From: Fischerella sp. CENA71
GTDB lineage: Bacteria; Cyanobacteriota; Cyanobacteriia; Cyanobacteriales; Nostocaceae
Assembly: GCA_024239075.1 (NCBI GenBank)
Contig: JANBVI010000063.1
Span: 62,001-126,000, forward strand
Reading direction: 5' to 3'
Length of the DNA stretch: 64,000 bases
Below, in pieces: positions 1-64,000 of the stretch. A program made the position numbers and the translations under genes. Under the pieces are notes generated by a model. That model had not been told where the DNA came from, made no database searches, and was given only the letters and a program-made list of their open reading frames with translations. Numbering within the stretch: the first letter of the stretch is position 1; each line of letters starts with the position of its first letter.

Positions 1-78
1 AAGATGTTTGAAATAAATCTTACAGCCTCTTGCTTTCTACTACAGTATTTGAACTGCGCCCACCAGGAGCGCAATAGT

Positions 79-792
79 TTATCCATGTTCTGTAGTTGAT
101 TGATTGGCAGCATCAAATTGATCGATCAAAGCTTGGATAATCATTTGGGGATCTTCACTTTCAATTCCCAATTGTTGAGCAATCATCAGACGTAAATTAT
201 CATCCTGCTGCATCAGAATCAACAATTCATCCAAAGTTACGGTTTGAAATTCTCCTTCAGGGAGATTTTGTACTTCATTTGTTGCTTGGAAGATTTGCTC
301 GGTTGGGAAATTTTCTACACCAGTATCTGCTGCTGAGGTAAAGGTTTCAATTTGAGCGTCTGGGCCTTCATATTCCCACACTGGTTCTCCTTGATTACGT
401 TCCAATAATTGCATCCCTATATTACGAGCAACATCTCCCACTTCTCCAACTTCTAATTCGCCTAATTGCACCATCCGAGCGGCTAATTCAGTATTAGGAG
501 TGGGTGATGCTAGCAGTTTTTCACCAAAGCGATGCAACCACTCTATCCAACGTTCTGTTGAGACCCGATGCTCAATATTATGTAGCCATTTCAGCGCCCA
601 GTGTTGTCCTCTAGCTTGATGTACTCCTTCTAACAGTTCGGTGAACAAAAATTCTAAATCTGTATCGCTTAGGGGTGGAGGTGGTTCTTTTTGATAATCA
701 CGCCCAAATGCTGCTGGAGCCTTTTGGCTGCCCAATAAGCGTTGAAAAAACCTTTTTAACCATTGAATGAGCCGTTTGAGCATCTCCGGCAC
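79..792 (-). CDS. conserved hypothetical protein, 237 aa
   Basis: I do not recognise a named family. The N-terminus is strongly basic and hydrophobic (LKRLIQWLKRFFQRLLGS), like an amphipathic membrane-surface helix. The rest is acidic and mostly helical, with an acidic C-terminal third rich in Asp, Glu and Gln. There is no signal peptide, no clear membrane span and no catalytic motif. It is transcribed divergently from dnaX, with a G-run/C-run palindrome between them, so it is probably a single-gene unit. The start at 792 is the first ATG; a second Met at residue 4 could also serve. Real coding is supported by the full-length open frame and ordinary composition; function is unknown. Confidence 0.7.
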   Translation of the reverse strand: MPEMLKRLIQWLKRFFQRLLGSQKAPAAFGRDYQKEPPPPLSDTDLEFLFTELLEGVHQARGQHWALKWLHNIEHRVSTERWIEWLHRFGEKLLASPTPNTELAARMVQLGELEVGEVGDVARNIGMQLLERNQGEPVWEYEGPDAQIETFTSAADTGVENFPTEQIFQATNEVQNLPEGEFQTVTLDELLILMQQDDNLRLMIAQQLGIESEDPQMIIQALIDQFDAANQSTTEHG

Positions 793-861
793 CCCCTGAG
801 TTTTGTTTACCTTAAGATTGTAGCGATGTCTACGACCAGTCGCTACGCATTTTGATGGGCA

Positions 862-975
862 TTGGGGATTAGGGATCGGGGATCGGGGATTGGGGATTGG
901 TTATTCTCCCCACACTCCCCACACTCCCTTGTCTCCCCCCTCCCCCCTTTCCCCAATCCCCGATCCCCTCTTTAG
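862..975. repeat. G-run/C-run dispersed palindrome, copy 1
   Basis: The left half is a run of GGGGAT(T/C) units and the right half is a run of CCCC(A/G)ATC units, so the segment can fold into a long imperfect hairpin. Similar blocks occur at 8088-8200, 8651-8800, 22183-22317 and 49386-49490, and inside two genes (2229-2490, 47384-47484). It fills the gap between the hypothetical gene at 79-792 and dnaX. Confidence 0.8.
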
Positions 976-1040
976 CTAAAATGATTGAATCCCAAACTCG
1001 ACTGGGTGCGACTCCCAAAACAGAAAAGGCATTGCCATCC

Positions 1041-3125
1041 ATGTTTTACGAACCTCTGCACCATAAGTACCGCCCAAAGAGTTTTGCTGAATTAGTGGGA
1101 CAAGAAGCGATCGCGACAACTCTCACTAATGCTATTTGTGCGTCCAAAATTGCACCAGCCTATTTATTCACAGGGCCAAGAGGTACAGGTAAAACCTCTA
1201 GCGCCCGCATTTTAGCTAAATCACTCAATTGTCTTAAAAGTGACAAACCCACAGCTGAACCCTGTGGTGTGTGTGATGTTTGTCAGGGAATCACTAAGGG
1301 TTACTCTTTAGATGTAATTGAAATAGACGCTGCCAGCAACACAGGCGTAGACAACATCCGAGAGATGATCGAAAGGGCGCAATTTGCCCCTGTTCAATGT
1401 CGTTATAAAGTGTATGTGGTCGATGAGTGTCATATGCTCAGTACCGCAGCATTCAATGCGCTACTCAAAACCCTCGAAGAACCACCTAAACATGTAGTCT
1501 TTGTCCTCGCAACAACAGACCCGCAAAGAGTACTACCTACAATTATTTCCCGGTGTCAACGGTTTGATTTTCGTCGCATACCCCTAGAGGCAATGGTGCA
1601 GCATTTAAGTACTATTGCTACCAAAGAAAATATTAATATTAATTCGGAAGCGATTACCCTTGTGGCTCAAATTGCTCAGGGAGGATTGCGGGATGCTGAA
1701 AGTTTACTCGATCAACTAAGTTTATTATCAGGGGAAGTGACGCCGGATCGAGTTTGGGATTTGGTAGGTTCAGTCAGTGAAAAAGACTTGCTCACACTTT
1801 TGAGTGCGATCGCCAAAGATAACGCTGAAGCAGTTCTAGATTGTACTCGTCAAATTCTGGATCGTGGTCGAGAACCTCTGATTATTCTCCAAAACCTCGC
1901 TGCTTTTTATCGCGATTTACTCATAGCCAAAACAGCACCCAACCGTCAAAACTTGGTTGCTTGCACTCCCCAAACTTGGCAAGAACTGGTTAATTCTGCT
2001 CAACAGTTAGATATCAGCACGATATTACAAGGACAACAACACCTAAGAACTGCTGAGGTACAACTGAAAAACACCACCCAACCACGCTTGTGGTTAGAAG
2101 TCACATTACTGGGATTGCTACCTTCAGCAACTATTATTAACATTCAGCCAGCAACAACAAGCCGTGTAGTACCCGCAGTATCACTACCAACTCCTTCTAT
2201 CACCCCACCTTCTCCAGTTTCTAACGGTAAGGTGACACAGGGACACGGTGACGCGGGGACGCGGGGACATAATGACGCGGGGACACAGGGACACAGTGAC
2301 GCGGGGACGCGGGGACATAGTGACGCGGGGACACAGGGACACAGGGACATAGTGACGCGGGGACACGGTGACGCGGGGATGCGGGGACATAGTGACGCGG
2401 GGACGCGGGGACATAGTGACGCGGAGAATTTAGATAAAACACTCTCCACGTCCCCACATCTCCCACTCCCCGCGTCTTCTTCCCCAACTCCAAGCACTTC
2501 CAACACCTCCCAGTCTTCCAGTGAAGAATCATTGGAAGCAACTTGGCAAAAAATAGTCGAATCTTTACCAATACCTGCCAAAGCACTCTTGAATCAGCAC
2601 GGACGCTTATTAAGTATTGGTGATGGTGTTGCTGTTGTAGGTGTACCACCAAAACTAATCAAACTTGCTCAAGGTAAATTAGCTGATATAGAAGCCGCTT
2701 TTGTAAAAGTTTTTCAGCAAAAATATAAGGTGAGCTTGGTTGCAAATCAGGCAAAAGCTTCACCTAACAATGATAAAAAAGATATTCCTCAAAATAAAAC
2801 CCCTCAAGCTAATCAGCCTTCTCCACGTAGTTACAATCAACAACCACAATCACCTGTAACTGAAAATCATCAACCAAAAAAACCACTAATCACAAAAACA
2901 GAATCGGTAACAAATACTACACCTGCGGCGTCAACTTTGCCCACACCACAACCTCAGATGTCACCACCTAATTGGGAAAGTGATGAAGGAGCGATCGCAG
3001 CTCAACGTCTGGCACAATTTTTTGATGGGGAAATTATTCGCTTTGCAGATGATGTAGTAGAAGTTACCGACTCTAACGCTACCTCAGAGTGGGAAAACGA
3101 AGCACAAGAAGATGATGAATTTTAA
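1041..3125 (+). CDS. dnaX: DNA polymerase III subunit gamma/tau
   Basis: This is the ATPase of the clamp loader, which loads the sliding clamp at the replication fork. Visible features are the family N-terminus (YEPLHHKYRPKSFAELVGQ), a Walker A loop GPRGTGKTS near residue 45, a cysteine zinc module (CGVCDVC), the DE-C-H Walker B segment (VVDECHMLS) and the SRCQRFDF sensor segment. The start at 1041 matches this conserved N-terminus; an in-frame ATG at 981 would add 20 residues that lie against the upstream palindrome. No intein interrupts the ATPase core. Between the collar domain and the C-terminal part, residues about 397-480 are an inserted low-complexity stretch of GH(S/G)DAGT(R/Q) units encoded by a minisatellite. 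The 3' end overlaps the convergent porin gene by 4 bp. Confidence 0.95.
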   Translation: MFYEPLHHKYRPKSFAELVGQEAIATTLTNAICASKIAPAYLFTGPRGTGKTSSARILAKSLNCLKSDKPTAEPCGVCDVCQGITKGYSLDVIEIDAASNTGVDNIREMIERAQFAPVQCRYKVYVVDECHMLSTAAFNALLKTLEEPPKHVVFVLATTDPQRVLPTIISRCQRFDFRRIPLEAMVQHLSTIATKENININSEAITLVAQIAQGGLRDAESLLDQLSLLSGEVTPDRVWDLVGSVSEKDLLTLLSAIAKDNAEAVLDCTRQILDRGREPLIILQNLAAFYRDLLIAKTAPNRQNLVACTPQTWQELVNSAQQLDISTILQGQQHLRTAEVQLKNTTQPRLWLEVTLLGLLPSATIINIQPATTSRVVPAVSLPTPSITPPSPVSNGKVTQGHGDAGTRGHNDAGTQGHSDAGTRGHSDAGTQGHRDIVTRGHGDAGMRGHSDAGTRGHSDAENLDKTLSTSPHLPLPASSSPTPSTSNTSQSSSEESLEATWQKIVESLPIPAKALLNQHGRLLSIGDGVAVVGVPPKLIKLAQGKLADIEAAFVKVFQQKYKVSLVANQAKASPNNDKKDIPQNKTPQANQPSPRSYNQQPQSPVTENHQPKKPLITKTESVTNTTPAASTLPTPQPQMSPPNWESDEGAIAAQRLAQFFDGEIIRFADDVVEVTDSNATSEWENEAQEDDEF
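2229..2490 (+). repeat. minisatellite/palindrome inserted in frame in dnaX
   Basis: Twelve or so degenerate units of about 12-18 bp built from GGGACAC, GTGACGCG and GGGACGCG run from 2229 to about 2425. They are followed by GACGCGGAGAAT, a short AT-rich loop, and a C-rich complementary arm ending in CCCCGCGTCTT. The unit and the hairpin apex match the intergenic block at 8088-8200. The reading frame stays open through the block on the + strand, and also in antisense frames, which creates false minus-strand ORFs. Confidence 0.85.
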
Positions 3126-5062
3126 AAAGTGAAGGTAGTACGGAGTACACCAACAGTTGTTGTATCGTTTCTGCTGTCACCTTCGGGGTTAAATAACACA
3201 AATGCCCCAGGAGTAATGCTAATATTATCACTTACTTTCAAGCGATAATACGCTTCTAAATGGTAAGGAGTAGCCCGATCAACACCTGTAGAGGCAAGTT
3301 CAGCATCGCCATCAGCAGAAGTCCGATACAGTGGTTGTCCAAACAAAATACCTGCGTTATTTCCTTGGTGGAATAAATCATTGAAGTGAAGCCCTACCAT
3401 CCAACTAGTGAAGGTACTAGAAGCATCGACATTACGAGCAGAATCATCTACAAATATTGCTGCACCGTAACCAGATAAAGCAATTTTAGGGGAAAATCGC
3501 CAAGTTACTGTGCCACCAAAAGAATTAAGTTTGACGGGTGTTCCCAGTGAAACACCACCCAAAGCCCCAATGTCACTACTAGTTAATCCTGTACCCAAGA
3601 TATTGATTTCGTGATAACTATTGGCATAGTTGAGACCAATATCTATAGAACTAGTTGGTCTAAAGGTTAATTGTGTGGCGATGACGCTACTTCCACCAAA
3701 AAAACCAGAGCCTAAAGGTGTTCCAGAAACTCCTGGTAGGATGTCTGGAGCATTTTGAGGAATGTTAGCATTGACGCTACCATATAAAGCTCTTAAGTCC
3801 AACTGCTTGGAAATATTAAAAATAAATCCTACAGCAGAAGCCAAACCAGAACCAGAAGTACCACCGGAGACACGTACTACAGGATTCAAGTTTCCAAAGC
3901 GAGAAATTGACTCTTGTCCTTCACCATAGAAAGGTGTAATGGTAGGAAAAGCATCTGAAACTTCCGCCGCAGTTCCAGCAAACAAAGTTAATTTATCAGC
4001 AACCGGAAAGATATAAAGCAATTTGTAAAGCTCAACATCATTAGCACCGACATCCGATAAAGTTTTAACGTCAATACCAGGAAACTGAGGCTCAAAACTA
4101 GTACGGGCGCTACTGGCGCTAAGTATGGGCGAAGCTAATCCCAAAGACTCTTGCAAGCTACCACGACCATCCAAACCGCCCAAAAAGTTATAAGATTGCA
4201 AACCAGTAATTAGTAAATCTTTACCTGTAAAACTGGTGTTGAGATTCAAGCGCACTCTATTTGTCAGGATGATATTAGGGTCATCCGTACCTGGAGAACC
4301 TCCTGTAGCACCAATCGCTGCAACAATTACCTCACCATTGAGTTTGGTAGTTGTGGAAAACTGATTTGCTTCTAGTTCTGCTGTGCGAGCTTCCAGTGTA
4401 TCTACTCGGCCCCGTAGTGCTGTCAATTCCGCAGCAAATTCTTCTTGCAATCTCTGTAAAGTGCCTAAATCTTCTTTTGTGACCAAATCAGTAGTTGCTG
4501 TAGCAATGATTTCATTGACTCGATCAAGACAAGCATTTAAACCAGCAGCAAATTCGTAGCGAGTCATCGGGCGATTACCCCGATAGGTACCATTAGGATA
4601 CCCGGCAATACAACCGTAGCGCTCAACTAAAGATTGTAATGCTTGAAAAGCCCAGTCTGTTGGTTGGACATCAGACAATTGTGAGACAGACGTGACTTGG
4701 GCAATTTTGTCTGATGTCTGAGATGAATTTCCAGATGTCGGAGAAATTTGTAAAGAAGAATTAGGAGCAGAATGTAATTCTAGATTTCTGTTTTTTTGCT
4801 TCTGGGTTAAAACCGATGCATCTTGTTTATTATCATTAGCAATAATTAGCTCAGTTTTAAGTTTATGAGGTAAAATACTGCCATAATTTGTTATTATTGC
4901 ACGCGTATTCTCACTCTTAGTAATCACTAATTTTTCAGGAGCTTTTTGTACTCGCTTGTTATCTGTAACCTCAGAATTAGTTACGGCTTGTACTGGTAAC
5001 AATCCCAAAATTAAGTACAATAAACCAGCTCCACCAGCAGAGGCTAGCAGATATTTAGACAT
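3122..5062 (-). CDS. SLH-domain outer-membrane porin (OprB/iron-uptake porin type)
   Basis: Forms an outer-membrane beta-barrel for small solutes; close cyanobacterial relatives are annotated as iron-uptake porins. The protein has an N-terminal signal peptide (LLYLILGLLPVQA), a Ser/Asn-rich spacer, an S-layer homology domain at about residues 128-190 (DWAFQALQSLVERYGCIAGYPNG, then MTRYEFAAGLN in separate blocks), a short coiled coil (LQRLQEEFAAELTALRGRVD), then a long beta-rich barrel ending in an aromatic residue (TFTF), typical of outer-membrane proteins. The SLH domain is expected to bind the peptidoglycan-linked polymer. Its gene tail overlaps dnaX by 4 bp. The exact substrate cannot be told from sequence. 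Confidence 0.9.
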   Translation of the reverse strand: MSKYLLASAGGAGLLYLILGLLPVQAVTNSEVTDNKRVQKAPEKLVITKSENTRAIITNYGSILPHKLKTELIIANDNKQDASVLTQKQKNRNLELHSAPNSSLQISPTSGNSSQTSDKIAQVTSVSQLSDVQPTDWAFQALQSLVERYGCIAGYPNGTYRGNRPMTRYEFAAGLNACLDRVNEIIATATTDLVTKEDLGTLQRLQEEFAAELTALRGRVDTLEARTAELEANQFSTTTKLNGEVIVAAIGATGGSPGTDDPNIILTNRVRLNLNTSFTGKDLLITGLQSYNFLGGLDGRGSLQESLGLASPILSASSARTSFEPQFPGIDVKTLSDVGANDVELYKLLYIFPVADKLTLFAGTAAEVSDAFPTITPFYGEGQESISRFGNLNPVVRVSGGTSGSGLASAVGFIFNISKQLDLRALYGSVNANIPQNAPDILPGVSGTPLGSGFFGGSSVIATQLTFRPTSSIDIGLNYANSYHEINILGTGLTSSDIGALGGVSLGTPVKLNSFGGTVTWRFSPKIALSGYGAAIFVDDSARNVDASSTFTSWMVGLHFNDLFHQGNNAGILFGQPLYRTSADGDAELASTGVDRATPYHLEAYYRLKVSDNISITPGAFVLFNPEGDSRNDTTTVGVLRTTFTF

Positions 5063-5647
5063 GACAACTCCTCACAGAACGATATTGAACAGTAATCAAA
5101 GCATAGACGTAAAACAGATGTTGCAACTTAAATGCTATCTGCTTTACTTGAATCAGGAATTTGTTTTGTGAATTTCCTGAATGAGGTAAATACGGTTTGA
5201 TTAAGGCGGAAAGGTAAGTAAAAAAGAAATTTTTCTATTCCTTAAATCTTGCCTTTTTACCTTTTAGAAAGCAGCCCTCTTAGATAAGAGTATGCTGATT
5301 CTAAACGTATTGTTAGTGATATTTAAACATTTATTAGCAGTATTAAATTATAGTAAATACTATTTTTATAACTAATTAACACTAGTTAAGATTTATAGTT
5401 CTTATGATTACTATATAAAAATCAGAATGATATAGCAATCCCATATGATTTGTGAGAATCGCAAATTTTAATGAAGAATAATTGCGGCGAAATAATCAAA
5501 GTCAAATTTAGTGAATCAAAGTAGCGATCGCACTTTTTACACCCATAACAAATTGCTCAAGAAAGTCATAGCAGTCTTGAGCTTTGGGCAAATTAAAAAT
5601 GGAATAAGAAGACCCGCGCCCTACGCCAAGCGTGAGCGCTGCCTAGT
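5063..5647. other. intergenic stretch, AT-rich
   Basis: This 585-bp gap separates the porin start from the mgdA stop; both are on the minus strand. It presumably carries the porin promoter in its low-coordinate part, which is AT-rich. A HIP1 site lies at about 5524 and a GC-rich fragment (CCTACGCCAAGCGTGAGCGCTGCC region, about 5618-5642) resembles part of a dispersed repeat. The short + strand ORF here has no coding character. Confidence 0.6.
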
Positions 5648-7054
5648 TTACTTATTTCCTGTATGTACGGTTTTCACCCATTTCAAACGCTTAGGACGCA
5701 CAGACATGCGAGCGGTGGTGCTACTGATTACTATTAACCAGTGAAGCATATACAAAGTACCACGCAAAGTCTGAAGCAACAACACAAAATAACTAGACAA
5801 ATTCAGCCCTTTTTGTTTTCTGATCCTTGCCAGACCAGCAAACATGCCTGCCATAGACATTGTAATGGTCAAGCTCGTCACGGGACTGAGAATTGGTGGA
5901 CGATGCCGAGCGATCGCCATCAATAAATCTGGTACTGCTGCTGAGGGCAAAATATACTGACTGAGCAGGAAAACCAGCATATCCCAAGTTTTGCGGCTAC
6001 CCATGCGATTTTTGAGAATTAAATCCCAATAATCCAGGTAGCGTTGATAACCGCCTTCCGCCCAACGGTTACGCTGATGCCAAAGAGCGATCGCATTTGT
6101 TACGCCCTCTTCTTCAACTGCGGTGCTGAAGACATTTTCAATATCCCAGTTATCTAGGTGGAGGCGGAATGTTAGATCCAAATCATCGGTGATTGTCTCT
6201 TCATTCCAGCCACCGCAACGTTTCAATGCTGCTCGCCGGACAAATTGACCGTTACCCCGTAGTTCACCCAAACCACCAATGACAGTCCGTCCCTGTTGTA
6301 AACAGGCATCTATTGCCATTTCTGCCATTTGTCCCTTTGTCCAAAAGTTTTCTTTGGCGTTGGCTATAGCTTTTCGCACTTGCACCGCGCCCACTTTTTG
6401 ACGTTCAAACAAAGGTACGACTTGTAGCAGGATATCGGGTGATACTTGAGCATCAGCATCAAACACTGCCAAAATCTCACCTTTAGTGAGTGGCAAAACC
6501 TGATTCAAAGCTCCAGACTTGCCACCACCAGATCCTGGCGATCTTTGCAGAATTTTTAATTGCTCGTATTTCTGAGCCAGTTCTGCTAAAAACTGCGGCG
6601 TGCGATCGCTGCTATTATCATCAATAATCCAAACTTCGTACTTTCCTTCTGGATATTCCAGATTGCAAAGGTTTTTCACGAGTTTGCCAATCACAGCTTC
6701 CTCGTTTTTTGCAGCTACTAACACCGAAACATAAGGATAATCACCCTCTATTGCTTCATGACTGTGGCGGGGTCTAGCAAACACCAGCACAAATACATGA
6801 AGCCCGATGATAGTAGTCAGTCCTAGTACGAATAAATAACCCCAGGAAACAAGATGCAAAGCGATCGTGCCACTCCAGACCATTGTCAGAACTAGAGCAG
6901 CTTTGCGTCTGCGACCTTGAAACCGGGATGGAAGAGACACACAAGGCGATGTCTCTTCTTCTAACTCCTCTTCCATTGATAAATCAGAAAGCAAAGAGTC
7001 GAGCGGATCAAGCTCTTTGTAAGAATCGTTTTCGGGCCAGAAATTCGCTGGCAT
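5648..7054 (-). CDS. mgdA: beta-monoglucosyldiacylglycerol synthase
   Basis: Transfers glucose from UDP-glucose to diacylglycerol to make monoglucosyl-DAG, the precursor of the thylakoid galactolipid MGDG in cyanobacteria. It is a membrane GT2-family enzyme. The N-terminus (MPANFWPENDSYKELDPL), the C-terminus (ARMSVRPKRLKWVKTVHTG) and 468-aa length agree closely with the cyanobacterial MgdA family as I remember it. GT2 motifs are present: IIDDNSSD, VFDADAQV, ITDDLDLT and QRNRWAEGG. There are two membrane spans near residues 50-95 and more in the C-terminal 120 residues. The start overlaps the 3' end of the upstream radical SAM gene by 47 bp, suggesting co-transcription. Confidence 0.93.
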   Translation of the reverse strand: MPANFWPENDSYKELDPLDSLLSDLSMEEELEEETSPCVSLPSRFQGRRRKAALVLTMVWSGTIALHLVSWGYLFVLGLTTIIGLHVFVLVFARPRHSHEAIEGDYPYVSVLVAAKNEEAVIGKLVKNLCNLEYPEGKYEVWIIDDNSSDRTPQFLAELAQKYEQLKILQRSPGSGGGKSGALNQVLPLTKGEILAVFDADAQVSPDILLQVVPLFERQKVGAVQVRKAIANAKENFWTKGQMAEMAIDACLQQGRTVIGGLGELRGNGQFVRRAALKRCGGWNEETITDDLDLTFRLHLDNWDIENVFSTAVEEEGVTNAIALWHQRNRWAEGGYQRYLDYWDLILKNRMGSRKTWDMLVFLLSQYILPSAAVPDLLMAIARHRPPILSPVTSLTITMSMAGMFAGLARIRKQKGLNLSSYFVLLLQTLRGTLYMLHWLIVISSTTARMSVRPKRLKWVKTVHTGNK

Positions 7055-7982
7055 AGGTCACTTGATTCAACCACCAGTATTTGTCAACACCCATAAAGAA
7101 GCTGGGTATCAGGTAACACCAAACTGTACAACCTTCACACACTTTTAACTTACCTTGAGATTGGCGGTAACTTTCTACCTCCTCGGACTCACGATAAAGT
7201 TCGTAAAGCCTTCCCTGGATGGGAACTCCGGTTTGGGCAAAATGGTAACAAGGTAGCAACAGCTCGTCATTAGGAGAAATTGCAATGACTGCATCTACCG
7301 CCTTACAGCGAGGATTTTTAGTGTCATTGCCTCCAGCTTCAATAAAAGCCAATGCAGCCCTATTGTACCCGACATTCTTATATTTCTTGGCAGTAGCTTC
7401 GATTGCTGCCACCATTTGAGGCGTAGGATTTTTATTTGAGTTGTAGTGTTCATGGGCTGTGAAAGCAGGATTCAGCCAGACGCGCACACCCAAATTTTTA
7501 CCCAATTCAGCCACTTCATCAATACGTTCGTAATTTTGGGCAGTAACGGTATGATTGAGGACTGGAAATTCTCCTAAAGACTTAGCAATTTTTACCGACT
7601 CGACCAAGTTGTCAAAAATCTTTACTCCCCGTGAGTGATCGTGAGTTTCTGCATCCGCCCCATCCAAAGAGAAATTCAAAAAGTCCACTAACCCCTGAAT
7701 TTCTTTTGCTTTCTGCGGATACAAAATTGTATTTGTGGTTATGCTGGTATAAAAACCTTGGCGCTTCGCCTCAGTATAAATCTGACCCACATCTTGCCGC
7801 AGCAACGGTTCACCACCTGTAAAGTCCACATATTTGACTCCCAGACGGCGTAAATCATTCAAATTATGTTTAATTGTCTCAAAATCAGCTTCTTTACCAG
7901 GTTCTAACGCCCAGATGTTACAAAAATGACATCTAGCATTACAGCGATAAGTCAAGTAATAGTTTGCAACCAGTGGAGCCAT
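7008..7982 (-). CDS. radical SAM protein with C-terminal Cys cluster
   Basis: A radical S-adenosylmethionine enzyme: the iron-sulfur CxxxCxxC motif is CNARCHFC at residues 14-21, followed by the GGEPLL motif that contacts SAM. The C-terminal half has more cysteines (NPRC, LLPCYHF, KVCEGCTVWCYL) in a SPASM/Twitch-like layout that could bind an extra cluster. Length is 324 aa. The substrate is unknown. Its 3' end lies inside the 5' end of mgdA on the same strand, so translation of the two may be coupled and a role in lipid or membrane metabolism is possible, but that is inference from position only. It does not resemble the hopanoid enzyme HpnH at its N-terminus. Confidence 0.85.
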   Translation of the reverse strand: MAPLVANYYLTYRCNARCHFCNIWALEPGKEADFETIKHNLNDLRRLGVKYVDFTGGEPLLRQDVGQIYTEAKRQGFYTSITTNTILYPQKAKEIQGLVDFLNFSLDGADAETHDHSRGVKIFDNLVESVKIAKSLGEFPVLNHTVTAQNYERIDEVAELGKNLGVRVWLNPAFTAHEHYNSNKNPTPQMVAAIEATAKKYKNVGYNRAALAFIEAGGNDTKNPRCKAVDAVIAISPNDELLLPCYHFAQTGVPIQGRLYELYRESEEVESYRQSQGKLKVCEGCTVWCYLIPSFFMGVDKYWWLNQVTYASEFLARKRFLQRA

Positions 7983-8087
7983 AAAATCTTATAGTGTTAC
8001 ACCACTAAAGTTTTCCTTAAGACATCTTGAAACGTAGTTTACACACAGTCAACAAGTATTTAGTTATTTGTCATTTGTCATTGGGAA

Positions 8088-8200
8088 GAGACGCGGTGAT
8101 GCGGAGAGTACAAAGACGCGGAGAATCTATCAAAAATATTCTCCGTGTCCCCGTGTCCTTCTTGTCTCCCTTGTCCCCGATCCCCTTTCCCCTGTGTAGC
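8088..8200. repeat. G-run/C-run dispersed palindrome, copy with ACGCGGAGAAT apex
   Basis: Arms GACGCGGTGATGCGGAGAG and GACGCGGAGAAT face ATTCTCCGTGTCCCCGTGTCC, followed by CCTTGTCCCC(G)ATCCCC. The apex is nearly the same as the one at the 3' end of the block inside dnaX. It occupies most of the gap between the divergent radical SAM gene and the gene at 8275. Confidence 0.75.
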
Positions 8201-8274
8201 AAAATACTTTTTTGGGAATACTATGTGAAGCCACTAATATGCTTGTTTGTCAAGTAACGTAAGGAATATTTAGT

Positions 8275-8649
8275 ATGTCTTTTGAGCAACTTCAACCTGC
8301 TACGCCGCAACAGGCTAATGTCTACCTGCCATACATTCAAAGCAGCAAGCGTAATTTTTTACCCTATGCCATCAGTCTCTATCACAAAGGTATTTTAGAA
8401 GGACAGCGCAAAATAGAAGGCAGTGAGAATATTCCTTTTGTGGCGACTTGGAATATTGCTACCTTACCCTCAGACCTGACCCGTTGTCGAGTTCAGTTTG
8501 AAGGCAACGCAGACCTAAGCTATGAAGTGATGATGGCTAGCTTCGAGTTTATAAATTTTTTAATTGAGATGATGGAATATTACAAACGCTATCGTCTCAC
8601 TGATTTTTCTCAGGCTTTTTACCGTAAACTCTTACGAATAGACGAATGA
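8275..8649 (+). CDS. conserved cyanobacterial protein, probably EbsA-like (type IV pilus/biofilm)
   Basis: A 124-aa soluble protein with no signal peptide or membrane span. Length and the pattern of the opening (MSFEQLQPATPQQANVYLPY) and middle (KIEGSENIPFVATWN, then LTRCRVQFEGNADLSYE) recall the cyanobacterial EbsA family, a small protein needed for type IV pilus assembly and biofilm self-suppression. I hold this assignment only moderately because it rests on memory of the family. An AAGGA ribosome site about 9 nt before ATG supports the start. It is followed by a dispersed palindrome and then a metabolic gene, so it may be a single-gene unit. Confidence 0.6.
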   Translation: MSFEQLQPATPQQANVYLPYIQSSKRNFLPYAISLYHKGILEGQRKIEGSENIPFVATWNIATLPSDLTRCRVQFEGNADLSYEVMMASFEFINFLIEMMEYYKRYRLTDFSQAFYRKLLRIDE

Positions 8650-8650
8650 T

Positions 8651-8800
8651 ATTGGAAATTGGGAATTGGGGAAGGCGGGGTCCCCTCCCACTCCCCCAAG
8701 GGAGTGGGAATTAGGCATTGGTTATTCTCCCTGCACCCTGCATCCTGCTCCCTTCCCTTGTCCCTATCCCCTTTCCCTATTCCCCGATCCCCAATCCCCC
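8651..8800. repeat. G-run/C-run dispersed palindrome
   Basis: The left arm holds GGGAATTGGGG and GGAGTGGGAATTAGG. The right arm is C-rich and ends in CCCCGATCCCCAATCCCCC. It also contains an inner hairpin, GGGGTCCCCTCCC/CCCAAGGGAG. It fills the spacer between the genes at 8275 and 8901 and creates false upstream extensions of the next ORF. Confidence 0.75.
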
Positions 8801-8900
8801 TAATGTCTTCTCTTGCGACAACGCGATCGCATTGGTTAGTCCTAAAATGGGGAAACACCAAGCAAAGGTTGTGCCGACTTTTGAATTTAGGAGTGCATGT

Positions 8901-9995
8901 GTGCCAAAATCTGCTAAACATTTGCTAATTGGTTCGACGGAGGCTTACTGTGGCAAATCTGCAACTGTTATCGGTTTGTCTCATCTGCTACAGCAAAAAG
9001 GATTAGATATTGCCTATGGCAAACCAATAGGCACCTGTTTGAGTGAGTCTGCTGGTAGCATGATTGAGGATGATGTCCAATTTATTGCGACTAGCCTCAA
9101 TCTTCCTGAAAACCGCATCGTACCATCCATACTGGCTTTAAATGAAGCCACAATTCAAAAACGTCTGCGCGGGGAAGACAAAACCGATTATCGTCAATCT
9201 TTAGCACAACAATATCTACCAATATCAGCTGGTAATTTGGTGTTGCTAGAAGGGCCAGGTAATCTAGAAGAAGGCAGTTTGTTTAACTTGTCTTTACCAC
9301 AAGTGGCTGAAATTATTGATGCTGCTGTGGTGTTAGTCAGCCGCTATCAATCGCTGCTTTCGGTTGAGTCTTTAGTGTCTGCTAAACAGCGATTAGGAAA
9401 ACGCCTAATTGGTGTTGTGATTAACGATGTTCCTGCACAACAAATACCAGCGTTGGATAGTACTATCCGTCCATTTTTGGAACAGCAAGATATAGCTGTG
9501 TTGGGAATCTTGCCAAAAAGCGACTTGTTACGTAGTGTCAGTGTCCGTGAACTGGTACATCAATTGAATGCGGAAGTTCTTTGTCGCAGCGATCGCTTAG
9601 ATTTAATGGTGGAAAGTTTAGCGATTGGGGCTATGAATGTGAACGCCGCCGTTAAGTATTTTCGCAAACGTCGGAATATGGCGGTTGTCACAGGAGGCGA
9701 TCGCGTCGAAATTCAGCAAGCAGCATTGGAAACTTCCACTCAGTGTCTGATTCTGACTGGACAACTACCACCACCTCATTTTATTCTCACCCGTGCAGAA
9801 GAACTAGAAATCCCCATTTTATCAGTAGATTTGGATACCCTGACTACTGTGGAAATTGTTGATCGGACTTTTGGTCAAGTACGCGTTCACGAACCGATTA
9901 AAGTTCACTGTATTCGCAATCTCATGGCTGAACATTTTGATATTGCTCGTTTGCTCAGTCTCCTGGATTTAAGTCCCGCACCAGCCTTACCATAA
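8901..9995 (+). CDS. BioD-like P-loop / DRTGG-domain protein (phosphotransacetylase-family annotation)
   Basis: The N-terminal domain is a dethiobiotin-synthetase-like P-loop NTPase: LLIGSTEAYCGKSATVIGL gives the glycine-rich loop with GKS. The C-terminal half (residues about 200-350) fits a DRTGG domain, as found next to or inside phosphotransacetylases. Such cyanobacterial proteins are annotated as phosphotransacetylase family, but the catalytic Pta domain itself is not seen, so a regulatory role is as likely. I chose the GTG at 8901 because AGGAG lies 7 nt upstream and the residues after it (PKSAKHLLIGS) start the conserved domain. An in-frame ATG at 8847 would add 18 residues, and the longest frame runs into the repeat. 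Confidence 0.8.
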   Translation: MPKSAKHLLIGSTEAYCGKSATVIGLSHLLQQKGLDIAYGKPIGTCLSESAGSMIEDDVQFIATSLNLPENRIVPSILALNEATIQKRLRGEDKTDYRQSLAQQYLPISAGNLVLLEGPGNLEEGSLFNLSLPQVAEIIDAAVVLVSRYQSLLSVESLVSAKQRLGKRLIGVVINDVPAQQIPALDSTIRPFLEQQDIAVLGILPKSDLLRSVSVRELVHQLNAEVLCRSDRLDLMVESLAIGAMNVNAAVKYFRKRRNMAVVTGGDRVEIQQAALETSTQCLILTGQLPPPHFILTRAEELEIPILSVDLDTLTTVEIVDRTFGQVRVHEPIKVHCIRNLMAEHFDIARLLSLLDLSPAPALP

Positions 9996-10160
9996 ATTAT
10001 ACTTTTCTCTGAAAGATGGCTACAGTTGATTGATGATGCGGGGATGTAGGGCAAAGACATGGGGATACACCAGACGCAGTGATTGATGTGTAGCTGGATT
10101 TTAGAGAATTCGTATTAGATTCTTACCTAGTTTGATTGGTGTAATGAAGATGGAAGGCAT

Positions 10161-10181
10161 AGGCACGGCATTGCCGTGCCT
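10161..10181. repeat. short perfect palindrome
   Basis: AGGCACGGCA followed by T and its complement TGCCGTGCCT. No T-run follows directly, so it is more likely a dispersed REP-like palindrome than a terminator, though it lies 166 nt after the preceding stop. Confidence 0.6.
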
Positions 10182-10225
10182 TAAGAGTATCTTCAGACTG
10201 TCCAAAAATACATATATTAAGCTTT

Positions 10226-10244
10226 GTTTAACATAAGATTAAGA
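10226..10244. promoter_or_regulatory. degenerate Pho-box-like direct repeat
   Basis: GTTTAACA at 10226-10233 and GATTAAGA at 10237-10244 are spaced by one helical turn (11 bp), resembling the tandem (C/T)TTAA repeats bound by the cyanobacterial phosphate regulator SphR. They lie 72 nt before the arsR start of the pst operon. The match is weak and only two repeats are visible. Confidence 0.35.
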
Positions 10245-10293
10245 GTTATTGGAAAGCGTGGTATTTTTTACACTAAACATGAATTAAATTTCA

Positions 10294-10311
10294 TATGAAT
10301 ATTTATTCGTA
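10294..10311. promoter_or_regulatory. probable ArsR operator palindrome
   Basis: TATGAATA-TT-TATTCGTA is an imperfect palindrome with 7 of 8 arm positions paired, lying 4 bp before the arsR ATG at 10316. Size, AT content and position agree with ArsR/SmtB operators, so autoregulation is the natural reading. Confidence 0.6.
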
Positions 10312-10315
10312 AAAA

Positions 10316-10624
10316 ATGAAATATAGTGCCAACAATCAGCTTGACTGTGCAGAAAAGCTCAAGGTACTGGCAGATGAGACCCGTCTAGCAGTATTAAGAC
10401 TTCTTATCAACAATCCTAAGCATGTGGGGGAGATCAACGCAATCTTAGGCTTAGAACAAAGCCTACTCTCCCATCATTTACAAGTTCTGCGTCGGGCAAA
10501 TTTTGTCGTGGGAGAGCGTGATGGTAAATCTGTTCTCTATCGCCTTGCTCCCGAAGTAGAAGTAACTACAGGCAAAGCTTTAAACCTTGGCTGTTGTGTC
10601 CTCCGTTTTGAATCAAAGCCCTGA
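10316..10624 (+). CDS. ArsR/SmtB-family transcriptional regulator
   Basis: A 102-aa winged-helix repressor. The helix-turn-helix is visible as ILGLEQSLLSHHLQVLRRANFV, followed by the wing GERDGKSVLYRL. The helix-3 metal site of ArsR (ELCVCDL-type) is missing: that position reads VGEINAILGL without cysteine. There are instead one Cys near the N-terminus (LDCAEKL) and a CysCys pair near the C-terminus (LGCCVLRF). It precedes pstS by 17 bp and probably heads the phosphate operon, so it may tune phosphate (or arsenate) uptake. The inducer cannot be deduced. A palindrome overlapping the start region suggests that it represses its own operon. Confidence 0.88.
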   Translation: MKYSANNQLDCAEKLKVLADETRLAVLRLLINNPKHVGEINAILGLEQSLLSHHLQVLRRANFVVGERDGKSVLYRLAPEVEVTTGKALNLGCCVLRFESKP

Positions 10625-10641
10625 TTTGGGTTAATTAAGTA

Positions 10642-11496
10642 ATGAGCAAAAGTTCAGAAATTATAGCCTCCATTGCAGTGGGGCTAGCAGCCTGTGTTTA
10701 TTTGCAAGGCTGTTCTTCGGCAAATCAAGCTGCAAATAATACAAATCAGCTTCAGGGAAAACTAGTACTTACTGGCTCTAGTACAATAGCACCCTTAGCT
10801 ACTGAAATCGGCAAGCGCTTTGAATCTCAGCATCCTGGTGTGCGAATTGATGTGCAATCAGGAGGATCTTCTCGTGGTATTGCTGATGCTCGTCAAGGCG
10901 TAGCTGATATTGGTATGGTTTCTCGTGCCTTGAAGCCAGAAGAAAAGGATTTAAAAGCATTTTCCATCGCCCGTGATGGAGTAACAGTAATTCTCCACAA
11001 AGACAACCCAGTGGTATCTTTGAGCGACAAGCAGATTGTAAATATTTACATAGGCAAAGTAACGAACTGGAAGCAATTAGGAGGCAAGGATGTGGCAATT
11101 ACCGTGGTTAACAAAGCTGAAGGACGTTCCACTTTGGAATTATTTACCCACTACTTCAAATTGAAAAACACCGATATTAAAGCGCAAGTAGTTATAGGTG
11201 ACAATGAGCAGGGGATTAAGACAGTAGCAGGAAACCTCAATGCAATTGGTTATGTCTCAATCGGTTCGGCAGAAAATAGTGTAGCCAATAAAGTAGCCAT
11301 CAAACTGCTACCTGTAAATGGTGTAGCTGCAACAACAGCTAATGTTCAAAACGGTACTTTTCCGATTTCCCGCCCACTTAACCTGGTAACAAAAACCGAA
11401 CCCCAGGGACTGACAAAAGAATTTCTAGACTTCGCGCGATCGCAGCAGGTAAATGACATTGTTAAAAAACAAAACTTTGTTGTCGTCTCCAAATGA
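10642..11496 (+). CDS. pstS: phosphate ABC transporter substrate-binding lipoprotein
   Basis: Periplasmic phosphate receptor of the Pst transporter. The N-terminus is a lipoprotein signal (AACVYLQGCSS, lipobox LQGC). Phosphate-binding segments are clear: LTGSSTIAPLA and SGGSSRGIAD, plus GRSTLELF in the second lobe. At 284 aa it is on the short side of the family. It is the second gene of arsR-pstS-pstC-pstA-pstB, all in tight order. Its last 44 bp overlap pstC if pstC starts at 11453. Confidence 0.93.
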   Translation: MSKSSEIIASIAVGLAACVYLQGCSSANQAANNTNQLQGKLVLTGSSTIAPLATEIGKRFESQHPGVRIDVQSGGSSRGIADARQGVADIGMVSRALKPEEKDLKAFSIARDGVTVILHKDNPVVSLSDKQIVNIYIGKVTNWKQLGGKDVAITVVNKAEGRSTLELFTHYFKLKNTDIKAQVVIGDNEQGIKTVAGNLNAIGYVSIGSAENSVANKVAIKLLPVNGVAATTANVQNGTFPISRPLNLVTKTEPQGLTKEFLDFARSQQVNDIVKKQNFVVVSK

Positions 11497-12331
11497 TCTG
11501 TGGTTAGTTTGGATACTACGCTTTATGGCAGTAATTGCAGGGGCGATCGCACTCTTAATTATCGTCTTTCTGATTTTAGAATCCCTACCAGTCCTCAATC
11601 ATGTAGGAATAAAACGCTTTTTTACTGATTCCTCTTGGAACCCAACCGCAGGGCTATATAATCTCTTCCCTATGTTATTGGGGACACTCTTAGCAATGAT
11701 TGGCTCAGTACTAATAGCTACACCCATCGGGATTCTATCTGCTGTTTTTTGCCAATTCTACGCACCCTCTGTAGTAGCAAGGTTCTACCGCAGTTTAATT
11801 GAACTCTTAGCGGGAATTCCTTCTGTAGTCTATGGTTTCTGGGGATTGGTAGTATTAGTTCCCCTCATTGGTAGGATGCATCCACCAGGGCCAAGTCTTT
11901 TAGCTGGTGTTGCTATTTTGACAGTGATGATTTTACCGACAATTGCGCTTGTAGCTGATGCGAGTTTAGCGAAAGTCCCTACATCTTACCTTCAAGGAGC
12001 AGCAGCTTTAGGATTATCTCGTTGGGCAACTATTTATAAAGTAGTGTTTCCGGCTGCTAAATCGGGATTGTTCACAGGCTTAATTCTGGAAACAGGGCGA
12101 GCGATTGGTGAAACAATGGCAATTTTGATGGTGTGTGGCAATGTGGTACAGATTCCCAGAACCATATTTGATCCCATCCGCACGCTGACGGCGAATATTG
12201 CCCTAGAAATGGCTTATGCCACAGGAGATCACCGTTCAGCACTGTTTGTTAGTGGTTTGGTGTTGATGGGAATGATTGTGCTATTGGTTGCGATCGCAGA
12301 AGTTATTAGTCAAAGGAAAATCTATGAGTGA
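11453..12331 (+). CDS. pstC: phosphate ABC transporter permease PstC
   Basis: Inner-membrane permease subunit of the Pst importer. It has about six hydrophobic spans and the ABC-permease loop that contacts PstB (AAALGLSRWATIYKVVFPAA), followed by GLILETGRAIGETMAIL, typical of PstC. Length 292 aa. The ATG at 11453 lies inside pstS; in-frame TTG codons at 11477 and 11480 are alternatives that would shorten the cytoplasmic N-terminus. It is followed 18 bp later by pstA. Confidence 0.92.
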   Translation: MTLLKNKTLLSSPNDLWLVWILRFMAVIAGAIALLIIVFLILESLPVLNHVGIKRFFTDSSWNPTAGLYNLFPMLLGTLLAMIGSVLIATPIGILSAVFCQFYAPSVVARFYRSLIELLAGIPSVVYGFWGLVVLVPLIGRMHPPGPSLLAGVAILTVMILPTIALVADASLAKVPTSYLQGAAALGLSRWATIYKVVFPAAKSGLFTGLILETGRAIGETMAILMVCGNVVQIPRTIFDPIRTLTANIALEMAYATGDHRSALFVSGLVLMGMIVLLVAIAEVISQRKIYE

Positions 12332-12349
12332 AGATGTCTGTGCCTTCCC

Positions 12350-13210
12350 TTGTCTCCCCAATCCCTAATTTTCAAGCTCGATATGAGGCTACCAACAATT
12401 ATTGTTTGGACAACTGCTGCTTTAGTTACTGGTATCTTCCTTTGGATACTTGGTGATATCCTATGGCACGGTATGGGAAACTTATCCTGGGAATTTTTCA
12501 CGACTGAACCAGAAAATGCTGGTAGAGAAGGGGGAATCGCTCCGATTCTGATTTCCACTTTGCTGATTATGGGAGTGTGTATGGCTGTTTCCATTCCTGT
12601 TGGTGTTGGTACAGCTGTCTTGTTGGCAGAATTTACCCCTGTAGACAACTGGTTTGGTGGATTAGTGCGGCGTAGTTTAGACGTTTTGGCTGGCGTTCCC
12701 TCAATTGTCTTTGGGTTGTTTGGCAATGTTTTCTTTTGTAAAGTTTTAGGATTGGGGTTTTCGATTCTGTCGGGAGGATTGACTTTGGCGTGTATGGTGC
12801 TACCAATCTTGATTCGTTCCACAGAAGAAGGATTTCGTGCTGTTCCCAATGAGTATAGATTGGGAGCCGCAGCCCTGGGTTTCTCCCGCACAACAACGCT
12901 ATTTCAATTATTGTTACCTGCTGCTGTTCCCGGTTTGATGGTGGGGTTAGTGTTGGGTATTGGTCGAGCTATTGCTGAGACTGCGGCGTTAATTTTTACC
13001 AGTGGCTATGTTGATCGAATGCCAGAATCACTACTAGATTCGGGACGTGCGCTTTCGATTCATATTTTTGATTTATCAATGAATATCTCTGGCGGAGATG
13101 CTAATGCTTACGCTTCAGCATTGGTTTTGCTGCTCTTACTACTGCTGATTAATGGTACAGCAGCATGGATTGCGGAACGTTGGTTGCACAGGAGAATTAT
13201 TTCTCTATGA
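12350..13210 (+). CDS. pstA: phosphate ABC transporter permease PstA
   Basis: Second permease of the Pst importer. Hydrophobic spans start at residue about 15, and the coupling loop AAALGFSRTTTLFQLLLPAA and GIGRAIAETAALIFTSG are family hallmarks. The start is uncertain: a TTG at 12350 gives 286 aa, whereas the ATG at 12383 (MRLPTIIVWT) gives 275 aa and sits just before the first membrane span. The DNA around 12350 (CTTGTCTCCCCAATCCCTAA) looks like a fragment of the C-rich dispersed repeat, which favours the later ATG. Its stop overlaps the pstB start (ATGA). Confidence 0.9.
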   Translation: MSPQSLIFKLDMRLPTIIVWTTAALVTGIFLWILGDILWHGMGNLSWEFFTTEPENAGREGGIAPILISTLLIMGVCMAVSIPVGVGTAVLLAEFTPVDNWFGGLVRRSLDVLAGVPSIVFGLFGNVFFCKVLGLGFSILSGGLTLACMVLPILIRSTEEGFRAVPNEYRLGAAALGFSRTTTLFQLLLPAAVPGLMVGLVLGIGRAIAETAALIFTSGYVDRMPESLLDSGRALSIHIFDLSMNISGGDANAYASALVLLLLLLLINGTAAWIAERWLHRRIISL

Positions 13211-13983
13211 AACTAGAGGAAGCATTTATTCAAACAGAAAATCTCACCTTACAATATGGTCAAAAAACTGCGTTTGCTAATGTCAACCTAAGTGTAAATG
13301 CGGGGGAAATTTTGGCATTGGTTGGCCCTTCCGGTTGTGGAAAAACTAGCTTTCTCAGTTGCCTAAATCGGTTGACAGATATGGTTCCCCAGTGTCGCGT
13401 GAAGGGGCGAATTCGGATTGGTAATTTAGAAGTACTAAACGCCAAAATAAATACGATCGCCCTCCGGCGTCAAGTCGGGATGATTTTTCAAAAGCCTAAT
13501 CCTTTTCCTTTATCAATTTGGAGGAATTTAGAATTACCACTACGAGAACATGGTATTCGCGATCGCCACCAAATTGATGAAATTATTGAGACAAGTCTCA
13601 AGGATGTAGGACTGTGGGATGAAGTCAAAGATAGACTGCAAACCTCAGCTTTGGCACTTTCTGGCGGACAGCAACAGCGTTTGTGTATAGCTAGAGCCTT
13701 GGGTTTGCAACCAGAAGTTTTACTATTGGATGAACCATGTAGCGCTCTTGATCCGATTTCCAGTGGAGTTGTCGAAGATTTAATTACTAGTTTGCGTCAA
13801 CGTTATACATTGTTAATTGTCACCCATAACTTAGCGCAAGCCAAACGCATTGCGAATAAAGTTGCCTTGTTTTGGGTGCAGGAGGGTGTGGGAAAATTAA
13901 TTGAATCAGGTTCAGTAGAGCAGATTTTTGATCATCCCCAACATCCGCTGACAGCCGCTTATGTAACAGGTGCAAGAGGATAA
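13207..13983 (+). CDS. pstB: phosphate ABC transporter ATP-binding protein PstB
   Basis: ATPase that drives phosphate import. Walker A GPSGCGKTS, signature LSGGQQQRL, Walker B VLLLDEPCSALDP and the switch His (VTHN) are all present. The start at 13207 forms an ATGA overlap with the pstA stop, as expected for translational coupling, and yields 258 aa, the usual family size. A longer frame from 13165 would begin inside pstA. It ends the arsR-pst operon; no strong terminator hairpin follows within the 80-bp gap to alkA. Confidence 0.93.
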   Translation: MKLEEAFIQTENLTLQYGQKTAFANVNLSVNAGEILALVGPSGCGKTSFLSCLNRLTDMVPQCRVKGRIRIGNLEVLNAKINTIALRRQVGMIFQKPNPFPLSIWRNLELPLREHGIRDRHQIDEIIETSLKDVGLWDEVKDRLQTSALALSGGQQQRLCIARALGLQPEVLLLDEPCSALDPISSGVVEDLITSLRQRYTLLIVTHNLAQAKRIANKVALFWVQEGVGKLIESGSVEQIFDHPQHPLTAAYVTGARG

Positions 13984-14063
13984 TTTTTGCCACAACTTTA
14001 CTTCATAATCAGTGGATGCAAATATTATTCTTCCTACACCCATCTTCAAGACAGGCGTGAATA

Positions 14064-14693
14064 ATGAATGATTTAGAAACACTAAGTGAGGATAATTTTA
14101 CTCACGCATTAAATGTACTCGCAGCAAAAGATCCAGACCTTGACTACATTCTCAATACTTTTGGCTTACCCCCATTATGGTTACGAGAACCAGGTTTTGC
14201 TACTCTAATTCAAATCATTCTCGAACAACAAGTTTCTCTCGCTTCAGCAAAAGCAGTTTTTGAAAGATTGCAAGCAAAAATCTCACCAATTACTCCTGAA
14301 AACTTTTTTCAACTTGATCATACAGAATTAAAAACTATTGGCTTTAGTCGCCAAAAAGCTATTTATGGACGCTTGTTAGCAGAATCAATTATTGCTGGAC
14401 AACTTGATTTAGATATTCTCAACACGATGAGCGATGAACAAGTCCGTAGTGTCCTCAAACAACTGAAAGGAATTGGAGATTGGACAGTAGACATATATTT
14501 ATTAATGGCATTGCGACGACCAGATGCTTTACCAAAGGGAGATTTAGGGTTAATACTAGCAATCCAAAAAGTGAAGAAATTAGCACAACGACCTACACCA
14601 CAAGAAATCGAAATTATTGCTGAGAATTGGCGTCCTTGGAGAGCAGTAGCAACGCGGTTGTTGTGGCACTATTATCTTAATCGCAAAGTTTGA
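14064..14693 (+). CDS. DNA-3-methyladenine glycosylase (AlkA/HhH-GPD family)
   Basis: Removes alkylated bases such as 3-methyladenine to start base-excision repair. The helix-hairpin-helix is LKGIGDWTVDIYLLMAL at about residues 134-150, followed by the GPD-type catalytic aspartate in LPKGDLGL. Length 209 aa is the short bacterial form that lacks the extra N-terminal domain of E. coli AlkA. It lies 96 bp before ada on the same strand, so the two form an alkylation-repair pair. Confidence 0.9.
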   Translation: MNDLETLSEDNFTHALNVLAAKDPDLDYILNTFGLPPLWLREPGFATLIQIILEQQVSLASAKAVFERLQAKISPITPENFFQLDHTELKTIGFSRQKAIYGRLLAESIIAGQLDLDILNTMSDEQVRSVLKQLKGIGDWTVDIYLLMALRRPDALPKGDLGLILAIQKVKKLAQRPTPQEIEIIAENWRPWRAVATRLLWHYYLNRKV

Positions 14694-14789
14694 CCGCAAG
14701 ATTCAGATAGATTGAGTTTGTTTGCTTTGCTTATGATTGGGGGTGTGGGTGAGTGATACAAATTCTCCATGTGAAATTGTGATAAATCC

Positions 14790-15851
14790 ATGCATGAAGC
14801 AGAGTTTTGGCAAGCTGTATTAAACAGAGATACTCGCTTTGATGGTGTATTTGTGTATGCAGTGCGCTCTACCAGTATATATTGTCGTCCATCGTGTCCT
14901 ACACGCAAGCCGCGAAGAGAGCAAGTTGTTTTCTTTCCTTCGTCCCCAATAGCTGAGGATGAGGGTTTTCGTCCGTGTCGGCGCTGTGATCCTCAAAACC
15001 CAATAGACCCGCAAACAGAAATGGTGCGGCGTGTGTGCGCTATTATCGAAGCCAAACCGACAGAGTCACTAACTTTAGCAACACTCAGCGCTCAGGTGAA
15101 TGTTAGCCCTTTCCACTTGCAGCGAACCTTTAAGCGAGTTATGAGTGTGACACCTAAGCAGTATATACAAGCACAACGTATGCAAAGTTTGAAGTTAGAA
15201 CTTAAAAGCGCAAGTAGTGTCACAGATAGCATTTATAATGCAGGCTATGGCTCAAGTAGTCGTCCTTACGAGTGTGCAAAAACACAATTAGGTATGACTC
15301 CTGGTACGTATAAACGCGGCGGAAATGGTATGGTAATCAACTACATGATTGTAGATTCTGCTTTGGGCTACTTGCTGGTTGCTGGTACTGAATATGGAAT
15401 TTGCATGGTGAGCCTGGGTAATTCTGATACAGAATTAGAAACTGCTTTGTTCAAAGAATTTGCGACTGCTAAGATTTACCGTTGTGAGCTACATGAAGAT
15501 AACTTGAGCAAGTGGGCGATCGCTCTCTTACAATACCTCAATGGTGAACAACCGAGTTCCCATCTCTCAGCATTACCCCTTGATTTGCAAGCTACAGCTT
15601 TTCAAGCCAAAGTTTGGCAAGCTTTGCGTCAAATTCCCAGTGGTAGCACACAAACATATAGTGAAGTTGCTCAATCTATTGGTCAACCCAGTGCAGTTAG
15701 GGCTGTGGCGCGTGCTTGTGCGACAAATCCTGTGTCGTTAGTTATCCCTTGTCATCGCGTCGTTCGTTCTGATGGTAGCTTGGGTGGTTATCGCTGGGGT
15801 ATAGAACGCAAACAATTTTTGATAACACAAGAAGCAGGGACTACTTTTTAA
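14790..15851 (+). CDS. ada: Ada-type methylated-DNA repair protein and transcriptional activator
   Basis: Transfers methyl groups from damaged DNA to its own cysteines and, once methylated on the N-terminal Cys, activates alkylation-repair genes. Domains in order: zinc-binding phosphotriester domain with C32/C36 (IYCRPSC) and the pair FRPCRRC; AraC helix-turn-helix (VSPFHLQRTFKRVMSVTPKQ); O6-methylguanine transferase domain with the active-site motif VIPCHRVV. At 353 aa it has the full size of E. coli Ada. The neighbouring alkA homologue is a likely target. Its stop overlaps the convergent DUF4278 gene by 4 bp. Confidence 0.94.
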   Translation: MHEAEFWQAVLNRDTRFDGVFVYAVRSTSIYCRPSCPTRKPRREQVVFFPSSPIAEDEGFRPCRRCDPQNPIDPQTEMVRRVCAIIEAKPTESLTLATLSAQVNVSPFHLQRTFKRVMSVTPKQYIQAQRMQSLKLELKSASSVTDSIYNAGYGSSSRPYECAKTQLGMTPGTYKRGGNGMVINYMIVDSALGYLLVAGTEYGICMVSLGNSDTELETALFKEFATAKIYRCELHEDNLSKWAIALLQYLNGEQPSSHLSALPLDLQATAFQAKVWQALRQIPSGSTQTYSEVAQSIGQPSAVRAVARACATNPVSLVIPCHRVVRSDGSLGGYRWGIERKQFLITQEAGTTF

Positions 15852-16123
15852 GTGCTTGCTGGTTGGGTAATTACGGTAAATTTCCCCTGTGCAGTTCTAT
15901 GCACAAAATGAATAATTCCTCTATAGATCAATTTATAGGCTGTTGGTGGTTGAGGAACTTTAGCAGATTTAGCACAGCCATTAACGTGATAAGTAACCCC
16001 ACGATACATCAAGTTATAGGCTCTTCCTAATTTAGGAACTGCCTGAAATGGTAACTGTGTTTTCTGGGTTTTAACTTTGCTTGGGTCATATTCGTAGCTT
16101 TGACCACGATAGTAAAGTTTCAT
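15848..16123 (-). CDS. DUF4278 domain protein
   Basis: A 91-aa protein with the repeated motif xLxYRGxxYxY: residues MKLYYRGQSYEY, LMYRGVTYHV and LIYRGIIHFV, the mark of the cyanobacterial DUF4278 family. Three copies of the motif are spaced about 36-42 residues apart. There is no signal peptide. A good ribosome site (AGGAGG) lies a few nt before the ATG. Function unknown. Confidence 0.88.
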   Translation of the reverse strand: MKLYYRGQSYEYDPSKVKTQKTQLPFQAVPKLGRAYNLMYRGVTYHVNGCAKSAKVPQPPTAYKLIYRGIIHFVHRTAQGKFTVITQPAST

Positions 16124-16177
16124 ATTTTCACCTCCTTTCTTTCTACCTGCTGTTCCCTGTTCCCTTATTTACTAGAT

Positions 16178-16519
16178 TTAATCGTCATTAATTTGAATCT
16201 TTTGACCGTTGGCACGAGTAATACTAAGGGCATGAAACTCATTATCATCATAGTTGCCGACTACAGTAACTTGTTCTCCTACAGAGAGGCTAACGGGTTG
16301 TCCTAAACTAGGTTCTGCCTCAACGATGATTTGTTGCGTACCATTGTTAAGTATGAACTCGTCTTCTAATAACTGCGTGACTTTACCGGAGATAGTGACA
16401 ACACGAGCATTTGACAAATTCTCCACTGGGGTTTGTGCTTTCTGCGCTCCTACTTGAAAGGGAATGAGCAACGCAGCCAAGACAGTTAGGACGATGCTGG
16501 GTGTAGGATTGAAATTCAT
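16178..16519 (-). CDS. secreted OB-fold protein, YgiW/YdeI-like
   Basis: A 113-aa protein with a signal peptide (VLTVLAALLIPFQVGAQ) and one small beta-barrel domain: VVTISGKVTQLLEDEFILNNG, then LSVGEQVTVVGNYDD and EFHALSITRANG. This pattern resembles bacterial OB-fold (BOF) periplasmic stress proteins such as YgiW. It lies next to a sensor kinase/response regulator pair on the same strand, an arrangement like ygiW-qseBC of enterobacteria, and may be a target or accessory of that system. The gap to the kinase stop is 169 bp, with the protein gene downstream of the pair. Confidence 0.7.
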   Translation of the reverse strand: MNFNPTPSIVLTVLAALLIPFQVGAQKAQTPVENLSNARVVTISGKVTQLLEDEFILNNGTQQIIVEAEPSLGQPVSLSVGEQVTVVGNYDDNEFHALSITRANGQKIQINDD

Positions 16520-16688
16520 TTGTTAAAGCCTCCAATCTAATGCGTAACTTACCTCTGTTTTTAGATTGGCGGATAAAAGTAACGAGAAAGTAACAAGCTG
16601 CAATACGATTGCATTTAGCTGCAATACAATTGCATCGACTTGCAGAAATTAACCCATTATTTTTTATACTTTGCCTTATCTGAAAACC

Positions 16689-17987
16689 TTATACAGAAAA
16701 ATTGGACGTAAAAGGTAGCTTGATTTGCAAGGTGGAGCCTTCACCCAAACGGCTTGTTGCTATAATTTCTCCCCCATGTGCTTGGACAATTTGTTGAGCG
16801 ATCGCAAGTCCTAAACCAAAGCCTCCTGTCTGGCGCGATCGCACATTATCTACTCGATAAAATCGCTCAAATATATGGGGTAAATCTGTTTCTGGAATTC
16901 CAATACCGCTATCTTGTACCGCAATTACTACCCAACGAGATTGCAAAAAGACTCGTAAGCAAACTCTTCCTCCAGATGGTGTGTAGCGACAAGCATTACT
17001 GAGAAGATTTGCTACTGCTTGCCGCATTAAATCGGGGTTTACTCGTAACATCACTGATTCTTGGGGAAATTCACTTGTAAATTCTAAGCCTTTTTCCTTG
17101 GCTTGATGGCTGTATTCTGCTGCTAATGGCTGAAGCCAATTAACCAAATTGACAAGGTTTATTGTTTCCAGTTCTAATTTTCCTTCATTTCGAGCTAAGA
17201 ATAATAAATCACTAACTAGCATTCCCATTGATTCAGCAATTCGGTCGATATTTTCCAAAGAAATCTGCTGTTGACAAGGATCAATTGGTTCGATTAAGCC
17301 AAATTGAGCATTGTTGCGAATTGCTGTTAAGGGTGTCCGTAACTCGTGGGAAGCATCCGCCGTGAACCGTTGTAATTGTTCGTAAGATTGACGAATTGGT
17401 TGCATTGCAATTCCACCCAAAAACCAACCCGTTAAACTAATTACGCTCAAAGCCATCGGTACGCCTACTATTAAAAATAGTCTCAGCGACCACAAAGTTT
17501 CTTCCACAGGTGCTAAAGAAGCGGCGATTTCTAAATAACCGATTAATTGTCCATTCTGAAAAACAGGAAGTGTTAACTGACGCAGCTGTTGATTTGGGCG
17601 ATCGCTTAACTCAATGGTTTGAAATCCTAATTTATTGTTCAACCGCTCTGATGGAGTAATACCAAAAAACTCTAGTAGTTGCTTTTTCGGAGTATACCAA
17701 CGAGCATAAACAATTCGATTATCAAAAGGCAAAGCCTCACCACCCAAGATGGGAACATCTTCAAGACTTATGCGCTGTTGTTCTTGGTAAAGTCCATCTT
17801 CAACACCAGCGGCCATCAACCGACTTGTATTGTAAAGTTCTTGGTCAAATATTCCTAATTGGTCTTTGACTTCTAAAAAATAAAGTATGACGGCAAAAGT
17901 TACCAAAATACTTCCCATTGACAGCGTAAACCAGCGAGCTAAGTTACGGCGACTGCGGTTGAATATCGTCAAAACTAGCGATCGCAT
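16689..17987 (-). CDS. two-component sensor histidine kinase
   Basis: Membrane sensor kinase, 432 aa. Two membrane spans (about residues 18-40 and 172-197) frame a periplasmic sensor of about 130 residues. The phospho-accepting H-box is TADASHELRTPLTAIRNN, followed by the N-box (NLLSNACRYTPSGG), the G1 box (VQDSGIGI) and the G2 box (FGLGLAIAQ). The start overlaps the response regulator gene by 13 bp, so the pair is translated from one mRNA. The signal is unknown; QseC- and RppB/NrsS-type kinases share this architecture, and I cannot decide between them. Confidence 0.93.
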   Translation of the reverse strand: MRSLVLTIFNRSRRNLARWFTLSMGSILVTFAVILYFLEVKDQLGIFDQELYNTSRLMAAGVEDGLYQEQQRISLEDVPILGGEALPFDNRIVYARWYTPKKQLLEFFGITPSERLNNKLGFQTIELSDRPNQQLRQLTLPVFQNGQLIGYLEIAASLAPVEETLWSLRLFLIVGVPMALSVISLTGWFLGGIAMQPIRQSYEQLQRFTADASHELRTPLTAIRNNAQFGLIEPIDPCQQQISLENIDRIAESMGMLVSDLLFLARNEGKLELETINLVNLVNWLQPLAAEYSHQAKEKGLEFTSEFPQESVMLRVNPDLMRQAVANLLSNACRYTPSGGRVCLRVFLQSRWVVIAVQDSGIGIPETDLPHIFERFYRVDNVRSRQTGGFGLGLAIAQQIVQAHGGEIIATSRLGEGSTLQIKLPFTSNFSV

Positions 17988-18661
17988 GATTCGGGAGCAA
18001 CCAATCTATATCCCACACCATATACTGTCTGTAGCCAATCTTCTGCTTTTACTATCTGGAGGCGCTGTCGCAGTCGATGCACTAACATTTTGATTGCTTT
18101 ACTTTCTGGATGTGTATTCCATTCCCAAAGTGCTTGTTCTATTTGGTCATGAGTTAGTACTTGTCGAGGATGGCGCAGAAAATATTCTAGCAATTGAAAC
18201 TCTCGACCCGACAACTGGACTGTAATTTCTTGACGCTTGAGTATGAGAGTATTTAAATCAAGTTGTAAATCTGCTAACTCTAGGGTATCACCTTGCCATA
18301 GTGGCGCTCTACGTCCCAATGCCCGCACTCGTGCTAACAATTCCAGCAAACTAAAGGGTTTTACCAAATAGTCATCTGCGCCAACATCCAAAGCAGACAC
18401 TTTATCCAAAATTGCATCCTTGGCTGTGAGAATCAGCACCGGAGAGGTTTTCCCCGCTTGACGATACTGTTGACAAAGACTAACACCACTAATTTTGGGC
18501 AACATCCAATCTAAAATCAATAAGTCGTAGTCTCTCTCACTGATTAACCATTGAGCAATTTCACCATCTTCAACCCCATCCACGACATGTCCAACTTTAG
18601 AAAGTGCGCCTTGTAGTGGCTGTAACTGAGTGACATCATCCTCCACAAGTAAGATTCTCAT
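17975..18661 (-). CDS. OmpR-family response regulator
   Basis: Partner of the downstream kinase. Receiver domain at residues 1-115 with the acidic pair EDD, phospho-acceptor Asp in LLILDWMLP, Thr in LILTAKD and Lys in YLVKPFS. The C-terminal winged helix (LSGREFQLLEYFLRHPRQVLTHDQ, read as two blocks; VHRLRQRL; TVYGVGYRL) is of the OmpR/PhoB type. Length 228 aa. The 67-bp gap to the divergent gene at 18729 must hold promoters for both. Confidence 0.94.
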   Translation of the reverse strand: MRILLVEDDVTQLQPLQGALSKVGHVVDGVEDGEIAQWLISERDYDLLILDWMLPKISGVSLCQQYRQAGKTSPVLILTAKDAILDKVSALDVGADDYLVKPFSLLELLARVRALGRRAPLWQGDTLELADLQLDLNTLILKRQEITVQLSGREFQLLEYFLRHPRQVLTHDQIEQALWEWNTHPESKAIKMLVHRLRQRLQIVKAEDWLQTVYGVGYRLVAPESCDR

Positions 18662-18728
18662 TGACTAGGTTGCTATACTTTATCTTTATTTTCCTATGAT
18701 GAATTAATAATCAAGCCTTCTGTGTATT

Positions 18729-19133
18729 ATGGCTCGACCTCGTTGGTCTCGTTGGTTGCAATTTCTGATTAACTTAAAAGTAGAGTTCTGGCTGCCATTA
18801 CCCTTAATCGCACTGTTTTTTTGGTTAAGTACAGGATGGCTCACGCATCAAGTATTAAGCTATACCTATGACACAACCGCACAATTAAACGCCGACTCCA
18901 AACATCAAATTCAGTTCTCAGTCTCGGTAGCTGTCATGTCTATTGAAGCTCTAATTGAGCGCCGAGCCAAGTTAACTGAAGTCAAGATTTACACTGCTGA
19001 TTCAGTATTAAAGCAGATGGAATTTGAATTTCCGGTAACTGAATATGCTCAAATCGATGCAGCGATCGCTCAAGCTTTAGGATTACCCTTACCCACAGTT
19101 AAACAGCTAATACGTTATCGCATTGAGAATTAA
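18729..19133 (+). CDS. hypothetical single-span membrane protein
   Basis: A 134-aa protein with one hydrophobic segment (FWLPLPLIALFFWLSTGWL) near the N-terminus and a soluble C-terminal domain of about 90 residues. I recognise no family. It is divergent from the response regulator gene with a short shared promoter region, so it could be controlled by that regulator, but this is inference from position. Confidence 0.65.
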   Translation: MARPRWSRWLQFLINLKVEFWLPLPLIALFFWLSTGWLTHQVLSYTYDTTAQLNADSKHQIQFSVSVAVMSIEALIERRAKLTEVKIYTADSVLKQMEFEFPVTEYAQIDAAIAQALGLPLPTVKQLIRYRIEN

Positions 19134-19202
19134 CTTAGTAGTCCAGTCTGTAAATTTTCATTCAATTAATGGGTAAAGGGAATCAGTGGCTTATTTAAAT
19201 TT

Positions 19203-19245
19203 AGGTTAACTTCAGGTTATGTATATTTAAATGCGGCTTTATAAT
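19203..19245 (+). promoter_or_regulatory. Pho-box-like repeats and promoter before the sulfate-binding gene
   Basis: AGGTTAAC (19203-19210) and AGGTTATG (19214-19221) are direct repeats with an 11-bp period. Their complements, GTTAACCT and CATAACCT, resemble the cyanobacterial SphR box unit (C/T)TTAACCT. A consensus -10 box TATAAT lies at 19240-19245, so the repeats would overlap the -35 position as in activated Pho promoters. Confidence 0.5.
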
Positions 19246-19300
19246 ACCCCTCAACTACAGTATCTTGCTCAATTTACCGCAGATTTTTAGGAGAACTTTG

Positions 19301-20476
19301 ATGGTTAAGGGGCAGCATTCTCATAAATTAGGAAAAGATTTAACTCAGCAAGCTCATACTTATATAGTTCAAGCTTGGCAGGATATAAGAAAGTCCTACT
19401 TCAAACCAATACGAAATTGCTTATACAAGCGTTCTGCGTGGAACTTTATATCTTTATTTTTAGTTGGAGTGAGCTTAAGTGTAGCAATTAGTGCTTGTTC
19501 TACACCTAATGTTAGTAAAACTGATCATGCAAGTGCAACTTCCACAGATAATATAAATCTCACGCTTGTATCCTACTCAGTGACCAGTGCAGCTTACGAG
19601 CAGATCATTCCCAAGTTTGTAGAACAGTGGAAAAAAGAACATAATCAAACCGTTACTTTTAATCAAAACTACGGTGCATCTGGTTCGCAAACTCTTGCTG
19701 TGATTGATGGCTTAGAAGCAGATATAGTACACCTGTCACTCGCTCCTGATGTTAACAAACTTGTTCAGGCAGGTTTTATTCAACCAGATTGGGAAAAACA
19801 AGCACCAAATAATGCAATTGTGACAAAATCTGTAGGTGCGATCGCTACTCATGATGGTAATCCCAAAAATATCAAAGCTTGGGCAGACCTGACAAAGAAT
19901 GGCATAAATATAGTTACAGCTAATCCTAAAACTTCTGGTGGCGCTCGCTGGAACTTCTTGAGTCTTTGGGGTTCTGTGATCAAAACTGGCGGGAATGAAA
20001 ATCAAGCATTCGACTTTGTCTCTAAAGTCTATAAAAACGTACCTGTGCTACCTAAAACTGCTCGGAGTGCTACCGATGTATTCTTCAAAGAAAATCAGGG
20101 CGATGCTTTACTCAACTATGAAAACGAAATGATTTTTTCCACCCAAAATGGTAAAAAAATTTCCTATGTTGTCCCTGATGTCAATATTTCCATAGACAAT
20201 CCTGTTGCTGTTGTAGACAAAAATGTTGATAAACACAGCACTCGACCAATTGCAGAAGCATTTGTCAACTTTCTTTACACCCCTGTAGCACAGCGAGAGT
20301 TTGCCAAATTAGGATTTCGTCCCGTCAATTCCACAGTTGCAAAAGAAGTAGCAGCTAATTTCCCCAAAATTAAAACCCTGTTTAAAGCTCAAGATTTAGG
20401 AGGATGGGACACCATTCAAAAGAAATTCTTTGATGAAGGTGGAATTTTTGACAAAATTCAAGCTTCTAAAACTTAG
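19301..20476 (+). CDS. sbpA: sulfate ABC transporter substrate-binding lipoprotein
   Basis: Periplasmic receptor for sulfate. After a long basic N-terminus there is a lipoprotein signal (FLVGVSLSVAISACS), then the family core: LTLVSYSVTSAAYEQIIP, YGASGSQTLAVIDGLEAD, and NPKTSGGARWNFLSLWG, which contains the sulfate-binding Ser/Gly/Trp region. The ATG at 19301 has AGGAGA 6 nt upstream; a TTG at 19265 is possible but has no such site. The 30-odd extra residues before the signal segment are unusual. No cysT, cysW or cysA genes follow, so it must work with permeases encoded elsewhere. Confidence 0.9.
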   Translation: MVKGQHSHKLGKDLTQQAHTYIVQAWQDIRKSYFKPIRNCLYKRSAWNFISLFLVGVSLSVAISACSTPNVSKTDHASATSTDNINLTLVSYSVTSAAYEQIIPKFVEQWKKEHNQTVTFNQNYGASGSQTLAVIDGLEADIVHLSLAPDVNKLVQAGFIQPDWEKQAPNNAIVTKSVGAIATHDGNPKNIKAWADLTKNGINIVTANPKTSGGARWNFLSLWGSVIKTGGNENQAFDFVSKVYKNVPVLPKTARSATDVFFKENQGDALLNYENEMIFSTQNGKKISYVVPDVNISIDNPVAVVDKNVDKHSTRPIAEAFVNFLYTPVAQREFAKLGFRPVNSTVAKEVAANFPKIKTLFKAQDLGGWDTIQKKFFDEGGIFDKIQASKT

Positions 20477-20504
20477 TACAGCCCTTCATTAATTCGTAGC
20501 GAAC

Positions 20505-20596
20505 TCTCTCTAGCAAGGACTCTGCGTTCCTCCGCGTTAACTTTGCGTCCCTCTGCGTTAAAAAACTCTACGATTTTGGGCAAAGCTGTACTTAAC
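20505..20596. repeat. dispersed CTCTGCGT repeat, copy 1
   Basis: A block with CTCTGCGTTCCTCCGCGTT, TTTGCGTCCCTCTGCGTT and CTACGATTTTGGGCAAAGCTGTAC recurs, in inverted orientation, at 59810-59888. Both copies lie just after a stop codon. Confidence 0.75.
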
Positions 20597-20703
20597 ATCA
20601 GAAAACTAGTACGCTTTGCCCTACCGAAAAACCGTCTTCAGCCAAAGTCCATCCCAGTCTAAAATAGTAGCCTGAACAAGAATTAACAATAATTTGTGTT
20701 TTT

Positions 20704-22179
20704 ATGACTGCTGCTACGACTGTAAAAACAGAGTATGAAGCGATTATTGGTCTAGAAACCCATTGTCAGCTGAGTACCAAAACTAAAATTTTCTCTTCCA
20801 GTTCTACAGAATTCGGGGCTGATCCTAATACTAATATTGACCCCGTTTGTATGGGTTTGCCGGGTGTATTGCCTGTACTTAACGAAAAAGTCCTTGAATA
20901 CGCCGTCAAAGCGGGTTTGGCACTAAATTGTCAAATCGCTGAATATAGCAAATTTGATCGCAAACAATATTTTTATCCTGATCTTCCTAAAAATTATCAA
21001 ATTTCTCAATATGATCTACCCATTGCCGAACACGGTTGGTTAGAAATTGAATTGGTAGATGCAGATGGTAATCCTGTGCGTAAAAAAATTGGGATTACTC
21101 GTCTGCACATGGAAGAAGATGCAGGAAAATTAGTACATGCAGGTAGCGATCGCCTGTCTGGTTCATCCTATTCTTTGGTAGACTACAACCGTGCTGGTGT
21201 GCCGTTGGTAGAAATTGTCTCGGAACCAGATTTGCGCTCTGGACAAGAAGCTGCGGAATACGCCCAAGAGTTACGCCGGATCATGCGTTATCTCGGTGTC
21301 AGTGATGGCAATATGCAAGAAGGTTCACTGCGCTGTGATGTAAATATTTCTGTGCGTCCCGTCGGTCAAGAAAAATTTGGCACGAAAGTAGAAATTAAAA
21401 ATATGAACTCGTTCAACGCCATCCAAAAGGCGATTGAATACGAAATTGAACGCCAAATTGCAGCTATAGAAGCGGGTGAACGCATTATCCAAGAAACCCG
21501 TTTGTGGGAAGAAGGCGCTCAACGCACAATTAGTATGCGGACTAAAGAAGGTTCTAGCGATTATCGCTATTTCCCAGAACCAGATTTAGCACCAATTGAA
21601 GTATCAGACGAACAATTACTCACATGGCGATCTGAATTACCAGAACTCCCCGCCCAAAAACGCCATCGCTACGAAGATGAGTTGGGTCTTTCAACCTACG
21701 ATGCGCGAGTTCTGACTGAGGAACGCGCCACTGCTGAGTATTTTGAAAGTGCGATCGCTCTCGGTGCTAACCCCAAAGCTGCTGCTAACTGGATCACTCA
21801 AGATATCGCTGCTTACCTCAACAAAAATAAACTCAGTATCACCGAAATCGCCCTCACTCCCGCCAATCTCGCTGACGTCATTAGTCGGATTGAAAAGGGT
21901 AAAATTAGCAACGCCCAAGCTAAAGAAAAATTGCCCGATTTGCTGAGTGGTGTCTCTCCGGAAAAAGCCTTTGCAGGTCAAGAGTTAATCAGTGACCCCG
22001 CTGTCCTCGAACCAATCATTGATGAAGTGATTGCTGCAAATCCCAAAGAATTAGAGAAGTACCGCAACGGAAACGTCAATCTCAAAGGCTTCTTTGTCGG
22101 ACAAGTCCTGAAAAAGACCAACAAACGCGCCGATCCCAAGCTCACTAACCAATTGGTAGAGAAGAAGTTGAATGGGTAA
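20704..22179 (+). CDS. gatB: aspartyl/glutamyl-tRNA amidotransferase subunit B
   Basis: Kinase/transamidation subunit of GatCAB, which converts Glu-tRNA(Gln) (and Asp-tRNA(Asn)) to the amidated form, required where glutaminyl-tRNA synthetase is absent, as in cyanobacteria. Signature segments: EAIIGLETHCQLSTKTKIF, DLPKNYQISQYD, and LVDYNRAGVPLVEIVSEPD. The C-terminal tRNA-binding YqeY-like domain ends with GFFVGQVLKKTNKRADPK. At 491 aa it is full length. The gene stands alone. Confidence 0.97.
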   Translation: MTAATTVKTEYEAIIGLETHCQLSTKTKIFSSSSTEFGADPNTNIDPVCMGLPGVLPVLNEKVLEYAVKAGLALNCQIAEYSKFDRKQYFYPDLPKNYQISQYDLPIAEHGWLEIELVDADGNPVRKKIGITRLHMEEDAGKLVHAGSDRLSGSSYSLVDYNRAGVPLVEIVSEPDLRSGQEAAEYAQELRRIMRYLGVSDGNMQEGSLRCDVNISVRPVGQEKFGTKVEIKNMNSFNAIQKAIEYEIERQIAAIEAGERIIQETRLWEEGAQRTISMRTKEGSSDYRYFPEPDLAPIEVSDEQLLTWRSELPELPAQKRHRYEDELGLSTYDARVLTEERATAEYFESAIALGANPKAAANWITQDIAAYLNKNKLSITEIALTPANLADVISRIEKGKISNAQAKEKLPDLLSGVSPEKAFAGQELISDPAVLEPIIDEVIAANPKELEKYRNGNVNLKGFFVGQVLKKTNKRADPKLTNQLVEKKLNG

Positions 22180-22182
22180 GTA

Positions 22183-22317
22183 AGGGATCGGGGAAAGGGG
22201 ATCGGAGAAAGGGGAGAGACAAAAAAACAAATTTCTCCTTCTCTTCCTTGCCTTGTCTGCCTTGCCTTATCATCCTATTTCCCTTTCCCCAATCCCTGAT
22301 CCCCAATCCCCTTTCCA
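22183..22317. repeat. G-run/C-run dispersed palindrome
   Basis: The left arm is GGGATCGGGGAAAGGGGATC-like DNA; the right arm is CCCTTTCCCCAATCCCTGATCCCC-like DNA (given here only in outline). The stem could extend over roughly 50 bp with a TC-rich loop. It follows gatB directly and may also act as its terminator. Confidence 0.75.
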
Positions 22318-22373
22318 AAAAATTTTTTCAAAAAGGGGTGTTGCCCCTCATGCCGATAATGCTATACTGTGCT

Positions 22374-22428
22374 AGTTAGATGCACCCTGATGATCTGGAG
22401 AGCTACCCAAGTGGCTCTCTCTTTTTTT
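22374..22428 (+). ncRNA. tandem small RNA unit 1 of 3
   Basis: A complete small transcription unit: -35 TTGCCC (22341-22346), 16-bp spacer, -10 TATACT (22363-22368), then about 55 nt ending in a stem GAGAGCTAC/GTGGCTCTC with CCAA loop and seven Ts. The segment GATGCACCCTGATGATCTGG before the stem is identical in all three copies. The stem base pair A-U here is G-U in copy 3, a compatible change. The transcript end is the T-run; the start is estimated from the -10 box. Confidence 0.75.
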
Positions 22429-22609
22429 GTTTAATTTTTCTTTGATGAATTTTTACTCAGGTTATTTACTGCGTATCTTTGAAGAATTAAAATGGCAAAA
22501 CAAACTGTTGTTCTCCCCAATAGTGCATTTACGGAGATTTTTCAGGAAACCTTGATAAAAAACTAAATAAGGGGTATTGCCCCACACCCCAAAAATGATA
22601 TACTCTGTT

Positions 22610-22664
22610 ATGTAGATGCACCCTGATGATCTGGAGAGCTGCCCAAAAGGCTCTCTTTTTTTTT
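22610..22664 (+). ncRNA. tandem small RNA unit 2 of 3
   Basis: Same layout as unit 1: TTGCCC (22577-22582), 16-bp spacer, TATACT (22599-22604), the conserved GATGCACCCTGATGATCTGG, then GAGAGC/GCTCTC and eight or more Ts. The upper stem is disrupted in this copy (AAAA in place of AAGT), which leaves a larger loop. Confidence 0.75.
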
Positions 22665-22820
22665 ATGTGTTGCGATCGCACTATGATTAAGCAACTAGCA
22701 ACAAAAAATATTTTTCCTGGTTTTCTCTTATCACCTTTGCTACATACAGTTATCTAACCAAAAACAAAAGAAGTTAATTAAGGTGTATTGCCCCACACCC
22801 CGTAAATGGTATATTGTGTT

Positions 22821-22877
22821 ATGTAGATGCACCCTGATGATCTGGAGAGCTGCCCAAGTGGCTCTCTATTTTTTTTG
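22821..22877 (+). ncRNA. tandem small RNA unit 3 of 3
   Basis: Same layout: TTGCCC (22788-22793), 16-bp spacer, TATATT (22810-22815), conserved 20-nt core, and terminator GAGAGCTGC/GTGGCTCTC followed by TATTTTTTTT. It is the last unit before an STRR tract (GGTCATT repeats, 22877-22960) and argJ. Confidence 0.75.
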
Positions 22878-22955
22878 GTCATTGGTCATTGGTCATTAGT
22901 TATTAGTTAACAGTTATTACAAATGACAAATGACAAATAACAAATGACAAAGGAC
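22877..22955. repeat. heptanucleotide STRR tract
   Basis: GGTCATT is repeated three times, then related TTAGTTA and CAAATGA heptamers form the complementary arm, so the tract is both tandem and palindromic. Similar 7-bp tracts occur in this window near 27000, 39305, 43432, 45950, 52725 and 62900. Confidence 0.8.
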
Positions 22956-23008
22956 TAATACTTGGTATAATCGCCAGTCATCCGAGTAATAGTTGCAAGG
23001 GGGAAATC

Positions 23009-24250
23009 ATGGCAGACTGGCATGAGATTACTGGTGGTGTGACTGCACCCAGAGGGTATCGGGCATCTGGAATTAAGGCGGGATTGAAACCTTCAGGATT
23101 GCCAGATTTGGCGTTGATAGTATCAGATGTAGAAGCGATCGCTGCTGGGGTATTTACAACCTCTCAAGTGAGGGCAGCATGTGTAGATTATTGTCGCCAA
23201 CATCTGCAAGCAAAGCATAACGCCCGTGCTATTCTCTGCAACGCCGGACAGGCAAATGCTGCGACAGGTGAGCAAGGTTGGTTGGATGCGCTAGAATCGG
23301 CGATGGCGATCGCTCAAGCCTTACATCTCCGCAGTGATTCGATCCTACTGGCTTCGACTGGGGTAATTGGACAGCGTCTACCAATGGATAAACTCAAAGC
23401 TGGAATTCCCCAACTAGTAGCAGCACTATCTGAAACTGGTTCCGATGCTGCCGCAGGTGCAATCATTACTACAGACTTAGTACCAAAATCAATTGCCCTA
23501 GAAACAACCATAAGCGATCGCCCAGTCAGAATTGGTGGTATCGCCAAAGGTTCGGGGATGATTCATCCGAATATGGCTACTATGCTGGCATTTGTCACGT
23601 GTGATGCAGCCGTTTCCCCTCATCTTTGGCAGCAGATGTTGAGTAGGGCTGCTGATAGAAGCTTTAATTCGATTACCGTTGATGGTGATACTAGTACCAA
23701 CGATAGCTTAATCGCTCTTGCCAATGGTGAATCCCGCACCCCAGCAATTACGGAAATGGGACACGAAGCTGAAAAATTAGAAGCGATGTTAACAGCAGTG
23801 TGTCAGCATTTAGCAAAAGCGATCGCCCGTGATGGCGAAGGTGCAACTTGTCTGGTGGAAGTGCAAGTAAGTGGCGCACAAGATGAACAAGCAGCACGTC
23901 AAATTGCCAAAACTATTGCTGGTTCTTCTTTAGTCAAATCTGCAATTTTTGGACGCGATCCTAACTGGGGAAGGATTGCAGCGGCTGCGGGACGTGCTGG
24001 CGTACCTTTTGAACAAGAAAATTTGAGAATTCAGTTAGGGGATTTTTTAATGATGGAAAATGGCCAACCCCTAGCTTTTGACAGGAAAGCAGCAAGTGAA
24101 TATCTACAAAAAGCTGCTGCGGGTGCTTATCTTAAAGAAGATACCGTATTAATTTCTGTAAGTATAGGCAATGGTCATGCTTCCAGTAAAGCTTGGGGTT
24201 GTGATTTAAGTTACGACTACGTGAAGATAAACGCTGAGTATACGACTTGA
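23009..24250 (+). CDS. argJ: bifunctional ornithine acetyltransferase/N-acetylglutamate synthase
   Basis: Recycles the acetyl group in arginine synthesis: transfers it from N-acetylornithine to glutamate, and may also make acetylglutamate from acetyl-CoA. The autocleavage site is in KGSGMIHPNMATMLAF, where the precursor is cut before the Thr of MATML to give alpha and beta chains, with that Thr as nucleophile. The start ATG follows AAGGGGGAAATC, a good ribosome site. Length 413 aa matches the family. The gene follows the tandem RNA array by about 130 bp. Confidence 0.96.
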   Translation: MADWHEITGGVTAPRGYRASGIKAGLKPSGLPDLALIVSDVEAIAAGVFTTSQVRAACVDYCRQHLQAKHNARAILCNAGQANAATGEQGWLDALESAMAIAQALHLRSDSILLASTGVIGQRLPMDKLKAGIPQLVAALSETGSDAAAGAIITTDLVPKSIALETTISDRPVRIGGIAKGSGMIHPNMATMLAFVTCDAAVSPHLWQQMLSRAADRSFNSITVDGDTSTNDSLIALANGESRTPAITEMGHEAEKLEAMLTAVCQHLAKAIARDGEGATCLVEVQVSGAQDEQAARQIAKTIAGSSLVKSAIFGRDPNWGRIAAAAGRAGVPFEQENLRIQLGDFLMMENGQPLAFDRKAASEYLQKAAAGAYLKEDTVLISVSIGNGHASSKAWGCDLSYDYVKINAEYTT

Positions 24251-24857
24251 GTTCAAAGGGAACAGGGAAGGAACAGTTACCCACGGTATAACTTTAGTTA
24301 ATAGAGACGTTGCACTGCAACGTCTCTACAAGTTTTAAAACCGCTATACCCCTATACCTCCACACCCATTTTCAATCTATTAAATAAGGGCTAAAGCCCT
24401 TACTACAAACTGATCAAAAATAGTGTATTGGAATAATAGTTAATATATAGCTAAAAAAAAGCCTATAAGTTTGTTTTCTGCCAAAATGCCATATCTTAGC
24501 GAATTTATCCTGTTATTCTCACTGTTTTTTGTAGATGGAATTGGATAGATCATTAGGGAGCATCTTATGAAATTTCAAGCTTTTGGGCAGCATCTTACTA
24601 ACATCGATAGTGATGGGCGTGGCAGTGGCAGGTAAGGAGAAAACTATCAATGTTGGGATGAATTTAAGATATTTTCTGTTAATAAAAAACAGATTTTGAT
24701 TACCAATATTAGTTAGTTGAAGACTACAGTATTGACTACCTCCCAAAATTTTTTGTGAATCAAATGCATAATTTTATGAGGCTATAAATCCTCGTAAAAT
24801 TATGCATCAGGGCTAAAGCCGCTGACTACGAAAAAACTTTGTGCCTTTCAATTCTTA
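24251..24857. other. intergenic stretch with palindrome and possible gene remnant
   Basis: No intact gene is seen. A perfect-arm palindrome AGAGACGTTGCA/TGCAACGTCTCT lies at 24303-24327. At 24567 an ATG AAA TTT start is followed, one frame over, by residues like a signal peptide (LLGSILLTSIVMGVAVAGKEK), which suggests a frameshifted remnant of a small secreted protein gene. Two copies of GGGCTAAAGCC-type motifs (24388, 24810) are part of common dispersed repeats. Confidence 0.45.
24303..24327. repeat. AGAGACG palindrome
   Basis: AGAGACGTTGCA and TGCAACGTCTCT form 12-bp arms around one base. The AGAGACG...CGTCTCT ends match the inner palindromes of the elements at 28784-28924 and 54184-54296 and the block at 34598-34653. 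Confidence 0.75.
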
Positions 24858-25121
24858 CTATGCCGCATCTCTTAGTTGTGCTTTTTCGTTGACATCGGTA
24901 ACATTCAAAGATAGTTGTTCGGCGTAAGGTACAGCTGCTTGTTCTAAAATTTTGACTTCGATATTCACACTTACCAAATAGCTACCTGTGTCAGCACCAA
25001 CAGCCTCAGTCACTAGTTTGGCAAGATCAGGACGTTTGGCTGTTAGTGGATCGCGTAGAATACACCGATCCCAGTCATGTTTAGCAGTTGGATTGAGGCT
25101 GAGGATGTAGTGCTTAATCAT
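24858..25121 (-). CDS. hypothetical protein, 87 aa
   Basis: I do not recognise a family. The frame can be extended upstream to 25232, but the residues before MIKHYILSLNP look non-coding, so I start at 25121. The protein is soluble with no repeated motif; it reads as a small alpha/beta domain (HYILSLNP, GSYLVSVNIEVKILEQAAVPYAEQ in separate parts). It lies between a repeat-rich spacer and the MscS gene, all on the minus strand. Confidence 0.55.
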   Translation of the reverse strand: MIKHYILSLNPTAKHDWDRCILRDPLTAKRPDLAKLVTEAVGADTGSYLVSVNIEVKILEQAAVPYAEQLSLNVTDVNEKAQLRDAA

Positions 25122-25321
25122 AGTGGCAAACCTTGATCCATCTCCAAAAGTCTGTCTAGTCTGAGAAAACGTGAAAGGGAAAAGGTAAAGGGATGATAAA
25201 ATCGTTACCCCTTTATCCTTTCCACATTTCACATCGTGAATCCTCTTTTATTATAGTACATAAGTACTAAAAACAAAAAGTGAGGAGATGGGTAGTTGAC
25301 TAATAGATTAACCACCAACAA

Positions 25322-26974
25322 TTAATGACCATTGACCGTTGAGTGTTTCTCCTTGACTTTGGACTCTGAACTAACTAACATTTGACCATCATTTACCCAG
25401 ATGGCTTGTTGGGGGACGGGAATAGAAATTCCGGCATGATCGAGAGCGATTTTGAGACGGCGGCGAAACTCGCGCGCTACATCCCATTGCTTGAGGGGTT
25501 GAGTTTTGATCCAGACACGAATTAATAAACCGCGATCGCCAAAGTTATCGATTCCCAAAACTTGGGGTGTTTCGACAATTTTGTGTTGCCATTCTGGATC
25601 TTCATCCATTTCTATGGCAACTTTCTTAATTAAATTCAAAGCCTCGTCAATATCAGTTTGGTAGTCAACTGGAATGGTTAAATCAGCACGTGACCAACGA
25701 CTAGAAAGATTGGCGACAATTTTAATTTCACTGTTGGGAATGGTGATTAAGCGCCCTTCTGCATCTCGAACTTGCGTCATCCGCAGATTCAGATTTTCTA
25801 CCAAACCTCCCACAGTTCCCACAGAGATCACATCACCTAAAGCGTATTGGTCTTCTAGGATGATCAAAAAGCCGTTAATTGCATCTTTGATCAAGTTTTG
25901 GGAAGCCAGAGATACAGCGACACCAACTAAACCTGCACCTGCTAGCAAAGGAACGACATCTATACCTAAGGACACCAGGGCAAATAGAATCCCTACACCT
26001 AACCAAACAATGGTGACAATACTTTTTGTGACACCAGAAATCGTAGAAACTCGTAGTTGGAGACGTTCAGAAGTTTCTGGAGTTAGTAAAGCGCTACTAC
26101 TGACAAGAGCAGAAGTGAAACGATCAATGAGGACATAGCTCAGACGCACCGCTACATAAGTGCCAATTGCTACAGCGCCTAGTTTCACAGGAATTTGCAA
26201 ACCCAAAAAAATTCCTAACTGGAGCGATCGCGTGTAGGGAAATAAGCCCAGAATAAACAAACCTCCACCTCCCCAAATCCCTACTTGGGCGATCTGATGC
26301 AGTCGTTTCTGGACTTCTTGGATATGACTTTGTTGCTGTTTATTTAATTGCAGTGTAATTGGTCTAGCTGTTGGTGAAGCGGTAGCAGAAGCTAGCTGTT
26401 GTTGGATTGAGTTCCTTTGTGAGCGGTTTTTCCACTGAGTCAGTCCCCAACTGATAGCAAGGATAGTAAGTCCACATCCAACAGCAATTGCACCCTGACG
26501 GACTAAAAACTCTGGTTCTCGCTCTTGTTTTGCTTGTTGTAATTGTTCTCGTAAGCTATCGGAAATTTGCTTTGCTAATGTTAAAGCATCTACCTGTCGC
26601 AATCTGGCATCTTGGTCAGTAATCGTCATTACCTGTTGGTTGTTGACATAAATTACTGGCAATCCGTTTTCAGTCTTAACCTGCACATCCAAATTGGCAT
26701 CAGGATTTTGAAAGTAATTTTGGCTAATTTGATTAACATTTTGCTGGATATTCTCTAGACGCTCCGTAATGTTCGCCCTTGGTGCGGTGATCTGAAATAA
26801 ACGCCTACCATCCAAATAAACCCAACCTGTAACTGTTCTGTTGTCAGAGTCACTACTCCGCAGATTTGGGGGTTGCAGGTTCGGTATAAAAGGAATCTGC
26901 GCTGTAGCTTGTGGCATTACTCCAACAGTGACGACTATTGAAGAGAAAGCGATCGCTACAAATCGAGAGCGCAA
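25322..26974 (-). CDS. MscS-family mechanosensitive ion channel
   Basis: An inner-membrane channel that opens under membrane tension to release solutes on osmotic downshock. A signal peptide and a periplasmic region of about 130 residues (coiled-coil-like ENIQQNVNQISQNY) precede four or five membrane spans. The pore-lining helix is LLAGAGLVGVAVSLASQNLI and the MscS core continues with DQYALGDVISVGTVGG and the beta domain (LITIPNSEI). Length 550 aa places it with the larger MscS/YnaI-like forms. Confidence 0.92.
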   Translation of the reverse strand: MRSRFVAIAFSSIVVTVGVMPQATAQIPFIPNLQPPNLRSSDSDNRTVTGWVYLDGRRLFQITAPRANITERLENIQQNVNQISQNYFQNPDANLDVQVKTENGLPVIYVNNQQVMTITDQDARLRQVDALTLAKQISDSLREQLQQAKQEREPEFLVRQGAIAVGCGLTILAISWGLTQWKNRSQRNSIQQQLASATASPTARPITLQLNKQQQSHIQEVQKRLHQIAQVGIWGGGGLFILGLFPYTRSLQLGIFLGLQIPVKLGAVAIGTYVAVRLSYVLIDRFTSALVSSSALLTPETSERLQLRVSTISGVTKSIVTIVWLGVGILFALVSLGIDVVPLLAGAGLVGVAVSLASQNLIKDAINGFLIILEDQYALGDVISVGTVGGLVENLNLRMTQVRDAEGRLITIPNSEIKIVANLSSRWSRADLTIPVDYQTDIDEALNLIKKVAIEMDEDPEWQHKIVETPQVLGIDNFGDRGLLIRVWIKTQPLKQWDVAREFRRRLKIALDHAGISIPVPQQAIWVNDGQMLVSSESKVKEKHSTVNGH

Positions 26975-28656
<1,682 letters not shown>

Positions 28657-28727
28657 TCTTTACCGAGAATTTACCAAAAGCCACTAAAGAAAAGCTTAAG
28701 CTATAGCTAGGTTTTCTAAGGCTATTG

Positions 28728-28765
28728 CCTTGGGGTAGGCGCTCCGCCTATCCCTTTTTTTTGTT
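28728..28765 (+). terminator. rho-independent terminator after ahcY
   Basis: GGGTAGGCG-CTC-CGCCTATCCC stem (28734-28756) followed by eight Ts. It lies about 75 nt after the ahcY stop. Confidence 0.75.
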
Positions 28766-28783
28766 TGTTGGTTGGTTGTTGGT

Positions 28784-28924
28784 CAATACGATTTGGATAA
28801 GACAAATCGATTAACATTTAATCCCACCAGAGACGTGCCTTAGCGAAGCCATGCGCTATAGCCCTATTGGCACGTCTCTACATACCCAAATTGTGACGAG
28901 AATATTCTTAACTGAACCGTATTG
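28784..28924. mobile_element. MITE-like element, copy 1 (141 bp)
   Basis: Terminal inverted repeats CAATACGATTTGGATAAGA (left) and the complement of CAATACGGTTCAGTTAAGA (right) enclose an inner palindrome AGAGACGTGCC...GGCACGTCTCT. The same ends and the same inner palindrome are found at 54184-54296. No coding capacity is present. Confidence 0.8.
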
Positions 28925-29102
28925 GGTGGTTGGTGGTTGGTTCTGGCTTGATCACCCAATATTTCGCCAGATATCTTTGATGAATTTCCGGCAATATTTT
29001 AATAATTAGAACGTACCATTAAATACAATCATAAGTCTTCTAGGTTACCAACAATTATTTCATTTCATTTAACCAATCTTAATATTTTCTCAAAAAATTC
29101 GA

Positions 29103-29118
29103 TCCGCCGTCAGGCGGA
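29103..29118. repeat. GC hairpin 50 nt after the TIR-FGE gene
   Basis: TCCGCC-GTCA-GGCGGA, a 6-bp stem with a 4-nt loop, in an AT-rich setting. On the minus strand it is followed by TCGAATTTTTT, so it can be a terminator. A short stem with 4-nt loop downstream of a variable region is also a known feature of retroelement target genes. Confidence 0.5.
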
Positions 29119-29167
29119 AAAGAGAAAAAAACAAGTGTAAAGGGCAAGAGGAATAAAGGATAAAGGG

Positions 29168-29299
29168 CTACTGAAGAGACCTCCCGACAGCACAGACAAC
29201 ACGAAAACCGTTGCGGTAGTAGATGTTGTCGCGCCCCGCCCTAACGTAGTAGGTGCGATACGCAGAACGGCAGTGTACAGGATAGTAGTTCCAGGAACC
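29168..29299 (-). other. candidate DGR variable region and invariant 3' segment
   Basis: From GGTTCCTGG the codons read AAC TAC TAT CCT GTA CAC TGC, CGT TCT GCG TAT CGC ACC, TAC TAC GTT AGG GCG GGG, CGC GAC AAC ATC TAC TAC, CGC AAC GGT TTT. Tyr, His, Thr, Val and Arg fall where templates normally have AAC or AAT, and each differs only at the A positions (one GTA excepted). Codons for Cys, Arg-Ser-Ala and Gly-Phe are kept. The tail 29171-29209 lacks variable-looking sites and would be the IMH-like part. Confidence 0.65.
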
Positions 29300-30529
29300 G
29301 CCCCGCAGCACGGCATATCCTTGTTTTTGAAAAAGATCATCATTATTATCAAACCAAGGAGTACCATCTGTAGGCGCACCTTCATAGTTCTCATGCCAAT
29401 CGTCGAGACACCATTCCCATAGGTTTCCGTGCATATCGTAAAGTCCAAAATAATTGGGCGGAAAGCTTCCTATTGGGGTTGTTTGCTCTCTATAATTTCC
29501 CTTGGAACCATTACCATAAACATAGGTAGCATCATAATTTGCTACCTCATCTGTGATTGTATCGCCAAAGTAAAAAGGAGTCGTCGTACCTGCACGACAT
29601 GCATATTCCCATTCTGCTTCGCTGGGTAGTCGATAATTACGACTTGTTTTTTGGGAAAGTCTAGCACAGAATTCTACTGCATCGTACCAAGAAATATTCT
29701 CTACAGGAAGACGGTCATTACCCATGAAGTAAGACGGTCTTGGTTTTAACTGTCTATTGACTGGAGGACAAGAATTGACAACTCTATCCCATTGTTCTTG
29801 AGTGATGGCATATTTCCCCATAAAGAAGGTTGGGACTGTTACGTGATGTACGGGGCGTTCAGAATCCTTGCTTTCTTTCTCACTCTCATAAGCGCCCATC
29901 AAAAATGTACCACCAGGAATTTCAACCATCTCTAGCTTGACACCAAACCCCAAATCCTCTACAAAATAATTGGCTTGATGCTCGTAAAAATTACTTTTAA
30001 TTATAGATTTTCCAGAAGAATCCCTTTCTACAGATAATTTCACTGTTTGGAAATCAAATGTTTGCAATTTTAAGGAAGGATTTTCTTTTGGTTTATTTAT
30101 ATAATTACTGTTTACGCCTGCTTTTATAAGTGCTGCAATAATATCATCAACAACTTTATCAAGTCCTTTGGAAGTATTGGATGCAAGTTTGCCAGCAATA
30201 ATCGGAGAAAACTTCAAAACTTCCTGATGTGAAACATTACGCCAAATTGGCAGTATGACTTTTCCAAAGTTTATTTCCTTCTGCACAAGCCCTTCTAACT
30301 CAGATTTTGGCCATGACTTGCTCATAAAATTAGGGCTGATGACAATTATTCCAAACCTGGATTCTGAGAGTCCTTTATTAATTGACTCACTTAAGTTGTC
30401 TCCTACTGTCAAAGAAAATTCATCATACCAAACACGATACCCTTTGTTTTGCAATTTCTCAGCTAGTGGTCTAACAAAATCTTTATCTTCACTGGCGTGA
30501 CTTATAAATATGTCATGTTCATAGTCCAT
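29168..30529 (-). CDS. TIR domain - FGE-sulfatase/C-lectin fold protein, probable DGR target
   Basis: Residues 1-140 are a TIR domain (DIFISHASEDKDFVRPLAEKL; GIIVISPNFMSKSWPKSELEGL, with the Glu of SELE at the place of the NADase Glu). After a linker, residues 205-450 are a formylglycine-enzyme-like domain (VEIPGGTFLMGAYESE; RLPSEAEWEYACRAGT; GLYDMHGNLWEWC; LRGGSWN). The first catalytic Cys of true FGE is absent from GGSWNYYP; only one Cys (VHCRSA) remains, so it is likely a binding domain. The last 45 codons match the layout of a diversity-generating-retroelement variable region. No reverse transcriptase is nearby. A role in sensing with TIR signalling is inferred. Confidence 0.88.
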   Translation of the reverse strand: MDYEHDIFISHASEDKDFVRPLAEKLQNKGYRVWYDEFSLTVGDNLSESINKGLSESRFGIIVISPNFMSKSWPKSELEGLVQKEINFGKVILPIWRNVSHQEVLKFSPIIAGKLASNTSKGLDKVVDDIIAALIKAGVNSNYINKPKENPSLKLQTFDFQTVKLSVERDSSGKSIIKSNFYEHQANYFVEDLGFGVKLEMVEIPGGTFLMGAYESEKESKDSERPVHHVTVPTFFMGKYAITQEQWDRVVNSCPPVNRQLKPRPSYFMGNDRLPVENISWYDAVEFCARLSQKTSRNYRLPSEAEWEYACRAGTTTPFYFGDTITDEVANYDATYVYGNGSKGNYREQTTPIGSFPPNYFGLYDMHGNLWEWCLDDWHENYEGAPTDGTPWFDNNDDLFQKQGYAVLRGGSWNYYPVHCRSAYRTYYVRAGRDNIYYRNGFRVVCAVGRSLQ

Positions 30530-30883
30530 AATTACGACTGTTCAGTACGTATATTATGATAAAGAGTTTAAACCAGATTTCTCACAAATCCTGATAAATA
30601 GGGAGCAAAAACTGGCAAAATTAGTTCCGCCACAATTCATGCGGATGCAGCTCGCGAATCAAGGGTGACATTTTTCATCAACGATAAATCAATTATTTTA
30701 AGGTGATTCTAGGACGCGATCAATCGCGTCCTTAACCTTATATATGGATACACAAACAAGCGATCGCATGATCAATTTTGTCTCGAAAAACCAATAAAAT
30801 CGTTGTGAGTAGGAATAATACTCATCATTCGCCAGCAGTGTATCCTTTCAGAAGTGAGGAATCTAAATCAAAATTAGCTGAAT
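30530..30883. other. intergenic stretch with palindrome
   Basis: Between two minus-strand genes. The AT-rich part next to 30530 should hold the TIR-FGE promoter. A perfect palindrome AGGACGCGAT-CA-ATCGCGTCCT lies at 30711-30732, flanked by TAAGGT/ACCTTA that extend the pairing, a dispersed-repeat type hairpin. A HIP1 site lies near 30760. Confidence 0.6.
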
Positions 30884-31759
30884 CTAAGCCGCAGACAAAC
30901 AAAGAGGGGTAGGTTTAGAACCTACCCCCAATTCTTCAGGTATTTTTCTGCCAACTGCTGCTGCTACTGGTTTTAAACTTTCAACTAAATCTGCCATATC
31001 TTCTAAAGACAAAGCTTGACGGGCGTCGGAAACAGATTTTTCTGGTTCTGGGTGACATTCAATAATTAAACCATCTGCACCACAAGCAACAGCAGCTCTA
31101 GCGACGGGTGCTACTAATTCCCGTTTACCGACTGCATGGGAAGGATCTACAATCACGGGTAAGTGGGTGATTTGCTTGAGTGCTGCTACTGCTGCTAAAT
31201 CCAAGACGTTGCGGGTATAGTTATCGAAACTGCGGATACCCCGTTCACACAGCACAACATCTGGGTTGCCGTGGCTTAAAATATATTCGGCTGCCATGAC
31301 AAATTCTTCAATTGTTGCTGCTAAACCACGTTTGAGGAGAATGGGTTTACCTGCTTTTCCTAAAGCTTTGAGTAAATCGAAGTTTTGCATATTGCGGCTA
31401 CCTACTTGTAGCATATCAGCGTGGGTGGCGATCGCTTCGATTTGAGAAATTGACATGACTTCAGTGACAACAGGAAGATTGTAACGCGATCGTACTCCTG
31501 CTAAAATCTTTAATCCCTCTTCTCCCATTCCTTGAAAAGCATAGGGAGAAGTGCGGGGTTTGTAGACACCGCCACGCAATGCTTGAACAGACGCAGTAGA
31601 TAGCTTGTGGGCAACAATCTCCATTTGTTCAGTACTTTCAACCGTGCAAGGCCCCGCAATCACCACTATTTCTTGCCCACCAAAAGCAACTGTTTCGGAA
31701 ATTTTCACAATGCTTTGGTGGTGGGGATGAGGTTTGACGGCTAATTTGGCGTTGATCAT
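30884..31759 (-). CDS. aroF: 3-deoxy-7-phosphoheptulonate synthase (DAHP synthase, type I-beta)
   Basis: First enzyme of the shikimate pathway: joins phosphoenolpyruvate and erythrose 4-phosphate. Core motifs: [50 protein letters not shown], and [16 protein letters not shown]. At 291 aa it lacks the N-terminal regulatory extension of other classes, so control of the pathway must come from elsewhere. The start at 31759 is chosen because AAGGAG lies 9 nt upstream and residues after it match the family; the frame open to 31840 runs through the leader. An aromatic leader peptide and terminator precede it. Confidence 0.95.
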
Positions 31760-31838
31760 CTTCTTGTTCTCCTTAAAAATAGAATAATGATGGTAGTTAA
31801 TAGTTGTTAGTTGTTCTAAAAAAGAAACAACAGAAAAC

Positions 31839-31869
31839 AAAAAACCCGGAACTTAATCAAGGTTCCGGG
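31839..31869 (-). terminator. attenuator terminator in the aroF leader
   Basis: On the minus strand: CCCGGAACC, loop TTGATTAA, GTTCCGGG, then TTTTTT. The left arm can instead pair with AAGTTCCGGG (31899-31908), which is formed by the last codons of the leader peptide gene. It ends 80 nt before the aroF start. Confidence 0.85.
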
Positions 31870-31895
31870 TGCTGGCGTTTCATCGACATGACACT

Positions 31896-31955
31896 TTACC
31901 CGGAACTTATTCTGGGCCAAAAATAAAAGTAAAACCAGCTACCGAAGTAAATCAT
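31896..31955 (-). CDS. aromatic-rich leader peptide of aroF, 19 aa
   Basis: The ORF reads MIYFGSWFYFYFWPRISSG: three Tyr, four Phe and two Trp among 19 residues, eight of them packed in positions 3-13 together with Gly and Ser. A strong ribosome site AAGGAG lies 12 nt before the ATG, identical in context to that of aroF. Its last four sense codons contain AAGTTCCGGG, the alternative partner of the terminator arm, and the stop codon directly follows. This is the layout of a ribosome-controlled attenuator sensing all three aromatic amino acids: stalling on Tyr/Phe/Trp codons would free the antiterminator, whereas reading to the stop would cover it. Confidence 0.85.
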   Translation of the reverse strand: MIYFGSWFYFYFWPRISSG

Positions 31956-31972
31956 GACGATGGAATTCTCCT

Positions 31973-32053
31973 TAAAAAACAAAAACCGCAGAGTTCGCTC
32001 TGCGGTTCACCGGGCGGTTTCCATTAGGAAACTTAATTCACTCCCGGTGAACC
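31973..32053 (-). ncRNA. structured RNA with terminator upstream of the aroF leader
   Basis: On the minus strand: an 11-bp stem GGTTCACCGGG/CCCGGTGAACC encloses a hairpin GTTTCC-TAAT-GGAAAC. The stem runs directly into a perfect 10-bp terminator AACCGCAGAG-CGAA-CTCTGCGGTT followed by TTTTTGTTTTTT. The AACC at the stem end is shared with the terminator arm, so the two compete over 4 nt. It could be the end of a separate small RNA or a first control layer ahead of the leader peptide, whose ribosome site starts right after the T-run. Confidence 0.65.
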
Positions 32054-32629
32054 ACCCTAAACCAATAGTAAAAGTAGAAGTTACTGCTAAACATAACGCG
32101 AGGTGCTTTATTGAAAAAATTTATCTAGACCTATATCCAAGAACAATAACAGACGATGTGAGCATAGTCAATACTTTTCCGGAGAAAGTTAAGAAGGATA
32201 GGAAAATGCAAATATCGAGAGTGAGAGTGAGAATAGAGAAGTATAGAATATCTATTTCTTTAGCTACGTAAGTCAAATGTAGAGAATAAAGTAGCAGACC
32301 CCACAATTCTCAAAAAAACGATAAACTCATTACAAAGCTGGGGTTTCAGACTATACCTTTATGTACATGTCAACCAAATTGTTGTTATACATATCCCTTT
32401 GATAAATTAAGATGGCTGTGTTAGTGTGCCAACATAATTTAACAGGAAGTAGCTATATTAAATGGTGAATAATTAGTAGTTAATGGTTAGTATTTAATAA
32501 TGGGTAAGATTTCAAAGCCTTTCGTTTATACAGTAGCTAGTAAAACAAAATCATTAATACCCAACAACCAACAATTACCAATAACTAACAGTTTTGATTT
32601 ATTTTCGGCTGAATTCTAGTGATTGTATT

Positions 32630-33121
32630 ATGCCTAGCTCCAAAACCAACATTCTAGCCACATCATTTGACTATAAAGGAGTTTATTCATGCCCTGTTTG
32701 TCATGTTGGTAAGATTAGTAATATGCCATTGATGGAAGCAATGTCTTGTGATTTTTGCCATCAGATTTTCACTGTTAATTTAGAACAACAGCAATTAATT
32801 TTACCTTCTAGACAACCTCCTTTAATTTGGCGTTGGAATGGCTTTAACTGGACAGAAGCTCATTTAGAAGGGGTAGAATTTGGTTGGAGTTATGTAGTGG
32901 CAGCAATCGCGTTTATACTGTTGCCGACTGCTTTAATTGGGACAGTTGCTTACATTTTTCCGCCACATCCATATGCTCCTTTATCTTGGGTTCCATACAT
33001 CTGGACAGTATTAACTTTTATCTCACATTTCACAATTATTGTTTGGCTTTTAATTGAAATTTATCAAATTCCAGTTAGGGCATATTTACGAGCTATTCGA
33101 CAACGTTTAATCGGTCGTTAA
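32630..33121 (+). CDS. conserved-looking membrane protein with Cys pair motif
   Basis: 163 aa. An N-terminal zinc-ribbon-like module has two CxxC pairs (YSCPVC and MSCDFC) 23 residues apart. This is followed by two membrane spans (VVAAIAFILLPTALIGTVAY and WTVLTFISHFTIIVWLLIEI) and a basic C-terminus (RAYLRAIRQRLIGR). I know no function. The ATG at 32630 is preferred to a TTG at 32594 because the residues between look random. The 358-bp gap before it (from 32272) is AT-rich and carries only short STRR-like tracts (CCAACAACCAACAATTACC). Confidence 0.7.
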   Translation: MPSSKTNILATSFDYKGVYSCPVCHVGKISNMPLMEAMSCDFCHQIFTVNLEQQQLILPSRQPPLIWRWNGFNWTEAHLEGVEFGWSYVVAAIAFILLPTALIGTVAYIFPPHPYAPLSWVPYIWTVLTFISHFTIIVWLLIEIYQIPVRAYLRAIRQRLIGR

Positions 33122-33163
33122 ATCATAGATTTGTCATTCTCAACAAGGCTTCTGGCTCTTATT

Positions 33164-33192
33164 CTCGTTACCAGGTTCAACCCGGTAACGAG
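33164..33192. repeat. REP-like palindrome
   Basis: CTCGTTACC and GGTAACGAG form 9-bp arms; the inner AGGTTcAACCC continues the pairing with little loop. No T-run follows. It lies between two short + strand genes. Confidence 0.7.
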
Positions 33193-33360
33193 GGCTTGGA
33201 AATTTTCCCTGCCGATACTGTAACTGGTACTTCACCACATTGATTTTGTTCAGATCCCCGACTTCTTTAAAAACTCGGGGATCTATAACCAACTAACAAA
33301 AAAGTGACAGCTTGAGCAATTGTATCGGAAATTACTACTTTCTATTTTCAATAAGTAATA

Positions 33361-33585
33361 TTGCGTAAACATCCAATTGTCGAGCATGTGAAGCAGGTAG
33401 ATCAGCCATTACAAAAAATTTATTATCAAGTTGAGCAGCTAAAACAATTGTTACAATTTTTAGACAATCCTATCAGAGCACAGCAAAAATTTATTGCTAT
33501 AACCGTAGCAAAAGCAACGGAAAAACTGCGAACTTTGGCTGAAATATTCCCAATAGTAGAAACAATAGATAAAGAATTTAGCTGA
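33361..33585 (+). CDS. small helical hypothetical protein upstream of the DnaJ gene
   Basis: Up to 74 aa, all-helical in appearance (QVEQLKQLLQFLDNPIRAQQKF). The longest frame starts at a TTG (33361); a GTG at 33388 is an alternative and there is no in-frame ATG. It lies 49 bp before the DnaJ-pentapeptide gene on the same strand. Support for translation is modest: no strong ribosome site is seen. Confidence 0.45.
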   Translation: MRKHPIVEHVKQVDQPLQKIYYQVEQLKQLLQFLDNPIRAQQKFIAITVAKATEKLRTLAEIFPIVETIDKEFS

Positions 33586-33634
33586 TAGTTGGTTGCATAA
33601 CTCATAATTAAGTTGATTATCACCAATACGTCTT

Positions 33635-34489
33635 ATGAGAGAGCTGGAGCGGTATTATCGGGTATTAGAGTTGGAGCCTGGAGCAACTTTAGAGGAAGTA
33701 AATCAGGCTTACAAAGATTTAGCTTTTATTTGGCACCCCGATCGCATCCCCTTAGATAACCAGCGTCTGAGAGAAAAGGCGCTAAAAAAGTTACAAGAAA
33801 TTAACGAGGCTAGAGAACAATTACGCTCTCTCAAAACTAAGCATCAAGTTCCCCATCATTCTCATCACTACTATCAACCTCGTCAATCTCATCAACCTCG
33901 TCAATCTCGTCAACCTAATCAATCCCATCAATCTCATCAAACCCATCAACCTCATCAATCTCATCAATCTCATCAATCTCATCAATCTCATCAATCTCAT
34001 CAATCTCATCAATCTCATGAACCTAATCAACCCCATCAATCACCACCACCGAAAAAGACAGAAACAAAAACTACGTATACTTCAACAAACCCTCAATCAC
34101 CAAACTATGAACCACCTAAGCAAAACCCAGATTTGAGTGGCCAAGATTTCAGCAGCGCCAATTTAAGCAATAAAGACTTATCTAGCAGAAACATGAGTTA
34201 CGCCAACTTAAGTCGTGCTAATCTCAGTGATACTTTTATGCATAAAGTCATCCTCAGAGGTGCAGATTTATCTGAAGCAAATTTGTTTAGAGCTAACTTA
34301 CTTTTGGCAGATTTGCGAGAAGCCAATCTCCGGAATGCTAACTTGATTGGTGCTGACTTGAGTGGTGCTGATTTGCGGGGTGCTGACTTGACAGGGGCGC
34401 GTGTTCGTTCTGGCGATCGCTTACTTGTAAAATTGATTGGTGCTAACCTCAGTGGTGCGATCATGCCCGATGGCAATATTCACGACTGA
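33635..34489 (+). CDS. DnaJ-domain protein with SHQ tandem repeat and pentapeptide repeats
   Basis: Residues 1-65 are a J domain with the HPD tripeptide (AFIWHPDRIP), which would stimulate an Hsp70 partner. Residues about 70-135 are a His/Gln/Ser low-complexity linker that becomes a perfect tandem of SHQ triplets, encoded by 9-bp repeats. The C-terminal 110 residues are pentapeptide repeats A(D/N)Lxx (SSANLSNKDLSSRNMSYANL; LIGADLSGADLRGADLTGA), which fold as a right-handed quadrilateral helix. J-domain/pentapeptide fusions occur in cyanobacteria; the client is unknown. Confidence 0.88.
   Translation: MRELERYYRVLELEPGATLEEVNQAYKDLAFIWHPDRIPLDNQRLREKALKKLQEINEAREQLRSLKTKHQVPHHSHHYYQPRQSHQPRQSRQPNQSHQSHQTHQPHQSHQSHQSHQSHQSHQSHQSHEPNQPHQSPPPKKTETKTTYTSTNPQSPNYEPPKQNPDLSGQDFSSANLSNKDLSSRNMSYANLSRANLSDTFMHKVILRGADLSEANLFRANLLLADLREANLRNANLIGADLSGADLRGADLTGARVRSGDRLLVKLIGANLSGAIMPDGNIHD
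33943..34020 (+). repeat. 9-bp coding microsatellite (CAATCTCAT)
   Basis: About eight near-identical 9-bp units encode SHQ. The length is a multiple of three, so unit gain or loss changes linker length without breaking the frame. Antisense frames across it produce a false MRL-repeat ORF. Confidence 0.9.
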
Positions 34490-34597
34490 TATATAGTTAA
34501 TTGTTGGTTGTTGATTGTTAGTTTTAAAGGCTAATGGCTAAACAAGCCTAAAATCCCAAGCAATAACCAATGACAAATGACAAATGACGACCCCAAC

Positions 34598-34653
34598 TCG
34601 TAGAGACGAGCCAATAGCGCTGTCGCGCATGGCTTCGTTAAGGCGCGTCTCTA
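34598..34653. repeat. AGAGACG palindromic block, inverted relative to 28784 element core
   Basis: GTAGAGACGAGCCAATAGCG...GGCGCGTCTCTAA. Read on the minus strand it matches the core of the element at 28784-28924, including the stretch CGAAGCCATGCGC and CTATTGGC. The long MITE terminal repeats are missing here. It creates a false extension of the next ORF. Confidence 0.75.
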
Positions 34654-34682
34654 AATTTCTGCCGACTTACTCTAATAAAAAT

Positions 34683-35510
34683 ATGAATATAACAATCATT
34701 GGTTGTGGTTATGTAGGTTCTAAAGTTGCTAGATTTTGGCAGCAAGAACGGGGTTTTATTGTCACTGCAACCACAACTACTCCTGAACGAGTTGCAGAAC
34801 TAGAAACTATTGCTCAACGAGTTGTAGTAGTAAACGGTAACAATGCTGAGAAGCTGAAATCAGTTTTAAAAAATCAAGATGTTGTCCTTTTGAGTGTTGG
34901 AGCAAAAGCCCCTAATACTTATGAAGAAAGTTATTTAGAAACAGCTCAAACTTTAGTTTCAATTCTCAAGCAAACTCCTAGTATTCAACAACTAATATAT
35001 ACCAGTAGTTGTTCTGTATATGGAGAACAAAATGGTGCATTAGTAGATGAAGAAACACAGGTTGCACCCACAACTCCTGGTGGTGAAATTCTCTATAAAA
35101 CTGAGCAAGAATTACTTTCAGCATCTAGTGAGCATCTGCGCGTGTGTGTTTTACGCTTAGGAGGAATTTATGGGCCTGGTCGAGAACTAGTCAAAATATA
35201 TAGCCGAATTGCTGGTACAACTCGTCCTGGAAATGGTGAAGAACCAGCAAATTGGATTCATGTTGATGATATTGCTGCTGCTATAGAGTTTGCCCGTCGT
35301 CATCGTTTGCAAGGGATTTACAATCTTGTTGATCATGACGATCTGACAACTAGAGAAATATCTGATCGTGTGTGTGAAATACATAATCTACCTAAAGTTT
35401 CATGGGATTCTTCCTTAAGTAGCAAGCGTCCATATAATGCCAAGATATCAAATAAAAAAATCAAAGCAGCAGGATACGAGTTTATCCATCCCCAGATGAT
35501 TTTTAGCTGA
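34683..35510 (+). CDS. NAD(P)-dependent epimerase/dehydratase (extended SDR, YeeZ-like)
   Basis: 275-aa Rossmann-fold protein. The nucleotide-binding motif is NITIIGCGYVGSKVARFW at the N-terminus. TSSCSVYGEQNG is the usual serine segment, but the Tyr-x-x-x-Lys pair is not clear (ILYKTEQELL has Tyr directly followed by Lys), as in YeeZ-like relatives. GGIYGPGR and WIHVDDIAAAI are typical of the family. The start at 34683 is the Met directly before the Rossmann strand; the frame continues upstream through a repeat. Substrate unknown. A 21-bp gap separates it from the next gene, so they may be co-transcribed. Confidence 0.85.
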   Translation: MNITIIGCGYVGSKVARFWQQERGFIVTATTTTPERVAELETIAQRVVVVNGNNAEKLKSVLKNQDVVLLSVGAKAPNTYEESYLETAQTLVSILKQTPSIQQLIYTSSCSVYGEQNGALVDEETQVAPTTPGGEILYKTEQELLSASSEHLRVCVLRLGGIYGPGRELVKIYSRIAGTTRPGNGEEPANWIHVDDIAAAIEFARRHRLQGIYNLVDHDDLTTREISDRVCEIHNLPKVSWDSSLSSKRPYNAKISNKKIKAAGYEFIHPQMIFS

Positions 35511-35531
35511 TTATTCAAGTAATAAAATCTC

Positions 35532-36443
35532 ATGATTAATCAACAGCAAACAGAATTGACTACACAGTTTTACACTTGGCAAAATTACCGTTGTGCTTAC
35601 ACAGTTCATCAACCGAATAATTCCACACCGAGTGGTATACCCTTGCTATTAATTCATCCTATTGGTGTAGGTTTATCTCGGCAATTTTGGCAAAGATTTT
35701 GTCAGCAATGGGAATATCAACAACAGCGTAATATAATTTATAATCCTGATTTACTAGGTTGTGGTGAAAGTGATCAGCCTCATATTGCTTATCATCCTAG
35801 TGATTGGGCAGAACAATTGCAATACTTTTTGCAAACAGTTGTACAAAAACCTGTAATTGTTGTAGTCCAAGGAGCTTTATTTGCAGTTGCAATTGAATTA
35901 GTTAGCAAAGAACCAAATTTAGTCGCGAGATTAGTATTAGCATCCCCTCCAGCTTGGCCATTGATTACAAAAGAATTACCAAAAGGGCAGGCAAAATTGA
36001 TTTGGAATCTGTTAGATTCGCCTTTAGGTAATGTTTTTTATCGCTACGCCCGCAGAGAAAAATTTTTGCGTGATTTCTCAATAAAACAACTTTTTGATTC
36101 ACCAGAAGATGTTGATTCAGAATGGTTAAATACTTTGCATTTTGGTGCAGAAAATACTACTAGTCGCTATGCTGTTTTTTCATTTTTAGCGGGATTCTGG
36201 TTAAATGACTATAGTAGTGCGATCGCAGCGATCAATCAACCTACATTAGTAGTTTTGGGTGAAAATATATCGAGTATTGCTAAAGAAGGTAAAAAACTCA
36301 AACCAGATGCATGGTTATCTGATTATCTTGCAGCTTTACCTCAAGGTCGGGGAATCAAAATTCCTGGTCGCAATGTTTTACCCTACGAATCCACGGCTGA
36401 ATTTGTGAAAGCAATATCGCCGTTTATTAATGAATTTTCATGA
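35532..36443 (+). CDS. alpha/beta-hydrolase-fold protein lacking the usual triad
   Basis: 303 aa with the fold's landmarks: oxyanion strand LLLIHPIGVG, DLLGCGESDQP, and the nucleophile-elbow strand. The elbow, however, reads VVVQGALFAV, with no Ser in GxSxG, and the position of the catalytic His reads GRNVLPYES instead of GHxP. An acidic residue remains in VLGENIS. The protein is therefore likely non-hydrolytic or uses other chemistry. It follows the epimerase by 21 bp on the same strand. Confidence 0.85.
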   Translation: MINQQQTELTTQFYTWQNYRCAYTVHQPNNSTPSGIPLLLIHPIGVGLSRQFWQRFCQQWEYQQQRNIIYNPDLLGCGESDQPHIAYHPSDWAEQLQYFLQTVVQKPVIVVVQGALFAVAIELVSKEPNLVARLVLASPPAWPLITKELPKGQAKLIWNLLDSPLGNVFYRYARREKFLRDFSIKQLFDSPEDVDSEWLNTLHFGAENTTSRYAVFSFLAGFWLNDYSSAIAAINQPTLVVLGENISSIAKEGKKLKPDAWLSDYLAALPQGRGIKIPGRNVLPYESTAEFVKAISPFINEFS

Positions 36444-36498
36444 ACAAGCGATCGCACTTTGGAAAATTGGAGCAAGCAGTTAACGCATATTTTGCTAC

Positions 36499-36858
36499 TT
36501 ATGGCAAGCCAAAAAACTTAGTAATTAAAGGCAAAAGCTTGGCACAGGCTTCAACAAAACTAGTGGTTGAAGGTAAACCAGCGAGCGTTCCTTTTAAAAT
36601 CTTGATTGCCGTTTTTGCCATTTTCTGCATAGCTCCATCTTCAGGTTTTTGACCTGCTTCCGCAATCGTTTTAACTTCTTCTAGAGCTTCTGCTTTATCG
36701 TCATCATTCAAATTTGTGTCAGCCTCAATCGCAGTTTGCAGTTCTGTTAGTAATTATTTAATTCCTGGTTTGTCTGGTTCGGGCGAATCAGGTAATTGAT
36801 TAATAGTATTAGTGACATTGCCGCTAATTGCACCCATCGCGACACCTGTCATTGCCAT
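36499..36858 (-). pseudogene. broken small gene with in-frame stop
   Basis: Reading on the minus strand from the ATG at 36858: MAMTGVAMGAISGNVTNTIN, QLPDSPEPDKPGIK, stop (TAA at about 36754), LLTELQTAIEAD, TNLNDDDKAEALEEVKTIAEAG, then KMAKTAIKILKGTLAGLPS and a C-terminal LLPLITKFFGLP. The frame is continuous apart from one TAA that likely replaced GAA or CAA. The C-terminal part (EALEEVKTIAEAG; KTAIKILKGTLAGLP) resembles the tail of several cyanobacterial pentapeptide-repeat proteins as I remember them. It may be a remnant of such a gene. The + strand ORF over the same DNA is not credible. Confidence 0.6.
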
Positions 36859-36875
36859 ATTTTCATACACAAACC

Positions 36876-36897
36876 TCAGTGAATACTCACTGAGGCT
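36876..36897. terminator. hairpin after the secreted Asp/Tyr-rich gene
   Basis: CCTCAGTGA-ATAC-TCACTGAGG, 9-bp perfect arms. On the minus strand it is followed by TTTGTG, so it may end transcription of the gene at 36938-37255. Confidence 0.5.
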
Positions 36898-36937
36898 GTT
36901 TAGGATTGGCTAAATAGATCCGACAATTAGAAATTGA

Positions 36938-37255
36938 TTAACGACCATAGTAGTAGTAGTCATCATCCCGATCGCGATGGTAGTAGTCATCATCATTGCG
37001 ATCACGGCGATAGTAGTCGTCACGGCCACGACGGTAGTAGTCGTCGTTATCATAATCGTCGTCGTCGTTTATTTGAATTTGCTCTTGGTAGCTGCGAGTT
37101 TCCGAAGTTTGAACATTAGTACCGCCATTGATAGCAGCACCATTTTGATAGGTTGTTTGCCGATTGTATTGCTCTTGATCGCCAGCGAGAGCAGCAGTCG
37201 GAGCGATAAGCATCGTAGCAGCTACTAGACCAAAGGCGAAGGATTTGTTCAACAT
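36938..37255 (-). CDS. secreted Asp/Tyr/Arg-rich low-complexity protein
   Basis: 105 aa. An N-terminal signal peptide (FGLVAATMLIAPTAALA) is followed by a Gln/Thr/Asn-rich spacer and a C-terminal tail of alternating DDDYY, RRGRDDYYRR and RDDDYYYYGR, so the exported part is acidic, basic and aromatic by turns. Such tails may bind cations or cell-surface polymers; no family is known to me. The ATG at 37255 has GAGG 9 nt upstream and is preferred over one 5 codons earlier. Confidence 0.75.
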   Translation of the reverse strand: MLNKSFAFGLVAATMLIAPTAALAGDQEQYNRQTTYQNGAAINGGTNVQTSETRSYQEQIQINDDDDYDNDDYYRRGRDDYYRRDRNDDDYYHRDRDDDYYYYGR

Positions 37256-37480
37256 ATTTTTAGACCTCATCAGTCGTATGTTGCTGGAATTAAAGATGCC
37301 GTTGCAAAGTTAGGAAGAATTTGGCGGATACCAAAGATTTAACAACATCTAATGCCTAATTTAAATAGTAGCTACTCTTGTAAATGTTGGATAAAAAATC
37401 ACTGATGGTTAACAGATGAAAACGCATCAAATTGGCGTAAAGCTGACGCTGATGCTATTTACAACTAACCTAAACCAGAT

Positions 37481-39292
37481 TTAATCAACACTCTTAAACC
37501 ACTCGACAATACCCTGTGCGATCGCTCGTGCTGTCTTTTTCTGTTCTTTCTCATTCGTCACCCACTCAAATTCAGCGGGGTTACTCATAAAACCCAACTC
37601 TAATAATATAGATGGCGCACTCGCCGGACGTGTCAAAGCTAAGTTATCCCAAAACACGCCGTAAGAAGGGCGTTTTCTGGTTTTAACTAGATAATTCTGC
37701 ATAAATATTGCTAAATCGTGCGCTTGGGGATGATACCAAAAAGCTGCGACTCCCTTGGTGTTTTCAGCATCGCCATCGTCGGGAAGAGAGTTGTGATGGA
37801 TCGAAATAGAAATGGCGGGTTGTTCTTTGTCAATAATTGCTTGGCGATCGCTCAGTGAAACTTCTTTGTCATCTTCCCGCGTCATCACTACTGTTGCGCC
37901 TCGCTTCACTAATTCATCTCGCACTAATTTCGATACTTTTAAATTCACATCTTTTTCTAAATATCCATTCGGCCCACTTGCACCCGATTCTTTCCCCCCG
38001 TGTCCCGGATCTAGTAATATCTTGATTCCCGATAAAGATTTTTGTTTACTACTTAAAATAGGAGAGTGACGCAAACTCAATACTAAGGTTGTGCCTTCGT
38101 ACCTGAGCTTGTATCCCCATTGTTGATTTTTTTTGAGGTTAAAGGTGTATTGCACTTGCTCTGGCTTGATTTGCTGCCAATCTAGGCGAGAAATTAGAGG
38201 GTTATCATCTAGACGAATAATATCGGTTTGAGCGGTGGTATTGTAGAGATTGAGGGTGAAAGTTTTATTGCTCTGTTGTACACTCAGGGGAACGGGAACT
38301 TGCAAAGGAAAAACCATCTCGGTCATGTTAGGTAGTGGACGATAACCAACACTGCGAATGATTGAGTGTGGAGCTATAGCCCCTGGTATAATGGTTGTTT
38401 CTTTACTGTTGATCCAGCTGCCATAGTCCAAGCGTAACCATTCTCCTTCCCTAGCTGTGACTGCTGCACGTGTACCTTTTGGTAACGGCGTCAGTCGAGA
38501 ATAATCTGTACTCGGGCCAGTACGAGCAACACCAGCATCGGCTGTAACTTCCACAACTGGCAATTTTGCTCTTGAGAGGATAGTAATTTTTCCTGTTCCT
38601 TCGTGATTGATGGTTTTACCATTCTGTGTCAGTTGAAACAGAGGTTTACCCAAATCTATTTCTTTGGTGTTGTCTGCAACGGCTGCACCAGCAGTGGTGT
38701 GATCAGCTAATACTGTAGTGCAACCCTCATATTTGCTAGCACCATTGTTAACAGCAGGTTGATTTCGTCCTGTCAGTGCTGCTGAGTTAGCAGGAAGTTG
38801 TGCTTGCTGGGGTTGGGGCGACAGGGAAATGGTTTGATTACCTAATTTCACAGAGACACTAGCTTTAGGAGTAGCGATCGCGCTAAAACAAATGAGTTCA
38901 CCCGGAAGTCTGGCAATGTCAACTGCTGGAGTCAAAGAATCTTTGGCAAAAGCTAAATCTTGTGGTACTTCTGGTTGAGTGGAAAGCCTTGTCACCTGGA
39001 TCTCGATAGTTTGATTTTGGTAGTTGATCCTAAAGGTGTTTTCTCCCGGCTGCAAAGGTAAACTAGGGGCAAAATGGCCAGACTGACTGCGCCTAATTGC
39101 CTTACCATTGATCAAAACCTGTCCGGAAGTGGGGGCTGTACCAAGAAAAAAGATGCGATCGGCACTTGTTTGGTGCTTTGAAGGGGGATAAACAACTTGG
39201 AAAGATGGCTCTTTTGCCAAGACAACTACGGAGGAAGCGACGATTACGCCTAATATTACAGATCCTATAAGTGATTTCACGCCAAATTTCAT
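37481..39292 (-). CDS. N-acetylmuramoyl-L-alanine amidase (AmiC-type)
   Basis: Cuts the amide bond between muramic acid and the stem peptide, needed for cell separation and, in filamentous cyanobacteria, for septal junction pores. Signal segment at the N-terminus, then two beta-rich AMIN-like regions, an SH3-like part (AGVARTGPSTDYSRLTPLPKG), and a C-terminal Amidase_3 domain with zinc ligands in LLDPGHGGKE, GYLEKD and SIHHNS and the catalytic Glu in LLELGFMSNP. Length 603 aa. It is divergent from pyrG across an STRR tract (39301-39365). Confidence 0.93.
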   Translation of the reverse strand: MKFGVKSLIGSVILGVIVASSVVVLAKEPSFQVVYPPSKHQTSADRIFFLGTAPTSGQVLINGKAIRRSQSGHFAPSLPLQPGENTFRINYQNQTIEIQVTRLSTQPEVPQDLAFAKDSLTPAVDIARLPGELICFSAIATPKASVSVKLGNQTISLSPQPQQAQLPANSAALTGRNQPAVNNGASKYEGCTTVLADHTTAGAAVADNTKEIDLGKPLFQLTQNGKTINHEGTGKITILSRAKLPVVEVTADAGVARTGPSTDYSRLTPLPKGTRAAVTAREGEWLRLDYGSWINSKETTIIPGAIAPHSIIRSVGYRPLPNMTEMVFPLQVPVPLSVQQSNKTFTLNLYNTTAQTDIIRLDDNPLISRLDWQQIKPEQVQYTFNLKKNQQWGYKLRYEGTTLVLSLRHSPILSSKQKSLSGIKILLDPGHGGKESGASGPNGYLEKDVNLKVSKLVRDELVKRGATVVMTREDDKEVSLSDRQAIIDKEQPAISISIHHNSLPDDGDAENTKGVAAFWYHPQAHDLAIFMQNYLVKTRKRPSYGVFWDNLALTRPASAPSILLELGFMSNPAEFEWVTNEKEQKKTARAIAQGIVEWFKSVD

Positions 39293-39300
39293 TAAGATTC

Positions 39301-39368
39301 ACATATCAGTTATCAGTTGTCAGTAACCAGTTATCAGTTGGTAACTGTTCACTGATAACTGTTAACTG
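39301..39368. repeat. STRR tract with palindromic layout
   Basis: Heptamers TATCAGT, then GTAACTG-type units and their complements (GATAACTGTTAACTG) lie back to back between the divergent amidase and pyrG starts. Confidence 0.75.
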
Positions 39369-39382
39369 TTTAAAGTTACTAG

Positions 39383-41032
<1,650 letters not shown>

Positions 41033-41202
41033 CTTTCTTGGAGTCTTACGAGAAGGTGGTGAATCACATTCAAAAGACGACTGGAAATTTGTTGTCTGAG
41101 CTTTAGCAGCAGCAGTCCCGCGCTCTACGCGATCGCCTGAGCGTCGGAAGTATGTCACGCTAATTACTCTCAATTGTATCAATCAAAGAAAACTGGGGAA
41201 TT

Positions 41203-42738
41203 ATGGCGCGTCTAGCACTTTTGAGTGTATCCAATAAAACTGGACTAATTGAACTTGCTCGTAGTTTAGTAGAAGAATTTGATTTTGAGTTAATTAGCAG
41301 TGGTGGTACTGCTCAAACTCTCAAAAATGCGGGATTACCAGTTAAAAAAGTCGCAGATTACACAGGCTCACCAGAAATCTTAGGTGGTCGTGTGAAAACT
41401 CTACATCCGCGCATTCACGGAGGAATTCTCGCGCGTCGGGATATTCCGCAAGATATGACGGATTTGGCAGATAACCAAATTCGTCCAATAGATTTAGTTG
41501 TGGTAAATCTCTATCCTTTTGAGGAAACCATCGCTAAACCCGATGTCACATTAGCAGAAGCAATTGAGCAAATTGATATTGGTGGCCCTGCTATGCTGAG
41601 GGCAGCATCAAAAAACTTTGCTCATTTGACGGTGTTGTGCGATCCCTGCCAATATGACGAGTATTTGCAGGAATTACGCCAACACACAGAACCATCGTTA
41701 GAATTTCGCCAAAAGTGTGCTTTGAAAGGATTTTTGCATACTTCTAGTTATGATCAAGCGATCGCATCTTATCTGCTCAAAACACAACAAACAGAACTAC
41801 CAGAAACATTTACTCTTTCGGGAAAACAACTACAATCTTTACGCTACGGCGAAAACCCCTATCAAAGTGCAGCTTGGTATCAAAGGAGTGCAAACTCCAC
41901 AGGTTGGGCTGCTGCTACTAAACTACAAGGAAAAGAACTCAGTTACAATAATTTAGTTGATTTAGAAGCAGCACGCCGCATCATCGCCGAATTCACTGAC
42001 AGTCCTGCTGCCACGATTATCAAACATACTAACCCCTGTGGTACAGCTCAAGGCAGCACGATCGCCGCAGCTTACCAAAAAGCCTTCAATGCTGATCCTG
42101 TGTCTGCTTTTGGTGGTATCGTTGCCCTCAACCGTCCAATTGATGCTGCAACAGCAACTGAGTTAACAAAAACATTTTTAGAATGTGTAGTCGCACCAGG
42201 ATGTGAAGAGGACGCAAAAACAATTCTGGCTGCAAAATCGAAAGTAAGGGTTTTGACTTTAGCGGATTTAAGTAGTGGCCCTAAAGAAACAGTCAAAGCG
42301 ATCGCAGGTGGTTTCCTTGTCCAAGCTTCAGATGATATTGTCGCCGATACTAATCAATGGCAAATCGTCACTGAACGCCAACCCACACCCACAGAATTAG
42401 CAGAATTACTGTTTGCATGGAAAGTTTGCAAACATGTTAAATCTAACGCCATTGTTATCAGTAGCGATCGCACAACTTTAGGTGTTGGTGCAGGACAAAT
42501 GAACCGGGTTGGTTCAGTGAAAATAGCCCTTGAACAAGCTGGTGAAAAAGCTCAAGGTGCAGTTCTTGCTAGTGATGGATTTTTCCCCTTTGATGATTCT
42601 GTCAAAACTGCGGCGGCGGCGGGAATTATGGCGATCGTGCAACCAGGTGGAAGTTTGCGAGATCAAGATTCGATTCAAGCTGCAAATGAGCTTGGTTTAG
42701 TGATGGTTTTCACTGGCGTACGTCACTTTTTACATTAA
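41203..42738 (+). CDS. purH: bifunctional AICAR transformylase/IMP cyclohydrolase
   Basis: Last two steps of IMP synthesis. N-terminal cyclohydrolase domain: SVSNKTGLIELARSL, ISSGGTAQTLKNAGL, GGRVKTLHPRIHGGILARR. C-terminal transformylase: LRYGENPYQSAAWY, IIKHTNPCGTA (catalytic Lys-His region), SDGFFPFDDSV, and a C-terminal RHFLH. Length 511 aa is standard. It is followed by two tandem terminator-bearing units. Confidence 0.97.
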   Translation: MARLALLSVSNKTGLIELARSLVEEFDFELISSGGTAQTLKNAGLPVKKVADYTGSPEILGGRVKTLHPRIHGGILARRDIPQDMTDLADNQIRPIDLVVVNLYPFEETIAKPDVTLAEAIEQIDIGGPAMLRAASKNFAHLTVLCDPCQYDEYLQELRQHTEPSLEFRQKCALKGFLHTSSYDQAIASYLLKTQQTELPETFTLSGKQLQSLRYGENPYQSAAWYQRSANSTGWAAATKLQGKELSYNNLVDLEAARRIIAEFTDSPAATIIKHTNPCGTAQGSTIAAAYQKAFNADPVSAFGGIVALNRPIDAATATELTKTFLECVVAPGCEEDAKTILAAKSKVRVLTLADLSSGPKETVKAIAGGFLVQASDDIVADTNQWQIVTERQPTPTELAELLFAWKVCKHVKSNAIVISSDRTTLGVGAGQMNRVGSVKIALEQAGEKAQGAVLASDGFFPFDDSVKTAAAAGIMAIVQPGGSLRDQDSIQAANELGLVMVFTGVRHFLH

Positions 42739-42815
42739 TCTATCTCAAGTAGGATGTTACACTTGCCAAAGTGTCTATATTATGCTGGTAGATAGATAAA
42801 CACAATGTTAATCTT

Positions 42816-42892
42816 TAATTGTGTGTGAGGAGTAAGTTTGAAGTAAAAAGCGTTTGGAGTGGCAACATGGTAACACTCCAAGCGCTTTTTTC
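42816..42892 (+). ncRNA. tandem RNA-like unit 1 after purH
   Basis: TTTAATTGTGTGTGAGGAGTAAGT, then a 13-bp hairpin AGCGTTTGGAGTG/CACTCCAAGCGCT and six Ts (to 42891). The segment GTGTGAGGAGT (42823-42833) is the exact complement of ACTCCTCACAC. A promoter for this copy is not convincing (TAATCT at 42809 with a poor -35), so it may also simply be the purH terminator region. Confidence 0.55.
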
Positions 42893-42967
42893 ATGGCAAA
42901 TTATTGAAGAGAAAAATTTTTTATTTAAGTACTTGTCATCATCAAAAAGTAGTGATATCTTTTAATT

Positions 42968-43038
42968 GTGTGTGAGGAGCAAGTGTAAAACGAAAAGCGC
43001 CTGGGGTGGAAACACGGCAACACTCCCAAGCGCTTTTT
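42968..43038 (+). ncRNA. tandem RNA-like unit 2 after purH
   Basis: Promoter TTGTCA (42933-42938), 17-bp spacer, TATCTT (42956-42961). The expected start falls at about 42968, giving an RNA that begins with GTGTGTGAGGAGC and ends in a hairpin with AGCGC/GCGCT base and a T-run at 43033-43037. The 5' part and hairpin match unit 1, 147 bp upstream; many stem changes are compensated. Confidence 0.65.
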
Positions 43039-43080
43039 GTTTTTTAAAGTTTTTTATTATTAATTGTTTATAATGCAAAA

Positions 43081-43121
43081 CAGCAGCCCAACATTGATGA
43101 TTTCTAGGCTGCTGTTTTAAG
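43081..43121. terminator. bidirectional terminator
   Basis: CAGCAGCC (43081-43088) and GGCTGCTG (43109-43116) form an 8-bp stem around a 20-nt loop. Ts follow on the + strand (GTTTTAAG) and on the minus strand (TGTTTTGC). It can end both the small RNA unit and the 37-aa gene that converge here. Confidence 0.65.
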
Positions 43122-43162
43122 ATAAATTTTAACAAATCCAAGATTTTTGAATCCTAATTCAA

Positions 43163-43276
43163 CTAAAAAATTCCTAGTAGAAATATGACAGTTAGCCCGC
43201 ACAAAGCAAGCAAAGAGATGATCATGATGTTGCCTACACTATGATCTTGTGTTGATTGGTGTGTTTGTTCACTCAT
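43163..43276 (-). CDS. small single-span membrane protein, 37 aa
   Basis: The ORF encodes a polar N-terminus (MSEQTHQSTQDHSVGN) and one hydrophobic helix (IMIISLLALCGLTVIFLLGI), ending in Phe. It has its own TATAAT box upstream on the minus strand (within ACTTATTTATAATTAC, near 43311) and a terminator downstream, so it forms a complete small transcription unit. The ribosome site is weak (GGGTGGGTC). Small one-helix proteins are common in photosystems and NDH complexes, but I cannot assign it. Confidence 0.55.
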   Translation of the reverse strand: MSEQTHQSTQDHSVGNIMIISLLALCGLTVIFLLGIF

Positions 43277-43499
43277 AATGACCCACCCAAATTTCAATTC
43301 TCATGCTGTAATTATAAATAAGTGAACTGGGTAAATCTGTCGTATCGTCAAAAACTTGATTTATGTTCACTGATGTTCAAATTGAGAATAATTTCAATAT
43401 CAAATAATTGAACTTTTGTTGCAATTAAGGTCAATGGTCAATGGTCAATCGTCAATTTCAAATTCTCTCTACTCTTAACAATAAACATTTGACAACAGA

Positions 43500-44282
43500 C
43501 TATCTTGTTAACTCCTGCCAGGTTTTTTGTCCGACGATTCCGTCCGAAACTAAATTTCGCCGATTTTGAAAAGCTTTGACAGCAGATTCTGTTAAAGCAC
43601 CAAAAATTCCATCTACTTGCACAGTGTAACCGTTAAATCTTAATACCCGTTGCAACACTCTCACAGCATCACCCCTATTACCAAAACCAAGAATTGGTAA
43701 AGCCGGACTAGCCTGGGCAAATTTTGTTACCTGTGTATTGTTTGTGGGTTGTTTATTTCTGACACGAGGTGATTGTCTAAGTCCCCCTGCAAAATATTGA
43801 GGTTGGTGGTGAACAGATTTTGGGAGAACGGCAGTGGTAGTATATTGATTTATATCTTGGGCTTGATGTGTGGAAGTAAAAGCAAGCAAAAAAATATCGT
43901 CAGTTGTTGTCCCTTCATAAATTGAAGTGAACTCTGGTTGTACATTTGAGCCATCAATACTGTCTGTAGTGGTATCTTCTGTTACAACTGGGGAGTTTTT
44001 GGATTGATCAAAGTCTTGTAGTTTTTGTTTGATAGTTTCAACTTGATGATTGTCATCCATTACAGGTGGTGCGATCGCAAACGATATCACAGAAACTTGC
44101 TTATCCTCTGCGATGAATTCAGGTGGTGTGATTTGATTTGCAGGAACAACTTCAGATAACTGATTTTCTTCTGACTTGTTTATGTCATTGTCTAGCTGAA
44201 TCGGTGAATTCACCTGAGTATTAGGTAAAGAAGGTTGTCCTGTTGTTAACACGCCCGTTATCAGTAAACCCATATCACTCAT
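43500..44282 (-). CDS. peptidoglycan-binding domain protein
   Basis: 260 aa. A long, Thr/Ser/Asn-rich N-terminal region with no clear signal peptide precedes a C-terminal PG_binding_1 domain: GNRGDAVRVLQRVLRFNGYT, VDGIFGALTESAVKAFQNRR, DGIVGQKTWQEL. This three-helix domain binds the cell wall. No catalytic domain is attached, so it may be a wall-anchored scaffold or a regulator of wall enzymes. Confidence 0.85.
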   Translation of the reverse strand: MSDMGLLITGVLTTGQPSLPNTQVNSPIQLDNDINKSEENQLSEVVPANQITPPEFIAEDKQVSVISFAIAPPVMDDNHQVETIKQKLQDFDQSKNSPVVTEDTTTDSIDGSNVQPEFTSIYEGTTTDDIFLLAFTSTHQAQDINQYTTTAVLPKSVHHQPQYFAGGLRQSPRVRNKQPTNNTQVTKFAQASPALPILGFGNRGDAVRVLQRVLRFNGYTVQVDGIFGALTESAVKAFQNRRNLVSDGIVGQKTWQELTR

Positions 44283-44846
44283 TGTATTTCATTTTACTAA
44301 CGCCCATATTTTCTTTCACACACCAAACAGTTAATCCTCCGGAATAGTGCGTATTTATAACTAAAAAATTTAGTTATTTTATTCAAAAAATCGGTGCGAT
44401 ATTCAGAGTAGCCTCCTTGTGATAGATGGCAAATCAAAATCTGAGTAAAATTGCAGATAGAGTGAATATATGTGTAATATCAAGTCCTTTTCAAACAAAA
44501 AAACAAAAAGACGTAAACCATAGTATACTTTATTATTCCTACACTTAAATTTTAAATTTAATACTGTTAAGGTAAGATTTAAGCCTGTGCAATTGTTATT
44601 GGCTGCTAGGTGGCTTAATCTCCTTGTTGAGCAAAATTATCAGGGGGTTGGGGGGTCTGACCCTTCATTTATTCACCTAGACTTTTTTGGTAATTAGTGA
44701 TAGATAATTCGCATTTTTATTACTGATCACCGATTACCCACGATTCTCTGAAAACTTATGCAAAACTATACACAGTAGAGGTAATTCATCAATTGCCCCT
44801 ACTGTGAAAATTATAGTTTTGGTTATTACTTGCCTTAGTCCTGTCT
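44283..44846. other. intergenic stretch, AT-rich
   Basis: Between two minus-strand genes. I find no gene or clear repeat. The part next to 44283 should hold the promoter of the peptidoglycan-binding protein. A G-run block (CAGGGGGTTGGGGGGTCTGACCC, about 44640-44662, shown here in full as 23 bases split by context: CAGGGGGTTGG then GGGGTCTGACCC) resembles a truncated G-run repeat arm. Confidence 0.5.
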
Positions 44847-45938
44847 CTAGCTCATAGCATCAACTACTGGGTAGAAGTAAAAAGCAAATCCCAAAAGTAT
44901 GTAAGCCGCTAAAAGTAACGTGCCTTCTAACCAATTTGATTTACCATCAGAACTAATGGAATTTGCAATTAATACTGATACAGCTACGGCCACCAATTCA
45001 AAAGGACTAAAATCTAGATCCATTGGTTGACCGAAAAACTTCCCTACAATCACTAACACGGGAGCGACAAACAAAGCAATCTGCATACTTGATCCCACTG
45101 CTACGGAAAGGGAAAGATCCATTTTGTTTTTCATAGCCACAGTTACGGCTGTAGCATGTTCAGCAGCATTGCCAATAATAGGAACAAGGATCACCCCTGT
45201 AAATAATGCTGTCAAACCTAACTGTGATGTGGCTGCTTCTAGAGAATCCACCAATAGTTCTGATTCTATTGCTACTAAAAGGGTACATACCAACAACACC
45301 CCGCTCCACAACCAAATATTAGGTTTGTGATCATTCGCTTCCAAAGCTTCTGTTTCTGCTATACCCACATCGTAAAGATAGGAGTGAGTTTTCATCGAAA
45401 ATAGCAGTGTCAACGCATAAACCAGGATTAAGACAACAGCTACTGCTAAAGAAAGATTTTGTAGGGTTTTTTCACCAATTGCTGGCGAGGTAAAGTTCAT
45501 TGCTGTTGGCAATAAAATAGCAATCACCGCTAAATTCATCGCAGCTGAGTTCATCCGCGCTACTATCGGTTGAAATGTCTGTTCTTTATGGCGTAGTCCG
45601 CCTAATAACATCGCCAAACCCATCACCAATAGTAAATTGCCAATTATTGAGCCGGTAATACTGGCTTTGACTACGTCTACTAATCCTGCTTTGAGAGCAA
45701 TGATCGCAATAATTAATTCTGTGGCGTTACCAAAAGTAGCATTTAATAATCCTCCTAAAGTAGGGCCTACTACCACAGCGATTTCTTCTGTTGCTGTTCC
45801 CATCCAAGCAGCTAGAGGCAAAATTGCCAATCCAGCTGTAATGAAGACTATTAAATCTCCCCACTGTAAAAAGTGAGCCGCCACAGAAACTGGAATAAAC
45901 AGCAATAGAACTAAAAAGAGAATGTTTTTACCTGACAT
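44847..45938 (-). CDS. cax: calcium/proton exchanger (CAX family)
   Basis: Exports or sequesters Ca2+ in exchange for protons. 363 aa with about eleven membrane spans in two inverted halves. Each half carries the alpha-repeat ion-binding motif: GGLLNATFGNATELIIAI in the first and VPIIGNAAEHATAVTVAM in the second, separated by an acidic loop (AETEALEANDHKP). The C-terminus ends in a last span (LLLAAYILLGFAFYF). No operon partner. Confidence 0.93.
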   Translation of the reverse strand: MSGKNILFLVLLLFIPVSVAAHFLQWGDLIVFITAGLAILPLAAWMGTATEEIAVVVGPTLGGLLNATFGNATELIIAIIALKAGLVDVVKASITGSIIGNLLLVMGLAMLLGGLRHKEQTFQPIVARMNSAAMNLAVIAILLPTAMNFTSPAIGEKTLQNLSLAVAVVLILVYALTLLFSMKTHSYLYDVGIAETEALEANDHKPNIWLWSGVLLVCTLLVAIESELLVDSLEAATSQLGLTALFTGVILVPIIGNAAEHATAVTVAMKNKMDLSLSVAVGSSMQIALFVAPVLVIVGKFFGQPMDLDFSPFELVAVAVSVLIANSISSDGKSNWLEGTLLLAAYILLGFAFYFYPVVDAMS

Positions 45939-46578
45939 TTGTTAGTAGTTAATGGTCAATTGTCAATGGTCAATCGTCAATGGTCAATCGTCAAGAGTCA
46001 TCCGATTTTAGATTTTGGATTTTGGATTTTGGATTTTAGAAAACGAATTAATTCCACGGATAAATCTGGAGTTATCGGTCAATCGTCAAGCGTTAGTGGT
46101 TGGTTTTCTGCTTTCTCCCTTGTCCTCCTTGTCCTCTTAGTCTCTCTTCCCTTGTCTTTTTTCTCTACCTTTTAAATTGTTCCAAAATTGTGCTATTTAC
46201 ACACAGATAGCAAAATTTGTAAAATATATTGGAGTTTTACGGAGTATTAATAAATTTTCTTTGCAAAAGTTTTTATTAGACTGTAAATCTTACACCAAAA
46301 ATGATGTTTAATATATTAAAAGACAATTAAATTTTTAATATTGCCAGTGGAAAAAGCTTTCATCAAGCTTTTTCAATTGGCTGTTTTATTCCTGAATTTC
46401 GGGAAACAACTGCTTGATGATGCAGATTGCCCGTAATTTTATGAGCTATACTCTGAAGTGCATTCATCTGGTCGTTGTTATCTACCTGCGCTAATATTTA
46501 CCAGAAATGCCGCTATACAAGGTGAACGCATATATTTGTCGGCACAATTGCAAGTATTTTTGATTTTGGATACACTAC
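45939..46578. other. intergenic stretch with STRR tracts and hairpin
   Basis: STRR tracts of GGTCAATCGTCAAT-type (45950-45992) and GATTTTG-type heptamers (46008-46040) lie next to the cax start. A stem AAAAAGCTT-TCATC-AAGCTTTTT (46351-46373), extended by CCAGTGG/CAATTGG, stands alone and may be in the 5' leader of the next gene. The ORF on the + strand here is repeat-derived. Confidence 0.55.
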
Positions 46579-49389
46579 ATGACTTCTGCTGCTGAACTGC
46601 CAGGTCAAACTGGTATCAATTTGACATCACAAGAAAATTCTCCTAACGCCAAATCGCCTAATCCCTTGACGACGGCTACGGGTGTTTACGTGACTGTACA
46701 CGGTCATTTTTACCAACCACCACGGGAAAATCCATATTTGGATGCGATCGAACGCCAACCGGGTGCAGCACCATTTCATGATTGGAATGAACGCATTCAT
46801 CATGAATGCTATCGCCCGAATGCCTTTGCTAGGGTGCTAAATGATCGGGGCGAATTGGTGGGGATCGTTAATAATTACGAGTATTTGAGCTTTAATATTG
46901 GGCCAACCCTAATGTCCTGGCTAGAACGCCACGACCTAGAAGTTTATCAGCGAATATTAGAGGCCGATCGCAAATCTTGTGAACGTTTGCATGGACATGG
47001 CAATGCGATCGCGCAAGTATACAACCATATCATCATGCCTCTAGCCAACGAGCGCGATAAATATACGCAGATTCGTTGGGGTAAAGCAGATTTCCAATCC
47101 CGCTTTAAACGCGATCCCGAAGGTATGTGGTTGGCGGAAACTGCTGTAGACTACGCCACCCTCGAAGCTTTGATCAAAGAAGGAATTCGCTTTATTGTCC
47201 TAGCACCCTCGCAAGCACAACGTTGTCGTCCCCTACCTACCAAAGACAATCCCCATCCAGAATGGCACGAAGTCGGTGGTAGTCAGATTGATCCCACCCG
47301 TCCCTATCGTTGCTATCTCAAACCCACACTCAGCACAGCCTCTTCTCCTCTGAGTACGGTTTCTTTATCTCCGAGGGATGGTGATCGGGGATCGGGGATC
47401 GGGGATCAGGGATCAGGGAGCAAGGATCGAGAGATAGAAAACTCCACTTCCCAATCACCAATCCCTGATCACCAATCCCTTCCTTATATCGATATCTTTT
47501 TCTACGATGGCCCAATTTCGCGGGATATGGGTTTTAGTGATGTTCTCTACAATTCCGGGCATTTAGCAGGGCGCGTTGGTTCAGCGGTACGCGGGGATCA
47601 TCGTCCTGCACAGTTAATTTCTGTAGCCACAGATGGGGAAACCTTTGGACATCATAAGGGAGGAACAGAGAAAACTCTGGCATACGCCTTTACCAAAGAA
47701 TTTTCCCACCGGGGTTGGACTGTCACCAACTTTGCTCATTATCTCAGCTTGAATCCTCCTAGTTGGGAAGTAGAGTTAAAGCCTGTTACCGCTTGGAGTT
47801 GCGCCCACGGTGTTGATAGATGGCAAGATAATTGCGGTTGTGGTGGTGGTGGTGAATGGCATCAAAAATGGCGTCGCCCGTTGCGACATGCCTTAAACTG
47901 GTTACGCGATCGCTTGACGCAAGTGTATGAAGAACACGGTAGACAGTTTTTCCTTGATCCCTGGCAAGCAAGAGATGAATATATTAAGGTAATTCTGGAT
48001 CGCTCGCCAAACAATATTCACCGCTTCCTTACCCGCCATCAAAAAAGCGAACTCAAGGATACAGAACAAATAGACGCTTTGCGCTTGCTGGAAATGCAGC
48101 GTCATGCTTTGTTGATGTTTACAAGTTGCGGTTGGTTTTTTGAGGAAATATCCCGCCCAGAAGGAACGCAGATCCTGCGCTACGCCGCCCGTGCTTTAGA
48201 ATTGGCGGCAGATGTCGCAGGTGTGCAACTAGAAAAAGAATTCCTCAAACGCCTTGCCATTGCTCCGAGTAATGTTGATATTTTCGGACATGGTGGAGAA
48301 GTTTACCGCCAACTGGTGGTGACTTCACAAATCACCTTTAAGCAAGTTGCAGCTCATCACGCGATCGCTTCTTTGTTTAACAATCACAAAGGCGAAACTC
48401 GCAATGGCAATGGAAATGGTACTTCACCCAATAACTGTACTGTCAAATATTCCCATCCCTACGAGAAACGTGTTTATTGCTATAAAGTTCATGAATTAGA
48501 TTACCATTTGCAACGTCTGGGAAGCTTAACACTAGCAGTCGGACACTTAAAGTTAATCTCAGAAATAACCTGGGAAACCGAACATTTAGTCTTTGCAGTG
48601 CTGCATTTAGGAGGTTGGGATTTCCACTGTTGCATACAATCATTTGAAGGAAGGCGTAATTACAGTCAAATCAAAGAGAAATTATTGGCATCACTGCAAA
48701 AAGCTAGTGCAGCAAACACTATCCTAGTAATGATGCAATTATTTGGGGATCAAGCATTTAGCTTAGAAAATCTCTTTGCAGAAGAACGCCATCGTCTGAT
48801 GCAATTGTTGAGTCAGGAAACTTTGACGCGATTAGATCAACTTTATACACAAACATACCGTGATAATTACGGTGTACTAATGGCATTCCATCGGGATGAA
48901 TTGGTAGCACCACAAGAATTGCAAGTCGCAGCAGAAATAGCTTTGACCTATCGGTGTACTACCACACTGCGAGCCTTAGAGCAAGATATCAGTGAACCAC
49001 AATTGAGTATAAATTATATTCTGGAATTAAAAGCGATCGCTAGTGAAGCTAAACAACTGCGCTGTCGGTTAAATATTCCCGAAGGTAAGCAGATGTTAGA
49101 ACAGTTGATTTTGCGGTTGCTTTGGCAATTATTGCACGATCCCAATCGTACATTTGATGCAGATATTCAGCGCTTGGAAAGGTTGATAGATGTTGGCTAT
49201 CAGCTAAATGTCGGGATCTGCTTGGATCGCCCTCAAGAGCTATACTTTAGCTGTTTGTACAACAAGATTGTCCCTCAATGTCAAATCGCGATCGCTAGTG
49301 GTGAAGACATCACAAAGTATCGACAGTTATTAAAGTTAGGGCAAAAATTAGCCGTTGACGTTAGTTACTGGTTGAATCAGATGGGGTGA
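46579..49389 (+). CDS. GH57-family / DUF3536 glycoside hydrolase-like protein
   Basis: 936 aa. The N-terminal GH57-type barrel begins VTVHGHFYQPPRENPYLD and includes WLAETAVDYATLEALI; the acidic segment ISVATDGETFGHHKGG is typical. A DUF3536 region follows (WSCAHGVDRWQDNCGCGGGG in part, then EEISRPEGTQILRYAARAL). Relatives act on alpha-glucans, so a role in glycogen or a related polymer is likely, but the activity is unproven. Residues about 269-302 (DRGSGIGDQGSGSKDRE and onward) come from an inserted dispersed palindrome and are not part of the fold. Confidence 0.88.
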   Translation: MTSAAELPGQTGINLTSQENSPNAKSPNPLTTATGVYVTVHGHFYQPPRENPYLDAIERQPGAAPFHDWNERIHHECYRPNAFARVLNDRGELVGIVNNYEYLSFNIGPTLMSWLERHDLEVYQRILEADRKSCERLHGHGNAIAQVYNHIIMPLANERDKYTQIRWGKADFQSRFKRDPEGMWLAETAVDYATLEALIKEGIRFIVLAPSQAQRCRPLPTKDNPHPEWHEVGGSQIDPTRPYRCYLKPTLSTASSPLSTVSLSPRDGDRGSGIGDQGSGSKDREIENSTSQSPIPDHQSLPYIDIFFYDGPISRDMGFSDVLYNSGHLAGRVGSAVRGDHRPAQLISVATDGETFGHHKGGTEKTLAYAFTKEFSHRGWTVTNFAHYLSLNPPSWEVELKPVTAWSCAHGVDRWQDNCGCGGGGEWHQKWRRPLRHALNWLRDRLTQVYEEHGRQFFLDPWQARDEYIKVILDRSPNNIHRFLTRHQKSELKDTEQIDALRLLEMQRHALLMFTSCGWFFEEISRPEGTQILRYAARALELAADVAGVQLEKEFLKRLAIAPSNVDIFGHGGEVYRQLVVTSQITFKQVAAHHAIASLFNNHKGETRNGNGNGTSPNNCTVKYSHPYEKRVYCYKVHELDYHLQRLGSLTLAVGHLKLISEITWETEHLVFAVLHLGGWDFHCCIQSFEGRRNYSQIKEKLLASLQKASAANTILVMMQLFGDQAFSLENLFAEERHRLMQLLSQETLTRLDQLYTQTYRDNYGVLMAFHRDELVAPQELQVAAEIALTYRCTTTLRALEQDISEPQLSINYILELKAIASEAKQLRCRLNIPEGKQMLEQLILRLLWQLLHDPNRTFDADIQRLERLIDVGYQLNVGICLDRPQELYFSCLYNKIVPQCQIAIASGEDITKYRQLLKLGQKLAVDVSYWLNQMG
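47384..47484 (+). repeat. G-run/C-run palindrome inserted in frame in the GH57 gene
   Basis: GATCGGGGATCGGGGATC and CAGGGATCAGGGAGC on the left, CCCAATCACCAATCCCTGAT and CACCAATCCC on the right, the same arms as the intergenic family. The insertion keeps the frame open on the + strand. Confidence 0.85.
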
Positions 49390-49490
49390 CAAGGAGGACA
49401 CGGAGACACGGGAAGATAAAGGAAAGACTCTCCCTTGTCACCGCGTCTACCCCTCTGTGCGTCTTCTCCTGATCCCCGCTCCTAATCTCT
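49386..49490. repeat. G-run/C-run dispersed palindrome after the GH57 gene
   Basis: ACAAGGAGGACACGGAGACACGGG on the left (24 nt, here as ACAAGGAGGACACGG then AGACACGGG) and CCCTTGTCACCGCGTCTACC on the right pair imperfectly. It belongs to the same class as 8088-8200. Confidence 0.65.
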
Positions 49491-49739
49491 GAGTGGGCGA
49501 TCGCAATGGTAAGGATAAAGCCACTCACATTTAAAAAGTCCGTGGGTGTGCTTTTCAAAAAAAGGCCCAGCGTGATACTTGGATGAGATGTTAATTCCTG
49601 CTTTGGTTTTTACTTCATACAACCACGGAAACAATGCTATAAAAACAACAATAAAAATTAAGGAAATTGGAAGGAGTTTGAAGAAAGATTGAGTCCAATT
49701 TCGTGATTTTTGATTGATTTTTTTCGGCATTCTGTACAT
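49482..49739 (-). CDS. small single-span membrane protein, 85 aa
   Basis: A basic N-terminus (PKKINQKSRNWTQSFFK) is followed by one hydrophobic span (LLPISLIFIVVFIALFPWLY) and a His/aromatic-rich tail (HAGPFFEKHTHGLFKCEWLY). The frame is open further upstream to 49802, into the HNH gene, but the residues after 49739 form the sensible protein. No ribosome site is clear. Function unknown. Confidence 0.45.
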   Translation of the reverse strand: MYRMPKKINQKSRNWTQSFFKLLPISLIFIVVFIALFPWLYEVKTKAGINISSKYHAGPFFEKHTHGLFKCEWLYPYHCDRPLRD

Positions 49740-49749
49740 TGGTGAGAAA

Positions 49750-50022
49750 CTAACAATCAATCTTAGACTCAGAGTCAAAATAACGCCGTAAACCGTGAAC
49801 AATTTTGTCTTTTTTCTGCTGATTACAGGTTAAACAAAGTGTTTGTAGATTACTGATATCATTTGTGCCACTACGCGCCAAGGGGATAATATGATCAATA
49901 CTTAACTGAGTATCATGATGTGTTTGACCACAATTTTTACATTGATAATTATCTCGTTGATATACGTATTTTCTCACTTCCACAGGAATACGTATACGGG
50001 GGTTTTTGTGCATATTTTTCAA
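49750..50022 (-). CDS. HNH endonuclease family protein
   Basis: 90 aa, a bare HNH nuclease module. Zinc pair CKNCG, catalytic DHIIPLARSGTNDISNLQTL, and second pair CLTCNQQKKDK are in the canonical order. Stand-alone HNH proteins like this are common in cyanobacteria; some work with restriction systems or in repair, others are remnants of mobile elements. No partner gene is present here. The start could also be Met4. Confidence 0.85.
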   Translation of the reverse strand: MKNMHKNPRIRIPVEVRKYVYQRDNYQCKNCGQTHHDTQLSIDHIIPLARSGTNDISNLQTLCLTCNQQKKDKIVHGLRRYFDSESKIDC

Positions 50023-50093
50023 GATTTTATATTGTTAGGTTGAGCCAAGATCAATCTAGATAAAACTTGGTATAAATACTAAGAAAAAATCGA

Positions 50094-50895
50094 CTATCCA
50101 ACATATAGTGATTCCGAAGATTCAAGAAATACATGATCAGAAACTTCCTCATAATTTTCATTACTTGTAACCACATCACTTTTACTAATTACAGGAAGTA
50201 AATGTTCATACAAACCTATTGCTTGTATACATCCATTAATAGCCTTAACGGCCTGATTGTATGCAGAAATTTTTTGCTCAACAGTACTTAATAGCTGCCG
50301 ATTACTGATAATTTTTTCCTCAGCTTCTTGTGCTAAAGTTTTTTCTAAATAGGCACGTGCTTGAGAATACTGCTGCAAAATTTCGTCTGCTTGTTTATCT
50401 GCCATCGGTAACAAATTTCTTTTGAGAGTTTGGTTAATAGTTTGACGGAAAGTTTTGCGGATAGTTTGTAAAACCTTGGGTTCAAAATCCAATTTTAACA
50501 ACTGCTTAATAGCAGGTTCAGCTTCCACCATACTTTCGCAGTCATAACCTTGAGAAGTTTGCTGTAGTGTTTGGCGAAATTGATAGATAGAAAAAGTTCC
50601 TTCATCGTAAAATCTCGGACTTTCTCGGACAAAGCGATCGCACTCCACCCGCGCTTCATTTACCAAAGCTTGAGAAACTACATTTTCTAATAGTTTCAAC
50701 TCCAATCAACATAGATTTACCTGCACTAAACGCACCCGCAAACACGATTTCAAACTTCGGAGAAATCGCCTTATCCAGCGATGTTTGCACAGGTGTAATG
50801 TCATGCGATCGCAAAGCAGGTTCTTGCTGCAAAAGTTGCAATAACAACTCTACTTGTTCTTTTAAATTTTGGCATTGAGGCGGTAAAGCTACCAT
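50094..50895 (-). pseudogene. dynamin-family GTPase with large internal deletion
   Basis: The N-terminal piece (from 50895: MVALPPQCQNLKEQVELLLQ, then KFEIVFAGAFSAGKSMLI) is the start of a bacterial dynamin-like GTPase with its P-loop GAFSAGKS. Right after MLI, at about 50704, the sequence jumps and shifts frame into a C-terminal helical stalk piece (LKLLENVVSQALVNEARVE to SSESLYVG at 50094). The rest of the GTPase domain and the middle are missing, so several hundred codons were lost in one deletion. The two parts are recognisable but cannot form a working GTPase. Intact relatives remodel membranes. Confidence 0.8.
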
Positions 50896-51100
50896 AGAGA
50901 GGATCTTTAAAAAATATACTCTTAAAATTTACACGTATATTTTATTAACAGAAACTGCTGTTAAGCTTCGGTAATCTTACTAATGATAGTCTTGATTTTT
51001 TATTTGCTTTAATAACTAATTTTTAATTAGATGGTATCATCATTTGTAATTCAACTTTAAGTAAAATCACTGTTATAAACTAGAAGTGTGATGAAAATCT

Positions 51101-51496
51101 ATGAAAGTATTTGCTATCAGACTCAAACCTAATGAAGATTTAAAACAGAGTCTAAAGAACTTTGCTATCAATCAAAATATTAATGCTGGATTTATCTTAA
51201 CTGCTATTGGCAGTCTCAAACAAGCAACAATTCGTTTTGCTAATCAAGAAAAAAGTACAGTTTTAACAAACAAATTTGAAATTCTTTCTCTTGATGGTAC
51301 AATTGCTAGCACAGGTCTGCATCTTCATATTGCCATTGCTAACAAAGAAGGCAAAACCATTGGCGGACATCTTGATAATGGATGTATTATTTATACTACT
51401 GCGGAAATAGTGATTGGATGCACAGAAGAATTTAAATTTCTGAGAACTTTTGATGAACAAACAGGTTATCAAGAATTAGAAATTATTCCACAATAA
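51101..51496 (+). CDS. PPC/DUF296-domain protein
   Basis: 131 aa, a single PPC domain: FAIRLKPNEDLKQSLKNFA, GFILTAIGSLKQATIRF, the core LHLHIAIANKEGKTIGGHLD, and a C-terminal beta hairpin ending in LEIIP. In plants this domain is fused to AT-hooks; bacterial stand-alone forms assemble as trimers and bind an unknown ligand or DNA. The gene is alone between a decayed gene and an RecQ-like remnant. Confidence 0.88.
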   Translation: MKVFAIRLKPNEDLKQSLKNFAINQNINAGFILTAIGSLKQATIRFANQEKSTVLTNKFEILSLDGTIASTGLHLHIAIANKEGKTIGGHLDNGCIIYTTAEIVIGCTEEFKFLRTFDEQTGYQELEIIPQ

Positions 51497-51801
51497 AATA
51501 TCAACATTGGTCTAAGTCTAAAGAAAGTACTACGCTCTAGCACAGTAAAGGATGGGTGCTGTGTTACGAAGGTGACAAGATGGTGATTTTGTTCGACAAA
51601 GCCGGATATAAAACTTTGGCTGTGCAATTGGTGTGCTTAATGCTGAAGCAGGTAGATGAATAATAAAGCAAATTGAAATATGCAATTCTGTCTCTAGGAT
51701 TCTCTATAAACATCTTGAGGAAGATGTGCAACTTTCCAAAAATCTAGTATCTATCAAAGCGGGAGGTAAAATAAACCATCCTGACAAAGGAGAATTAGTG
51801 A
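51497..51801. other. intergenic stretch with possible RecQ-tail remnant
   Basis: At 51569-51664 a frame reads GDKMVILFDKAGYKTLAVQL then ends in QVDE. The pattern GD-x-V-x-VLFD-x-x-GYKTL is what I would expect near the C-terminus of cyanobacterial RecQ-type helicases, so this may be a small remnant. The evidence is thin. The rest has a ribosome site (AAAGGAG at 51787) for the next gene. Confidence 0.3.
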
Positions 51802-52710
51802 ATGAACTTAAAAGCAACTTGGGATTTATTCAAAGAAACATTTCACGAATGGCAGGAAGATAAAGCATCGCGGTTAGCAGCCGCATTAGCTTATTACACA
51901 ATTTTTTCTATTGCTCCATTATTAATTATTGTGATTGCGATCGCAGGTGCAGTGTTTGGAGAAGCAGCAGCCAGAAACGCAATTTTTACCCAACTTCAAG
52001 GATTAATCGGCCCTGCGGGTGCAGAAGTTATTCAAAATGCTATTGAAAGCGCTAGCCAACCACGAGCAGGAACTATCGCCTCACTGATTAGTATCGTTGT
52101 TTTGATTTTTGGTGCAACTGGTTTATTTACAGAATTACAAGATTCTCTCAATACAATTTGGGAAGTGAAACCAAAACCAGGAAAAGTCGTAAAAAACATG
52201 GTTCGCCAACGCTTTTTATCTTTTGCGATGGTATTAGCCATTGGTTTTTTACTGCTAGTTTCTTTGGTAATTACTACAGCATTAGCAGCCCTGATTAACT
52301 ACTTTCAACATTTATTACCAGGCGTTGATTTTCTCTGGCAAATTGTGAACTTCACTCTTGGTTTTATTATTACCACTTTATTATTTGGGCTAATTTTTAA
52401 AGTTTTGCCAGACGCCAAAATTGTGTGGAAGGATGTTTTAATAGGAGCTGCTTTAACTTCCCTTTTGTTCTCCTTTGGTAGGTATGCACTCGGACAATAT
52501 CTAGGTAACAATACTTTTGGCTCTACCTATGGGGCTGCTGGCTCAATAGTAGTCATTTTAGTCTGGGTTTACTATACTGCTCAAATCTTGTTTTTTGGGG
52601 CAGAATTTACCCAAGTTTACGCCCGCAGATATGGTTCTCGGATTATCCCTGCTGATTATGCAGTTTCTCTAAATGAAATAGACAAGGAGTCACCGAGACG
52701 CGGGGGATAA
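51802..52710 (+). CDS. YihY/BrkB-family inner-membrane protein
   Basis: 302 aa with six membrane spans. Family segments: WQEDKASRLAAALAYYTIFS near the N-terminus, LQGLIGPAGAEVIQ, and GSTYGAAGSIVVILVWVYYT, then FFGAEFTQVYARRYGSRI near the end. Members were once called ribonuclease BN by error and are now seen as putative transporters; substrate unknown. Start ATG at 51802 is preceded by AAAGGAGAAT. Confidence 0.93.
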   Translation: MNLKATWDLFKETFHEWQEDKASRLAAALAYYTIFSIAPLLIIVIAIAGAVFGEAAARNAIFTQLQGLIGPAGAEVIQNAIESASQPRAGTIASLISIVVLIFGATGLFTELQDSLNTIWEVKPKPGKVVKNMVRQRFLSFAMVLAIGFLLLVSLVITTALAALINYFQHLLPGVDFLWQIVNFTLGFIITTLLFGLIFKVLPDAKIVWKDVLIGAALTSLLFSFGRYALGQYLGNNTFGSTYGAAGSIVVILVWVYYTAQILFFGAEFTQVYARRYGSRIIPADYAVSLNEIDKESPRRGG

Positions 52711-52719
52711 GGGAGACAA

Positions 52720-52790
52720 CTTATCAGTTATCAGTTATCAGTTATCAAATTAAACTGGTAACTGGTAACTGGTAACTGTTAACTGATTCA
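52720..52790. repeat. STRR tract
   Basis: TTATCAG-type heptamers (four copies) followed by GGTAACT heptamers (four copies) and GTTAACTG; the two halves are partly complementary. Confidence 0.8.
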
Positions 52791-52858
52791 TGCCCAATCC
52801 TCTAACCTTTTGCCCACAGACCACTGTACAATATGACGGTTGTACTCTGTGACGGACT

Positions 52859-54154
52859 GTGATTGAGCGTTATACCTTGCCTGAGATGGGCAATTTATGG
52901 ACAGATGCATATAAGTTTAAAACCTGGTTGCAAGTAGAAATCGCTGTTTGTGAAGCACAGGCGGAATTAGGTTATATTCCAGCCCAGGCGGTTGCAGAAA
53001 TTAAAGCCAAGGCGAATTTCGATCCCAAACGAGTGTTAGAAATTGAAGCGGAAGTCCGTCACGATGTCATTGCTTTCTTGACAAATGTCAATGAATATGT
53101 AGGTGATGCTGGACGCTACATTCATTTGGGTTTAACTAGTTCCGATGTGTTGGATACAGCTTTAGCATTGCAATTGGTTGCTAGTTTGGATTTGTTATTG
53201 CAACATCTGCAAGCATTAATTGATGTCATTCGTCAAAAGACCAAAGAACATCGCTACACAGTGATGATCGGACGTTCCCACGGGATTCACGCCGAACCGA
53301 TCACCTTTGGTTTTAAATTAGCTGGGTGGTTAGCAGAGGTGTTGCGCCATCAAGAACGCCTGCAAATTCTACGGAAAACGATCGCTGTGGGTAAAATTTC
53401 TGGTGCAGTGGGAACCTATGCCAATATTGAACCACGTGTAGAAGCGATCGCTTGCCAAAAACTCGGACTCCAACCTGATGCAGCCTCAACACAGGTAATC
53501 TCACGCGATCGCCACGCTGACTTCGTGCAACAGTTGGCTTTACTTGCAGCTTCCATCGAACGTTTTGCTGTGGAAATTCGCAATCTCCAAAAAACCGATG
53601 TTTTGGAAGTCGAAGAATTCTTTGCCAAAGGGCAAAAAGGCTCTTCTGCCATGCCTCACAAGCGCAACCCCATTCGTTCCGAACGTCTCACAGGTATGGC
53701 TAGAATCATCAGAAGTCATGCTGTTGCAGCTTTGGAAAATGTTGCCCTTTGGCATGAACGGGATATTTCCCACAGTTCTGTAGAACGAGTAATTTTACCA
53801 GATGCTTGTATTTTGACACATTTTATGCTGGTAGAGACAACTGACTTAATCCAGAACCTACTGGTTTATCCAGAAAATATGGCGCGGAATATGAACGTTT
53901 ATGGCGGTGTTGTCTTTAGCCAAAGAGTCTTACTCACCTTGGTAGAAAAGGGAATCACCCGTGAAGAAGCCTATAAAATCGTCCAAGAAAATGCTCATAC
54001 CGCTTGGAACAAACCGGAAGGCAATTTCCGCGATTTGATTAGCAAAGATCCGCGTGTGACTGCAAAATTATCACCAGCAGAAATTGCAGCGTGTTTTGAT
54101 CCACAGCACCACTTGCAGCACTTAGATCAAGTGTATCAACGCTTGGGGATTTAG
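52859..54154 (+). CDS. purB: adenylosuccinate lyase
   Basis: Acts twice in purine synthesis (SAICAR to AICAR; adenylosuccinate to AMP). It starts at a GTG with the family N-terminus MIERYTLPEMGNLW. Catalytic and signature segments: HDVIAFLTNV, HLGLTSSDVLDTALALQL, GRSHGIHAEPITFG with the general base His, and the loop GQKGSSAMPHKRNPI. Length 431 aa. No good ribosome site is seen before the GTG. Confidence 0.96.
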   Translation: MIERYTLPEMGNLWTDAYKFKTWLQVEIAVCEAQAELGYIPAQAVAEIKAKANFDPKRVLEIEAEVRHDVIAFLTNVNEYVGDAGRYIHLGLTSSDVLDTALALQLVASLDLLLQHLQALIDVIRQKTKEHRYTVMIGRSHGIHAEPITFGFKLAGWLAEVLRHQERLQILRKTIAVGKISGAVGTYANIEPRVEAIACQKLGLQPDAASTQVISRDRHADFVQQLALLAASIERFAVEIRNLQKTDVLEVEEFFAKGQKGSSAMPHKRNPIRSERLTGMARIIRSHAVAALENVALWHERDISHSSVERVILPDACILTHFMLVETTDLIQNLLVYPENMARNMNVYGGVVFSQRVLLTLVEKGITREEAYKIVQENAHTAWNKPEGNFRDLISKDPRVTAKLSPAEIAACFDPQHHLQHLDQVYQRLGI

Positions 54155-54183
54155 TTGAGTCTGACTGGAAAAAAGGTGTAGGG

Positions 54184-54296
54184 CAATACGGTTCGGATAA
54201 GAATTTTTCGTCATGCTTTGGGATGTAGAGACGTGCCATGGCACGTCTCTAGTGGATTTATATGTCTAATCGGTTTGTCTTATCCGAACCGTATTG
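54184..54296. mobile_element. MITE-like element, copy 2 (113 bp)
   Basis: Perfect 19-bp terminal inverted repeats: CAATACGGTTCGGATAAGA on the left and its complement on the right. An inner perfect palindrome AGAGACGTGCCATGGCACGTCTCT lies in the centre (24 bp; arms AGAGACGTGCCA). Direct repeats GGTGTAGG flank the element on both sides, consistent with an 8-bp target duplication. No coding capacity. Confidence 0.85.
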
Positions 54297-54580
54297 GGGT
54301 GTAGGAGGAGTTATATTTTAACGAGGGCATAAAAATCTTTTACTTAATTCCCAAACCCCAATCCCTGTTCCCCATTTTCACAACAAGTATATTAATTACT
54401 TTTTGTGAATCTGTTCGTAATTAGCTCTCAAGGACTTGTAATAATTACTGGATATAGATAGATGCACAAACACAAGCTTGATAAATTCTCTTTATAATTT
54501 TGTTGCTATAACTTCTGTAACCTAAAAATACAGCCTTTAATATTAAACTTAAGTTTATTGTTCTATGATTGCTTAACAAA

Positions 54581-54609
54581 AGCGCTTCTTTGGGAGCGCT
54601 CTTTTTTTT
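54581..54609 (+). terminator. rho-independent terminator
   Basis: AGCGCTTC-TTTG-GGAGCGCT followed by CTTTTTTTT. It lies 68 bp before the hydrolase gene and about 430 bp after purB. A TATGAT box 12 bp before the stem means a very short RNA is possible, but no second copy supports that. Confidence 0.7.
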
Positions 54610-54676
54610 GGTCAAAGATTTGGCATCAATCCTGTACCATTGAAACCGGAAGCAATCTCTTCACCAATAATCTGCA

Positions 54677-55522
54677 ATGACCCCTGTACGTCAAACTTTA
54701 GCCAAGCCTGATATCCAACTTTCTTATTTGGAGTGGAACCAAAATCAAGGTCAAGAACCTTTATTATTACTCCATGGTTTAGCTGATCATGCTTTGGTTT
54801 GGTCTAGTTTGGGAGATTACCTAGCGCCACAGTATCATATAGTTGCACCTGATCTACGGGGTCATGGTGAGAGTAGTAAACCAGAAAAAGACTATAGCTT
54901 TGAGAGTGCGATCGCAGATGTAGAAGCATTGATGAATAAATTAGGATGGGCAAGTACTCATGTTGTTGCTCACTCGTGGAGTGGTAAATTAGCTTGCATC
55001 TGGGCTAGACAAAATCCAGAACGATTGCGGAGTATGATTTTAGTCGATCCGATTTTTATCTGGCAAATGCCCAGTTTCTTGAAGGTGACATTTCCGATAT
55101 TGTATCGCTTCTTGTCGTTTCTCAAAGCAATGGGGCCATTCGCTAGCTATGAAGCAGCCGAAACACAAGCCCGTCAGTTAACAGCATACAAAGACTGGAG
55201 TCCCTTACAACAAAAAGTTTTCCAAACAGGGATAGAACAAAAACCTGATGGTAGTTGGGGTAGCAAATTTACAATTGCTGCGCGCGATCGCATTTTTGAG
55301 GAAGTCATGCAGGTTCCTGGTTTAACAGTCCCTATTCATACTCCCGCCTTATTTGTCCAGCCAGAAAAAGGTGTTAACCGCCAAGAATGGCAACTCAAAC
55401 CTTATAAAACATACCTCAAAAATTTACAAATATGCCAAGTTCCTGGTAATCATTGGCCATTTTTGACCCAACCTGAAGCCTTTAACCAAACTGTAAAAGA
55501 TTTTTTGCAACAACACAGATGA
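54677..55522 (+). CDS. alpha/beta hydrolase
   Basis: 281 aa with a complete triad: oxyanion strand LLLLHGLADHALVW, PDLRGHGESSKP, nucleophile elbow AHSWSG (Ser), acid near LFVQPEKG, and His in VPGNHWPFL. The elbow starts with Ala instead of Gly, which is tolerated in this fold. The cap is rich in aromatics and Pro. Substrate unknown; it stands alone. Confidence 0.88.
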   Translation: MTPVRQTLAKPDIQLSYLEWNQNQGQEPLLLLHGLADHALVWSSLGDYLAPQYHIVAPDLRGHGESSKPEKDYSFESAIADVEALMNKLGWASTHVVAHSWSGKLACIWARQNPERLRSMILVDPIFIWQMPSFLKVTFPILYRFLSFLKAMGPFASYEAAETQARQLTAYKDWSPLQQKVFQTGIEQKPDGSWGSKFTIAARDRIFEEVMQVPGLTVPIHTPALFVQPEKGVNRQEWQLKPYKTYLKNLQICQVPGNHWPFLTQPEAFNQTVKDFLQQHR

Positions 55523-55606
55523 CAGTTGCAGAATACGGAATTTATTTTCAGCACTTATATCAATAATTAGACCGTTTCGAGAGTTCAAACGTCCAGTTGG
55601 AGTCCA

Positions 55607-55772
55607 AACTCGTGATCTAACGACACTAACTCGTGATCTAACGACACTAACTCGTGATCTAACGACACTAACTTGTGATCTAACGACACTAACTCGTGAT
55701 CTAACGACACTAACTCGTGATCTAACGACACTAACTTGTGATCTAACGACACTAACTTGTGATCTAATAACA
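55607..55772. repeat. 21-bp tandem repeat, 7 full copies plus one partial
   Basis: Unit AACTCGTGATCTAACGACACT, with C or T at position 5 as the only common variant. Copies begin at 55607, 55628, 55649, 55670, 55691, 55712 and 55733. As the unit is seven codons, the minus strand stays open and gives a false SLDHELV-repeat ORF. Confidence 0.95.
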
Positions 55773-55939
55773 GCAACTCGGCGCTATATAACTGCTAACT
55801 AAACATTTAAAACGCACATCATAGAACAAAATCCAACAAATTAGATTATTTTTAACAACTTTTCAGAAAATATACCAATTGATATTGGTGTTATTTAAGG
55901 GGCAACCCAAAACTGTGTATCTCAACTAAAAATAAAATA

Positions 55940-56242
55940 ATGAAACGCACAATATCATTGGTAACTGGTATCTTTATCTCATTTTTGATGATGTTTAGCT
56001 CTGTTGCAATGGCTGATGAAATCAAAGTTGCAACACCAGTAACCACATCAGAAGTAACTACATCAAAAGTAGTTAAAGTCACACCAACAGAAAAGAGTCA
56101 ACCCTCAATATCACAACCAAAAGCTAGCGACTTTCTAGACAAAGGGAAATTGAATCCTTTCAAATTAAAGCCTGAATGCAACGTCCCGTGTCCGGGTGGT
56201 GCTGCTGGATATATTTCACAAGGCTTTTGCGTACCATGTTAG
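55940..56242 (+). CDS. small secreted protein with Cys-tail motif, paralogue 1
   Basis: 100 aa. A signal peptide (TGIFISFLMMFSSVAMA) is followed by a Thr/Val/Lys-rich linker and a conserved C-terminal tail: LKPECNVPCPGGAAGY then ISQGFCVPC at the very end. The four cysteines (CxxxC and CxxC) could form two disulfides or bind metal. A paralogue lies 400 bp downstream with the same tail, and a decayed copy lies between. I know no named family. The downstream palindrome at 56290 is also shared. Candidate roles are extracellular structural peptide, signal or toxin; none is shown. Confidence 0.75.
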   Translation: MKRTISLVTGIFISFLMMFSSVAMADEIKVATPVTTSEVTTSKVVKVTPTEKSQPSISQPKASDFLDKGKLNPFKLKPECNVPCPGGAAGYISQGFCVPC

Positions 56243-56286
56243 AACTAGCATAAATTAGCGATAAATTAATAAATATTAAGGTAGGG

Positions 56287-56318
56287 TGTGTTATGGCTTT
56301 AGCCTAACGCACCACTTT
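56287..56318. repeat. palindrome after Cys-tail gene 1
   Basis: GGTGTGTTATGGCT-TT-AGCCTAACGCACC, near-perfect arms. The same palindrome with flanking DNA follows gene 2 at 57011-57040, so it was duplicated with the gene. Confidence 0.75.
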
Positions 56319-56381
56319 ATCTAAAGGTGTGTTAAACGCTAAACCGTGATGTTTCTCATCACAAATCATCTCAAAATATAT

Positions 56382-56586
56382 GCTTAAACTAAACCCGTTT
56401 AAATTAATACCTGAATGTAATACCGTTTCGCAAAAATCCTCATACATATCAGATTTACTGTAGGAACACTCCATCTGTATGCTCTATCATTGCGATCGCA
56501 GTGAGAATACAAAATAGGCTTGCCATATAACATCCTGTGTCCAGCTACTGCTGGATATCTGCTGTAAAGTATTTGCATAGCATGTT
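56382..56586 (+). pseudogene. decayed middle copy of the Cys-tail gene
   Basis: At 56386 the frame reads KLNPFKLIPECNT, matching KLNPFKLKPECNV of gene 1. After about 110 bp of unrelated DNA it continues with CPATAGYLL, stop, SICIAC, stop (56538-56588), matching CPGGAAGYISQGFCVPC. The N-terminal part and signal peptide are gone. DNA after the final stop again resembles the tail of gene 1. Confidence 0.7.
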
Positions 56587-56643
56587 AAAACTCACATGAA
56601 TTAGTGATAATTTTAGAAAGTGTATGAAATCAAGAGATACATT

Positions 56644-56967
56644 ATGAAACGCAAGATATCTCTGCTCATAGCTTTTGCTTTATCATTCCTAATGATGTTT
56701 GCCATTTCTTGGGCTGGAAAAACTCAAGTTCAAGCTCAAACTCCGGTAATCACATCAGAACAGAGTGACGTAGAAATAGTTAAAGTCCGACCTGTAAATG
56801 CAAGCAAGGCGGTTTCTTCCCTAACTCGGACAACGGTTAACGATGAAGTTGCACAAGAGGCAAAAGGACAGATACTCAAGTCTATCAATTTAGGGCCTGA
56901 ATGCAACGTCCAGTGTCCAGGTGGTGCCATTGGATATATGTCGGGATCATTTTGTTTTCCATGTTAA
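56644..56967 (+). CDS. small secreted protein with Cys-tail motif, paralogue 2
   Basis: 107 aa from the ATG at 56644 (MKRKISLLIAFALSFLMMFA), which aligns with the start of paralogue 1; a frame-extension to 56620 is not needed. Signal peptide ends near QVQAQ. The middle is variable, then the tail LGPECNVQCPGGAIGY and MSGSFCFPC matches paralogue 1 in all four cysteines, PECNV, CPGGA and the C-terminal Phe-Cys-x-Pro-Cys. The shared 3' DNA shows recent tandem duplication; faster change in the middle suggests the tail is the constrained part. Confidence 0.75.
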   Translation: MKRKISLLIAFALSFLMMFAISWAGKTQVQAQTPVITSEQSDVEIVKVRPVNASKAVSSLTRTTVNDEVAQEAKGQILKSINLGPECNVQCPGGAIGYMSGSFCFPC

Positions 56968-57010
56968 AACTGACATAAATTAGCGAATAAATTAATAAAC
57001 ATTAATGTAA

Positions 57011-57040
57011 GGTGCGTTATGGCTTTAGCCTAACGCACCA
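57011..57040. repeat. palindrome after Cys-tail gene 2
   Basis: GGTGCGTTATGGCT-TT-AGCCTAACGCACC, copy of the palindrome at 56287-56318. Confidence 0.75.
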
Positions 57041-57089
57041 CTTTGTCTTACTATCCCGCTTCGGAATGAATTTCGAGTCTCATAGCGAA

Positions 57090-57140
57090 AGTCCACTTAA
57101 GTGGACTTTCACTATTAGCCCGGAACTTTAGTTCTGGGCG
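57090..57140. repeat. two hairpins before the haemagglutinin-like gene
   Basis: AAAGTCCACTT/AAGTGGACTTT is a perfect 22-bp palindrome (57090-57111). GCCCGGAACT-TT-AGTTCTGGGC follows at 57119-57140. No T-run follows either, so a regulatory or dispersed-repeat nature is open. The rest of 56968-57353 is AT-rich and should hold the next promoter. Confidence 0.55.
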
Positions 57141-57353
57141 GAATATTTGCTGTGTGTGATACTTGAACACAAGTGTGGAGCGGGTAGGATTTTTAAAGGG
57201 TTTCACAACTTTTGCAGTTTCAAAAAATACTTCAAAAGATATCCTCTCAGGCACAAGCATATAAGTAGCATTTTCACAATGTTTCTGCTTACTGACTATT
57301 AACCAATAATTTGTTTATGCTAAATCAAATCATTCCTAATTCATAATTTGTTT

Positions 57354-59807
57354 ATGAAAAAGCGGAATCAACATTTTTGCATAGCCAGTTTAGTTTCCCT
57401 ATGCTTTCTGCTTAAAACCGATTTGATTCAGGCACAAGTTTCCTCAGACGGAACTTTATCAACCCAGGTTACAACTACCAATAACCGAGACTTTAATATT
57501 ACCAACGGCAATAAAGTTGGTAGCAACCTTTTTCATAGCTTTAAAGAATTTTCCGTACCAACAGGTGGTTCAGCTGCTTTCGCCAATGACTTAGATGTTA
57601 AAAATATCATTAACCGCGTGACGGGAGGCTCAATTTCAAACATCGACGGATTGATTAAAACCAACGGTTCTGCCAACCTCTTTCTTATTAATCCTAATGG
57701 TATTGTCTTTGGCCCTAATGCCTCATTAAACATCAACGGCTCTTTTCTCGCCAGTACAGCCCATAGTATCAACTTTGCCGATGGTACTCAATTCAGTGCT
57801 ACTAATTCCCAGTCACCACCGTTACTAACTGTCAACCTCCCCATCGGTTTGCAATTTGGGCAAACAGCTCAACCAATCCAAATAGCAGGGTCGAATTTAC
57901 AAGTTCTTCCTAATCAAACTTTAGCAATGTTGGGTGGTGATGTATCAGTTAAAGGTGGCACACTATTAGCACCCGCAGGAGGTATTGATATAGGAAGTGT
58001 CGCCCCTAACAGTTTTGTCAACCTGACTCCCGTTACTGAAGGTTGGGCTTTGGGATACAATGGCGTGCAGAATTTCCAAGATATGCAAATATCACAAGCG
58101 TCTAATATTTTTACAACTGGTAAAGGCAATGGAGCTATACAGTTGCGTGGCAGAAATATTGCAATTACTGATGCGTCACAGATCGGAGGAACTACTATAG
58201 GAGATAAACCAGGTCAACCTCTTACAATCACAGCTTCTGAATCTGTAGAAGTAAGTGGTTTCAACCGGAATTCCCCTAGCCAATTAAGTACTTTTACTAG
58301 AGCAACTGGAGCCGCAGGCGACATTACAATTGCAACAAAGCGATTGATTATCCGTGATGGTGGACTTATAGAGACGTCTACTTTTACCTCTGGCTCAGGA
58401 GGAAATTTAACTATAGATGCCTCTGAATCTGTACAAGTACTAGGAAACAGTAGACGTTTTTCTAGCTTAAGTGTTCGGACTCTTAGTACCGAAAAAAATG
58501 CTGGAAGTGCGGGAACAGTGAAGATTTCCACCAAAAACTTAATTCTCCGTGATGGTGGACAAATCTCAACTTCTACCCTTGGTGCAGGCAATGGGGGGAC
58601 TTTGATAGTAGATGCCTCTGAATCAGTAGAAGCCAGTGGTCTAATACTCATACCTCTTACCAGATTTGATGCAAATGGGCAAAGAGTGACAGATAATATT
58701 AATTTCCCCAGTGGCTTACTTTCTGAGACTAGAAATTCGCAACCATTTTTCGCACCACCCACAGGTAAGGGAGGGGACTTAATCATTAACACCCAGCGCT
58801 TAGTCGTCAAAGACGGCGCTAGCATCTCAGTTGCTGCTCTTAACGGTAGTCGAGGACAGGCAGGAAGATTAGATATCAATGCCTCAAAATCTGTAACAGT
58901 GACTGGTTCTGCCATTGGTCGAAATCAACAAATTCTTCCCAGCACCTTACTCGCTAGAAGTGAAGGGCCTGGTAGTGCTGGCGACTTGAGAATTAACACA
59001 GGAAAGTTGACTGTCGATAATGGAGCAGAAATTAATGCCAACAGTTTAGGTTCAGGTAAGGGAGGTAACCTTAATATTACAGTTGATGACCTACTGCTGG
59101 ACAACCAAGGCAAACTCACCGCGACAACTACAGGCGGACAAGGAAATATCAACCTGCATTCTGGGACTTTAATCTTACGTCGTGGCAGTGCCATCACCAC
59201 CAATGCTATAGGAAGCAATGTCACTGGTGGCAATATCAATATTGATACAGACAATTTAGTCGCAATTCCCCAAGAAAATAGTGACATTACTGCCAACTCT
59301 AGAGACTTTCGAGGTGGTAATGTCACCATCAATGCTCAAGCTATTTTTGGTACGCAGTTCCGCCCAGAACCTACATCCTTAAGTGATATCACTGCCACTG
59401 GGGCAAATTCTCAGTTAAATGGCAATGTCCAAATCAACATCCCGGATGTTGATCCTAGTTCTGGTTTAATAGAACTACCAAATATTCCCGTTGATGCTAC
59501 AAAACAAATTGCCCAGACTTGTCCCACAGACACAGACAATAGGTTTGTCGTCACTGGACGTGGTGGTTTGCCAATTTTACCAAACGAAGCATTTCGTCCT
59601 CAAAATACTGTAGAGATGCCTTGGGTTCGTCTTGATCATCGGCAAGTTGCAACAGGAGGCGAATTATTACCCAAGTCCCCCATCCCAAATCAAATAGTCG
59701 AGGCTACAGGTTGGGTAATTGATAAATCTGGGGAAGTGGTGTTGGTAGCAGCAAATACCACGCCTGTAAGTCTTTGGTCAAATCCCGCAGCTTGCCCAAC
59801 GCCCTAA
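57354..59807 (+). CDS. filamentous-haemagglutinin N-terminal-domain secreted protein
   Basis: 817 aa. Signal peptide (FCIASLVSLCFLLKTDLIQAQ), then a TPS (haemagglutination activity) domain: GSNLFHSFKEFSVPTGGSAA, NIDGLIKTNGSANLFLINPNGIVFG (in two blocks), FLASTAHSINF. The rest is beta-helical with recurring (G)DITIATKRLIIRDGG-like repeats (for example GTVKISTKNLILRDGGQIST), ending in the cyanobacterial tail AQTCPTDTDNRFVVTGRGGL. Such proteins are normally exported by a TpsB/Omp85 partner, which is not in this window. It sits 258 bp before the CHAT gene. Start taken at the ATG at 57354. Confidence 0.9.
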   Translation: MKKRNQHFCIASLVSLCFLLKTDLIQAQVSSDGTLSTQVTTTNNRDFNITNGNKVGSNLFHSFKEFSVPTGGSAAFANDLDVKNIINRVTGGSISNIDGLIKTNGSANLFLINPNGIVFGPNASLNINGSFLASTAHSINFADGTQFSATNSQSPPLLTVNLPIGLQFGQTAQPIQIAGSNLQVLPNQTLAMLGGDVSVKGGTLLAPAGGIDIGSVAPNSFVNLTPVTEGWALGYNGVQNFQDMQISQASNIFTTGKGNGAIQLRGRNIAITDASQIGGTTIGDKPGQPLTITASESVEVSGFNRNSPSQLSTFTRATGAAGDITIATKRLIIRDGGLIETSTFTSGSGGNLTIDASESVQVLGNSRRFSSLSVRTLSTEKNAGSAGTVKISTKNLILRDGGQISTSTLGAGNGGTLIVDASESVEASGLILIPLTRFDANGQRVTDNINFPSGLLSETRNSQPFFAPPTGKGGDLIINTQRLVVKDGASISVAALNGSRGQAGRLDINASKSVTVTGSAIGRNQQILPSTLLARSEGPGSAGDLRINTGKLTVDNGAEINANSLGSGKGGNLNITVDDLLLDNQGKLTATTTGGQGNINLHSGTLILRRGSAITTNAIGSNVTGGNINIDTDNLVAIPQENSDITANSRDFRGGNVTINAQAIFGTQFRPEPTSLSDITATGANSQLNGNVQINIPDVDPSSGLIELPNIPVDATKQIAQTCPTDTDNRFVVTGRGGLPILPNEAFRPQNTVEMPWVRLDHRQVATGGELLPKSPIPNQIVEATGWVIDKSGEVVLVAANTTPVSLWSNPAACPTP

Positions 59808-59809
59808 GT

Positions 59810-59888
59810 ACAGTTTTGCATAAAATCGTAGCGTTTTTAAACGCAGAGGGACGCAAAGTCAGCGCGGAGAGACGCAGAGTATTTCTGC
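59810..59888. repeat. dispersed CTCTGCGT repeat, copy 2 (inverted)
   Basis: GTACAGTTTTGCATAAAATC, AAACGCAGAGGGACGCAAAG and AGAGACGCAGAGT are the reverse complements of the segments in copy 1 at 20505-20596. It directly follows the haemagglutinin gene. Confidence 0.75.
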
Positions 59889-60064
59889 ATATAATTTTTA
59901 GTAAGAATAGTAATGCAACTGGTTTACGGGTGTTGCCAATCTGTTAATTTTTCACTTACTCCCCCAAGTTGTCCTCATCGCTAAAAAAAATTATGCCTGA
60001 TTGAATTAGGGACGCAACAAGATTTATGTTTTAGAAATCAAACACCGCGCAAGGCGACACACCG

Positions 60065-62737
60065 ATGAATAGACGTTATCTTTACATTCGCAGGTGGTTA
60101 AAAAGATGCTTTCTTGCTTTGATGACTGCATTTTTGGTGATTTTTGAGTTTAATCTCAACCCCGGTATCCAACTTGCTGTTCCTTTCGCGCAAGCAAAAA
60201 GTAATTCTCATCAGTCAAATCCCCAATCTTTAGTTGAACAAGCTCAAAAACTCTATCAAGATGGAAATTACACTCTAGCAATCGAGATTTTAGAACAAGC
60301 AATAGAAGCTTTTCAAGCTAGTGGAGATCAGCTAGGGGAAGCTATGGCGTTGAGCAATCTTGCTTTAGTTGTGAAGCAACTCGGACAAGTACAAGATTCG
60401 TATAGTTATATACTAAAAAGTCTAGAAATTCTTAAAACTAATAAAAATCCCCAACTCCTAGCCCAAACTTTAGAAATTCAGGGAAATCTGCTATTGGAAT
60501 TGGGTAAAACCCAAGAAGCTTTAGATAGTTGGCAACAAGCAGCTAAAATTTACACGCAATTGGGTGATGAAGTTGGTAAAATTCGTAGCTTCATTAATCT
60601 TGCTCAAGCTGAACAAACTTTAGGGCTTTACCGTCAAGCACGCACAAATTTACAGGAACTGGTGAAATCTGTGGAGAAACAACCAGATTCTGAAATGAAA
60701 ATAACTCTCCTCCGCAGTCTTGGTGATGTTCTGCAATTAGTCGGTGAGTTACCTGATTCGGAAAAATCTTTGCAGCAAAGTCGTGATTTGGCTGAAAAAT
60801 TGCGATCGCCTAATCAATTAGCAGAAACATTGCTCAGTTTAGGTAACATTCAACGTGGTTTCGGTAAGAGTACTAACAATCAACAAAATGCTATTAATGG
60901 AGAACGATCCACACCTTTACGCTACGTCACTTCTGATCCCAATCATCCCATCTCTGATGAGGCTTCTAAATATTATCAACAAGCTGTCCAACTTTATGAG
61001 CAGGCGGCCACTGTATCTAACTCACCAGTTGTGCAAGTTCAAGCCAAACTTAATCAATTAAGTGTATTGCTAGAAATGCACAATTGGTTACAAGCACAGC
61101 AATTATATACTGAGATCAAACCTCGATTAAGTCAAATTCCGATTAACCAAACAGCAATTTTTGCTCGGATTAACTTAGCTCAGAGTTTAGTACATTTAAA
61201 ACAGGCTACAAACGTAAATATACCTGGATGGCAAGAAATTGCTGAAGATTTAGCAACAGCAATTAAACAAGCTAGGAATATTGGTGATCAACGTTCAGAA
61301 GCTTATGCTTTGGGTGTATTGGGGGGAGTGTACCTAGAAACAAAAGATTTTGCCAATGCTCAAAAGCTGACTGAGCAAGGATTAAAAATAGCTCAAAGTA
61401 TGCAAATGGGGGATATTGCTTATTTGTGGCAATGGCAACTAGGATACATATTTAAAATCAGAGGTAAGATTCCAAGTGCGATCGCATCCTACGAGCAAGC
61501 ATATAATACCCTTAAATCTCTTCGTAATGATTTAGTTGCCCTCAACCCAGATGTGCAGTTTTCTTTTCGAGATAATGTCGAACCTGTCTATCGCCAATTT
61601 GTAGATTTACTTTTGCAACCGCAAGATCAGAGTGGGAAAGTAAGTCAAAAAAATTTACAAAAAGCTCGTGATGTCATTGAAGCTTTACAGTTCACAGAAC
61701 TCGAAAACTTTTTTCGACAAGCGTGTTTGCAACCTTCAACCAAAAATATTGATGAGGTGGTTGATAAAACTGATTCTAAAACCGCAGTCATTTATCCAAT
61801 AATTTTAAAAGACCGTCTAGAAATCATTCTCAAGTTGCCAAATAATAAGGAACTTGAACACTACACGATTAATAAACAAGCGAATGAAATTGAAAAAAAT
61901 CTAGAGGAACTACAGCAAGCGCTCAGAGAACCCGACGAAATTAATAATGTGAAAAAATTGTCAGGACAAGTATATAACTGGTTGATTAAACCACAAGAAA
62001 ATAAATTGGTAGAAATGAATATCAAAACATTGGTATTCGTTTTAGATGGTTCCTTGCGAAATATTCCAATGGCAGTTCTTTATGATAGCAAAGAGAAAAA
62101 TTTTTTAATCAAAAAATATGCTGTTGCTCTGGCTCCGGGTTTACAGCTAGTTGATCCTAAGCCTTTACAAAGAAGAAAAATTTATGCTTTAACTGCTGGA
62201 GTGAGTCAAAAACGCGAATTTGAAAAGCGCTCCTTTTCTCCTCTCAAAAATGTGAAAGATGAATTAGATAAAATTCAGTCAGTAATACCTAGACATAAAC
62301 GACTTATCAATCAGAATTTTACAGAAGACAATGTGCGTTATCAAATCAAAAAAACATCATATAATGTTGTTCACATTGCAACTCATGGTGAATTTAGTTC
62401 TAATGCTGAAAAAACTTTTATTCTGACTTGGGATCAACTTTTAAAAGTCAAGGATTTTGACCAATTATTGCGTTTAGGTAACTCTAGTAAATCTCGTGCT
62501 ATTGAATTACTTGTACTAAGTGCTTGTCAAACTGCTATGGGAGACAAGCGAGCCGCATTGGGACTCGCTGGGATCGCAGTCCGAGCAGGCGCACGCAGTA
62601 CATTAGCAACTTTGTGGTCTGTTGATGATAAGTCTACAGCTGACCTCATGATTAAATTTTATAAACAGTTAGAAGACCCTAAACTTACCAAAGCTGAAGC
62701 TCTCCAGCACGCTCAATTGGATTTGATAGAGCAATAA
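60065..62737 (+). CDS. TPR-CHAT protein (caspase-like), C-terminus cut by frameshift
   Basis: 890 aa. An N-terminal signal/anchor (CFLALMTAFLVIFEF) is followed by about ten tetratricopeptide repeats (from GNYTLAIEILEQAIEAF on) and a C-terminal CHAT domain, the caspase-like protease fold. The catalytic pair is His774 (VHIATHGEF) and Cys821 (LVLSACQTAMG), followed by LAGIAVRAGARSTLATLWSV. The frame stops at DLIEQ, but the next frame continues IPYFWAPYVLVGNWL, which is the expected last strand of the domain. So a single-base change removed the end of the domain. The signal segment suggests export or membrane location. It follows the haemagglutinin-like gene. Confidence 0.88.
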   Translation: MNRRYLYIRRWLKRCFLALMTAFLVIFEFNLNPGIQLAVPFAQAKSNSHQSNPQSLVEQAQKLYQDGNYTLAIEILEQAIEAFQASGDQLGEAMALSNLALVVKQLGQVQDSYSYILKSLEILKTNKNPQLLAQTLEIQGNLLLELGKTQEALDSWQQAAKIYTQLGDEVGKIRSFINLAQAEQTLGLYRQARTNLQELVKSVEKQPDSEMKITLLRSLGDVLQLVGELPDSEKSLQQSRDLAEKLRSPNQLAETLLSLGNIQRGFGKSTNNQQNAINGERSTPLRYVTSDPNHPISDEASKYYQQAVQLYEQAATVSNSPVVQVQAKLNQLSVLLEMHNWLQAQQLYTEIKPRLSQIPINQTAIFARINLAQSLVHLKQATNVNIPGWQEIAEDLATAIKQARNIGDQRSEAYALGVLGGVYLETKDFANAQKLTEQGLKIAQSMQMGDIAYLWQWQLGYIFKIRGKIPSAIASYEQAYNTLKSLRNDLVALNPDVQFSFRDNVEPVYRQFVDLLLQPQDQSGKVSQKNLQKARDVIEALQFTELENFFRQACLQPSTKNIDEVVDKTDSKTAVIYPIILKDRLEIILKLPNNKELEHYTINKQANEIEKNLEELQQALREPDEINNVKKLSGQVYNWLIKPQENKLVEMNIKTLVFVLDGSLRNIPMAVLYDSKEKNFLIKKYAVALAPGLQLVDPKPLQRRKIYALTAGVSQKREFEKRSFSPLKNVKDELDKIQSVIPRHKRLINQNFTEDNVRYQIKKTSYNVVHIATHGEFSSNAEKTFILTWDQLLKVKDFDQLLRLGNSSKSRAIELLVLSACQTAMGDKRAALGLAGIAVRAGARSTLATLWSVDDKSTADLMIKFYKQLEDPKLTKAEALQHAQLDLIEQ

Positions 62738-62789
62738 TAAGATTCCCTACTTTTGGGCGCCCTATGTATTAGTTGGGAATTGGTTGTAG
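62725..62789 (+). pseudogene. displaced 3' end of the CHAT gene in the +1 frame
   Basis: From about 62730 the shifted frame reads NNKIPYFWAPYVLVGNWL and a TAG at 62787-62789. The motif P-Y-(F/Y)-W-A-P-(F/Y)-V-L-V-G-N-W is the usual ending of CHAT domains. Confidence 0.8.
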
Positions 62790-63128
62790 GGAGAGGAAAC
62801 AGGGAACGGGGGAAAGAAACACGGGAAGGGAGAAGAAATTGCCTTGAAGCTTGAACGTTGAGGTTTAACTCTTGCCTATTGACTATTGACAAATAACCAA
62901 TGACAAATGACAAATGACAAATGACGACTTTTATTTATACCAAGTTACTTATTTTTTAGGTATTAAAAATTTATCTTCTGTGTCTACGAGTATATAAAAT
63001 AGAAAAAAGCTTTTTGATATTGTTCAACTATCGGAAGGTATAAATTACTATCAATTTTTGCAGAATCGGTTCAGCAACAATTAGTATTCAAGAGAGACTA
63101 CCGCATCTATACGCTTGTGACATTTTTT
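62790..63128. other. intergenic stretch before agrE
   Basis: A G-rich block (GGGAGAGGAAACAGGGAACG, about 62788-62810) and an STRR tract of CAAATGA heptamers (62896-62928) precede an AT-rich region that should contain the agrE promoter. No gene is seen. Confidence 0.6.
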
Positions 63129-64000
63129 ATGACTTCCCAGATTCGCTATTTGATGTGTCCGCCTGACCACTACGATGTGGACTATGTAATTAATCCCTGG
63201 ATGGAGGGGAATATTCATAAGTCATCACGCGATCGCGCCGTGCAGCAGTGGTATCAACTTCATCACATCCTCAAAGAACACGCGATTGTAGATTTAGTGC
63301 CACCTCAACAGGGCTGGCCGGATATGGTGTTCACGGCTAATGCTGGTCTGGTGTTGGGAGAGACAGTAGTTTTAAGTCGCTTTTTACATAAAGAGCGTCA
63401 AGGAGAAGAACCGTATTTTAAGCAATGGTTTGAAGAAAACGGCTACAAAGTCTATGAATTACCCAAAGATTTGCCGTTTGAGGGAGCAGGTGACGCACTT
63501 TTGGATCGGGAAGGACGCTGGCTATGGGCGGGATACGGCTTCCGTTCAGAATTAGATTCTCATCCCTATCTCGCAAAATGGCTAGATATTGAGGTGTTAT
63601 CCCTGCGGTTGATAGACGATCGCTTCTATCACTTGGATACTTGTTTTTGTCCATTAACAGATGGTTATTTACTTTACTATCCGGCGGCTTTTGATTCCTA
63701 CTCCAATCGTGTAATTGAAATGCGAGTAGTACCAGAAAAGCGGATAGCGATCGCTGAGGCTGATGCGGTAAATTTCGCCTGTAATGCGGTGAATGTGGAT
63801 CGCATCGTGATTATGAACAAAGCTAGCGATCCCCTCAAGGAACGTCTGGTAAATGTGGGTTTCCAAATTATTGAAACACCACTCACAGAATTTCTCAAAG
63901 CGGGAGGTGCAGCCAAATGTTTGACTCTGCGGGCAACAGAACCAGTCAGAGAAGAACTTCATGCTAATGTGTCGGTAGAAAGCCGCATCCTCCGCATGGA
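63129..64000 (+). CDS. agrE: arginine dihydrolase / ornithine cyclodeaminase, N-terminal part (runs off the window)
   Basis: The first 290 codons of a gene that continues past the window end. The N-terminus MTSQIRYLMCPPDHYDVDY and the guanidine-hydrolase domain match cyanobacterial AgrE/ArgZ, which splits arginine to ornithine, CO2 and two ammonia, using catalytic Asn22 (VINPW), Asn71 (FTANAG), a His in DRFYHLDTCF and Cys in GGAAKCLTL. All four are visible. The full protein normally adds a C-terminal ornithine cyclodeaminase domain that makes proline; that part cannot be checked here. In nitrogen-fixing cyanobacteria it helps release nitrogen from cyanophycin-derived arginine. Confidence 0.92.
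   Translation, partial: MTSQIRYLMCPPDHYDVDYVINPWMEGNIHKSSRDRAVQQWYQLHHILKEHAIVDLVPPQQGWPDMVFTANAGLVLGETVVLSRFLHKERQGEEPYFKQWFEENGYKVYELPKDLPFEGAGDALLDREGRWLWAGYGFRSELDSHPYLAKWLDIEVLSLRLIDDRFYHLDTCFCPLTDGYLLYYPAAFDSYSNRVIEMRVVPEKRIAIAEADAVNFACNAVNVDRIVIMNKASDPLKERLVNVGFQIIETPLTEFLKAGGAAKCLTLRATEPVREELHANVSVESRILRM

Follow-up and report, generated by a model that had tools for sequence, protein, structure and literature searches.

A TIR-FGE gene of Fischerella sp. CENA71 with a DGR-type variable region, the remains of a dead cassette and a probable history of rewriting in trans

In this work we describe a gene of Fischerella sp. CENA71 that joins a TIR domain to an FGE domain of the C-lectin fold and ends in a DGR-type variable region (VR). 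According to the reading that we favor, with a probability of roughly three in four, the DGR cassette that once accompanied this gene died in an ancestor, the target was kept and has been rewritten in trans from templates that differ between species, and its product is likely a TIR sensor.

The gene occupies positions 29168-30529 (minus strand) of the window, as we call the whole stretch of 64,000 nucleotides analysed, and is an intact open reading frame of 453 amino acids. Pfam places a TIR_2 domain at residues 7-99 (30233-30511, minus strand; E 1.3e-22) and an FGE-sulfatase domain of the C-lectin fold at residues 200-445 (29195-29932, minus strand; E 4e-57), as expected from the fusion proposed in a preliminary description of this DNA. 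The FGE part matches PvdO and formylglycine-generating enzymes, as well as Treponema denticola variable protein 1 (2y3c, E 6e-20), and carries RGGSW from residue 409, CRSA at 420 and GFRVVC from 441; a C-lectin fold near the C terminus is thereby predicted, with the VR at residues 408-453 of 453. The NAD hydrolase AbTIR is among the nearest solved relatives of the TIR_2 domain, and Glu77 aligns with the Glu of the AbTIR W..YEL motif, which we take to be the catalytic residue. With the conserved Glu present, this is a predicted catalytic (NADase) TIR, and its AbTIR-like sequence suggests an NAD-cleaving enzyme. The protein alone was scanned for defence systems: all 16 PADLOC matches fell inside residues 3-136, none of the named TIR systems (Thoeris, TIR-retron and others) matched the whole protein, and no NCBIfam cut-off was reached. 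By eye, the neighbors of the gene appear to code for S-adenosylhomocysteine hydrolase (27376-28656) and DAHP synthase (30884-31840), and these flanks are collinear in three same-genus genomes. No VMAP, MoxR or vWA genes were seen by eye among the listed open reading frames of 24000-35000.

The last 137 nt of the reading frame (29172-29308, minus strand) are classified here as a DGR VR from the distribution of their differences, which are concentrated at template adenines. The best template found belongs to plasmid3 of Fischerella sp. NIES-4106 (AP018301), and the mismatches to it are at 15 of 34 A and only 3 of 103 non-A positions; in the 110-nt core they are 15/32 against 3/78 (Fisher p = 2.3e-7). 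The non-A mismatches are at VR positions 19, 20 and 42, all differences at positions 43-137 fall on template A, and the final block of 42 nt (29172-29213, minus strand) is identical to the template, as an IMH-like end would be. Such near A-only differences, together with a 3' end identical to that of the template, are what is expected of a DGR variable protein, and the product is predicted to be one. Twelve codons differ from the plasmid3 template at template A only; ten of these are AAY codons, every one with its third base kept, and three further codons have non-A differences, the third lying just beyond the 137 nt. In these respects the preliminary description, which had proposed a DGR-diversified C-lectin domain, variability at AAY codons and an IMH-like 3' end, agrees with the comparison; the VR that it placed at 29171-29299 was correctly located, but is slightly longer.

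No other template came as close. Among 35 template-like sequences (sequences beginning with one conserved motif, taken from the retrieved loci and classed by A content), the next best had non-A mismatches at 9/102 positions, or 8/97 with 12 gap columns, with a median of 18; the template of the UHCC 0926 plasmid also fits poorly (8/71 non-A mismatches, 6 gap columns). The window VR matches the plasmid3 template at TCTCTTCA, where both VRs of plasmid3 itself differ. The template of genome G171 has no non-A mismatch to the window VR up to position 49, and a mosaic of plasmid3-like and G171-like templates leaves none at all. The three remaining non-A mismatches need a second template, an unsampled template or point mutations.

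An ordinary FGE paralogue, with binding residues varied by positive selection and no retroelement involved, could show part of this pattern, as motifs like RGGSW..CRSA..GFRV are common to FGE-fold proteins anyway and paralogues that do not have this VR also mismatch the template often at A. Indeed, three FGE paralogues of the same genome differ from the plasmid3 template at 21/30, 14/29 and 15/24 A positions. However, they also mismatch about one third of the non-A positions (21/67, 22/66 and 25/73, respectively), as opposed to 3/103 in the window VR; this control is limited to those three, and a wider set of 195 FGE-like 3' ends mixes templates, VRs and other sequences. Moreover, among AAY codons in 84 of 136 VRs, changes were found at 1029 of 1958 first and second positions and at 35 of 979 third positions, the latter figure being lowered by the filter of at most six non-A mismatches that kept those 84. 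An avd fragment directly after the gene, described below, is a further argument against plain positive selection, which is hardly credible as an explanation and was rejected.

The genome of the strain contains one DGR-type RT, on contig C74, accompanied by Avd, an FGE target and, downstream, a template. Across the VR core, the VR of this DGR departs from its template at A only, and 66 bp align with the window VR at 77% identity, so that diversification of the TIR-FGE gene in trans by this DGR could be considered. However, in the 110-nt core the C74 template mismatches the window VR at 16/74 non-A positions, besides 14/30 A positions, with 6 gap columns, and has a different 3' end; we hold this donor to be very improbable and rejected it. 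Neither another template fitting the window VR nor a fitting RT was found in the draft assembly, and the gene would not at present count as a remote target of an own-genome DGR. The preliminary description had inferred action in trans and advised a search of the genome for a DGR with a matching template: the DGR exists but its template does not fit this gene, and rewriting in trans is retained as the best reading, with the own-genome DGR rejected as donor. On contig C74 (L017:12164-12661 and 14102-15243, minus strand), the only frame open beside the DGR is a short one of 165 aa, which resembles by eye the C-terminal part of a MoxR-type ATPase; it has no Pfam match, and transposase-like pieces were seen by eye nearby. 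The conflict system at C74 may itself be broken.

It must be taken into account that the assembly is a draft in 95 contigs, from which a plasmid cassette could be absent. The gene would then be an ordinary remote target, with its fitting RT and template on a plasmid or small contig of the strain. Cassettes of this template class are plasmid-borne elsewhere, and in the same-genus genome G003 an avd-like frame, RT, template and VR are found on a contig of 4.8 kb that starts inside a target gene. Against this, no RT or template of the window's class was found in the assembly, and G004, assembled in eight contigs, and other near-complete genomes have such VRs with no fitting template or with no RT. 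We consider this explanation possible, with the odds clearly against it.

The TIR-FGE gene is present in three same-genus genomes (G001, G003 and G004) with 91-94% identity to the window gene, and a fourth, G002, had no match to the TIR part. The four orthologues, one genome each, come from different species. Across them, 40 of 110 columns vary in the VR core and 143 of 1221 in the gene before it. Within the core, variation is found in 27/32 template-A columns as opposed to 13/78 non-A columns (p 2.8e-11); in the gene before the VR, the figures are 39/399 for A and 104/822 for non-A columns. The six orthologue pairs have dN/dS of 0.27-0.62 over TIR residues 1-140 and the FGE part before the VR, and the protein has therefore been kept. 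The target appears to be under purifying selection.

The best-fitting templates differ between the VRs of these species. The VR core of G003 is closest to an A-rich template-like sequence of genome G140, with mismatches at 14/31 A and 1/79 non-A positions. The VR of G001 lacks the same 6 nt as the template of G003, to which it has mismatches at 17/31 A and 3/73 non-A positions, and differs from the G171 template at 2/73 non-A positions but with a 6-nt gap. No template fits the VR of G004 well, that of G171 giving 17/33 A and 7/77 non-A mismatches in the core, and this VR is perhaps decaying. Over the 137 nt, the best non-A mismatches are 5/104 for G003, 13/102 for G004 and 4/98 for G001, the last with the 6-nt gap.

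Directly behind the gene there is the remnant of a cassette. A spacer block with pyrimidine tracts, a hairpin and a T-run (29064-29167, minus strand) is about 80% identical to the block between VR and avd in intact cassettes; its hairpin, TCCGCC-TGAC-GGCGGA (29103-29118, minus strand), has a perfect 6-bp stem. It is followed by an avd pseudogene fragment of about 28 codons (28980-29063, minus strand), which in alignment to intact cassettes has stops at codons 3, 8 and 15. The whole of 28980-29167 matches the UHCC 0926 plasmid over 195 nt at 80%, and when the genome of the strain was searched with the avd-RT-template of plasmid3, C74, the window VR and the avd piece at 29004-29063 were returned. 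No match to an RT or template follows the fragment at the window locus: of the avd, RT and template that adjoin the target in a complete DGR locus, all that remains is the avd fragment interrupted by three stops. The preliminary description had correctly stated that neither RT nor template stands beside the gene, but had missed the avd pseudogene directly 3' of it.

The three avd stops are common to all four orthologues; therefore, the local cassette died before the species split, in their common ancestor. The differences between the VRs came later, and this order of events is the principal reason to invoke rewriting in trans. With Avd as query, tblastn found residues 1-29 at the locus in G003 and G004 (E 8e-8 and 2e-8) and did not find the fragment of G001 at 1e-5, and within the 10-12 kb surrounding the gene it detected no RT in any of these three genomes. 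Indels aside, the sequence after the fragment is related across the four orthologues. The hairpin loop is TGAC in two of them and the reverse complement, GTCA, in the other two, as though the hairpin had been inverted.

Behind all 21 other targets tested, the sequence matches the spacer block over its first 45 nt or more, and in seven the match continues through the hairpin. By the rule used, hairpins are found behind 14 of 39 targets and none of four templates; the hairpin could also be a terminator. Among 79 related loci, other amputated cassettes follow FGE targets, with avd residues 1-33 left at L232, avd 1-56 at L276 and RT 261-329 at L280. The first of these, in Desmonostoc vinosum (L232:3870-4300), was read by eye as an FGE target and then avd codons 1-33 fused to a post-template-like sequence, a cassette deletion with an avd end that resembles the one in the window.

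According to these data, the gene would once have been the target within a complete DGR with avd, RT and template. Disruption of avd and loss of the other cassette parts would have taken place in an ancestor shared by at least four species of the genus, while the target probably stayed under purifying selection. Later, DGR machinery working in trans would have altered the VR at template adenines, the templates differing from species to species, and the last template used in the window genome would have resembled that of NIES-4106 plasmid3. This template may have arrived on a plasmid that was later lost. The variable C-lectin face probably binds a ligand and thereby would switch the TIR domain, which, judging from the families involved, may act as a likely NAD-cleaving sensor in defence or cell death.

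Already diversified VR segments might instead have come from other targets or strains by recombination or transfer, with no retrohoming at this gene. The VR, together with at least 45 nt directly downstream, is common to the targets and would supply homology for such exchange, and DGR cassettes are located on plasmids. However, divergence is concentrated in the VR with both sides conserved, and the diversified residues of the TIR genes of G003 and G004 were not seen by eye in any of the other VRs compared from these two genomes. We regard this alternative as unlikely. Rewriting in trans is the best reading, with plasmid-borne cassettes perhaps as the source.

A search of plasmids for the template class returned 12 records. 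Cassettes of the class found in the window are carried by plasmids AP018301 and NZ_CP117770, in the latter beside parA/parB, and the plasmid3 cassette has an EAD1-VMAP-C gene, an AAA ATPase and an FGE target adjoining avd and the RT. The RT matched two plasmids at 96% and 91% identity, and 95 phage records each below 60%; phages as cassette carriers were left unsupported by these low identities. Tentatively, and with the odds somewhat against it, a mobile and shared mutagenesis service may be envisaged, in which conserved chromosomal receptor genes would keep a docking block (the VR and the downstream element) beyond the death of their own cassette, and visiting plasmid cassettes drawn from the wider population would rewrite their binding sites and leave.

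The spread of the template class was followed in 218 genomes of the family with the inferred template as query, about four candidates being scored per genome. A template-class match was found in 105 genomes, an RT at E <= 1e-50 (some partial) in 57 and both in 47, so that 58 of the 105 matching genomes have no DGR RT at that threshold; in these counts many assemblies are drafts, and the matches include templates as well as VRs. Four of the five best template matches (G171, G003, G066 and G065) are templates beside RTs. The fifth is the template-like sequence of G140 (contig C106, L286, 110768-110894); neither an RT nor avd lies within the 9 kb surrounding it, and it is perhaps a stranded template.

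A smaller set of 37 genomes comprised 34 with assemblies of no more than 10 contigs, chosen for template-class matches, together with G000 (the genome of this strain), G003 and G165. An RT of this family was found at E <= 1e-60 in 15 of them, partial or broken in two (G077 and G110). In the remaining 22 the weak RT matches (43 listed, 30 with their loci examined) proved to be of other kinds or short pieces of DGR RT; the DGR motif IG...SQ was present in none of these 30 loci, most of which had no motif at all by the pattern used. In G103, G112 and G175 the weak matches are short fragments sharing 55-71% identity with the DGR RT. Ten VRs from genomes lacking the RT fit foreign templates with 1 to 8 non-A mismatches and a bias toward A (p <= 8.6e-5), among 30 of 31 VRs scored (that of G110 was left out, as its ends could not be trimmed), each against the best of nine templates by fewest non-A mismatches. 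Another TIR-FGE architecture was seen by eye in G090 (C1:8858365, L129), an open frame of 681 residues with an N-terminal extension, TIR, FGE and a VR-like end; no DGR-type RT was seen in that genome.

Our comparisons with known systems refer to the available portions of the cited papers. Cyanobacterial DGR proteins with TIR-like domains and remote targets have already been published (PMC7517822), and the window gene is like those remote targets in its C-lectin domain, in a VR at the 3' end and in its distance from an RT. However, the targets in the available text of that paper are assigned to a DGR within their own genome, whereas for the window gene the own-genome template fails, the best template is foreign and the gene is followed by a dead cassette. 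The same source describes DGRs on plasmid AP018301, named there as a possible vehicle, and on a plasmid of Anabaena 90, and reports for the PCC 7120 paralogue all3226 a remnant template homology only. In Thiohalocapsa PB-PSB1, as far as the accessible part of PMC10907252 goes, DGR targets are served in trans within one genome and their diversity was measured in natural aggregates. The likeness lies in a TIR in a DGR target and in loci broken by mobile elements; PB-PSB1 targets match a template elsewhere in the same genome, whereas our inference for the window rests on comparison between species.

In the ternary conflict systems with VMAP or MoxR-vWA, as described in the available portion of PMC7159879, the components resemble those of the plasmid3 cassette (EAD1-VMAP-C, AAA ATPase and FGE target), unlike the window gene, which has TIR and FGE in one chain. 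For multicellular bacteria, the parts of PMC10907252 and PMC7159879 at hand interpret DGR targets as the antigen-sensing components of conflict systems that have TIR effectors. At the target site of Bordetella phage BPP-1, according to the portion of PMC3240598 available, the 3' ends of template and VR are identical and a GC-rich hairpin stands downstream, as in the window. However, the stem has 6 bp here as opposed to 7-10, it lies 53 nt after the VR as opposed to 4-34, and the loop TGAC/GTCA does not fit the GRNA of BPP-1; we make no claim that the window hairpin is of the BPP-1 type. Adenine mutation has been described in a cultured Nostoc punctiforme DGR (PMC12691664, part available).

As far as we have searched, three things are new, namely a dead cassette common to the orthologues, a best template from another strain and the 58 of 105 matching genomes in which no DGR RT was found; a literature search on degraded DGR targets and plasmid-borne cyanobacterial DGRs gave no such case recognisable from titles or abstracts, most subscription papers lying outside its reach. 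DGR surveys find targets by an adjacent RT and template, or remote targets by a template of the same genome. Should targets persist after the loss of their cassettes and be served by external ones, these surveys would overlook them, and the receptor repertoire of a strain would be shaped by passing plasmids, a shared form of diversification.

Other features were observed in the window. At 33635-34489 there is a gene for a protein read by eye as J-domain-like and pentapeptide-repeat-like, with a 9-nt tandem array coding for a Ser-His-Gln-rich repeat. Two adjacent Cyano-1 RNAs (Rfam RF01701) are found on the plus strand at 42819-42893 and 42966-43042, and a 21-bp tandem array of 7.7 copies with 97% match is located at 55607-55767.
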